Origin: a virus
Direction: 5' to 3' (one strand)
Virus record (IMG/VR): IMGVR_UViG_3300023284_000562
Span: 1-35,906 of that record
DNA length: 35,906 bases
Part shown: in pieces, positions 1 to 35,906 of the stretch
How the letters are laid out: each line of letters begins with the position of its first letter
Position numbering within the stretch: the first letter of the stretch is position 1
Position numbers and translations under genes: made by a program
The notes under the pieces: model-generated
The model's database searches: none
What the model was told of the DNA's origin: nothing
Seen by the model: the letters and a program-made list of their open reading frames with translations, nothing else

Positions 1-98
1 CATATCTATTTAATAATTCATCAGCTGTAAATACCTGGCCTTTATCTAAAAGGTGAGTATTCATATATTTATCAATACCCCTGACTACATAGTACCAG
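1..98. repeat. Left-end fold-back inverted repeat (98 bp)
   Basis: Bases 1-98 are a perfect reverse complement of 1710-1807, inside the large terminase gene; identity stops at 99 (C here, where G would be needed). The left edge of the window cuts the repeat, so it may be longer. A piece of an essential gene copied backwards exactly at a sequence end is typical of a chimeric read or amplification fold-back rather than of phage biology. A real inversion cannot be excluded from sequence alone. Confidence 0.95.
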
Positions 99-526
99 CC
101 GAATTTATTCCAAGCCTACCGGATTTTATCAGCCAAAAATTAGCACGTGAAAAATTTAATCTTTCGGTGCAGCAATTGAAAGACGTTCGAGAAAAACATA
201 AAATCCAAAATAAAAAATATCACAATAAAATATTCCTTTATCAACCAGCTTTGGAAAAATGTTTTCAATCGACGGTAGTAATGTCGGACATAAAAAAACA
301 AACTGCTGAAGCCAAGCTAATAGAAATCAGATTAAAAAATGAAAATACAAAACATGAAATAATTGAATCTGAATATGCAAAGTTTTATAAAGAAGCTTCA
401 TATATTTTTGGTGAGCTAACAGATATGCCCGACAAATTAAAATTGACCAATGATCAAAAATATATTTGGAATGAAACTTTTGGAAAATTATCGAATAGAC
501 TTCAATCACTATCAGAAGAACATTAA
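53..526 (+). CDS. Terminase small subunit-like DNA-packaging protein, false N-terminus
   Basis: The gene lies directly before the large terminase and its TAA overlaps that gene's ATG (TAATG), the usual small/large terminase pairing. The product is mostly helical, with a basic stretch (KLAREKFNLSVQQLKDVREK) that could form a helix-turn-helix-like DNA-binding unit, and a charged C-terminal half that would contact TerL. The call rests on position and size; I do not recognise the family by sequence. The first 15-16 codons come from the inverted copy of the terL gene, so they are not native. Native coding starts at about base 99 (EFIPSLPDF...) and the true start is missing from this end. The ATG at 35744 near the other end is a candidate for it. 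Confidence 0.6.
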   Translation: MSIHIFINTPDYIVPAEFIPSLPDFISQKLAREKFNLSVQQLKDVREKHKIQNKKYHNKIFLYQPALEKCFQSTVVMSDIKKQTAEAKLIEIRLKNENTKHEIIESEYAKFYKEASYIFGELTDMPDKLKLTNDQKYIWNETFGKLSNRLQSLSEEH

Positions 527-2328
527 TGGAAAAAAGAACTAGAGCAAATATCCGAGCACTTAACGAAATAATAAAACGTGCTTGCCCTGAAATTGTAGAT
601 GACTTTTGCCAATGGATAGAAGAAAATATATCAACCATGGAAAAATTATCATCTGCTGATAAAGGTTTTGTAGTTCTTGACCCACACCAAAGACCGATCA
701 TTGACGCAATATTTAATTCCGACATTCGAGAAATAACAATCATCGGACCACAACAAACCGGTAAATCATTTCCCTGGCAGGTTGCACTGGCTGCTTTGGC
801 TGCCATCTCTGGTGTCGTTGCTTATGTGGTTTATGAATCAGATGATAAAGCAAAGAAAGTTAACGCCGATGTAATCACCCCTCTTTTTAAATCTCACCCT
901 AAACTCAAGAAATACCTTGAAGCCAGTAACAGTTATACCAAAGACGCTTTCCATTTTCCAAATACAGTTGCTTATTACTCTGGATCGGGTCAAGAGATAT
1001 CTTCATTCGAAGTTGAATTTGCTGTTGCATCAGAGCTTGATAGATGGGTAGGTGACATTAAGAGAATGGATAAAACATTAGACACCCTTAAACACCGTAT
1101 TAGACGTTATGAGAAGATAGGTAAGTCTAAGTTTATCAAAGAATCATCACCTGATACCGCCGCGCATCCTTCTTGGCGATCATTTAAAAAATCTAATCAA
1201 GGTTATTATCATGTAGCTTGTTTGCATTGTAAGGGTTTAATTCCTTCTTATTGCATCGACGGTATTTTTTATGAAGGTGAATTCCTTGGTGGCATGTGTT
1301 ATGAGTTGGATGATTTTAATAATATTATTCCTGATTCAGTTTATTATGAATGCCCTCATTGTAACAAAGCCTTACAGGAATCAGACGCACCGGAAATGAA
1401 TAGACTTGGTGAATATGTATATAAGAACAGTGCACAAAAATCACATATTGGTTTTCAATTTGGTGCTTTGGTTGGTTATCGTTCTATAACATGGGCTTCA
1501 ATAGCTGAAGCTTTACACGTTGCAGGGTCTACAAACGACATCGCAGCACACCAGAACTTAGACAACGCTTATAAAGGTAGACCGTATAAACGCCGTGAGA
1601 AGACAGCTAAGCGATTAGATGTATTATTAGAACATCGATATAATAAAAATGAATATAATCCTGAAGATATAAGCGCCGTCTTCTTTGCAGCAGATACACA
1701 GAAAGATTCCTGGTACTATGTAGTCAGGGGTATTGATAAATATATGAATACTCACCTTTTAGATAAAGGCCAGGTATTTACAGCTGATGAATTATTAAAT
1801 AGATATGATGCCGAGTATGAAGGTATGATCCCGTCACTAGGTATTATTGACCAAGGTGGTGGACAGGGTAGAAGTAGAGAAGTACAAGAACTAGTCCAGG
1901 CTGATGAAAGTGGTACTCTCTTTTCTTATAAAGGTGGAAGATATCAAAATACCGATAACTGGCATGTATCGAAAAATGATGAAACTTTAATCTTATGTAA
2001 TGCCAATCATTATAAAGCTGAATTGCTTAGCCTTATATATGATCAACAAAACCGTGACAATCATTACTGGTTTTTGCCTGAAGGTAATTTAGATAGAATC
2101 TATTTGAATCATATAATGGCTCCACGTCCACCTAAAGGTAAACCAGACTCTGAATATATCCTTTGGAAGTCAGGCGAAAAAGATAATTTAAAAGATGATT
2201 ACTTTGATGCTGAAAAAATGTTAAGAGTAGTTATAGATATGGCTTGCTCTACTGATGAAGATGGTGATCCTAAAGTACTTCACCCTGACCAGTGGCGCCA
2301 TGATATGCCATTTATCCAATTCGCGTAG
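526..2328 (+). CDS. terL: Terminase large subunit, GpA family
   Basis: This is the packaging motor ATPase plus nuclease that cuts concatemers and pumps DNA into the prohead. The 600-residue length fits the lambda GpA family. The ATPase Walker A is GPQQTGKS at residues 74-81. A Walker B-like strand is EFAVASELDRW near 164-174, with ASELD where the family normally has DE. Two CxxC pairs (C232/C235 and C276/C279) form the zinc-binding insert typical of GpA. The nuclease half has acidic strands around D390 (FFAADTQ) and D442 (GIIDQGG). The start overlaps the small terminase stop. A 98-bp piece of this gene (1710-1807) is repeated in inverted form at the window start, but the gene itself is intact. 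Confidence 0.93.
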   Translation: MEKRTRANIRALNEIIKRACPEIVDDFCQWIEENISTMEKLSSADKGFVVLDPHQRPIIDAIFNSDIREITIIGPQQTGKSFPWQVALAALAAISGVVAYVVYESDDKAKKVNADVITPLFKSHPKLKKYLEASNSYTKDAFHFPNTVAYYSGSGQEISSFEVEFAVASELDRWVGDIKRMDKTLDTLKHRIRRYEKIGKSKFIKESSPDTAAHPSWRSFKKSNQGYYHVACLHCKGLIPSYCIDGIFYEGEFLGGMCYELDDFNNIIPDSVYYECPHCNKALQESDAPEMNRLGEYVYKNSAQKSHIGFQFGALVGYRSITWASIAEALHVAGSTNDIAAHQNLDNAYKGRPYKRREKTAKRLDVLLEHRYNKNEYNPEDISAVFFAADTQKDSWYYVVRGIDKYMNTHLLDKGQVFTADELLNRYDAEYEGMIPSLGIIDQGGGQGRSREVQELVQADESGTLFSYKGGRYQNTDNWHVSKNDETLILCNANHYKAELLSLIYDQQNRDNHYWFLPEGNLDRIYLNHIMAPRPPKGKPDSEYILWKSGEKDNLKDDYFDAEKMLRVVIDMACSTDEDGDPKVLHPDQWRHDMPFIQFA

Positions 2329-2448
2329 TTACTTTTATCTTGAGTGGCCAACAAAGATAAACCCGTCTTTACGAGCAGCTGGATCCCATAAAGATATATC
2401 CGTCTTTGCTGCAGCTTTCAAACTTTGGTACCACAAAGACAATAATAT

Positions 2449-3129
2449 CTATGATGGATCCAAGCTGTTTAAAATTGCGTTTCTTTCTAGTACTGGCAAT
2501 TCAGATAATTTATCTTTAAGTCTTTGAATTTTTCTTTTGATCCTTTGCCTATCTGTGCAGTCTTGCCCTAGATAAGAATAATCATGAAGATGTTTTATTT
2601 CTTTAGGATCATAATTCATATAAAGTCTTTCGGTTCTTAATCCACCTCTTGTCATAGATTGATAATCGATATGGTACCACGTAGATAATTCTGACTCATA
2701 CATTTTATTTGGATACGTTGATATTAGACAATCGCATTTTATTTTATTAGCGATCGACAATAGACGTAGTTGACTAGTGGCGCCCATATCAAATTTATAT
2801 CTTGTCTTTCCCCTGGTTTCATGTGGATATGGTGGATCCATATAGATAACAGTATCTTTACTAGATCGAGTATAATCCAATAATGATTTTTCAAAAGTTA
2901 AGCTGCTCACAAAGATGTTTCTGTCTTTAGTGGATCCCTGCCATTTTTTTATTACGTCTGGATCAACATCGAAACAAAAAGTTTCTTCGCATGGTTTTAT
3001 TTTTCTCATCACAGAACCATTACCAAGAAATGGAATAATTAATTTTTTGTGTGGCCTTATATGATTTATTATTTTTTGATATGATCCACTTGCACCTTTA
3101 CCGCCAAAGTATGTATCGTAAATTTTCAT
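2449..3129 (-). CDS. D12-class DNA N6-adenine methyltransferase (Dam-like)
   Basis: The protein should transfer a methyl group from S-adenosylmethionine to adenine in DNA, probably protecting phage DNA from host restriction or marking it. The D12 order is visible: N-terminal YFGGKGASGSY, SAM-binding motif FLGNGS at residues 34-39, then the catalytic DPPY at 98-101 and a conserved YPNKMY further on. At 226 residues it is shorter than E. coli Dam. It is the only gene on the minus strand within the late block, between terL and the gpW-like gene, and has its own promoter at 3173-3201; this is the layout of a moron. Target specificity cannot be read from the sequence. After its TAG stop, 37 more protein-like codons follow in frame. 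Confidence 0.88.
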   Translation of the reverse strand: MKIYDTYFGGKGASGSYQKIINHIRPHKKLIIPFLGNGSVMRKIKPCEETFCFDVDPDVIKKWQGSTKDRNIFVSSLTFEKSLLDYTRSSKDTVIYMDPPYPHETRGKTRYKFDMGATSQLRLLSIANKIKCDCLISTYPNKMYESELSTWYHIDYQSMTRGGLRTERLYMNYDPKEIKHLHDYSYLGQDCTDRQRIKRKIQRLKDKLSELPVLERNAILNSLDPS

Positions 3130-3172
3130 TTGATTCCTATTAGTTATATTTATCTATGTGGTACCTTCAGGA

Positions 3173-3201
3173 AGAATAGACCTTTTTGTCTATGTTGTCA
3201 A
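3173..3201 (-). promoter_or_regulatory. Sigma-70-type promoter of the methylase, with operator-like repeat
   Basis: Read on the minus strand there is a perfect -35 TTGACA (3196-3201), a 17-base spacer and a -10 TATTCT (3173-3178), about 44 bases before the methylase ATG. An inverted repeat ATAGAC-6-GTCTAT (3176-3193) fills the spacer and touches the -10 box, a natural place for a repressor to bind. The strong match to consensus and the lone minus-strand gene downstream support the call; activity is inferred. Confidence 0.65.
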
Positions 3202-3228
3202 GGGTTTATAAATTAACTACCTTACATC

Positions 3229-3243
3229 TGGAAACATTTTCCA
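3229..3243. promoter_or_regulatory. 15-bp palindrome shared with 26707-26721
   Basis: TGGAAA-CAT-TTTCCA is a perfect 6-bp dyad with a 3-base centre. The same dyad with centre GAT, and similar flanks (TCT before, A then TGT or CGT after), occurs once more in the intergenic space at 26707-26721. Here it lies upstream of the methylase promoter and ahead of the gpW-like gene. It looks like a binding site for a phage or host regulator. Confidence 0.5.
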
Positions 3244-3328
3244 ACGTCCTAAAAATAATTCAATAAACCATTTGCAATTATATTTAATATGTAATAGGTG
3301 TGTATTAAATAGAGGATATAAAAAACTT

Positions 3329-3598
3329 ATGGCAAACCTAGAATTTAATAACCCTGACAGCACTTTTAAAATCCCTACCACAGAAGAACGATACGCCGAT
3401 GTTCTCGCAGCAATTCAAACCATTTTAGTAACAGGCCAAAGTTATACAATTATAGGCGGTAGGCAATTTACATTCGCCGCCCTTGATTCTCTTAGGTCAC
3501 TTGAAGCAGAATTAGAAAACAAACTTCTTGCCGAACGCGGGGATACTGGAATTTATCACGCTGATACCGGCGGACTTAAAGAGGATGATGAATCTTAA
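3329..3598 (+). CDS. Head-tail joining protein, gpW-like
   Basis: An 89-residue protein in the place of lambda gpW, just before the portal gene. gpW sits below the portal and stabilises packaged DNA. The segment QFTFAALDSLRSLEAELENK resembles the gpW pattern of a short loop followed by a long helix. I chose the ATG at 3329 because it has an AGAGGA ribosome site 12 bases upstream; the longer frame from 3272 adds 19 cysteine-containing codons with no such site. The stop overlaps the portal start (TAATG), suggesting translational coupling. Confidence 0.7.
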   Translation: MANLEFNNPDSTFKIPTTEERYADVLAAIQTILVTGQSYTIIGGRQFTFAALDSLRSLEAELENKLLAERGDTGIYHADTGGLKEDDES

Positions 3599-5214
3599 TG
3601 TGGTTTTTTGGAAAAAGTAAAAATGTTCTTAAAGCAGAACGTGATGCATATTTAAATGCTTATGATGAAGTAGCAACAGAGTTAAACCGTGATCGCCGCA
3701 CTTCTTCTATAGAGGTACAAGGTGAAGTTGAATTACTTAGCTTTTCAAAACGCTTTAAATTAATTGCAAACGTCCGTGAGAATATCAGAGAGTTTAGTTT
3801 AATTGGCGGATGGGAAGATCAATTTGAAAGAAACGTAATTGGTAAAGGTCAATCATTAAATATTAAAACTGATGTTGAAGGTTCGGCAGATAAAGCTAAT
3901 GCATGGTTTAGACAATGGGCTAAATCACCTGATGCTTTCGACGCTCACAAATCACTCGGTAACTTGAGTAGATTATGGTTAACATCTTACAGACGCGACG
4001 GTGATGTATTAGTTTACTTTGACCACTTAGGTTTAATCAATCCAGGTAAAACAATTACTTTTGAATCGGATCAACTTACTACTATTAGTAATAATTCGAT
4101 TGATAAGAAAGCTACCCAAAACTGGGTATCAGATTTTTTAAACCCTTTCGATCGCAATACTAAAGATTGGAGCACCTGGAAAGAAAGAACTGGTAAAATC
4201 ACACAATCAGCTGGCGTTTTATTCTCAAAATTCAAAGTCATTATAGGTTATGTTGTCGCTACTGGCGGCGGTAGAGCTAAGAGTTCTTGTTCATTTGAGA
4301 TAAATAGAGACAATACATTGAATCAAAAGAACGAATGTATGGTATTACCTGTTACAGATTGTTATCTTATCTATAGAACCAAGCGCGTAAACTCATATAG
4401 AGGCGTTACTGCTTACCTTGCAGCAATAAATGCAATCATTGACGTTAAGGAAATACTAGGCTTTTACAAGAAACGTATGAAAGTTCAATCATCAATGGCT
4501 TTAGTATATAAAACTAAGGGTGGTGATAGACTCCGCAACCGTGCAAAAGCACAAGGTAAAGACGTTCCAAGCATTACAAGTGCTAAAACTACACCAATCA
4601 AACCATTAAAGAATTTCATTAACTTTTTCAAAGGTGCTATAGAAGAAATTGATATCAACGATGAAATAACACCTATTGCCATGGCAGCAGACCAGCAAGC
4701 ACTACAAGACGTACTTAAATTCATCATGCAGATTGAAGCATGGGGTCAGGGCCTAGGGCGCTTATATGCTCACGGTGTCGGTGAATCTAGTTATACCGCT
4801 GCACGAGCTGAAGCAAACTTAACTGAAGTAACATTTCAGGATGAAAAAGATTTAATGTCGGAGTTCTACGACTGGCTTGCATCTCAAGCTTTTAAATATG
4901 CTGATTCAAATAATCTCGCTACACTTCCAGACAACTTTAAATTCACTTGGACCAACTGGCCAACGATGCCACAGATAGACCCTGTGAAGGATACTAAAGC
5001 CTCAACCGATAAACTTAAAGCTGGTTTAACCACCCTTGAAAATATACTTGGTTCAGAATGGAAAGCTATTCTTACACAATTAGGCTTAGAACGTGAAGAA
5101 GCTGAGAAGCTAGGGTTATTTTTAGCAGAATTTAATGTTAAAGAAGACAAAAACAATGATACATCTGATGAAGATGATGATACTGAAACCATAAAAGGTG
5201 ATACAGATGAGTAA
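3598..5214 (+). CDS. Portal protein, lambda gpB family
   Basis: This is the dodecameric ring at the head vertex through which DNA enters and leaves. The 538-residue length, the position between gpW-like and protease genes, and features such as FDAHKSLGNLSRLWLTSYRRDGDVLVYFD and YRGVTAYLAAINAIIDVKEI fit the lambda-type portal family (PF05136). The last 40 residues are very acidic (DEDDDTETIKGDTDE), a common portal tail. The stop overlaps the protease start by 8 bases. The evidence is family resemblance by eye plus gene order, both strong. Confidence 0.88.
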   Translation: MWFFGKSKNVLKAERDAYLNAYDEVATELNRDRRTSSIEVQGEVELLSFSKRFKLIANVRENIREFSLIGGWEDQFERNVIGKGQSLNIKTDVEGSADKANAWFRQWAKSPDAFDAHKSLGNLSRLWLTSYRRDGDVLVYFDHLGLINPGKTITFESDQLTTISNNSIDKKATQNWVSDFLNPFDRNTKDWSTWKERTGKITQSAGVLFSKFKVIIGYVVATGGGRAKSSCSFEINRDNTLNQKNECMVLPVTDCYLIYRTKRVNSYRGVTAYLAAINAIIDVKEILGFYKKRMKVQSSMALVYKTKGGDRLRNRAKAQGKDVPSITSAKTTPIKPLKNFINFFKGAIEEIDINDEITPIAMAADQQALQDVLKFIMQIEAWGQGLGRLYAHGVGESSYTAARAEANLTEVTFQDEKDLMSEFYDWLASQAFKYADSNNLATLPDNFKFTWTNWPTMPQIDPVKDTKASTDKLKAGLTTLENILGSEWKAILTQLGLEREEAEKLGLFLAEFNVKEDKNNDTSDEDDDTETIKGDTDE

Positions 5215-6334
5215 TGAAGCTGAAATTTTAGAAGGTGGTTACTGTAATATCACCAATTTTATCAATAAGGATAAGCAAAAAGAAACAACGATGGACATTA
5301 TCGGCGTTATTGGCTGGGAAGTTTGGGATATGGATGTTGTTCACATGCTTAATCAAATTAAAGATACCACGGTAATTAATATTAGGCTTGATAGTCTTGG
5401 TGGTTCAATCGCTGATGGCCTTACAATTCATAATTTATTATTATCTCATAAAGCACCTGTTAATATTACCATTATAGGTAAAGCTGCCTCAATGGGTTCA
5501 GGTATCGCAATGGCTGGTGATAAAGTAAAAATGTTTGAGTCTGGAATGTTCATGCTTCACAATCCTAGTTCTGGAATGATTGGAGAATCAAAAGATTTCA
5601 GATCACAAGCTGATACACTAGATAATCTTAAAGAATCATTAATTAGTTTATACTCTAACAAGTCAGGTTTATCACGGGAAAAAATTTCCAACATGATGAA
5701 CGCTGAAACATTCTTAACACCACAGGAAGCTTTAGAACTTGGTTTTATTGATGAAATAATTGAAACTCAGAGCATGAAAGCTGTAGCAATGGCAGTGCCT
5801 GATTTTATAAACCTATCAAAAATTCCTGCATTCGCTCAGGATCTAATAAAAGGAAACAAAAACATGAGTAAAGAAATAAAAGATGCTCCAATTGTTGAGC
5901 CTGAAGCGGCAAACGTTGAAGCAAAAAATGAAGTCAACAAGCCAGTAGTGGCTGTTAATGTTGCAACTTCTGAAGATATGATAGCTTTAATTGCTTCTAA
6001 TAAAGCAGTAATGGAAAGTAACAATTTGATTCTTACCAAGATTGCAGAAATGTCAAATACAGTAAAAGAAGCTAACGAGGCTGTAGAAGTCGCTGAAGCT
6101 AACGAAGCTGAAGCTAAGAAAGAAGTTAAGGAAGTCAAACAAGAAGCTTCTAACGCTACCGCAATAGCTACTAAGATGGGTGTAGACCTTTCTTCTGTTA
6201 ATATTTGCGACGAGGAAGAATCTAAAGAAGATAAAACTTGGCAAGATACTTATAAAGAAATGCCTAGTAATACAGCCGACGAGCGTGACGCTAAAGCTGA
6301 TTACAGAATGAAAAACCTAAAAGAAGGAAATTAA
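5207..6334 (+). CDS. ClpP-type head maturation protease fused to scaffold
   Basis: This is a prohead protease of the S14/ClpP fold that cuts scaffold and capsid subunits during head maturation. From the ATG at 5207 the catalytic serine is in GKAASMGSG (S95), the histidine in FMLHNPSSG (H118) and an acidic partner probably in SQADTLDN; LGGS at 64-67 forms the oxyanion loop. Residues after about 200 are Ala/Glu/Lys-rich and coiled-coil-like, as expected of scaffold. The upstream GTG at 5198 is a possible start, but the AAAAGG site fits the ATG better. The arrangement matches lambda C, whose 3' end also encodes the scaffold Nu3. Confidence 0.85.
   Translation: MSNEAEILEGGYCNITNFINKDKQKETTMDIIGVIGWEVWDMDVVHMLNQIKDTTVINIRLDSLGGSIADGLTIHNLLLSHKAPVNITIIGKAASMGSGIAMAGDKVKMFESGMFMLHNPSSGMIGESKDFRSQADTLDNLKESLISLYSNKSGLSREKISNMMNAETFLTPQEALELGFIDEIIETQSMKAVAMAVPDFINLSKIPAFAQDLIKGNKNMSKEIKDAPIVEPEAANVEAKNEVNKPVVAVNVATSEDMIALIASNKAVMESNNLILTKIAEMSNTVKEANEAVEVAEANEAEAKKEVKEVKQEASNATAIATKMGVDLSSVNICDEEESKEDKTWQDTYKEMPSNTADERDAKADYRMKNLKEGN
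5864..6334 (+). CDS. Nested in-frame scaffold protein (Nu3-like)
   Basis: An internal ATG at 5864 (MSKEIKDAPIVEPE...) has an AAAGGA ribosome site 9 bases upstream, in the same frame as the protease gene. It would yield a separate 156-residue helical, acidic protein with a heptad-like AEANEAEAKKEVKEVKQE segment. In lambda the scaffold Nu3 is made exactly this way from the end of gene C. The start is inferred from the ribosome site; the overlap with the protease is complete. Confidence 0.55.
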   Translation: MSKEIKDAPIVEPEAANVEAKNEVNKPVVAVNVATSEDMIALIASNKAVMESNNLILTKIAEMSNTVKEANEAVEVAEANEAEAKKEVKEVKQEASNATAIATKMGVDLSSVNICDEEESKEDKTWQDTYKEMPSNTADERDAKADYRMKNLKEGN

Positions 6335-6337
6335 AAA

Positions 6338-7240
6338 ATGGCTAGTATTACAGTAACTAATGGAGATATCGAAGCCTTAGCACCGGTATTTGTTGACGCA
6401 CTTGTTGAAACTCTTGAACCTCTTAACGCTTTCGCTCTTGGTATTGAGTCAGACGCTAAAGAAGAAGGTGATACAGCTAAAGTAGTTGTATATAGTAAAT
6501 TTTCTGATGGTGTAACATTTGATGTTGACACACAGAACTATGAAGATGAACAGGCTGAAGGCGTAGAGTTTAAGCCAGTTGTTCTTGATACTCACAAGAA
6601 GCATACTATTTCATTGCAGGATAAGCAGAGACGCGGATACAGCAAAGAAAAACTAATGCAACTTCAAGGTCAAGCAATGGGCCGCACTATTCTAAAAGAT
6701 GTTTACGCAAAAATTCTTGCAGCTACATTTACAGATAGTATTAATATCGGTCTACCTTCTGCTTTTGATTCTGATTTGTTCGCTGATTTCTGGTTATCAA
6801 TGGATCAAGCTCTATGGGCTCCTGAAAACAGAACAGCTATTTTGTTGAATACTTATATGGGTAACTTATTGAAAGATAACGACCTTAAAAATGCAGATGC
6901 AGCTGGTGATACAGGATTATTAAGACAGGCTAAATTCAGCCCTCTTTATGATATTCAGCCTATCAGCTCGCAGATCTTACCAACAAACGGTGAAAACCTA
7001 GTTGGTATTCTTGCAAATGGTAATGGTATCGGAATCGGTATGGCTCCAGTTGTTGTTGATGATGGTGACGGCGCTGAAGGTGTAGTTAATTCATTCATGG
7101 TTCAAGCTCCAGGTGGTGTTACAGTTGGTTTCAGAACTCACTATGCACCGGCTTCTGGTAAGCGTTTCATGACTACTGAATTACTTTACGGTATTGCAGA
7201 ACTACAACCTGCTTCTTTAATTCGCTTAACATCTGCGTAA
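6338..7240 (+). CDS. Major capsid protein
   Basis: A 300-residue protein directly after the protease/scaffold gene and before a run of small head-completion genes, the place of the major head protein. Features such as KKHTISLQDKQRRGYSKEKL, followed by a long alpha/beta region with LYDIQPISSQILP and GFRTHYAPASGKRFMTTELLYG, suit an HK97-fold capsid. No separate decoration gene of the lambda gpD type precedes it. A weak hairpin follows at 7250-7275, which may lower downstream expression as is usual after capsid genes. The call depends on order and general features. Confidence 0.78.
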   Translation: MASITVTNGDIEALAPVFVDALVETLEPLNAFALGIESDAKEEGDTAKVVVYSKFSDGVTFDVDTQNYEDEQAEGVEFKPVVLDTHKKHTISLQDKQRRGYSKEKLMQLQGQAMGRTILKDVYAKILAATFTDSINIGLPSAFDSDLFADFWLSMDQALWAPENRTAILLNTYMGNLLKDNDLKNADAAGDTGLLRQAKFSPLYDIQPISSQILPTNGENLVGILANGNGIGIGMAPVVVDDGDGAEGVVNSFMVQAPGGVTVGFRTHYAPASGKRFMTTELLYGIAELQPASLIRLTSA

Positions 7241-7249
7241 TTGATTTAT

Positions 7250-7281
7250 AGCCGCCTTATAGATTTAGGGCGGTTATTTAA
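7250..7281 (+). terminator. Weak hairpin after the capsid gene (attenuator)
   Basis: AGCCGCCT at 7250-7257 pairs with GGGCGGTT at 7268-7275 (8 pairs, two of them wobble; 10-base loop), followed by ATTTAACT rather than a clean T run. It may trim the capsid mRNA or partly stop transcription before the minor head genes. Confidence 0.4.
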
Positions 7282-7301
7282 CTCAAAGTAAGGATATAAA
7301 A

Positions 7302-7787
7302 ATGAAAAATATATTAATCGGAATCATCAAAGGCAAAGAATCATTAATTGCTATGGGTGCAGAAGCTAGTACATTGTATCGCGAGTTACAAAATGCTAAC
7401 GGTGGAAAGTATGATGAAATTCATATGTATAGAAAGCCTTCTAAAAAGTCTAAATTCAGAGCTGAAAACAATGTTTCAACTTGTGAAAATACTTTAAAAG
7501 GTGCTAATAATTCTGTTGAGCAATCTAAAGATTCTATTGCACTTGCTAATAAAAGCTTAGAAGTTGCTAAAGATTCAGTATCAGTTGCTAAGAAAGCAGT
7601 TGATAAATGCAAGGATAAGTCAGATAAAGAAAGACTTAAAATTGTATTACAGCGTGTAAAGAATGATGAAAAATCAGCCATTGCCAACGCTAAAAACAGA
7701 GTAGCAGCAGCTGAAGCAACTATGAAGCAGCGCAAAGACAGTGTTAAAACCGCTAAGAAATATTTAGAAGAAGCTAAATCTAAATAA
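7302..7787 (+). CDS. Lysine/alanine-rich helical protein of unknown function
   Basis: I do not recognise this protein. Residues 1-50 look globular (MKNILIGIIKGKESLIAMGA...), and from about 55 on the protein is a long lysine-, alanine- and serine-rich helix with repeated forms such as SLEVAKDSVSVAKKAV and SVKTAKKYLEEAK. It has three cysteines. It sits between the capsid gene and the head-completion genes, the place held in lambda by gpFI, a packaging helper, but it is basic and no homology is evident. A virion-internal or DNA-binding role is possible. The ribosome site is AAGGA, 11 bases before the ATG. Confidence 0.7.
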   Translation: MKNILIGIIKGKESLIAMGAEASTLYRELQNANGGKYDEIHMYRKPSKKSKFRAENNVSTCENTLKGANNSVEQSKDSIALANKSLEVAKDSVSVAKKAVDKCKDKSDKERLKIVLQRVKNDEKSAIANAKNRVAAAEATMKQRKDSVKTAKKYLEEAKSK

Positions 7788-7854
7788 ATATTTTGAGTGT
7801 TGGGTGGTTCGTGCCGTCCTGCCTGATGCTTAATTTTTAAAGGATAATTAAACA

Positions 7855-8202
7855 ATGAGTAAAATAAAAGACATAATGAACAATCAACTTAAAGCCGCCA
7901 TGTCACATTTAGATGATGATAACGGAATATTTAACGGCTTTTCACTTGGTAACAATTTTGATTTATTATGTTCTGAAGTATCGCTAACTATGAGACAATC
8001 ACAGGAACGTGACGCTGATTTTATTCAAGCTTATCAATTATCTGTTTTAGTTAGGCAGTCAGATTTTGACGGTGACGCTAATACATTTGAAGGCGATATA
8101 GCAATTTATAAAGATATTGAAAGACGAGTTATGAAAGTAACGGCAACTTCAGACGGCTTAGAATGGCGTTTTGACTTAGGCGCAAAGTATACAGGTAGGT
8201 AA
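7855..8202 (+). CDS. Putative head-tail connector protein
   Basis: A 115-residue protein in the place of lambda gpFII. The C-terminal half has strands like ADFIQAYQLSVLVRQSDF and RRVMKVTATSDGLEWRFDLG, similar in layout to small beta-barrel head-closure proteins that carry a short hydrophilic end. The call is mainly positional. An AAAGGA ribosome site lies upstream and the next gene follows after 2 bases. Confidence 0.5.
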   Translation: MSKIKDIMNNQLKAAMSHLDDDNGIFNGFSLGNNFDLLCSEVSLTMRQSQERDADFIQAYQLSVLVRQSDFDGDANTFEGDIAIYKDIERRVMKVTATSDGLEWRFDLGAKYTGR

Positions 8203-8204
8203 TT

Positions 8205-8720
8205 ATGAAATTAGATACTAGAGAATTTAATAAATCTTTAAATAATTTAATTAAAGAATCGTCAAAAGATGATTTCGACATTCTTACTTTTAATGGTAAA
8301 CAAGTTATTCGCCTTATAGCATATGAAACACCCAAAAAATCTGGATTCGGTCGTGCTGGTTGGACTGCTTCTTGGAATGAGATTGGTAACCCAGGTAAAC
8401 CGTATACTAGAAAAGCACCAGGTAAGCACAAGCGTGGAAAGAAAACATATATTGTTAGCGGTAAAATGATCGATAACAGAAAAGATAGAGTTAACCCGTC
8501 AGTAGAATTTGTTAATAACACCTTCTTACTTTATGAACGTGGAAACTTTAAGCTTAAGCTAAATTATCTTTTTGATCTTAACGACGGAAAATTAAGAACT
8601 ATCCAAGGTGAGGCTGTAGGAAAAGATAATAAAGGCTTTGTACAAAAAGCAGTCAATAGAGCCACTTTTAAATTCAAGAATAATTATAAACGCAGACTTA
8701 AGAAATTTTCAGGGAAATAA
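8205..8720 (+). CDS. Putative tail completion/neck protein (HK97 gp10 / lambda gpZ type)
   Basis: A 171-residue, strongly basic protein. The segment ETPKKSGFGRAGWTASWNEI matches the signature of HK97 gp10-like proteins, in which a short 'TG-x-L-R-x-x-W' type motif follows the first helix. These proteins join the tail to the head and help finish the tail top. The gene overlaps the next gene by one base (TAATG). Confidence 0.62.
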   Translation: MKLDTREFNKSLNNLIKESSKDDFDILTFNGKQVIRLIAYETPKKSGFGRAGWTASWNEIGNPGKPYTRKAPGKHKRGKKTYIVSGKMIDNRKDRVNPSVEFVNNTFLLYERGNFKLKLNYLFDLNDGKLRTIQGEAVGKDNKGFVQKAVNRATFKFKNNYKRRLKKFSGK

Positions 8721-9145
8721 TGTTTAATAAACAAGAAATTTTAAACGACTTTAAAGCTTTACTAACAGGAATTAATACATTTTCTGAAGGTGAAGATAGA
8801 GTGAATAGTGCGTTATATCCAAGCGTAGGTATTGACGTTACTTTAATGTCGCCTTCTTTCCTTGCAGATACCGGTGTCAATTCAGGCTACTATGCAGCCG
8901 ACGTAATGCTAGATTGTGTTTCATATCGAAAAGATGACTTAGACCGCTCTATCGTTAACCAGTTGGCTTTTGACGTGATGCTAATAGTCAATCAAGATGA
9001 CATTTTAGAAAGATTAAACCAAGTATCAACATTTTATACATATATAGGCTTCAATCCTGGTGATAGTTTCCCAGATGATGAAGATAGTTTTCGGCACGAA
9101 GTTTTACAATTTAAAATACATACGGCAAATAAAAACATTAATTAA
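8720..9145 (+). CDS. Putative tail terminator protein (gpU-like)
   Basis: A 141-residue protein placed between the gp10-like gene and the tail tube genes, the position of the lambda gpU ring that stops tail growth. It has an alternating helix/strand composition with DVMLDCVSYRKDDLDRSIVN and ends in a beta strand (EVLQFKIHTANKNIN), both in keeping with the fold. No diagnostic motif is visible, so the function is inferred from order. Confidence 0.5.
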   Translation: MFNKQEILNDFKALLTGINTFSEGEDRVNSALYPSVGIDVTLMSPSFLADTGVNSGYYAADVMLDCVSYRKDDLDRSIVNQLAFDVMLIVNQDDILERLNQVSTFYTYIGFNPGDSFPDDEDSFRHEVLQFKIHTANKNIN

Positions 9146-9157
9146 GGAGTTACTAAA

Positions 9158-9667
9158 ATGAGTAGCAATTTATCAGGAACTATTACGATAGTACCGGCAT
9201 TCACAAACAGAGACACGGACGCGGGTTTAAGTAATCCAAAGGAAACTGTAACCCAAAGTAGTGCAGTCACCTTTGCAAATGGTATAGGCGCAACAGAAAT
9301 TGATTCACTTTTCACAGATGAAAAAACAGATCTTGCAGCATCAACTACTGAGTCATACGACTTGACGTCACTTGAAGACGGTATTGGAAATGCAGTTGCT
9401 TTTGTTAAGGTAAAAACTTTATCAATTACAGCAAAAACAGCTAATACATCTGATATTTTATTAGATTCAACAATCGTAAATGCATTTTTAGGATATGCCA
9501 CAGTTGCTACAAAAATAGCAATCCAACCTGGCGGTAACGTAACTTTTGTTGCTCCTGGTGATGGCTATACAGTAACTGCTGCTACTGCTGACATTTTAGC
9601 AATTGAAAATACAGATGGTTCTGTAACTGCAGCATACGATTTAATTATAACCGGCACAAGTGCGTAA
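9158..9667 (+). CDS. Beta-rich virion protein, probably tail
   Basis: A 169-residue protein made of threonine/valine/alanine-rich strands, with the pattern YDLTSLEDGIGNAVAFVKVKT, then IQPGGNVTFVAPGDGYTV and a final YDLIITGTS. This pattern is common among uncharacterised beta-sandwich virion proteins of siphoviruses. It lies in the tail tube area with a good AAGGAG ribosome site. It could be a tube protein or a decoration; the next gene is the alternative major tail protein. Confidence 0.5.
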   Translation: MSSNLSGTITIVPAFTNRDTDAGLSNPKETVTQSSAVTFANGIGATEIDSLFTDEKTDLAASTTESYDLTSLEDGIGNAVAFVKVKTLSITAKTANTSDILLDSTIVNAFLGYATVATKIAIQPGGNVTFVAPGDGYTVTAATADILAIENTDGSVTAAYDLIITGTSA

Positions 9668-9680
9668 GGAGTAAAATAAA

Positions 9681-10085
9681 ATGGCTACTATATTCGGAAC
9701 AGTAACTGGAACATGGCCCGCTTTTGGAGTTAATAACTCTGAAGTTGGTACAATCGTAATGAATACAAAAAGTGTTTCTTATGAATCAGAAGATGCAGCA
9801 ATACAAAATGAAAGCGGTGATACAATAGTAAAAGCTAAGTATGACCCTACTGATAAATTTTCTTTTGATGCAACGATCACATTACCAGGACATTTACAAG
9901 ATACTGCTAACGGTGGTATTGATATTCGTGATGCATTCTTAGTTGTTAATGATGTACACGGAAATGTAAGAAATTTAATCATGGATAGTGCAACAATTAA
10001 TGAAGATAATACAGACTTTGTTAAAATCACAGGTGAAGGTACTTATTACCCATCAGTTGATCCAGTTGTTACACTAGACGCTTAA
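9681..10085 (+). CDS. Putative major tail (tube) protein
   Basis: A 134-residue beta-rich protein directly upstream of the frameshifted tail chaperone gene, the usual place of the major tail protein. Strands such as KFSFDATITLPG and DFVKITGEGTYYPSVDPVVTLDA suit a small tube fold. Its first 17 coding bases (ATGGCTACTATATTCGG) are identical to the start of the tail gene at 12756. The AAGGAG site is 10 bases upstream. Confidence 0.52.
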   Translation: MATIFGTVTGTWPAFGVNNSEVGTIVMNTKSVSYESEDAAIQNESGDTIVKAKYDPTDKFSFDATITLPGHLQDTANGGIDIRDAFLVVNDVHGNVRNLIMDSATINEDNTDFVKITGEGTYYPSVDPVVTLDA

Positions 10086-10115
10086 TAAAATAACTCAGAA
10101 GGACGGCACACAATT

Positions 10116-10655
10116 ATGAGTAATGACAATAAACAAACACTAACACAAATAACACCTGAAGAATTCGCAGCTTGCAAAGGTGATCCATCACAGATACCAA
10201 GATTAAAAGAACAGATTGAAGGAATCATTAAAGATGGTACAACCAAATCAGCGCAAGGTTCAGAGGTAACAGATTCTGATTTATTCGAGAATGTCGAAAT
10301 ACTTGGTTTTGTAATGCGTAGGTTATCAGCTGGCGATGTAATTTTATTCGAACGTGTTGGTAATCCAATTTTCGACGCAAGTTTTGAAGATAATGAAGTC
10401 GAATTGATTCATTATATGGAAGTCTTAATGGTACTGTCAACGCCAGCAGATGAAGTATATAGACTGGCTAAACTTTCAAGAGATAAATATGATTTTGAAG
10501 ATGCTGCTATTGAATTCGGTTCTAAAATCACTCAACAGCAATTGATGGAATCAGTAGAGCAGATACAAGAATTATTAGATGAAGCAATGACAGAAGACAT
10601 GGAAGAAGGTTCAAGTGGTGAATCATCAGGAAGTGAAAAAAAAACGACTGGCTAA
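10116..10655 (+). CDS. Tail assembly chaperone, G-like (unshifted product)
   Basis: A 179-residue acidic protein upstream of the tape measure gene. In lambda-type phages gpG coats the tape measure protein with its shifted form GT. The central segment FVMRRLSAGDVILFERVGNP and the following helices fit a chaperone core, and the tail GSSGESSGSEKKTTG is a flexible linker. A run of nine A residues (10636-10644) in the last codons allows a -1 slip into a long open frame, the hallmark of this gene pair. Confidence 0.72.
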   Translation: MSNDNKQTLTQITPEEFAACKGDPSQIPRLKEQIEGIIKDGTTKSAQGSEVTDSDLFENVEILGFVMRRLSAGDVILFERVGNPIFDASFEDNEVELIHYMEVLMVLSTPADEVYRLAKLSRDKYDFEDAAIEFGSKITQQQLMESVEQIQELLDEAMTEDMEEGSSGESSGSEKKTTG

Positions 10656-10891
10656 GTAGTTATGTAGAATTTTTTAGTTTCAATACAGCCTGGTCGCGAG
10701 AATATATAATTTGGACGTTGCCGTATAGCTCAGGTAACAAGTATTTAAACAGTCATATAGAACGGGTTAACCCAGATGCCCCTGACAGTGACGCACCTAA
10801 TACAACGAGTATAGCACAAAAGATAGAAAATTTATTAAACGATTCAGGATTTAACGAGAGTAAAAAACAATGGCTAGCAAAGCAGAATTAA
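10116..10891 (+). CDS. Tail assembly chaperone GT-like, made by -1 frameshift
   Basis: A slip at A-AAA-AAA (10637-10643) moves ribosomes one base back, so the product is join(10116..10643,10643..10891), about 258 residues. The added 82 codons read NDWLSSYVEFFSFNTAWSRE and continue to a TAA at 10889-10891. They include YIIWTLPYSSG, like the aromatic 'YSREFILWELPY' type pattern of T domains in lambda-like chaperones. The extension fills the 214-base gap between G and the tape measure ATG at 10870 and overlaps that gene by 22 bases. The frame is plainly open and protein-like; slippage itself is inferred. Confidence 0.75.
10637..10643 (+). promoter_or_regulatory. Programmed -1 ribosomal frameshift site
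   Basis: The heptamer A AAA AAA lies in frame at codons 174-176 of the G-like gene, inside a run of nine A. The zero frame stops 9 bases after the A run, while the -1 frame stays open for 82 codons. Confidence 0.72.
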
Positions 10892-12738
10892 AAGCTAAAG
10901 TAAGTTTAAATAGCGGTCCTTTTAGAAGAGGACTAAGAAAGTTAAGAGGTTTTACTCGTTCTTTTTCACGTAACTTTGGCGCACCGATGGCGGCTGCAAC
11001 CAAACAAATGGTACGTATGGGCGTTATTGCCGCTACGGTACTAGCCGCGGGCCTAGCGGTTGCAGCTAAAGCAGTCGCCAACTTTTTAGATAATATTGAT
11101 AAGATGAACTTAAGGACGGGTATTGCAACCGATCAATTAGTTGCTCTATCGTTGGCTTCAGAACTCGCAGGATCAAAGCTTGAAGATGTAGAAAAAGCAC
11201 AAAAGCGTTTAGCTTCTAATGTTGTTGATGCTAACAGAGGTTTAAAAACTTCTATAGACAACTTTAAAGATCTTGGTATTGAGTTTGATAAATTTAAAAA
11301 ACTTTCTCCAGCCGATCAATTTTCTCTAATTTTAAAGAAGATTGGTGAAACTAAAAACGCTACTGTTAAATTAGGTTTAGCTCAAAAAGTATTCGGCAAA
11401 GCTGGTGCAGCATTAATACCAATGATTAACAATCTTGAAGAAGCTGAAAGACTTACCAAGAAATTTGGTTTAAATATCACACCAGAACAAGCCAGACAAG
11501 GTGCAGATTTTAACGACCAATTAACTTTAATTAAATTTGCCCTTAAAGGTTTATTTGTTACTGCGATTGGTTTTAAAGATCTTAACAAAGGCCTTGCAGC
11601 ATTTAGGGAGCGTATAGTTAATTTGAGAAAATCACAAGGCTTTCAAACTTTTGTAACGGCTTTTAAAAATGGTGTAGCTTCTATTGTTAACGGCACCTTA
11701 ACACTTATGAAAACTTTCGGCATCCTAGCAACCAGTCAAGGACAGAACTTTAGAACGCTAATTAAAAACGCTGCTATTACGGTTTTATTCTTAAAGTCTG
11801 GTTTCTTGATGCCTATTATTAGAATTATGGGTCTAGTTGGCTTAGCGATAGCCCGTCCGTTGCTTCTGGTGGCAATACCTGCCCTTACTGGGTTTGTAGC
11901 TGTATTGGCTGCATTGAAGATAGGTGAGGCCTTAGAAAAGGCTTTTGATATATCTGGTTTTATATTAAAGATTATATCAATAGGTAAAGCAATGACCATG
12001 CTTTTATCACTTGGTGACAAATCACTAGGTGAAGCAATGAGCAAAAGTTTACAGCAATTAGAAAATGATTTTGCTGATATAGATGCACAATCTGAAAAAG
12101 TACCATTCGGGCAAGCAATGAAAGAAGCTTATGATGAAGCCTTTAACGAAATTGCTACCAATGGTAAATCCGCCATGGATAAGATAAAAGAAGTTATTAC
12201 AGGAACTTTCCCGATCTCTAAAGGTATCCAGGAAGCCATGGACGCATGGAAAAAAGCTTCTGAAGAAATAGAACTGGGTAAAGATACCGAATTTGCAAAA
12301 AATAATATGCTCGATGCTGAGGGCGCAATGCAACGTATGGCTAGCATGGGTCAAAAATTCCGCGGTGGTTTTGTTGATATGACTAAAGCAGTAGCCAAAG
12401 AAGCTAAAGGTAAAACCCTAGCAGAATTAAAAGCAATTCAAGACGCTACTCAAAAAGCAGCAATCAGAGCTAAATTGATTCAAGGTACTGGTGGTAAAGC
12501 CGGAAAGATTCAAGATATAAACGCCGCTAAAAAGATAAGTGATAAACAATTAGCTAGCTTCTTAAAAGGCTTGCAGAAAGCAGCAGAAAAAGATACCAGA
12601 GCAGAAGAGTCTAGACGCGCAAAAGCAGTAGAAGATATTAGAAAGGCTTTAGAAATTCAAACAGCAACTAAAAAGAACACTGAAAAAATGGTTACTCTAT
12701 TAAGTAAGGGTACGATGTTAAGTGTTGATAAGGTTTAA
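10870..12738 (+). CDS. Tail tape measure protein
   Basis: A 622-residue protein that would fix tail length and be ejected into the host envelope. It is Ala/Lys-rich and mostly helical, with a basic N-terminus, a hydrophobic stretch near residues 47-72 (MGVIAATVLAAGLAVAAKAV) and a second larger one near 300-350. The segment VFGKAGAALIPMINNLEEAERL is a common tape-measure pattern. At about 0.15 nm per residue it predicts a tail near 90 nm, a siphovirus size. The gene begins inside the end of the frameshifted chaperone frame, as in lambda. It is the longest helical protein in the window, so the assignment is firm. Confidence 0.88.
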   Translation: MASKAELKAKVSLNSGPFRRGLRKLRGFTRSFSRNFGAPMAAATKQMVRMGVIAATVLAAGLAVAAKAVANFLDNIDKMNLRTGIATDQLVALSLASELAGSKLEDVEKAQKRLASNVVDANRGLKTSIDNFKDLGIEFDKFKKLSPADQFSLILKKIGETKNATVKLGLAQKVFGKAGAALIPMINNLEEAERLTKKFGLNITPEQARQGADFNDQLTLIKFALKGLFVTAIGFKDLNKGLAAFRERIVNLRKSQGFQTFVTAFKNGVASIVNGTLTLMKTFGILATSQGQNFRTLIKNAAITVLFLKSGFLMPIIRIMGLVGLAIARPLLLVAIPALTGFVAVLAALKIGEALEKAFDISGFILKIISIGKAMTMLLSLGDKSLGEAMSKSLQQLENDFADIDAQSEKVPFGQAMKEAYDEAFNEIATNGKSAMDKIKEVITGTFPISKGIQEAMDAWKKASEEIELGKDTEFAKNNMLDAEGAMQRMASMGQKFRGGFVDMTKAVAKEAKGKTLAELKAIQDATQKAAIRAKLIQGTGGKAGKIQDINAAKKISDKQLASFLKGLQKAAEKDTRAEESRRAKAVEDIRKALEIQTATKKNTEKMVTLLSKGTMLSVDKV

Positions 12739-12755
12739 TTAAGGAATAAATAAGA

Positions 12756-13472
12756 ATGGCTACTATATTCGGTGATGACAACGACGAAAAGATTTTACAA
12801 AAAAACTTCCCTTCTACCACGCAAGATTCGTCGGGCCAATGGAAAATGGAATTTCAATATGTTCTTAATAGTAGCATAGCTTTTGATACTGATGTAGTGC
12901 CGGCTTTTAATAGCACTGTTCCACCTGAGTTTGCAATACCCGGCGTTACTGCTGGTTTGCTACTTCTTGGTAAGACCTATTCACCAAATGAAATGCCAGG
13001 TTATCAAAATTTAACTTTAGCTTATACGCTCCCTTCTTCAGAATCTACTGGTAGCCCATCTAATCCAGCTGACCCGCCAACATTAGAAGCTAATACGGTT
13101 TTTCGTGAAGTTCCTGTTGAAAACGCACTTGCTCCTGGTACTGATGAAGGGTTGAGCCCTGGTGAAGTATCAGCACAGCATGCAATAGGAAATAGTACCA
13201 AGTTTGCTTTTCAGGTTCAATTTATTAGAACAGAAGTACAAACCAACGGCTCAATTAATGAAACTGAATTAATTTCTAAGGTTGGTAAACGTTCGGACCC
13301 AACCGGTTTACAGGGTGTTGGTGCCAGCTATCCAGCAGCAGAACAAAACAGATGGCTTTATACATCATTAAGTATCAATACCATTCCAGGAAATAACCGT
13401 CAAGTACGTGAGGAATGGACTTATGATGAAGCTGGATGGGATGCAGCATTATATGCAGAGGAAGGGGAATAA
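12756..13472 (+). CDS. Tail protein of unknown type following the tape measure
   Basis: A 238-residue protein with many short strands and polar loops (KMEFQYVLNSSIAFD, STKFAFQVQFIRTEV, WLYTSLSINTIPG). Its place directly after the tape measure gene suggests a distal tail or tail-tip part. I recognise no family. Its first 17 coding bases are identical to those of the putative tube gene at 9681, which hints at past recombination or shared translation signals. It ends in an acidic tail, and the next gene starts 5 bases later. Confidence 0.55.
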   Translation: MATIFGDDNDEKILQKNFPSTTQDSSGQWKMEFQYVLNSSIAFDTDVVPAFNSTVPPEFAIPGVTAGLLLLGKTYSPNEMPGYQNLTLAYTLPSSESTGSPSNPADPPTLEANTVFREVPVENALAPGTDEGLSPGEVSAQHAIGNSTKFAFQVQFIRTEVQTNGSINETELISKVGKRSDPTGLQGVGASYPAAEQNRWLYTSLSINTIPGNNRQVREEWTYDEAGWDAALYAEEGE

Positions 13473-13476
13473 ATAA

Positions 13477-16380
13477 ATGGCACAAAAACCTAGAGCGCCT
13501 TTGCCTAGAGTACCAAATGGTATAAACGGTCCTGTAAAAGATTATTTAAATCTAATGTATAATTGGGTTAGAGGCTTACAGATAAACGAAGGTAAGAATA
13601 TTCGAATTACGAGTAATACAGGCGGGCAAACAATTAATGCAATACCTGAAGAAATAATTAGTCAAATGCCTTTTTATGCTTCATTCCCTTCTGGTGGTAG
13701 GTATACATTAGACCGCCCTGACGGCTCAGAATCAAACCCTGATATTTTATCTATCAATACAGGTTTTATTTACTATAAAGAATCTTTTGATACCACTAGC
13801 GCTGGTGTAGTCTTACAGGCTGTTAACTGGGTTGACTTAGGCACAGATTTTGATTTTGAAATAGCAGATGTATGGGTTGAAGCAATAATTGGTGACGATG
13901 ATGTTAGCGCTACCTTACTAGATGGAGCATTCCCTGGGTTTCATCCTGGTGAAAAAGATAGCCCAGTATATAATTATCATATTGGCTCACTTGTAAAATA
14001 TTTAAATACAGCATCTAATATTCCACAATCTTACAGCTGGGAACAGGCATGGGTGGGAAACATAAGTCATCAAGATTTCTTTTTTGATCCTGAAGAACTT
14101 CCACCAGTTGATCCGCCTTATGATACTGATACTAATGTAGTCGGCGGTAATGTGTGGGTAAAGGTTCAAAATAACGGTCAAGGTCGTTATACCGTTCTCC
14201 ATATGGGTGGTGATGAAGTAAGACCCAATGGTCCTTTAGTCGCTCAAGCAACTTTAAATTTAGTTGATGCTGTCACAGCTGATGCCATTGTAATGGAAAT
14301 TCACGGTAACCATATTTTATCATTAACAGTTGATTCAAGCGGTGTTGATATTGACCCACCGCCACCAATTGACCCTCCTTATGATCCGCCAATTGACCCA
14401 CCTGATAAAAATTTTAGTGCGGAATTATCAATTAGTGAAACTTTTGAAACAGATTATAAAACTTCCATTGTAGCAACTTTCAATAAAACCCCTGATGATG
14501 GCTTAGACGGTCAAAACGTCCAATATTATGCAGCAGTTCAAGAAAGTGAAACAAATGTTAATGTAGTAATATCTTATGATAATGATGATTTAAGTAATGT
14601 TGGTGGATTGGTTAGACTTCAAGATACAATGGATGATGGTTTTACCTTCTTTATGCGTGGTTTGAGATGTTATTATAATACGACTGTAAATTTTTATGCA
14701 GTTTTAGAAAACAATTTTACATATTCTACCAGTACATTAACAAAAGTATTGGATATGGCAGCCTCAACAGATGAAACAATAGTTGAAGATAATACTGGTC
14801 TTTTCCTTGAAGCAACATTAACAGGTTTTGCCGCCGCTCAATTTTTTGACTTCGATGATGATCCCGATTATGTTATTGAATTGTCTGGTACTTGGTTAAG
14901 TGATGGTTTGGCAATACAATTAGCTTTTGTTGAAACTGATTTCTCACAATTTCAAAATCCAGCCGGTCAATTACAAAAGATAAGAGCAAGTATTGACGAA
15001 TATGATACGGGAAAATCTGGTTTTTTAACTGATGTTTTTGTAAGTGTTCCAGATGTAAGAGTAGCAGCAGCTGATTCAATTGTATTTCTTTTCAGTTTAA
15101 GATACAGCCCTAAAAATTGCGTACTTGTAACAGATGAAACGGTAACTATTCCAGTATCATCGACTGATAATTGTTGGTCTGATGATTTCGAGTATGTTGG
15201 TCCAGCTCCTGACCCTGTTATTTGGACAGAAGTGACTAGTGATGGTACTAATACTATCGCAGCAGGAATATTAGTCCAGGAAGTAACAGTTGATACTGGT
15301 ATAGCTGAAATTCATAATAATTTCCCAGATATCGTTTCTGATGATTGGTTTGTTTCTAATGCTTATGTATCGGTAGCTATTCCAATTGTTACTGCATTGG
15401 TAAGACAAGTATTAAAACTCACTACATCGACTTCAAGTTTCTCCATGGGATACCAGCGTAATAATGCAACTGTTCAAGAATTAGTTGTTATGGCTGCTGG
15501 CCTAGTATTCTATACTGAAGATGATGCATCAGCAACAGGCACGGTATCAATGGAGCCTGGTACTTTCCACTTGAGTGATAATTTCTCTGGTACTGGTCAA
15601 AATTCAGATACTGATGAAGATGGTCGCTTTGCTAGTAGATGGGAAGTTTTAGAAAATGGTAATGTTACAATAGACGTTGGTTCCGGCAGTATGTCACTTG
15701 ACGCTGATGACTCAACAGGTGGATCACAACACTTTGTAGTGCCTACTATTGCAATACCTACTTTAGTTGATGGTGGATATTTAGAATTTACATTTAGTAG
15801 TTTAGTATTACCTACCGCAGTAGCCAATGGTGATATAACTGCTAACTTCCGCTTAGATGATGGTGGTTCAAACTTTGTACAGATCTATTGTAATAAACCA
15901 GCAGGGTCAACTACTAAAGATGTTAAAGTAAATAGTAACACTGAGGGCGTAAGCGTTGTTTTCACTCCTTTAGTTGATTCATTTGGTACATTTAAGATTG
16001 AAAGATCTGGTAATGATTTCTTGATGTATTATAACGGTAACTTAGAAGATACTATTACAAATGCTTCTCTTGCTGCATCTGGAACTCAATTCTTAGAAAT
16101 TGGTTGTGCTGTACAGAATTCTAATAATCTAGGTAACTTCATTAGTTTCGATGTTGATTCAGTAGAAGTTAGTGATAATGGAACAGATGCAACAGATTTC
16201 AGAATATTATACAAGAAAGATGCATCATTAATTTATGCTATAGCTTATACCTCTGGAAGTTTAACCGCTGCCGATGTTAATTACTTAGCTGATGACGTGC
16301 CGCTTCTTCATACTGCTGACACTTCCGAATTTGTTATTCAACACCCAATAGGAGTTCCATATTGTACCGCTATAATTTAA
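13477..16380 (+). CDS. Large tail-tip or fibre protein with ConA-like domain
   Basis: A 967-residue structural protein. Residues 1-45 are basic and helical and probably attach it to the tail. Around residue 285-310 is a Pro-rich hinge of repeated DPP units (PPPPIDPPYDPPIDPPD), with a shorter copy near 208-215. From about 700 to 900 the pattern LSDNFSGTG...RWEVLENGNVTI, then FKIERSGNDFLMYYNGNLED, resembles a concanavalin/LamG-like jelly roll that may bind sugars. The rest is beta-rich, Asp/Thr/Val-rich repeats. It probably takes part in host surface recognition. The 3' end overlaps the lipoprotein gene by 19 bases. Confidence 0.68.
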   Translation: MAQKPRAPLPRVPNGINGPVKDYLNLMYNWVRGLQINEGKNIRITSNTGGQTINAIPEEIISQMPFYASFPSGGRYTLDRPDGSESNPDILSINTGFIYYKESFDTTSAGVVLQAVNWVDLGTDFDFEIADVWVEAIIGDDDVSATLLDGAFPGFHPGEKDSPVYNYHIGSLVKYLNTASNIPQSYSWEQAWVGNISHQDFFFDPEELPPVDPPYDTDTNVVGGNVWVKVQNNGQGRYTVLHMGGDEVRPNGPLVAQATLNLVDAVTADAIVMEIHGNHILSLTVDSSGVDIDPPPPIDPPYDPPIDPPDKNFSAELSISETFETDYKTSIVATFNKTPDDGLDGQNVQYYAAVQESETNVNVVISYDNDDLSNVGGLVRLQDTMDDGFTFFMRGLRCYYNTTVNFYAVLENNFTYSTSTLTKVLDMAASTDETIVEDNTGLFLEATLTGFAAAQFFDFDDDPDYVIELSGTWLSDGLAIQLAFVETDFSQFQNPAGQLQKIRASIDEYDTGKSGFLTDVFVSVPDVRVAAADSIVFLFSLRYSPKNCVLVTDETVTIPVSSTDNCWSDDFEYVGPAPDPVIWTEVTSDGTNTIAAGILVQEVTVDTGIAEIHNNFPDIVSDDWFVSNAYVSVAIPIVTALVRQVLKLTTSTSSFSMGYQRNNATVQELVVMAAGLVFYTEDDASATGTVSMEPGTFHLSDNFSGTGQNSDTDEDGRFASRWEVLENGNVTIDVGSGSMSLDADDSTGGSQHFVVPTIAIPTLVDGGYLEFTFSSLVLPTAVANGDITANFRLDDGGSNFVQIYCNKPAGSTTKDVKVNSNTEGVSVVFTPLVDSFGTFKIERSGNDFLMYYNGNLEDTITNASLAASGTQFLEIGCAVQNSNNLGNFISFDVDSVEVSDNGTDATDFRILYKKDASLIYAIAYTSGSLTAADVNYLADDVPLLHTADTSEFVIQHPIGVPYCTAII

Positions 16381-17048
16381 TATTACTGCTTTTAATAGTT
16401 TCATGCAAGACAGATAGTAACCCGTTATTAGCTTCTTCAGTGAAGAATACATCTTCAACTGTGTCTGAAGTCGCAAAAGACAACAAGTCGCAAGCTGGTA
16501 CTATTAAAAAGCTCTCTACCAAGCAAGGAGTACATAATGCAGCCGATAAAATCATTGAAAACTCAAGAACTCTTGAAAAGTCAGTAATTGTTTTGGATGG
16601 ATATAGTCGCCAGGTAAGTAAAAACAATAGAAAAATGAAAGATTTAACTGATGAAAATACCCGACTTAATTCATCAAGCAATAAACACTTCAATATTGCC
16701 ATGACTGCATTATCTGTTTTGTTTATTATCGCCGCCGTCTTTTCTTTTCAGGCTCACAGTTATAAAAAAGCAATATCTTTCTTAGGTGGTGTATTAATTT
16801 GTTTTGCTGCTTCTTGGTTTTTGCATCATATTGGTATTGTTATAGCAGCATTCGTAATATTAACCTCTATTTATTTCTTTATTAAAGACAGGAAGTCTAT
16901 ATTTAAAGAAATGCATGAAAGTGTAGAAGTATTTAAAGGTATGGCTAATCAAGATGATAAGAAAATAGCAACAATCAAGTTGAATAGTATTCAATCTGGT
17001 AATACTAAAAAACTAGTAAGACAGCATAAAAAACAAAAGGTAAAATAA
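16362..17048 (+). CDS. Lipoprotein with C-terminal membrane segments (u-spanin-like candidate)
   Basis: Translation probably starts at TTG 16362, seven bases after a strong AGGAG. The first 15 residues form a lipoprotein signal with lipobox LIVSC (Cys15). Residues about 16-105 are polar and helical (periplasmic). Then come two to three hydrophobic segments (IAMTALSVLFIIAAVF, AISFLGGVLICFAASWFL, IGIVIAAFVILTSIYFFI) and a basic C-terminus. An outer-membrane lipid anchor plus an inner-membrane anchor in one chain is the layout of unimolecular spanins such as T1 gp11, which fuse the two membranes at lysis. T1-type u-spanins have one transmembrane segment, so a superinfection-exclusion or other membrane role remains possible. 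Confidence 0.55.
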   Translation: MYRYNLILLLLIVSCKTDSNPLLASSVKNTSSTVSEVAKDNKSQAGTIKKLSTKQGVHNAADKIIENSRTLEKSVIVLDGYSRQVSKNNRKMKDLTDENTRLNSSSNKHFNIAMTALSVLFIIAAVFSFQAHSYKKAISFLGGVLICFAASWFLHHIGIVIAAFVILTSIYFFIKDRKSIFKEMHESVEVFKGMANQDDKKIATIKLNSIQSGNTKKLVRQHKKQKVK

Positions 17049-17230
17049 TGGCACGTGATTGTAAATTAGAATATTACCGAGATAAAAAAGGTTTTTATAG
17101 GTGGAGAATTAAAGCGGGTAATGGTGAAATTATCGGCGCTTCTACTCAAGGATATAAAAGTAAAGAATCAGCACAAGATAATATTGTCTTTCTTGCAGCT
17201 CTCTTTTCACAGCTAGAGGATAGTTTATAA
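17048..17230 (+). CDS. DUF1508/YegP-like small protein
   Basis: The 60-residue product has the repeat signature of the DUF1508 (YegP) family: YYRDKKGFYRWRIKAGNGEI, then GASTQGYKSKESAQDNI. Family members are small beta-rich proteins of unknown role, often with two repeats; this one has a single repeat. It is joined to both neighbours by one-base overlaps (TAATG), so it is co-translated with the membrane proteins around it. Confidence 0.85.
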   Translation: MARDCKLEYYRDKKGFYRWRIKAGNGEIIGASTQGYKSKESAQDNIVFLAALFSQLEDSL

Positions 17231-17610
17231 TGAATCTCTTTACCCCTGAGTTATTATCCATTACAGCAATCATCGTTTCGGTATGTATGGGTATCGGTGG
17301 CTTCTTAACTACTCTCTTTACTTCCGTTATTGGTTTTATGATAAAGAATACAATGAAAAATATTGATCATAAGATTGATACTATAGACGATAAAGTCGAG
17401 GCATTAGAAGACAGCCTAAAAAGCGTTATCGAAAAAAAAGATCAGGAACACGACAAATTACATCGAAGAATCACAAAAACAGAAGAAACACACCATGAAC
17501 TTGAGAAAGCCATGGCGTTAGATTTACGTAAGATAATAGCAGGACAAGCAAGCATTAAAGGTGTAATTGAAAATAAAGTTATACTAAGTACCCATGATAC
17601 AAAAAAATAA
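17230..17610 (+). CDS. Small membrane protein with coiled coil, holin-like candidate
   Basis: A 126-residue protein with a long N-terminal hydrophobic region (ITAIIVSVCMGIGGFLTTLF and onward to about residue 38), enough for one long or two short membrane spans. It is followed by a charged coiled coil (NIDHKIDTIDDKVEALEDSL...) and a basic helix. Its size, and its place next to a spanin-like lipoprotein in the late operon, make it a holin candidate. A tail-linked membrane protein is the alternative. No endolysin gene is recognisable beside it. Confidence 0.5.
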   Translation: MNLFTPELLSITAIIVSVCMGIGGFLTTLFTSVIGFMIKNTMKNIDHKIDTIDDKVEALEDSLKSVIEKKDQEHDKLHRRITKTEETHHELEKAMALDLRKIIAGQASIKGVIENKVILSTHDTKK

Positions 17611-17662
17611 ATAAGACTACATATACATAAGCAGAACATAAACAAGAATAAGGAGAAACATT

Positions 17663-18079
17663 ATGTCAACACCAGGAAGCAAATACAATAAGCAGGGAAC
17701 AGGAAGTCTTTTTAGATGGCGTGGAGAAGTAGCAGATGCTACCGCAAGGGATGCAATCTCAGTACCTTTAGTAAATGATTACTGCGTACAATTAGATGAT
17801 GCTGTCAATAATATCGTTTATGTCTATAACGGTACTGAATGGAATAAGACAGATAAAGACGGTGGAATAGTAGGAGCCTTCAAGAAAAACAAAATATATA
17901 TCCAAGAACATCAAATCAATTTTCTAGTATCAGTTGCTACATCTAATCAATTCTTAGCCACTGGCGGTATTGAATATGTAAACGATGATAAGAATATGGA
18001 TTTTGCCGGTTATATATCAGCTATTCCCCAGGGCATTACTACTGATACAAAAGACCTTATTCGAATTACGGTATGGTAA
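17663..18079 (+). CDS. Tail fibre-associated protein
   Basis: A 138-residue protein whose first half, FRWRGEVADATARDAISVPL then NDYCVQLDDAVNNIVYVYNG, has the pattern of short virion modules in which a strand ends in 'YVYNGTEW'. These recur in fibre and baseplate proteins of siphoviruses. It precedes the large fibre gene by 9 bases. The exact role is unknown; it may be a fibre attachment or chaperone module. The ribosome site is AAGGAG. Confidence 0.5.
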   Translation: MSTPGSKYNKQGTGSLFRWRGEVADATARDAISVPLVNDYCVQLDDAVNNIVYVYNGTEWNKTDKDGGIVGAFKKNKIYIQEHQINFLVSVATSNQFLATGGIEYVNDDKNMDFAGYISAIPQGITTDTKDLIRITVW

Positions 18080-18088
18080 GGTGTATTT

Positions 18089-20515
18089 ATGTCTACATCA
18101 CAAAATAATTTAATACAATCAGGGAGTAGAATAATATCGCTCCTTGATCCTGTTGATGGATTTATTGAAGTATTACCTATTACAGACTATACCAATGTTA
18201 CGGATATTGAATTTGATTTAGATGTTGATGCAGAACAAATAAATTTAACTCTTGATGCCTTACCTGTAACAGATGCCGTTCAATTACAGCTTGAATTATG
18301 GAATGGTTCTATATGGGTAAGTACTGGCTTTGCTCATCATATTGCAACTTCAAAAGATAGTAGCAGTGCATATGCTGCTTCAGCTGCCGCTACAAATAAT
18401 ATATCTGGTACATTAGGAAATGTTATTGGTTTATCAATGGATATTACTATAACAGGCCATCAAGCCGGTCTTTTCCCTGTAATAAAACTAGATGGTATTG
18501 CAGTTGATGATGCTAGTGCCACTTCAAAGATTGAAGGAATGATTATTCAAACCAGTACGCAAGAATATACCAAAGCTAGGGTTAAAATGTCTAGTGGTAA
18601 TATTGCAACTGGTAAAGCACTTGTGTATTCATCTCAATTTGGGCCTTTCTTGCCACTTACAACTGCCGCAAAGCAGAATATGGTAGGACGGGATCTAATG
18701 GAGTTTCCAATGGATGACAACCCTTTAAATGTCGTCGCTATTGGTAATACTGCTATTTCAGTTAATGCATCAGTTAGGGCAACGGTAAAAACTTCTGCTG
18801 TTCAAGCTGCTAATTATAAATATCATCATGATAAAACACAAAGTTCAAGCGCTAATTATTCGGCTAATAATGCTGGTAGTGCTTCAAATATGGATGTTAT
18901 CACAAGCTTGGGCAATGATGCAGGTAGAACAGGTTTATCAAATATCTTTATACCTAATGCTGGTAATACTGATTTAATTAAAACTATCACAACTATTGGT
19001 GGAGCTTATGATAATTCAGGTAATGCACGAAATGCGCATAGCTCAATGGGTTATACTGGTGATACTGAAGCTTTAGCATCTTTAATATTAGTCCCTTCAT
19101 CTGGTGAATTTTCATCTGGTATTGCAAGAAAAAGAAAACTACAATTATTTAGACCTCAAGAAATAGGTAAAATATTTGGGCCTTTCACTTTTCTTGCAGA
19201 AGCAGAAATAAACAATTCAGCATCATTTGAAATACCATTAACAGATAATTGTGCAGTTAGACATATTGTTTATTTATATGATGTTGTTATGAGTGACGAT
19301 GATTCATTTTTGAATTTAGAATTCTTTCAAGGTGGTGCTTGGATAGTAACTAATAATAAATATCATACAACCCAAACAAAGTCTAATAATAATTCTTATA
19401 ATGCTGATGCTAGTGTAACGGCAGGTAGTTTATCCTTTCTGCGTAATTTAGGTAATGCAGCTGGTGAGTCTTCAATGTGTATCTTTAATATAAGCCAATG
19501 CGGTAATGGCGGTATGGTTATCTCTAATGGTGCAAGTGTTGATGCTTCAGGAAACTTACAAGCAGCCAATGGAGCAGGCAGAACTACTAGCACCGATCAA
19601 GTAATGGATATTAGATTTGTTCCTTCATCAGGTACTTTTTCTGGTAAATTATTACACTATGCAATCATTGAAGGTGGTGTAGCAGTTATTAATGGCTTTA
19701 CTGTTGGCTTTGATCCTGGCTTTGGATTTACTAATAGATTTAGAGCTGTCTTTGATACTACTCAAGCAGGTAGTGCCAGCGATACATTAATATTACCAAT
19801 ATCAACCAACCAAGATTTAGAAATTGATTGGGGCGATGGTGCAGGTTTTGTTGATGCTCCTTTAGTAGCCAATTATACTAATGTTTATACAGTTGGTGGA
19901 ACTTATACCGTAACAGTCAGGGAAAAATCTGGCGGTTATATAACTGATTGGAAATATAATAATCTTGGTGATAAAGAAAAGATCATTGATTTGCAAAGTT
20001 GGGTAGGTTTAGACTTTGGCGTGAATGGTTTAGGCGCTTTTTTTGGTGCCATAAATATGATCATATCAGCAACAGATATTCCTAAAACTGATTTAATGGT
20101 TAGTGCCGGTAATTTCCTTAGAGCTAGCGGAATTGTAACCACTCCATTAATTGATTTTTCTGTATGTACTGGATTTTCTGGAACTTTTAAAGATTGTGTA
20201 AATTTAATTGAAACGCCTCTCTATAATTTAATTAGCCTTAATGGTGGCGGCAATATGTATGATGGCTGTACTAGCCTAGTATTTGTTCCGGCTTATAACT
20301 TACCAAATATGACTAATGGTGTAAATTTCTTATTAGGCGTAACTCTTGACCCTGAATCATGGTCTAATTTATTAATTGCCATAGAAGCTGTCAATAGTAA
20401 TCCTAATGTTACATTAAATGGGGGTAACTCACTTCATAATGCAGCGGGATTAGTAGCCTTGAATGCATTAGTTAATGATCATGGATGGACTATTACAGAC
20501 GGAGGCCCTGAATAA
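18089..20515 (+). CDS. Large tail fibre / receptor-binding protein with PKD-like and BspA-like domains
   Basis: An 808-residue virion protein. Residues about 1-540 hold three diverged copies of a beta domain; copies two and three end in PSSGEFSSG and PSSGTFSGK respectively, and each has a central Ser/Ala/Asn-rich stretch followed by LGN. Near residue 590 is a PKD-like strand with IDWGDG and GGTYTVTVREK. The C-terminal 180 residues have the DUF285/BspA-like leucine-rich pattern (MYDGCTSLVFVPAYNLPNMT) and end in HGWTITDGGPE, a common end for such repeats. These domains bind proteins or sugars, so host receptor binding is likely. The next gene starts in the stop codon (TAATG). Confidence 0.72.
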   Translation: MSTSQNNLIQSGSRIISLLDPVDGFIEVLPITDYTNVTDIEFDLDVDAEQINLTLDALPVTDAVQLQLELWNGSIWVSTGFAHHIATSKDSSSAYAASAAATNNISGTLGNVIGLSMDITITGHQAGLFPVIKLDGIAVDDASATSKIEGMIIQTSTQEYTKARVKMSSGNIATGKALVYSSQFGPFLPLTTAAKQNMVGRDLMEFPMDDNPLNVVAIGNTAISVNASVRATVKTSAVQAANYKYHHDKTQSSSANYSANNAGSASNMDVITSLGNDAGRTGLSNIFIPNAGNTDLIKTITTIGGAYDNSGNARNAHSSMGYTGDTEALASLILVPSSGEFSSGIARKRKLQLFRPQEIGKIFGPFTFLAEAEINNSASFEIPLTDNCAVRHIVYLYDVVMSDDDSFLNLEFFQGGAWIVTNNKYHTTQTKSNNNSYNADASVTAGSLSFLRNLGNAAGESSMCIFNISQCGNGGMVISNGASVDASGNLQAANGAGRTTSTDQVMDIRFVPSSGTFSGKLLHYAIIEGGVAVINGFTVGFDPGFGFTNRFRAVFDTTQAGSASDTLILPISTNQDLEIDWGDGAGFVDAPLVANYTNVYTVGGTYTVTVREKSGGYITDWKYNNLGDKEKIIDLQSWVGLDFGVNGLGAFFGAINMIISATDIPKTDLMVSAGNFLRASGIVTTPLIDFSVCTGFSGTFKDCVNLIETPLYNLISLNGGGNMYDGCTSLVFVPAYNLPNMTNGVNFLLGVTLDPESWSNLLIAIEAVNSNPNVTLNGGNSLHNAAGLVALNALVNDHGWTITDGGPE

Positions 20516-20736
20516 TGCATAAACTAGAAAGTAATGTAAGAAATACAACAGTCTGGTATTTAGCTTGCCAGGCTGGATCTTGTCACTTTGGGGCAATTGA
20601 ACCTGATCAAGAGCTAAGTACAGGCCAAAAGAACCTTACTACTTTTGAAACAGAAGCTGAATTAAAAGCAGCAGTGGATAAAATGAATGGTTCTGGTTAT
20701 TACGATAGTATTGTTAATCCAGAGGTAATAATCTAA
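20515..20736 (+). CDS. Small hypothetical protein between fibre and lipoprotein genes
   Basis: A 73-residue protein, not recognised. It has two Cys (YLACQAGSCHFG) and a helical middle (FETEAELKAAVDKMN), with no signal peptide or membrane segment. It overlaps both neighbours by one base. In this place it may be a fibre cap or assembly helper; nothing in the sequence proves it. Confidence 0.55.
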   Translation: MHKLESNVRNTTVWYLACQAGSCHFGAIEPDQELSTGQKNLTTFETEAELKAAVDKMNGSGYYDSIVNPEVII

Positions 20737-21092
20737 TGTTTAAATTAATAATATTGGTTCTTTTGTTTAGTTGTAAAAGTTCCAATATTATTATCCCACT
20801 AAGAGCAGACTTTGAAAGAATTCATGATAAACAGTATATAGTAAATGTTTATGACTGTTCTGATAAATGTATTGATTATGGTGAAGCTTTGGAGAGGGCA
20901 GGATATAAAATTCAAATTCATATATTCAGTACTCGTAATCCAAAACTTGATCATTCGGTTGTTTGGGTTAATAATAACTATATTGATCCGACAACAGGTT
21001 TTTCCTGTAAAGAGCCATGGGAAATAAATAGTTTATTCGGTGGAAAGCTTAAAAAAAGTATAACGATAGCACAATTAAAGAAATTAAAATAA
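20736..21092 (+). CDS. Lipoprotein with transglutaminase-like (cysteine protease fold) motif
   Basis: A signal with lipobox LLFSC (Cys13) makes this a likely lipid-anchored periplasmic protein of about 106 mature residues. After it, NVYDCSDKCIDYGEALERAG has a cysteine at the head of a helix (C41 or C45). DHSVVWVNNNYIDPTTG then supplies His73 and Asp84. Cys, then His before a strand pair, then an Asp in 'DPT' is the order of the catalytic triad in transglutaminase-like/BTLCP proteins. It could cut or cross-link envelope peptides, aid lysis, or block superinfection. The family assignment is by eye only. Confidence 0.5.
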   Translation: MFKLIILVLLFSCKSSNIIIPLRADFERIHDKQYIVNVYDCSDKCIDYGEALERAGYKIQIHIFSTRNPKLDHSVVWVNNNYIDPTTGFSCKEPWEINSLFGGKLKKSITIAQLKKLK

Positions 21093-21105
21093 CGGAGGAA
21101 TAAAA

Positions 21106-21519
21106 ATGTCAATTCCAGACACCACACAAATGAATGCCGATATATTGGCTTTGATGCCCGATAATGTAACCGGCTTAATATCACCAGCAGACGCCAGGAA
21201 CGCAAATAGTATAATTATTGATAACTTAGTAGTAGGTAGTTCATTTTTAACCATAAGAACTATTACAGCCGATCCTACCTTTACTGATGCAGATTATCAT
21301 TTTAAGGTTGATGCAACTAGCGGAGTAGTAACAGTTACCTTACCAACAACAAACATCACTAATAGAATATTTGTTTTTACTAAATCGGACGGTATGTCAA
21401 ACAATGTAACTATTGATGGCAATGGTAATAATATTAATGGAGCTGCGACTCAAATACTCGTATCTCAATATGAATCAATAACTATCCATTTCGATGGAAC
21501 AGATTGGAGTATTTCCTAA
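21106..21519 (+). CDS. Short tail fibre or tip module
   Basis: A 137-residue protein. The N-terminal helix (DTTQMNADILALMPDNVTGL) followed by SPADARNANSIIIDNLV is a common start of fibre-base proteins in siphoviruses. The second half is a beta domain of Thr/Val/Asn-rich strands (GVVTVTLPTTNITNRIFVF, YESITIHFDGTDWSIS) like those of tail-spike head-binding or trimer-forming modules. The ribosome site is GGAGG, 9 bases upstream. The next gene begins in its stop codon, so the two probably form one structure. Confidence 0.55.
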   Translation: MSIPDTTQMNADILALMPDNVTGLISPADARNANSIIIDNLVVGSSFLTIRTITADPTFTDADYHFKVDATSGVVTVTLPTTNITNRIFVFTKSDGMSNNVTIDGNGNNINGAATQILVSQYESITIHFDGTDWSIS

Positions 21520-22472
21520 TGGCTTATCAACCACAAGACAAAAATACTGAAACAGGTGTATTGTACGGCCTCGAAGTGACCGTTAATGGCGGCGATAATA
21601 CAAAAGTAGATATTGCTCCAGGAATGGCAAGATTTGTTAACTGGACCAATGCCGCAGCCAATAAAGGTAAGCCACATGTTTGCGAAGTATCGTATCCAGG
21701 TGCAACAGCCGTGGTATTAGATGGATCAACCACTGCACCATTTACAGGTTTATTTATTATTTGTCCTGGTGGTGTTGCTACTTTAGAGCAAATCGTAACT
21801 CCTGATTATAATTTTAGCACAAGAAGAAATAAAGTTGCTTTACCTGTAGTCATTCACCAAATACCAACGGGTGTAATATTGGATATCTCTGAGGATTTTC
21901 AACTTGCTTATGAATGGCCTCAACAGATTAACGATATGCTTCATCAAGTTGGCGTATTATCAACAGGTAATAGATTTAGTGCGAATGGTGCCAATTTAAA
22001 TGTAGATAAAACTGCGGGTACAGGTTCACAATTGCATTTTAATGCTGCTACCAATAAAGAAGATCCAACTAAAAGAATATCACCAGCTCAAACAGTAGGT
22101 TTCTTTATCTACTCTAAACAAGAGTCTGGTGGTGGTGGTGGTGAATTTACAGGTGTTTTTATCGATGCTGTTGATCCTGATACTTGGGATAATGCAGGAA
22201 CTCTGGAAGCTGTACCTAATGCTAAATACACGGTTCAGGTATTCTTTCACTTTCCACAAACATCAACTACAAGTGTTTCTTTTGGTCAAGAAATCTTTAA
22301 TCAGGAATCAGACGCACAAGATGCAATTGATGACGGTTCTTTTGATGATAACTTTATTATTCCACCAAATACTACTGATGGTGTAAGAGTTACATATCTA
22401 ATAGTTCAGGAAGGTCAAACAAATCTTACTAATGCTGTATTCTTTCAAAATAGAACTGCGTTAATAAAATAA
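21519..22472 (+). CDS. Tail fibre protein, last late gene
   Basis: A 317-residue beta-rich virion protein (MAYQPQDKNTETGVLYGLEV...). I chose the ATG at 21519, which overlaps the previous stop as TAATG, rather than a TTG 15 bases upstream. The middle contains a helix (PQQINDMLHQVGVLS), then a Gly-run hinge (ESGGGGGEF) and a C-terminal domain with strands typical of trimeric fibre tips (KYTVQVFFHFPQTSTTSVSF). The hinge suggests two separately folding halves. A terminator follows after 15 bases and ends the late block. Confidence 0.6.
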   Translation: MAYQPQDKNTETGVLYGLEVTVNGGDNTKVDIAPGMARFVNWTNAAANKGKPHVCEVSYPGATAVVLDGSTTAPFTGLFIICPGGVATLEQIVTPDYNFSTRRNKVALPVVIHQIPTGVILDISEDFQLAYEWPQQINDMLHQVGVLSTGNRFSANGANLNVDKTAGTGSQLHFNAATNKEDPTKRISPAQTVGFFIYSKQESGGGGGEFTGVFIDAVDPDTWDNAGTLEAVPNAKYTVQVFFHFPQTSTTSVSFGQEIFNQESDAQDAIDDGSFDDNFIIPPNTTDGVRVTYLIVQEGQTNLTNAVFFQNRTALIK

Positions 22473-22486
22473 TTGTTATGGTGAGA

Positions 22487-22525
22487 TAAAAGCCCCTGGT
22501 GTAAATGCTAGGGGCTTATTTATTT
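22487..22525. terminator. Bidirectional terminator between late and early operons
   Basis: AAGCCCCT (22490-22497) pairs perfectly with AGGGGCTT (22510-22517) around a 12-base loop. T-rich runs follow on both strands. The hairpin lies between two converging operons, ending at 22472 on the plus strand and 22524 on the minus strand. Confidence 0.85.
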
Positions 22526-22820
22526 AATATCTGTTTTCAGAAATAAAATATACAGTATCAGATGAAGCAATAGAGGTAAACATATGACCGACATTCTCAA
22601 GTGTTATTTTAAGTTTGCGACAATCTTCTTGCAATCTATTAGCTTCCTTATCTTTGGCGTTATATTTTGCTATATAGGTATGTTGCTTTGCCTTCTCATT
22701 TTCAAGTTCTGCTTTAAGTTCTTTAAACGCTTCTTGTAATTCAGCATGCTGTTCTACTTCTTCATTGATTAAAGTTACAAGATAAGCTTTTGTTTTTTTC
22801 ATTAAGTCTTCATGTGCCAT
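22524..22820 (-). CDS. Coiled-coil protein, last gene of the early operon
   Basis: A 98-residue protein of almost continuous charged helix (EEVEQHAELQEAFKELKAEL...), with no membrane segment and two Cys. No family is recognised. It lies right before the operon terminator and is preceded by an AGGAAT ribosome site within the end of a small membrane-protein gene at 22822-22992. A role as oligomeric adaptor is possible but unproven. Confidence 0.55.
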   Translation of the reverse strand: MAHEDLMKKTKAYLVTLINEEVEQHAELQEAFKELKAELENEKAKQHTYIAKYNAKDKEANRLQEDCRKLKITLENVGHMFTSIASSDTVYFISENRY

Positions 22821-22821
22821 T

Positions 22822-22992
22822 CTAATATTCCTTTTTATTATTATCGTCTGATTTTGCCCTTACTCCAACAAATAATGATATGACTATAAACCAATACCAT
22901 TGATCATTTCCAGCCATTAGGGCAAGGTATGCGCATATAATGCATGTTATCGTTGCAACCTGGCAGGCTAGTATTGAAAAGACAATTTTCAT
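22822..22992 (-). CDS. Small two-span membrane protein (56 residues)
   Basis: A short frame fills the gap between the genes on either side. MKIVFSILACQVATITCIIC starts a first membrane span; QWYWFIVISLFVGV is a second; then comes a charged tail (RAKSDDNNKKEY). An AGGAG site lies 9 bases before the ATG at 22992, overlapping the end of the upstream gene, and the stop is 1 base before the next ATG. The fit to the operon argues that it is real. Function unknown. Confidence 0.62.
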   Translation of the reverse strand: MKIVFSILACQVATITCIICAYLALMAGNDQWYWFIVISLFVGVRAKSDDNNKKEY

Positions 22993-22996
22993 TCTA

Positions 22997-23296
22997 TTAT
23001 GCTCCTAACATTGCATTTTGTTTATATTTATAAATCCTTACTTCTCTAGCAGATCTATCAAGGTAAATAACAGTTTTTCTAATTTCAGTTATTCTATTAG
23101 CTTCTAACCTGGCTTCATGAAAAGAATTAATGCTAATTGTAATATTGTTCTTTATCTGAAATTCCTTATCAATTAAAGATGTTATTTCTGTCACTTCTCT
23201 TTCGGTAATTTCATTAGTCGTATTTTTCCTTCTATCATAGAATTCACCCATCTTGATTCTAATTATTTTTAATTGATGTTCTTTTGGTACCTCCAT
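22997..23296 (-). CDS. Hypothetical basic helical/beta protein
   Basis: A 99-residue protein with a helical N-terminal two-thirds (KMGEFYDRRKNTTNEITERE) and a final strand pair (KTVIYLDRSAREVRIYKYKQ). No motif is recognised and there are no cysteines. It is packed between a zinc-binding gene and a small membrane-protein gene, 2 bases from the former. Confidence 0.5.
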   Translation of the reverse strand: MEVPKEHQLKIIRIKMGEFYDRRKNTTNEITEREVTEITSLIDKEFQIKNNITISINSFHEARLEANRITEIRKTVIYLDRSAREVRIYKYKQNAMLGA

Positions 23297-23298
23297 CT

Positions 23299-23592
23299 CT
23301 ACTTTCTCCTTATTTCTTTTGTATATGGTTTTTTTCTAATCTGCATCTTTCCCTTACAGAAGCAACAAGTAAAAGTAATAGTATCGATATTTTTTACATG
23401 TTGATCTACTGGGAATTGATGATCACACTTTTTCTTTAACGTATTTTTAAGTTTAAGGGTTACTGGTGGTTTATAATAGCTTGCTGACTTCTTACATCTC
23501 GGACTGCAATAGCGACTGGATGCTAAGCCCTTATAAGACTTTTGACATGTTAGGCATATTTTTTGGTATTGTTCAAAATTAAACTGCGTCAT
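23299..23592 (-). CDS. Small zinc-binding (treble-clef-like) protein
   Basis: A 97-residue basic protein with Cys pairs CLTC at residues 13-16 and YCSPRCKK at 28-35, a spacing like that of small zinc knuckles or treble clefs. A second site is CDHQF...CCFC at 56-79. It probably binds zinc, and perhaps DNA or RNA, given its many lysines. Its ATG overlaps the upstream stop in an ATGA. The family is not recognised. Confidence 0.55.
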   Translation of the reverse strand: MTQFNFEQYQKICLTCQKSYKGLASSRYCSPRCKKSASYYKPPVTLKLKNTLKKKCDHQFPVDQHVKNIDTITFTCCFCKGKMQIRKKPYTKEIRRK

Positions 23593-23828
23593 TTAAGCTC
23601 CCTTGATTCTTTGCAGTGATAACACTTAATTTCGTTTCCGTCGATAATCCAAGCATGTACACCATGCGATTCCTTTAAACAGTAATTAGCATTTGAGTTA
23701 GATTTTTTAATATTGTCTTCATATATTTGATCATATTTAGATTCCAGTTTTTCAAAGAGTAGGAATATTATAAATCTATAGCTTGCTGATATGAGGCAAC
23801 ACCAAAGAAATAATTTATAATATCCCAC
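23589..23828 (-). CDS. Membrane-anchored small protein with C-terminal CxxC
   Basis: A 79-residue protein with an N-terminal hydrophobic segment (YYKLFLWCCLISASYRFIIF), then a charged helix, and a C-terminal Cys/His group (CLKESHGVHAW...CYHC) that could hold a metal. It may place a zinc site at the membrane surface. Function is unknown. It overlaps the downstream zinc-protein gene by 4 bases, so the two are coupled. Confidence 0.5.
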   Translation of the reverse strand: MGYYKLFLWCCLISASYRFIIFLLFEKLESKYDQIYEDNIKKSNSNANYCLKESHGVHAWIIDGNEIKCYHCKESRELK

Positions 23829-23832
23829 AATT

Positions 23833-24318
23833 TTAATCCTTATAAAATAATACTGCTATGGGTTGGCGTGCTCTACCATCATCTGTAATTCTGATAGGGT
23901 GTTGATGATGTGATAAATCATTTTCAAGAATATAAACATAGGATGCAAATCCTTTTAATGATTGAGCGCATGTATGGACTAAACTAAAATTATCAACCGA
24001 CCCGCCTGTATAGCACATTCTTAATAATTCATTTTTGTCCTCATCAAACTTAAGTAAATGAATATCATATTTAGAATACTTTTCTCTAAGCATGCGATTT
24101 AAGGCATCTTCATTTGATTCAACTGGTACACCGTTTCGTTCTATAAGCTCGGCCCCATCTAAAAAAGCTTCAATTGTGTCTTGTTCTAAGTTATAGTTAT
24201 TGTTTACATCTATAAATGAATATGATACCTCACCAGCATATATTTCTAAAACCTTATAATCGTAATCTTTCCAGCTCCATTTATCCCCAACATATATTTT
24301 TATTTCTTCTTGTGCCAT
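23833..24318 (-). CDS. Hypothetical soluble protein
   Basis: A 161-residue acidic protein. The N-terminal part (KIYVGDKWSWKDYDYKVLEI) has a strand pattern like a small SH3-type barrel. A middle helix (NEDALNRMLREKYSKYDIHL) and a His-rich end (DLSHHQHPIRITDDGRARQP) follow. I recognise no family. It sits between small membrane-protein genes in the early operon, and an AAGGAA ribosome site precedes it. Confidence 0.5.
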   Translation of the reverse strand: MAQEEIKIYVGDKWSWKDYDYKVLEIYAGEVSYSFIDVNNNYNLEQDTIEAFLDGAELIERNGVPVESNEDALNRMLREKYSKYDIHLLKFDEDKNELLRMCYTGGSVDNFSLVHTCAQSLKGFASYVYILENDLSHHQHPIRITDDGRARQPIAVLFYKD

Positions 24319-24333
24319 TCTTATTTCCTTAAT

Positions 24334-24558
24334 TTATTTCATATTTTGTAATGCAAAGCCTGTTTCTATAATCACCACACAAGCTATCATAAAGGCAACA
24401 AAGGTTGCTACCGTGATAAAGGCCAAAATAATAAAGGTAATGAATTTACCCCTACGTGGAAGCTTCTCGTGTGTTAGTATCCATATGCTTGCTTGCAGAA
24501 TTTTAGATAATGCAACCATGAAGCAGAAAAATACTATGACTATATGAACAATGGCCAT
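24334..24558 (-). CDS. Two-span small membrane protein
   Basis: A 74-residue protein with hydrophobic segments at about residues 4-28 (VHIVIVFFCFMVALSKIL...) and 38-66 (FITFIILAFITVATFVAFMI...), linked by a basic loop (THEKLPRRGK). By the positive-inside rule the loop would face the cytoplasm. It starts 2 bases after the VRR-NUC stop. Function is unknown; it is one of many such proteins in this operon. Confidence 0.58.
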   Translation of the reverse strand: MAIVHIVIVFFCFMVALSKILQASIWILTHEKLPRRGKFITFIILAFITVATFVAFMIACVVIIETGFALQNMK

Positions 24559-24560
24559 AA

Positions 24561-25019
24561 TTAGAATTTACCCTCAAGATATAATTCTGTAATACGTTTA
24601 GCTTCTTCCCACCCTTCACAAACTGCTACTGAATAGCCGCAATCTTGATGTAATGCCAAACGATTGTTTTGTGCTTCTGAAACTCTACCTCGTGGTTTAC
24701 CTTTGACCCGCTTCCGTTTCATCTCGATAAATAAACCAGGCTTGGTAAATTCTTCAATCTCGCAGCTTTGGGTGTCATCATTCTTTAAAAGCATTCCTGT
24801 AACAGGTAAAGGTAAAAACAAATCAGGTGTACCAGTTTTATACCCTGCTTGCTTAGCTCGATCAATACGGCGTTTTCTTTGTACCACCGTACCAGCTTCA
24901 AAGCTTTCATTTCTGATATGAATAAATAGCTCAAATAAAGTGCCATGCTCAGTATGAACATGTTTACACCAATTCATAAAAGCTATTTGTTCATTTTCCT
25001 CATGTTGAATACGTGCCAT
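24561..25019 (-). CDS. VRR-NUC domain nuclease
   Basis: A 152-residue nuclease of the VRR-NUC branch of the PD-(D/E)XK superfamily, related to phage Holliday-junction or flap nucleases. Acidic residues at 8-9 near the start, GTPDLFL (D66), GLFIEMKR (E99 and K101) and SEAQ (Q117) give the complete D...ExK...Q set. The end CGYSVAVCEGWEEAKR is typical of the family. It probably resolves branched DNA during replication or before packaging. Between the motifs lies a short insert with CEIEEF. It lies in the operon with SSB. Confidence 0.88.
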   Translation of the reverse strand: MARIQHEENEQIAFMNWCKHVHTEHGTLFELFIHIRNESFEAGTVVQRKRRIDRAKQAGYKTGTPDLFLPLPVTGMLLKNDDTQSCEIEEFTKPGLFIEMKRKRVKGKPRGRVSEAQNNRLALHQDCGYSVAVCEGWEEAKRITELYLEGKF

Positions 25020-25030
25020 CGTAGTTTTCC

Positions 25031-25222
25031 TTAGTCTCCGTTAAGAATTGCCTTCACCTTATTTGCATGACCAATACAAAGATCCATTATTTTTGTATCA
25101 GTATCCATTTTCGATCTAGTCCTAGTATGCATAACCAAATCATTTGTAATTTCTGCGTTCACCCCTGACTTTTTCATACAGCCAGGAATGTCGCACATAA
25201 TTTCTATCTTTTCAATTTTCAT
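25031..25222 (-). CDS. Small protein with a CxxxC metal-like site
   Basis: A 63-residue protein starting at ATG 25222, one base past the SSB stop; a longer frame reading into the SSB gene is unlikely to be used. It has MCDIPGCMKKSG near the start, and C and H near the end (DLCIGHANKV). This suggests one bound zinc shared by the two ends. No family is recognised. Confidence 0.5.
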   Translation of the reverse strand: MKIEKIEIMCDIPGCMKKSGVNAEITNDLVMHTRTRSKMDTDTKIMDLCIGHANKVKAILNGD

Positions 25223-25223
25223 A

Positions 25224-25844
25224 CTAAAACGGAATATCGTCTTCAGGTGCATTATTACCAAACTGTGGCATGGCTGGCGGTTCAAAGGTGTTAGGTGGTG
25301 GTTGCTGCTGTTGAACCTGCTGCTGCTGTGGTGCCTGTTGACCTTGTTGAGGAAATGGTGGTGCTTGTTGCTGTTGAGGTTGGACAGGAACTACATTTTG
25401 TAATTGTCTTGGTGGTGCTTGCTGTTGCGGTGCTTGCTGTTGAGCAGGTTGTTGGTATTGTTGCTGCGGTGCTTGTTGGGTTTGCTGAGGCTGTTGGTAC
25501 TGCGTTTGTTGCTGTTGACCGGCTACAAATATAGTTTTAAGTTTTAATTTAATATAACATCTTGGTTCCATTGGCATGCCTGTATTTTGATCTATTCCAG
25601 GCTTTCCAAAATTACCACCTAATGCAACTTCACATGATACTTTACTATATTGCGGTAATGCTGCAACGGTATCGGCTTCAGGTCCCCATGCTTCAATCTT
25701 TATATATTGATCCTTTCCTCTATCAGTTGTTGCAAATTCTCTAATAACAAATTCACATTTATTCATGCTTGAACCAGGTCCAAACGTTACCAGTTGTATA
25801 GGTGATGTTTGATGAATTAATCCATCAACGGTTGATAGTGCCAT
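25224..25844 (-). CDS. ssb: Single-stranded DNA-binding protein
   Basis: A 206-residue SSB that covers single-stranded DNA in replication. Residues 1-110 form an OB-like fold (YIKIEAWGPEADTVAALPQY, KVSCEVALGGNFGKPG, CYIKLKLKTIFV). They are followed by about 80 residues almost entirely of Gln and Pro, a long unstructured linker. The last residues PEDDIPF form the acidic tip through which SSBs recruit partners. The Gln-rich tract is coded by repeated CAA/CAG units, which may change length by slippage. It is adjacent to a VRR-NUC nuclease and an HTH gene. Confidence 0.88.
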   Translation of the reverse strand: MALSTVDGLIHQTSPIQLVTFGPGSSMNKCEFVIREFATTDRGKDQYIKIEAWGPEADTVAALPQYSKVSCEVALGGNFGKPGIDQNTGMPMEPRCYIKLKLKTIFVAGQQQQTQYQQPQQTQQAPQQQYQQPAQQQAPQQQAPPRQLQNVVPVQPQQQQAPPFPQQGQQAPQQQQVQQQQPPPNTFEPPAMPQFGNNAPEDDIPF

Positions 25845-25855
25845 CTAAGTGCTCC

Positions 25856-26041
25856 TTAATTGATTTTCTTTAATAATTTAGGCCAGTCTATATACATTAA
25901 GTATTTAGGGCATTTAACGCGCCCTTCTGTCCAATTTCTAATAGTGCGTTCATTAATAGTCATTTCTTCAGCTAATTTCTTCCGTGCCGTTGCGTCTAAA
26001 TCCCCTATTTTTGATTTAACATATGAATTAATTGCGTCCAC
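25856..26041 (-). CDS. Small helix-turn-helix DNA-binding protein
   Basis: A 61-residue protein with a phage-type HTH: ARKKLAEEMTINERTIRNWT resembles an XRE/Cro-like pair of helices with the recognition helix INERTIRNWTEG. It ends in a basic-hydrophobic helix. It may regulate early genes, for example by binding the palindrome at 26707. It lies directly before the SSB gene. Confidence 0.6.
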   Translation of the reverse strand: MDAINSYVKSKIGDLDATARKKLAEEMTINERTIRNWTEGRVKCPKYLMYIDWPKLLKKIN

Positions 26042-26045
26042 TTGT

Positions 26046-26237
26046 TTATTTTCTCCTATTGTTTTGTTTTTCTTCTTCTAATTCTTTTAGCTCTTTTTCT
26101 AACTTAAGTATTTTTACTTTCTTCTGTAATTGGTATTCATGGCTATTGTAAGTTTGATAAGCACCAACAAATATAAATGCAATCAAACAAAAACCCAAAA
26201 CTAAAAGAATATATAGAAGTATTGGCGGTTTCTCCAT
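26046..26237 (-). CDS. Single-span membrane protein with coiled coil
   Basis: A 63-residue protein: a hydrophobic span (ILLYILLVLGFCLIAFIFVG) then a charged heptad-like helix (KKVKILKLEKELKELEEEKQ). The shape resembles an i-spanin (Rz), but it is in the early operon and no partner lipoprotein overlaps it. It overlaps the ASCH gene stop by one base. Confidence 0.55.
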   Translation of the reverse strand: MEKPPILLYILLVLGFCLIAFIFVGAYQTYNSHEYQLQKKVKILKLEKELKELEEEKQNNRRK

Positions 26238-26659
26238 TACAGAAACCTTTCAAATTCAATTACAGTAGCAAATGGATTTTCTTGAAATGGTTGTGCCATT
26301 CTAATAACTTCACCCATTTCATTAGTCTTTGGTTCACCATAGATCATATTCCAAAGTGTTTTAAATTCATGATAGCGTTTTTCTAATGTATCGCCTTTCA
26401 TACCTTCAGCTATTAAGTCTTCATCTCGTATCATTCTAACACGCTGGAATCTAACATTAGTGACTTTTACTCTAATGCCTGAATGAAATTCAATTGGGTT
26501 ACCATCAGGACCTATAAAGGTTTCTACAATATCAAATACATCTCCAATATTATAGAATGTGTCTAGTCGTCTGGTCTGGGTTTTGGTGCCGTTCTTTATT
26601 GCAGGTACAAACATAGAATTAAATTTGATACCATTTTGTATTTGTAGTTGATCGTACAT
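26237..26659 (-). CDS. ASCH-domain protein
   Basis: A 140-residue protein with the ASCH/PUA-like signature: GTKTQTRR at residues 24-31, then a strand with FYNIGDVFDIVETF and the pair IRVKVTNVRFQRV, followed by IAEGMKGDTLE. ASCH domains bind RNA or nucleosides; phage copies are often seen in early regions, with unproven roles. It is the first gene after an internal promoter-like region (26700-26730), so it may head a sub-operon. Confidence 0.75.
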   Translation of the reverse strand: MYDQLQIQNGIKFNSMFVPAIKNGTKTQTRRLDTFYNIGDVFDIVETFIGPDGNPIEFHSGIRVKVTNVRFQRVRMIRDEDLIAEGMKGDTLEKRYHEFKTLWNMIYGEPKTNEMGEVIRMAQPFQENPFATVIEFERFL

Positions 26660-26692
26660 AATTAGTCTCCATTAATTATTTAGTCGATATAT

Positions 26693-26722
26693 GATAATAC
26701 ATGTTCTGGAAAGATTTTCCAA
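26693..26722 (-). promoter_or_regulatory. Promoter-like region overlapped by the 15-bp palindrome
   Basis: On the minus strand TTGGAA (-35, 26717-26722), 17 bases and TATTAT (-10, 26694-26699) lie about 35 bases upstream of the ASCH gene. The palindrome TGGAAA-GAT-TTTCCA (26707-26721) covers the -35 and part of the spacer, so a protein bound there would block or direct transcription. The same dyad occurs at 3229-3243. This is one of the few gaps in the early operon that is not occupied by a gene. Confidence 0.5.
26707..26721. promoter_or_regulatory. 15-bp palindrome, second copy
   Basis: TGGAAA-GAT-TTTCCA repeats the dyad at 3229-3243. Flanking bases are also similar (TCTGGAAA before, CCAA then TGT after). 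Its overlap with a promoter-like sequence supports an operator role. Confidence 0.5.
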
Positions 26723-26740
26723 TGTTATTATAAAGAAATA

Positions 26741-27145
26741 TTAATTATTCTTACAATTAACGTTTATACAGCGTTCGGAATCCTCCCAACTAAGCCGTTG
26801 AATTTTCCATCCACAATCAAAGCATGCATTTCTATCAGAGCTTTTATTTAGGTATATCCATTTGCGGTTTAATAGTTCGGTAGTGGCTTCTGCAAGTCTA
26901 CTTATAACAGCACTACGCATATCTCTACCAATTGTTTTCATTTCCATATAACCACAGCCTAAGCAAAAGAACACTTCTTGGTTAGATACGTCACAACCTG
27001 ATATATTATTACACTTAGAGCAATTAGGGCAAACACGAGATAAAGCATTATAAGCATAGCTACTTTTTTTATTAAACTCTACCTTACGTTTATATCTGGT
27101 GCTGCAACCTAATGTTATAGGGCCTTTAATATTTTCATTAGCCAT
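26741..27145 (-). CDS. Multi-cysteine zinc-ribbon protein
   Basis: A 134-residue protein starting at ATG 27145 (a GTG at 27154 is less likely). It has CPNCSKCNNISGC at about residues 39-51, FCLGCG at 60-65 and CFDCG near 110, with CINVNC near the end. These form two or three zinc ribbons. The first resembles the N-terminal part of phage zinc proteins that sense restriction products ('CPNC... CLGCGY' in Lar-like proteins), but no clear Lar match is seen. It overlaps a tiny membrane-peptide gene by 8 bases. Confidence 0.55.
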   Translation of the reverse strand: MANENIKGPITLGCSTRYKRKVEFNKKSSYAYNALSRVCPNCSKCNNISGCDVSNQEVFFCLGCGYMEMKTIGRDMRSAVISRLAEATTELLNRKWIYLNKSSDRNACFDCGWKIQRLSWEDSERCINVNCKNN

Positions 27146-27230
27146 TTTTATCACCTACTCCCATTAAAGTTCCTAGTACAATTAACGCTAATATTATAAA
27201 ACCAATTCCTACTATTGCCGAGTCATTCAT
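27138..27230 (-). CDS. 30-residue single-span membrane peptide
   Basis: The frame MNDSAIVGIGFIILALIVLG continues with a short tail and stops at 27138. It starts in an ATGA overlap with the stop of the upstream gene and ends 8 bases inside the next gene, the typical layout of a coupled operon gene. It is too small for most gene callers. A single hydrophobic span covers almost all of it. Confidence 0.55.
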   Translation of the reverse strand: MNDSAIVGIGFIILALIVLGTLMGVGDKNG

Positions 27231-27463
27231 TTATCATCCTCTATTTGTCTACTTGCTTTAATTTTATCTATTTTACTAAGACATTCTACAATATTCTGGC
27301 TAATCATATTAAATACTTCTGAATCAACCATAAATTCTCTAACAGCTTCACTTTCTATTTCGTATATAGAGTTTAAAAACCTTAGATTATTCTCTACATC
27401 CTCTAATAATAAATCGAATAATTGTTTTTGTAGTTCTTTTATATAATCTTCTTGATTTTCCAT
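27227..27463 (-). CDS. Small acidic helical protein with hairpin over the start
   Basis: A 78-residue, very acidic helical protein (YIKELQKQLFDLLLEDVENN...); no family is recognised. Its ribosome site AAAGGG lies in the loop, and its ATG at the base, of an 11-bp stem-loop (27462-27502). Translation may therefore be controlled by that structure. It overlaps the 30-residue membrane peptide in an ATGA. Confidence 0.5.
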   Translation of the reverse strand: MENQEDYIKELQKQLFDLLLEDVENNLRFLNSIYEIESEAVREFMVDSEVFNMISQNIVECLSKIDKIKASRQIEDDK

Positions 27464-27502
27464 AATTACAGCCCTTTGTTAGCTTGCCGTCGCTGTAATT
27501 AT
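27462..27502 (-). promoter_or_regulatory. Hairpin that covers a start codon
   Basis: An 11-bp perfect inverted repeat (ATAATTACAGC at 27462-27472 and GCTGTAATTAT at 27492-27502) with a 19-base loop. In the minus-strand mRNA the loop holds the AAAGGG ribosome site and the 3' arm ends in the AT of the ATG at 27461-27463, directly following the HNH gene. This can mask initiation or serve as an mRNA processing point. Confidence 0.6.
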
Positions 27503-27507
27503 ACTTA

Positions 27508-27984
27508 TTATATTCTCACTAATTTACAAGATTCATCATCAATACTAATAACCTTTAGCTGAAATGATTCATAATTATATTTAAGTGGCACTTTATACCA
27601 TTTCAGGTTGAATGGAGCATTATTCAAAATATCTTTATCAATGTGGCGAACAAAGGTATATTTAATATCTGGCGTACCATGATAAGCTGCAGCAACCAGG
27701 CGGTGAATATACCTGTTAGGGTACTTACCATCAATCTTCAATGCTGTTTCTAAATACTTCTGATTAAATGAGCCGGTAATACTTCTCCAACTTCCACGCA
27801 TTTTAGACCAAATAGAACCAAATATATCAGCACAATATTTATTGTCGATATTAGGGATGTTTAAGGCTGGTGTGAATACATCATCAATCTTGATTAGTGA
27901 ATTAGTGTTATTGATTGTTATGGTGCCTTCAGTGCCGTTTGATAGGCTCCTGAGAGTAGATGGTGATAAGATAATAGGTTTCAC
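27508..27984 (-). CDS. HNH endonuclease, homing-type candidate
   Basis: A 158-residue protein. YIHRLVAAAYHG (H94) and FVRHIDKDILNNAPFNLKWY (H114, N121/N122, N126) match the HNH fold of phage homing endonucleases, where 'RHxDxxxxNN..NL.W' is a common signature. The N-terminal region has two strands and a helix typical of NUMOD-type DNA contacts. It may be a free-standing selfish nuclease. It overlaps the upstream zinc-ribbon gene by 4 bases (ATGA), so it is integrated into the operon. Confidence 0.72.
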   Translation of the reverse strand: MKPIILSPSTLRSLSNGTEGTITINNTNSLIKIDDVFTPALNIPNIDNKYCADIFGSIWSKMRGSWRSITGSFNQKYLETALKIDGKYPNRYIHRLVAAAYHGTPDIKYTFVRHIDKDILNNAPFNLKWYKVPLKYNYESFQLKVISIDDESCKLVRI

Positions 27985-28622
27985 AATCCTTCCTCCTCTA
28001 AAAACGCATCAAACCAATCACTACTCTCTTTAGCCTTCTTTTTCCGAAAGTCTTTATCTTCTTGAGTATCAACAATTACAGGTTGAATTTTAACACCATT
28101 ATCAGCATCTTCTTTAATCTTCCAAAATAAAAGAGCAATAAGTACACCTAATAGGCACACAAAGAAGAATAGAATACCATTGGCCTTCTCTAATTCATAA
28201 TTACGCATTGAGAAGCTATCTACTTCTGCAAGTCGATCCTTGAGGCATTCAGGGCAAAACCATATATCAGCATCTTCTTTATCTAATGATACGATACATT
28301 TACATTTATGGCATATAGGGCCTAGAGTGTCAACAACATCATGATATTCACTATCACAATATTTACATACTCCTGATGATTCTATATCACTTGGTGGGAT
28401 TGGATGTGCTTCTCGACAAAAATGGCATAATTGTGGTTTAAGTTTATTTTCTGTCCATTTCTCAGGGTCAATGCAGTCTAAAAAATCCTGATCGGTATTC
28501 CCTTCAATCATTTGTTCGGCAAATTCATGAGCTTTATCTGAAATAGCATTCATTCCTGATAATATTTCTTTAACTTCCTTTTCTGCTGCCTCTTCATTTT
28601 TAGTCTTTTTATCACGTGCCAT
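27981..28622 (-). CDS. Membrane protein with tandem zinc ribbons
   Basis: A 213-residue protein. An acidic helix leads to four Cys pairs between residues 65 and 125 (CHFC, CKYC, CHKCKC, FCPEC), probably two zinc ribbons. A membrane span (GILFFFVCLLGVLIALLFW) and a charged tail follow. The zinc part would face the cytoplasm if the N-terminus is inside. No family is recognised. It recalls zinc-ribbon domains that recruit nucleic acids or RNA polymerase, but I cannot prove this. Confidence 0.6.
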   Translation of the reverse strand: MARDKKTKNEEAAEKEVKEILSGMNAISDKAHEFAEQMIEGNTDQDFLDCIDPEKWTENKLKPQLCHFCREAHPIPPSDIESSGVCKYCDSEYHDVVDTLGPICHKCKCIVSLDKEDADIWFCPECLKDRLAEVDSFSMRNYELEKANGILFFFVCLLGVLIALLFWKIKEDADNGVKIQPVIVDTQEDKDFRKKKAKESSDWFDAFLEEEGL

Positions 28623-28638
28623 CGTATTTATCCTTTAT

Positions 28639-28878
28639 TTAAATTGTAATTGCGGTTTTGTAATCTTCTAAAGTGAATGGTTTTTTGTTAATCCACATAA
28701 TCGGCAAATTCTCACAAAGATCATCATAAGACATTGCATAGATACACCATCCATCACCAGCCATATCAGACAACCCATATTCAAAATCAATGTATTCATC
28801 AAGAACTTTCCTAAATCTAGCTTCAGCATTATGTAGATCTTTGTTATATCTGCTATGAGCTTTAATTAGTTTTTCCAT
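28639..28878 (-). CDS. Small hypothetical soluble protein
   Basis: A 79-residue protein. A basic N-terminal helix (KLIKAHSRYNKDLHNAEARF) is followed by an acidic, aromatic-rich half (YIDFEYGLSDMAGDGWCIYA). No family is recognised. It is tightly spaced, 16 bases before the next gene and 9 after the previous one. Confidence 0.5.
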   Translation of the reverse strand: MEKLIKAHSRYNKDLHNAEARFRKVLDEYIDFEYGLSDMAGDGWCIYAMSYDDLCENLPIMWINKKPFTLEDYKTAITI

Positions 28879-28887
28879 AATTTCCTT

Positions 28888-29157
28888 TTATTTAATTAAT
28901 GCTGTTACTAATGAGCCGATAAGCAGCCCATAGAATAAGGCTGATAGAAAATGTTTCCAATATCGGGTTTTAACAGCTTTATTTACGCTGCCTTTCATCT
29001 CTGATATGCATTTTTCTAAATCATCTATTAATTCATTATCCATTTCAATTACTCTATCCCTCACCTCTATTTCAAATTTTAATTCATTAACTTCTTTTTC
29101 TTGCTTTAATATTATGGTATGTAGAAGTTCTGGATTATCTGGTTCTTCAGTGATCAA
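28888..29157 (-). CDS. Coiled-coil protein with C-terminal membrane anchor
   Basis: An 89-residue tail-anchored protein: a heptad helix over residues 8-60 (LKQEKEVNELKFEIEVRDRV...) and a C-terminal span (FLSALFYGLLIGSLVTALIK). Lying next to the primase-helicase gene (1 base between), it might link the replication fork to the membrane; this is inference from position. Confidence 0.55.
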   Translation of the reverse strand: MITEEPDNPELLHTIILKQEKEVNELKFEIEVRDRVIEMDNELIDDLEKCISEMKGSVNKAVKTRYWKHFLSALFYGLLIGSLVTALIK

Positions 29158-29158
29158 T

Positions 29159-31186
29159 TTAATTACCTCCTAATTTATGTTTTCTTATTTGTTGTTCTTC
29201 AAAACTTTCACCACGTACAGCTAATTCTTCATTTTCTTCACGTATATCATTTTCTGAATATTCAGCTGGTCTGGTCCACATTCCTTTTGTTCTGTAATCC
29301 TTTGCCATATCATGTAAAGACTTTATATCTGTAATTTCTCGTACAATACCCAACTTAGGGTCCCATTCGCAATAAATACGGTGTTGACTACCTTCATCAC
29401 GACTTTTTTCATTATTGATTATTGCAGAAACACGATCTAATTCATCACCTAGAATAGTTTGAGTATGTTTTTCTAATGATTTAACCTTTTTTATTCTCTG
29501 ATAGCGAAGTATTGAATCAGCCATGTTTTCAATCTCAGAAGCACCGGAAATTACTACATCGCCTTTTTTAGGGTGAGCAATCAATATTATATGAACAGGA
29601 TAGTCTTGTTTAAATTTGGTTAATTCTTTCATGATACGCGATTGTTGCATATTAACCTGACTTTTAGAATCTACTATTGACATGAGCGAATCGATAACAA
29701 ATAGAAATGTGCCTTGTTTTGCTGCAATAATCATATTAGCCAGAATATCATCAAAGTTAAAATCTAAGTCCTCTTTATGATAAAACTGTATATAGCTACC
29801 ATATTCTCTATCAAAGCGCTGTACGGCTTCTTCAGTCGGTGTAAAGATCTCTTTGTTATAAATGTTAATATGTGAATTAATTCTTTTAGGATAGATCATT
29901 CTAGCAAATCGACTCTTTTCAACACCTATACTAGATTCTGAGAATAACGACCATGATTTTTTGCTTTGTTTAGCAGCTGCTACAATCATTTGCCGGGCGA
30001 CAGTTGTTTTACCTTCACCACGTTTACCTGTCATAACAGTAATTTTATGCTTTTTTAATCCAGCATCATTATAATCATGTGTTAAAAAGCCAGAACTAAT
30101 ACCATCTTCAAGGAATTCTATTTTAACAGATTGGGCCGTAATACAATTTTCAATAGGAATCGATTTAACCTTTTTAATGATCTCATAGGCATCAATACCA
30201 CTATCCAGGACATCAGATATATCAAAGCCTTTAGTTTTCTGATATGCAAAGTCAGGATAAGATTGAGCAATATCTAAATATGATGTTTTAGCAGGGTCAA
30301 ATACTTTAGTAGCTTCTTCAATCATATAATTACCTGCTTCATCAGCATCAGGAAAAATAATCAAACTTTGACAATGATTTTTATACCATTTTCTAAAAGT
30401 AGGTGAATGTTCAATTGCTATCTTAAGACTCTTAGAGCCGTTAGGAACTGATATAACACCAAGTACATCAAAGGTATTTTTATAAGCAGTAGCAACCCTT
30501 AAACAATCCGTATGACCTTCACATAATATTACAGTAGGCTTTGGATTACCTGATTTATCAAATAATGTATTTAGGCCGTAAAAACTAGGCCAACCATCAG
30601 CAACGCTAATTTCTTTACCTGCTGCACCATCAAATACATATTCCTTACCTGAGAGCAAACGACGTTTAGAGAATACATTTTCCCATTTGTTTTTGATTTT
30701 CTCACTATGCCTAAAGAATATCTCAGTATCACTAAATTTAGTGCCGTAGTGTTTTGCAACATCCATATCAATATTTTTACCTGCAAGATATTGTGACGGG
30801 CTATCATAACTAAGCTTAAATGAATTAGTTTTTGCAATAAATGTATCTTTTGGCCTAACAGTTAATTTATTCTGTAAGTAAGATGATGGTAATTTATAAT
30901 GCGAATGAGGGATGTTATGCATTTTACACAAAGCTTCAATTGCTTCTGGGAAGCTCATGGCGTGAAATTCTTGATAATGGGTAAGAATATCATAACTATT
31001 TGCATGATCGCCTGAATAGCAGCTAAAATGATCACCACGCCATTCAGCAGAAGGTACTGAATCTTTATGCGAGTGATAAGGGCAATTATATAGATTACCT
31101 TTTTGCAATAAGTTTAAATCACTGGTTATTATATCTCTTGCAGTATCACCCAGACGGGCTTTAATTTGATTTGTTAGTTCTTGCAT
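29159..31186 (-). CDS. Primase-helicase (DnaG-type zinc and Toprim domains plus RecA-like helicase)
   Basis: This 675-residue protein should synthesise primers and unwind DNA at the fork. The zinc domain has C35, H38 and C56, with the fourth position a glycine (G59) followed by D60/H61, so the usual CHC2 set is altered. Toprim motifs are ILCEGHTD (E223) and FPDADEAG (D280, D282). The helicase half has Walker A GKRGEGKT at 387-394, Walker B FLFVIDS at 494-500 and motif ILIAHPKKG. The layout is like T7 gp4 and P4/P22-type fused replication proteins. No phage DNA polymerase is present. It overlaps the upstream YopX gene by 13 bases. Confidence 0.9.
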   Translation of the reverse strand: MQELTNQIKARLGDTARDIITSDLNLLQKGNLYNCPYHSHKDSVPSAEWRGDHFSCYSGDHANSYDILTHYQEFHAMSFPEAIEALCKMHNIPHSHYKLPSSYLQNKLTVRPKDTFIAKTNSFKLSYDSPSQYLAGKNIDMDVAKHYGTKFSDTEIFFRHSEKIKNKWENVFSKRRLLSGKEYVFDGAAGKEISVADGWPSFYGLNTLFDKSGNPKPTVILCEGHTDCLRVATAYKNTFDVLGVISVPNGSKSLKIAIEHSPTFRKWYKNHCQSLIIFPDADEAGNYMIEEATKVFDPAKTSYLDIAQSYPDFAYQKTKGFDISDVLDSGIDAYEIIKKVKSIPIENCITAQSVKIEFLEDGISSGFLTHDYNDAGLKKHKITVMTGKRGEGKTTVARQMIVAAAKQSKKSWSLFSESSIGVEKSRFARMIYPKRINSHINIYNKEIFTPTEEAVQRFDREYGSYIQFYHKEDLDFNFDDILANMIIAAKQGTFLFVIDSLMSIVDSKSQVNMQQSRIMKELTKFKQDYPVHIILIAHPKKGDVVISGASEIENMADSILRYQRIKKVKSLEKHTQTILGDELDRVSAIINNEKSRDEGSQHRIYCEWDPKLGIVREITDIKSLHDMAKDYRTKGMWTRPAEYSENDIREENEELAVRGESFEEQQIRKHKLGGN

Positions 31187-31566
31187 GAGTTCTCCAATAA
31201 TTCTGGGTTTTCGTGAATGTTGCCGATAACTTCATAATCCTCACAAGCATATGCCTCCAATGGATCATTTGAATAATCTGTATAAAATCCGCAATTAAAG
31301 TTATTCCAAACAACCACAGTCAAAACAATATCATCTTCGCTGTGATCTTTTAAGATATCACCCTCATAGATTTCAACGCCGTTTTTATCCTTCAGGCCGG
31401 TGTATTGCATAAGAATTGAATCTGTCGGTTGACTGTACTCTTGCCCATATGGTCCACAACTTCGACAAAATTGACCATTCTCAATGCAATAATTGCTCCA
31501 TATACCAAACGGGCTTAACTCCATAAAACCACCATCCCACGCTCTAAATTTAATTTCTCTACTCAT
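31174..31566 (-). CDS. YopX family protein, first copy
   Basis: A 130-residue YopX protein: MSREIKFRAWDGGFMEL at the start, LMQYTGLKDKNGVEIYEGDI in the middle, and EVIGNIHENPELL at the end. These are typical of the family, whose function is unknown. The middle and end motifs are nearly identical in a second copy at 34482-34832. The 3' ends of the two copies share at least 27 identical bases. It overlaps both neighbours, the downstream primase-helicase by 13 bases and the upstream gene by 4. Confidence 0.88.
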   Translation of the reverse strand: MSREIKFRAWDGGFMELSPFGIWSNYCIENGQFCRSCGPYGQEYSQPTDSILMQYTGLKDKNGVEIYEGDILKDHSEDDIVLTVVVWNNFNCGFYTDYSNDPLEAYACEDYEVIGNIHENPELLENSCKN

Positions 31567-31802
31567 GAGTTACCACCTTTTAATTCATTATATTCTGCTT
31601 TTTCTGCTAAAAGTGAAATATTCTCTGTTAGAAGCTTAATATGCTTATCTTGCAGCTCATCGTACTTTTTGCCTAATTCGAAATACTCCATGGTTTGAGA
31701 ATGATTCCTTGGCACTTTTTTAGGCCTATCTAGCAGCAATAAGCAGCAAACTACTATAAAAATTAAAAGTAATACTAAAAATAATACCGTTCCTTTATCC
31801 AT
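31563..31802 (-). CDS. Single-span membrane protein with coiled coil
   Basis: A 79-residue protein: a hydrophobic span (VLFLVLLLIFIVVCCLLLLD) followed by a polar helix (ELGKKYDELQDKHIKLLTEN). It is an N-terminally anchored protein facing cytoplasm or periplasm. Function unknown. It overlaps the downstream YopX gene (ATGA) and the next membrane-protein gene by 8 bases. Confidence 0.52.
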   Translation of the reverse strand: MDKGTVLFLVLLLIFIVVCCLLLLDRPKKVPRNHSQTMEYFELGKKYDELQDKHIKLLTENISLLAEKAEYNELKGGNS

Positions 31803-32043
31803 TGTTCTTATTCTCCTTTATTATGCTTTTAATACCTGGTGCAAAGTCTTTGACATGATCTTCTTTAATTTTCCCTTCCAGGTAAGTTTTACCTTCATAA
31901 GGACCCATTAAATCTAATACATGCCTTGCCCATCTTTGCCCGTAATCGTAATTTTGTTGACGCTGTTTTCTTGCTTCTTTTGTACCTGCTATAATGCTAA
32001 GTACTGATATTGTGATCATTGTAGTTGCTATTACTTCAAGCAT
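31795..32043 (-). CDS. Small protein with N-terminal hydrophobic segment
   Basis: An 82-residue protein: MLEVIATTMITISVLSIIAG could span the membrane, followed by a basic, helical, polar part (KEARKQRQQNYDYGQRWARH). A short acidic/basic tail ends in KNNG. No family is known. It overlaps its neighbours at both ends by 8 bases. Confidence 0.5.
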   Translation of the reverse strand: MLEVIATTMITISVLSIIAGTKEARKQRQQNYDYGQRWARHVLDLMGPYEGKTYLEGKIKEDHVKDFAPGIKSIIKENKNNG

Positions 32044-32407
32044 TTGGTTTATTCTCCCTTTCCTGTGTCATTTTCCATTTCTCACAGATTTTTACCTGTT
32101 TAAAACCTGTTAATAAGTCTTTTTTTACTTCTAAATATGCTGATAGTTTGAATGGTGCTGGTAATGTTCTTTGTGCGTAATAAGTATCCTCATCGTATTC
32201 TAAAGAGTATAATTCAAGGCTGTAAGATTCCTTAGAATTAAACATCTGATGATATACTGATAAAGAAAATTTAGATGGGTCATAAATCTTTACTAAGGTA
32301 TGAATAAGGTCATATTGTATAAATTGTTGATATTCTTTTGCCCCTTGTAGCCGTTCAAGACAGTAATTATGCCTAGCCTGTTTATATTCAATTTCTGATA
32401 AAACCAT
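32036..32407 (-). CDS. Hypothetical protein coupled to the initiator gene
   Basis: A 123-residue protein, basic and Tyr-rich (IEYKQARHNYCLERLQGAKE, YSLELYSLEYDEDTYYAQRT). No family is recognised and there are no membrane spans. It starts in the stop codon of the initiator gene (TAATG), so it should be co-translated with it; a helper role in replication is possible. Confidence 0.5.
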   Translation of the reverse strand: MVLSEIEYKQARHNYCLERLQGAKEYQQFIQYDLIHTLVKIYDPSKFSLSVYHQMFNSKESYSLELYSLEYDEDTYYAQRTLPAPFKLSAYLEVKKDLLTGFKQVKICEKWKMTQERENKPNA

Positions 32408-33582
32408 TATTCAACCCCTGGATGATCATCAGATAATTCAAAGAACTCACTATCTTTCATACCAACCGGCTGTATGGCGTAATATTCAGCATCTAAAGGT
32501 AAATATTTACCTGTATTGACCTGTTCACCTGTTTTTGGCTCTAATTCCCAACCACGGGCCGTAACCCAGTTTTTAAAAGTCTTCCATTCTGGTATAAAGT
32601 TAAGTTTTGAATCCTTACAGGCTGAATTCATTAGTTTACAGGTCTTTTCCCATGCTAAGAGTGCTGAGATGGAATTAACAGCTTTAGTGATTATGTCAGG
32701 GTAGAATATTTCATCACACAAACATGAGTTAACAAAGAATTGCTTATCAGTCTCTAAAGTCTCTTTTCTGCCAGGCTTATAAGAATTGTGTAATAAATGA
32801 AACTTTTCATCAAATTCTTCAATTACAGTTTTAAGCGTACTGTAATCAATACCACGTTCCTGTGCCAACCAATCTATATCTTTATCGCTCTTTTTGCCTT
32901 CAGGTGCCGTTTCTGTTAAAGCTATGGCATGTATATCGGTGTATTCGCGGTCCATTGCTGTATTCACCATCATTTCTCTATTTTCCATCGATTCCAGTTT
33001 TTTAAGAAATGCTTTTAAGCCTCTAATGGTTTTATAAGGCCTTTTAATTGACCACCTGTAATTGATCCAATCTAAAAATAGCTGTAATGGAATTAAATCT
33101 TGTTGATAGTCTAAACAAAACTGTTTATTAAACTTTTCATTACTCACAGGAAAAAGAGCATTATCTGAATTATTTTTAGATGTATCTTTAGATATATCTT
33201 TATTGTGTTTATTAATGTGTTTACTATCTGGTATTGGTTGGACGATTCCGTCCGTTGCATTGGACGATTCCGTACTATGCATTTGACAGTTTTGACAAAC
33301 CGAATACCATTTGGTACGATCAAAGCCTAATTTATTGAAATTACTTGATATAATAAGCTCTTTATCTTCAAGCCTTTTTAGAATTCTTTTAATCTGGCTT
33401 TCGCTCCAATATTCGAATATCCCTGTAAATGCTTTTGTGGTATTGTAAGTCCAGTATTTACCATTGAAGAAATTCTTGTTATTAAGTCGGTTTCGGCTTT
33501 GCCAGTAGCTTAGGTTATGCAGCAGTATAGCCTCATTCACCCCATGCTCTTTAGCTATCGCAGTATCGAAAATATGTATCAT
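32407..33582 (-). CDS. Replication initiator protein (winged-helix, phage O-like)
   Basis: A 391-residue replication protein. The N-terminal 100 residues (VNEAILLHNLSYWQSRN..., SESQIKRILKRLEDKELIIS) form a winged helix like those of phage and plasmid initiators. Residues about 95-150 are a low-complexity linker (NKHNKDISKDTSKNNSDN). The C-terminal half, with FIPEWKTFKNWVTARGWE, resembles the replication-protein end that contacts the helicase. The gene holds two 22-base-spaced DNA repeats next to an AT-rich stretch in exactly the linker region, like the origin in lambda gene O. It lies upstream of the primase-helicase in the same operon. Confidence 0.7.
   Translation of the reverse strand: MIHIFDTAIAKEHGVNEAILLHNLSYWQSRNRLNNKNFFNGKYWTYNTTKAFTGIFEYWSESQIKRILKRLEDKELIISSNFNKLGFDRTKWYSVCQNCQMHSTESSNATDGIVQPIPDSKHINKHNKDISKDTSKNNSDNALFPVSNEKFNKQFCLDYQQDLIPLQLFLDWINYRWSIKRPYKTIRGLKAFLKKLESMENREMMVNTAMDREYTDIHAIALTETAPEGKKSDKDIDWLAQERGIDYSTLKTVIEEFDEKFHLLHNSYKPGRKETLETDKQFFVNSCLCDEIFYPDIITKAVNSISALLAWEKTCKLMNSACKDSKLNFIPEWKTFKNWVTARGWELEPKTGEQVNTGKYLPLDAEYYAIQPVGMKDSEFFELSDDHPGVE
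33238..33295. other. Candidate replication origin: 22-bp iterons plus AT-rich stretch
   Basis: TTGGACGATTCCGT occurs at 33238-33251 and 33260-33273, with ATGCA or TTGCA just before the following unit; a degenerate third copy (TTTGACAGTTTTGA, 8 of 14) begins at 33282. The period is exactly 22, which is not a multiple of 3, so protein repetition does not explain it. The first copy is also a perfect hairpin GGACG-ATTC-CGTCC. The neighbouring bases 33130-33237 are AT-rich and could unwind. Confidence 0.6.
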
Positions 33583-33616
33583 TTTTATATATACCTTTAT
33601 GTTATTGTTTGTAATT

Positions 33617-33660
33617 CAAAACACGAAGGTTATATTTAAGAAACATTGCAACGTGTTTTG
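33617..33660. repeat. 9-bp inverted repeat in initiator leader
   Basis: CAAAACACG (33617-33625) and CGTGTTTTG (33652-33660) are perfect inverted copies 26 bases apart, upstream of the initiator gene. The site could be an operator, a second origin element or an mRNA hairpin. Confidence 0.55.
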
Positions 33661-33668
33661 TTCTTTAT

Positions 33669-33700
33669 AGGCCTCGATTCACCGGGGCCTTCTTCTTTTC
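33669..33700 (+). terminator. Plus-strand terminator-like hairpin
   Basis: AGGCCTCG (33669-33676) pairs with CGGGGCCT (33683-33690), one wobble pair, loop ATTCAC, followed by TCTTCTTTTC on the plus strand. Genes on both sides run on the minus strand, so it would stop antisense or plus-strand RNA. Confidence 0.5.
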
Positions 33701-33730
33701 TAAACTATCTTAGTATTAATTATTATCAAC

Positions 33731-33802
33731 TTATCTTCTAAACATGAATTTCAAGAATTGTTGAATCATGCGGCCTATAGCCAGGTTTTTAAAGAATCTC
33801 AT
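33731..33802 (-). CDS. 23-residue cationic peptide (tentative)
   Basis: The frame MRFFKNLAIGRMIQQFLKFM, then FRR, begins one base after the stop of the upstream gene and has AAGGG 7 bases before its ATG. It is short, basic and amphipathic. The ribosome site and tight spacing support translation, but length gives no statistical weight. Confidence 0.35.
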   Translation of the reverse strand: MRFFKNLAIGRMIQQFLKFMFRR

Positions 33803-33803
33803 A

Positions 33804-34145
33804 TTATCCCTTTTCTACAATTGTGAACATGTTACCTATGTATGAGAATGGATGCCATGAATCACCAGCATAGAAATTATTAGATTGGTAATTAACCTCT
33901 GTAATCATGCTTTCATTTCCATTGCTATGCCTAATAATTACTCCACATCGTATTGGCTTCTTTTTTGTTTTGTTATCTTTTTTGTATGCATTTTCTAATT
34001 GTTTAATTTTCCAACACATTTCAGCAACTTCATGATCTAGCATAAAAGCCTCATTAACAAACAATAGGCAATTATCCTGAGAATAAGTGACTTTATAACC
34101 ACGCTTCTTTAAAAAAATAGACCACATCTTTTGTTCTTCATCCAT
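33804..34145 (-). CDS. Hypothetical protein after the RHH regulator
   Basis: A 113-residue basic protein from ATG 34145 (MDEEQKMWSIFLKKRGYK...), preceded by GGAGAG; an ATG 12 bases upstream lacks a ribosome site. It has a helical N-terminus and a beta C-terminal half (CGVIIRHSNGNESMITEV). No family is recognised. Its ATG overlaps the regulator's stop (TAATG), so the two are coupled. Confidence 0.5.
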   Translation of the reverse strand: MDEEQKMWSIFLKKRGYKVTYSQDNCLLFVNEAFMLDHEVAEMCWKIKQLENAYKKDNKTKKKPIRCGVIIRHSNGNESMITEVNYQSNNFYAGDSWHPFSYIGNMFTIVEKG

Positions 34146-34480
34146 TAGTCTCTCCATGGTAGATGTTTTTCAATAAGTACACTACGGCTATCATCCTGTT
34201 CATCCATCCAGTCTAACACCTCTCTAGGCAGTTGTACAGATATAGGGATCTTTCTATTGCCTGTTGGTCTACCTACTGGACGTTTAATACTAATCTTCTC
34301 AGTATCGCCAGCTAAAGCAATTCTAGCGCTACCTATTTCAGGTCGATTCTTCACATAGGCTTCAACCTTCATCTTTGCTTCATCCTCGCTATGGGCCTTG
34401 TATTTAACGAGTATATTCATTGCTACACCTGTTAGTTTATCAAAAAAGCTAACAGTGTGTTTATATTCTTTATATGCCAT
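34145..34480 (-). CDS. AT-hook and ribbon-helix-helix DNA-binding regulator
   Basis: A 111-residue protein. Residues 67-75 (KRPVGRPTG) form an AT-hook core (GRP), and 78-107 (IPISVQLPREVLDWMDEQDD) have the strand-helix-helix pattern of MetJ/Arc-type proteins. The N-terminus is a strand/helix domain (YKHTVSFFDKLTGVAMNILV). The pairing of a minor-groove hook with a ribbon domain suggests a sequence-specific regulator that favours AT-rich operators. It is the second gene of the early operon, a natural place for an early regulator. Confidence 0.72.
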   Translation of the reverse strand: MAYKEYKHTVSFFDKLTGVAMNILVKYKAHSEDEAKMKVEAYVKNRPEIGSARIALAGDTEKISIKRPVGRPTGNRKIPISVQLPREVLDWMDEQDDSRSVLIEKHLPWRD

Positions 34481-34481
34481 T

Positions 34482-34832
34482 TTATTTATCCTTTAATAGT
34501 TCTGGGTTTTCGTGAATGTTGCCGATGATTTCTATGTGGAAATGACAGCCAACTACATGGTTAATATCGGAGTTTGTGAATAAGCTCATTCTATGATATG
34601 CTGCCTCTATAGATTGAACCTTCCATCCACCATAATGATGAATAATTTGCTTATATTCTCCCCATGTACTCATAAATTTATCACTAGGATCTTTAATGAT
34701 ATCCCCTTCATAGATCTCAACGCCGTTTTTATCCTTGAGGCCCGTGTATTGCATAAGGTACATATTGCCACCAGTTAAAGCATAATCCAACATCATTAAA
34801 TTATCCCTCATGTCATCGCCCCAGGTGATCAT
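34482..34832 (-). CDS. YopX family protein, second copy (altered start)
   Basis: A 116-residue YopX-like protein that lacks the usual REIKFRAWD N-terminus and instead begins MITWGDDMRDN. From LMQYTGLKDKNGVEIYEGDI onward it follows the copy at 31174 closely, with a different middle and an identical end (IIGNIHENPELL). Its 5' end (34716-34832) lies in the 145-bp inverted repeat shared with 35762-35906. It is the first sizeable gene of the early operon. An AAGG site lies 5 bases before its ATG, within a small upstream frame. Confidence 0.78.
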   Translation of the reverse strand: MITWGDDMRDNLMMLDYALTGGNMYLMQYTGLKDKNGVEIYEGDIIKDPSDKFMSTWGEYKQIIHHYGGWKVQSIEAAYHRMSLFTNSDINHVVGCHFHIEIIGNIHENPELLKDK

Positions 34833-34860
34833 TTTACCTTGTAGTGTACAAAACGCTCTT
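34716..34860. repeat. Internal arm of 145-bp inverted repeat
   Basis: This segment is the exact reverse complement of 35762-35906 at the window end. It covers the start of the second YopX gene and the end of the short upstream frame. The identity ends at 34861 (T, where A would be needed). Confidence 0.95.
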
Positions 34861-34884
34861 TTTCTGTTCGGTAGTTTGTGCCAT
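34834..34884 (-). CDS. 16-residue leader peptide (tentative)
   Basis: MAQTTEQKKSVLYTTR starts after GAGGAA (9 bases) as the first frame of the early mRNA and ends 1 base before the YopX ATG. The copy at the right edge has a different N-terminus (MNKTLN) but the same in-frame end KSVLYTTR. It may be a translated leader; it is too short for certainty. Confidence 0.35.
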   Translation of the reverse strand: MAQTTEQKKSVLYTTR

Positions 34885-34916
34885 TCTGTTTAATTCCTCG
34901 TTTTTGATTATATTTA

Positions 34917-34945
34917 ACAATATCTTCTAATTATGCATATGTCAA
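34917..34945 (-). promoter_or_regulatory. Leftward early promoter
   Basis: On the minus strand: a perfect -35 TTGACA (34940-34945), 17 bases, and -10 TATTGT (34917-34922). It lies about 30 bases before the first frame of the early operon and should drive all genes down to 22524. Confidence 0.75.
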
Positions 34946-35025
34946 CCCTTTTTATTAATATTGTTTAATTATTTATATATTTATCGTGTTGACCTGCTTA
35001 GTGGAGCATGATAGAGGTAAGATAC

Positions 35026-35054
35026 TTGACACAGATATCTTAGCTAAATAAACA
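35026..35054 (+). promoter_or_regulatory. Rightward promoter candidate ahead of a terminator
   Basis: TTGACA (35026-35031) is perfect; at 17 bases the -10 would be TAAACA, a weak match. RNA from here would meet the terminator at 35082 after roughly 50 bases, similar to lambda pR'-tR', or would be a small RNA. Confidence 0.35.
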
Positions 35055-35081
35055 CGCTATAAACCATGATACATGTCTAAT

Positions 35082-35112
35082 AACCTCTGAGAGTTAATCT
35101 AAGAGGTTTTTT
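35082..35112 (+). terminator. Rightward terminator in the control region
   Basis: AACCTCT (35082-35088) pairs with AGAGGTT (35102-35108), 13-base loop, followed by TTTTATT. It ends plus-strand RNA that starts at about 35060. Confidence 0.7.
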
Positions 35113-35119
35113 ATTGTAC

Positions 35120-35148
35120 TTGACTTATGCATTAATATATGATAGTAT
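35120..35148 (+). promoter_or_regulatory. Rightward promoter of the 35253 gene
   Basis: TTGACT (35120-35125), a 17-base AT-rich spacer and TAGTAT (35143-35148) lie just after a terminator, about 100 bases before the ATG at 35253. It is the only good promoter between that terminator and the gene. Confidence 0.68.
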
Positions 35149-35165
35149 TCTATTATTAGGGCAAT

Positions 35166-35231
35166 GGCTGTTTATACGTCTCCCCAACATAGTATAGACA
35201 GCTACCTAAACTATCGGCACATAGTTGGGGA
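35166..35231 (+). ncRNA. Structured 5' leader with possible pseudoknot
   Basis: Two helices interlock: GGCTGT (35166-35171) with ACAGCT (35198-35203), and TCCCCAAC (35181-35188) with GTTGGGGA (35224-35231). Because the 5' arm of the second helix lies in the loop of the first, they form an H-type pseudoknot if both exist. The RNA ends 21 bases before the ATG at 35253. I recognise no known riboswitch class. Confidence 0.4.
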
Positions 35232-35252
35232 AATTTAAATAGAGATTAAACA

Positions 35253-35624
35253 ATGTCAAACCCAAATGATATACATGAAGAAAGACTAAGCCTACTCTTA
35301 CCTACTCCCATCACAGATGAAGATAAAGAAACTATGTGTGAGGAATTAGTAGATAAGACAGTACGCATCGATAAGCTTACAGCTGAGAAGAAAGAAACTA
35401 ACGCTGACTTCACTAAGCAGATCAACGCATACAAGGTTAGTATCAATAGATTAGCTCCCATCATCGACAACGGCGTTCATGAGATAGAAGTAGATGTTAT
35501 GAAGACTATCGACTATAACACCCGGCAGGTGGTGTATAGACGGCTAGATACCAATGAGGCTTATGAATCACGTGATGCCACTGAGGATGAATTACAGATG
35601 TCGCTACCTATCGACAACAATTAA
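35253..35624 (+). CDS. Hypothetical phage protein with coiled-coil N-terminus
   Basis: A 123-residue protein: a helical first half (DKTVRIDKLTAEKKETNADF) and a beta half with VDVMKTIDYNTRQVVYRRLD, then SRDATEDELQMSLP. The form 'strand, tRQVVYRRLDTnE, short acidic tail' is common in small unassigned proteins of tailed phages. Its base composition is more balanced than the neighbouring genes (many ATC, CTA and GAG codons), a hint of different origin. It is a self-contained unit with its own promoter, leader and terminator. Function unknown. Confidence 0.6.
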   Translation: MSNPNDIHEERLSLLLPTPITDEDKETMCEELVDKTVRIDKLTAEKKETNADFTKQINAYKVSINRLAPIIDNGVHEIEVDVMKTIDYNTRQVVYRRLDTNEAYESRDATEDELQMSLPIDNN

Positions 35625-35630
35625 GACGCT

Positions 35631-35687
35631 TGATTGATGGGTTTTTCGATACCCTCCCAATGTTCATTCAGCCCATCAATCATTTTT
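35631..35687 (+). terminator. Strong terminator after the 35253 gene
   Basis: An 11-bp perfect stem, TGATTGATGGG (35631-35641) with CCCATCAATCA (35672-35682), with a 30-base loop, followed by TTTTT CTC. It begins 6 bases after the stop codon. Confidence 0.8.
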
Positions 35688-35743
35688 CTCGCAGCCAACT
35701 ACCTATTAACGGGTTATAACTATATACGGGGGCATACAGCGCA

Positions 35744-35788
35744 ATGAATAAGACATTAAATAAGAGCGTTTTGTACACTACAAGGTAA
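35744..35788 (+). CDS. Short frame MNKTLNKSVLYTTR, chimeric or true small-terminase start
   Basis: A GGGGG ribosome-like site lies 10-12 bases before the ATG. The last eight codons (KSVLYTTR) come from the inverted repeat. If the repeat is artificial, the native frame is MNKTLN... and could continue into the small terminase at base 99 with one or a few missing bases. The alternative is a second copy of the leader peptide at 34834. Confidence 0.35.
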   Translation: MNKTLNKSVLYTTR

Positions 35789-35906
35789 AATGATCACCTG
35801 GGGCGATGACATGAGGGATAATTTAATGATGTTGGATTATGCTTTAACTGGTGGCAATATGTACCTTATGCAATACACGGGCCTCAAGGATAAAAACGGC
35901 GTTGAG
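35762..35906. repeat. Right-end fold-back inverted repeat (145 bp)
   Basis: These bases are the exact reverse complement of 34716-34860 and run to the window edge. They contain the first 39 codons of a YopX frame (35790-35906) on the plus strand. The spacer between the arms is 901 bases (34861-35761). This is probably the same kind of fold-back as at the left end. Confidence 0.95.

Follow-up and report, generated by a model that had tools for sequence, protein, structure and literature searches.

Embedding of a replication origin in the gene for its own initiator is known in general kind from lambda O, TP901-1 Rep and the RepA_N initiator of pSK41. The origin of lambdoid phages has been defined experimentally inside the initiator gene; the iterons of lambda O lie in the mid-gene linker, each of them a dyad with an A-rich core, and an AT-rich tract follows on the gene-downstream side (PMC7466680). 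The replisome organizers of the lactococcal P335 phages TP901-1 and Tuc2009 bind repeats in their own genes that serve as ori (PMC8965321). The pSK41 Rep protein binds four Rep boxes located centrally in its own gene, with an A+T-rich core, and the peptide that the boxes encode is merely a linker (PMC5703833). In RepA_N/PLE RepA systems, semi-palindromic iterons converge on a poly-A tract (PMC7145576), while SPP1, by published description, carries direct repeats and an AT-rich DUE within the initiator gene (gp38/oriL; PMC6316719).

The window analysed here is a virus record of 35.9 kb (35,906 nucleotides, IMGVR_UViG_3300023284_000562) without terminal repeats. Its minus strand carries an initiator gene with three iterons and an adjacent AT-rich tract, and we consider it highly probable, from sequence comparisons, that this is a theta-type phage replication origin embedded in its own initiator gene. 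A sequence-only reading of the locus had likened it to lambda, and the annotated iterons of gene O do lie mid-gene. Lambda differs in having four iterons whose starts are 20, 24 and 23 bp apart, as opposed to the constant 22 bp here, and in the absence of the CCWATACC element from the region; a profile of the family N-domain did not report lambda O at maximum sensitivity with E values up to 100. The linker repeat of TP901-1 rep is unlike ours in measuring 14 nt at a 15-bp spacing, and the best domain match of the profile to TP901-1 Rep (0.6 bits, in another part of the protein) is not convincing. RepA_N initiators (pSK41, pTZ2162) and PLE RepA provide the nearest solved folds for the N-domain. 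The family here differs from them in being phage-encoded, sometimes near a primase-helicase, and in its 22-bp array and frozen element, and Pfam RepA_N (PF06970) matched 0 of 43 members at E 0.01. SPP1, again by published description, differs in possessing a second origin and a separate loader, gp39. By these profile comparisons the family belongs in sequence to none of the lambda O, TP901-1 Rep or pSK41 RepA_N groups. A literature search found the general layout and did not find the 22-bp family, the element or the covariation described below; Weigel and Seitz (2006) lay outside its scope, and no priority is claimed.

The replication region and its iterons

Packaging, head and tail genes occupy the plus strand of the window, and early genes come next on the minus strand. 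The initiator matches phrog_11233 'replication initiation protein' (E 5e-32) and phrog_6493 (E 8.5e-20), and all 43 aligned relatives match both families. A few genes downstream lies a primase-helicase gene, the product of which is likely to be recruited after origin opening. Two YopX-domain proteins are encoded on either side of the replication region (31174-31566 and 34482-34832), a terminator-like stem with a T-rich tail is found upstream of the initiator gene on the plus strand (33669-33690), and a tRNA search returned none. GC skew, which the sequence-only reading had proposed as a check, rises across the plus-strand genes and falls across the minus-strand genes; since it tracks gene orientation, it is unable to place the origin. 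The features of the region are as follows.

29159-31186, minus strand: phage primase-helicase with zinc ribbon and RecA-like helicase (Pfam Zn_ribbon_DnaG and DnaB_C; phrog_239 DNA primase/helicase)
32407-33582, minus strand: phage replication initiator gene, 391 aa (phrog_11233 and phrog_6493 matches)
33168-33227, minus strand: AT-rich tract, candidate DNA unwinding element (least stable 60-mer of the gene)
33225-33237, minus strand: frozen element CCAATACCAGATA, abutting iteron 3 (conserved motif in linkers; invariant codons)
33238-33255, minus strand: iteron 3, centre 33246.5, including ACGGAATCGTCCAA and the perfect dyad GGACG-GAAT-CGTCC
33256-33261 and again 33278-33283, minus strand: spacer AATGCA (position frequencies; family consensus AATGGA/AATCCA at -24 to -19)
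33260-33277, minus strand: iteron 2, centre 33268.5, including ACGGAATCGTCCAA (exact repeat; family alignment)
33282-33299, minus strand: iteron 1, degenerate, dyad TTTGTC-AAAACT-GTCAAA, centre 33290.5 (8 of 14 in phase; family dyad register -53.5)
33289-33582, minus strand: N-terminal winged-helix domain, residues 1-98 (AlphaFold2 pLDDT; fold matches)
33364-33402, minus strand: predicted recognition helix, residues 61-73 (AlphaFold2 model; residues 62 and 65 covary with iteron bases)

The two 14-base repeats noticed by the sequence-only reading are indeed exact copies of ACGGAATCGTCCAA (33238-33251 and 33260-33273), 22 bp apart start to start, and they are read in different frames (ACG GAA TCG... 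versus AC GGA ATC...). The degenerate third repeat it had proposed is also borne out: the copy at 33282-33295 matches at 8 of 14 positions exactly in phase, as good a match is found at only 0.85% of window positions, and its inclusion extends the array to about 33299. Among 20,000 codon shuffles of the window linker, a repeat of at least 14 nt at any spacing from 13 to 89 arose in 3, and matches to GGACGNNNNCGTCC with at most one mismatch are confined, within the window, to the two repeats (0.06 expected). The array is encoded just past the winged-helix domain, where pLDDT drops, in the linker-coding part, as had been claimed. An iteron copy with two mismatches at 10711-10724, in the gap between two plus-strand genes, is probably due to chance, though SPP1 has a second origin.

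The AT-rich stretch previously noted beside the repeats corresponds to the 60-bp stretch of lowest duplex stability in the gene, at about the 0.05th percentile of stability for the whole window, and lies on the gene-downstream (lower-coordinate) side of the array. The least stable 40-mer is found just past the element in only 27 of 57 relatives.

A layout shared by diverged initiators

Homologues were drawn from phage records, viral contigs and genomes and yielded 87 non-redundant proteins, with hosts that include Bacteroides, Flavobacterium, Vibrio, Pseudoalteromonas, Lactobacillus, Staphylococcus, Clostridia and Alphaproteobacteria. Linkers were compared with N-domain, C-domain and upstream regions of equal length and with codon-shuffled linkers. 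Exact repeats of at least 10 nt at a spacing of 22 are present in 39 of the 87 linkers, against 0/87 N-domains, 1/85 C-domains and 0/86 upstream regions, while shuffled linkers gave a mean of 0.02 and a maximum of 1. Other spacings of linker repeats of this length are 44 (17), 24 (10), 45 (9) and 66 (8). Between phages the repeat sequence varies and the spacing is constant: initiators that have diverged and whose iterons are unrelated in sequence share a linker with three 22-bp iterons followed by an AT-rich element, and they come from phages or prophages of Bacteroidota, Firmicutes and Proteobacteria. This recurrence backs the earlier proposal of an iteron array inside the initiator gene.

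That proposal had also turned on the repeats persisting in close relatives that keep the gene. Checked up to about 55-60% identity, this holds for the family overall, although exact matching reveals no repeats in about one third of its members (in 30 of 87, none of 9 nt or longer at multiples of about 22). No relatives closer than about 55-60% identity were found, nor did single-protein, terminase or primase searches of viral_contigs and genome_contigs return a close relative; an eight-sequence alignment was too diverged to serve as a search query. Members without exact 22-bp repeats possibly have degenerate or relocated origins. L034, L026, L117 and similar sequences have no exact 22-bp repeats of at least 9 nt, and some of them still have the element. 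A Staphylococcus/Lactobacillus group (L055-L059, L009) has a spacing of 22 plus 23 bp (45), with the element shifted by one reading frame.

When 57 relatives are aligned on the downstream motif, the three iterons end at this motif with dyad centres at -53.5, -31.5 and -9.5, and autocorrelation peaks at 22 and 44. Further dyads are located within the spacers at -20.5 and -42.5, so that half-sites alternate at 11 bp. Within a phage the two arms are complementary at 0.60 of pairs, and exchanging right arms between phages lowers this to 0.38 (sd 0.02). The register of the window is identical to that of the alignment: its three 22-bp dyads are in phase and run up to the element, and the degenerate copy (TTTGTC-AAAACT-GTCAAA) corresponds to the first iteron of the family. 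The sequence-only reading had seen a hairpin in the first repeat; the inverted repeat, GGACG-ATTC-CGTCC at 33240-33253, is indeed perfect, and, because the window fits the family register exactly, it is best read as one putative dimer binding site.

Immediately 3' of the last iteron the family carries CCWATACCAGATA. The pattern CC[AT][AT]TACCA (CCWWTACCA) is found in 57 of 87 linkers, in two reading frames, and in 1 of 87 in each control region; the window has the element as well. It encodes Pro-Ile-Pro-Asp with fixed codons: Ile is ATA in 45 of 45 cases (36% in the rest of the genes), CCA encodes the second Pro in 44 of 45 (44% elsewhere), and Asp within and after the motif is GAT in 62 of 62 (65% elsewhere). 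GC-rich phages show the same bias (ATA in 19 of 23 within the motif versus 55 of 201 elsewhere), and Leu in place of Ile is always TTA (7/7). Seven relatives, of which six belong to the Staphylococcus/Lactobacillus group, translate this DNA in a frame shifted by one, giving Thr-Asn-Thr-Arg and variants of it. Selection on the protein is unable to account for this conservation. Repeats that fall in different frames, synonymous codons that do not vary and an element translated in two frames together show selection on DNA rather than on protein, as the sequence-only reading had argued from the period of the repeats.

A DNA-pattern scan for the element returned 80 loci, roughly 50 of them initiators; initiators that the motif filter had called 'other', such as L160, L169, L189, L193, L200 and L209, were reclassified by eye. 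Matches outside initiators carry no 22-bp repeats of at least 9 nt and look like chance, and the scan of these 80 loci found no case of the element in service outside initiator genes. A resemblance to a DnaA box was set aside, with two mismatches by eye and the site lost in other members.

The N-terminal domain and the iteron bases

AlphaFold2 models the N-terminal domain with mean pLDDT of 94-98 at residues 1-80 and values below 50 from about residue 100, the disordered linker. The nearest solved folds are the RepA_N initiators 4pql, 4pt7, 4pta and 5kbj (Z 9.4-10.5, rmsd 2.8-4.2 over 92-100 residues), which include a Rep-DNA complex. General winged-helix proteins come next at Z up to 9.2, so the likeness to RepA_N is one of fold only. 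Searching the solved structures with a sequence profile gave no hits.

Covariation between protein and iteron was assessed in 85 phages. Base 2 of the half-site covaries with residue 62 (z 14.9), Lys going with G in 22 of 25 cases and Asp with C in 9 of 10. Bases 3 and 4 covary with residue 65 (z 12.3 and 10.9): Arg65 accompanies C-A in 32 and 33 of 35, respectively, and Asp or Glu at this position mostly G at base 3. The two residues lie three apart on the predicted recognition helix. In pairs of proteins less than 40% identical, the base is shared in 67% with the same residue 62 and in 19% with a different one. Residues 62 and 65 still rank at the top (z 4-6) among 44 sequences capped at 60% identity, and with 15 sequences below 50% identity covariation falls to noise for some positions. 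Leave-out tests showed a clear gain for residue 65 at position 4 (46 vs 36 of 58 for the commonest base), a slight one for residue 62 at position 2 (37 vs 32 of 62) and none for residue 65 at position 3 (49 vs 49 of 58). The Lys65 of the window is consistent with its CC, and the window half-site CGTCCAA also occurs in L171 (R62, K65) and L072. Residues 62 and 65 are thus probably the two amino acids that read the iteron DNA.

Competing explanations and a proposed mechanism

The iterons could instead be an operator through which the initiator regulates transcription of its own gene, with the true origin elsewhere. Bound initiator could block its own operon, and the opposite strand has two TTGACA hexamers within or next to iteron 1; promoter-like sites are, however, no commoner than in shuffles, the sites lie mid-gene and abut a conserved tract of low stability, and all experimentally studied cases found with the same layout are origins. 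We therefore regard this explanation as unlikely, though operator and origin roles could coexist. Alternatively, the repeats might be a recent and functionless 22-bp tandem duplication that arose by chance in a freely varying linker. Such an event would yield two identical copies, and the linker is disordered, but relatives throughout the family have the same spacing in repeats of unrelated sequence, the third copy and the register match that family, and the arms covary with the protein, which makes a duplication of this kind very improbable.

Selection on a repetitive linker peptide draws on the recurrence of linker words (NG....PIPD.NTD) in many relatives. It is hard to square with a period of 22, which is not a multiple of three, with frozen synonymous positions and an element in two reading frames, and with the substitution of Leu for Ile solely via TTA; its probability appears close to nil. 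We give as little credence to the notion that the inverted repeat functions by folding into a hairpin, in DNA or in RNA, whether as primer site, terminator or cruciform: GGACG-ATTC-CGTCC is able to fold, but only one of the three window iterons is a perfect dyad, family dyads are imperfect and combine conserved 22-bp phasing with covariation with a protein helix, and Rfam gave no match.

For an origin within the initiator gene, then, the following sequence of events is proposed. We strongly infer that the initiator binds the iterons; its winged-helix domain would do so as dimers, on three dyads spaced exactly 22 bp, that is two helical turns, which would turn all three to the same side of the double helix. 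The variable half-site bases would be read by residues 62 and 65 in the recognition helix. By analogy with the systems described above, the assembled complex would open the adjacent AT-rich tract, which starts with the conserved CCWATACCAGATA, and the C-terminal part of the initiator would bring in the phage's own primase-helicase, so that melting and helicase loading would lead to origin firing.

Because the layout is fixed, with three 22-bp dyads and a frozen element of 11-13 bp after them, and lies inside a recognisable gene, it allows the origins of uncultured phages to be located from sequence alone. As two helix residues covary with half-site bases, the specificity of initiator for origin is directly testable with natural homologues, and this extends to compatibility between co-infecting phages or satellites. 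The conservation of the element in two reading frames also raises the question of which factor reads it. A tentative answer, which we hold with somewhat less than even confidence, is that the 11-13 bp CCWWTACCAGATA may be a near-universal cis signal with an invariant reader, and the iterons private 'passwords' partly readable from two initiator residues; if true, both origins and initiator specificity would be predictable for many uncultured phages. The element may serve, for example, as a strand-opening or helicase-loading site, and the 12-bp A-rich repeats perhaps match a helicase footprint. These repeats (..CAGATATAAACA..) follow the iterons at 33189-33237 and in relatives, with an A at almost every second base family-wide, and 12 nt would fit the footprint of a hexameric helicase at 2 nt per subunit.
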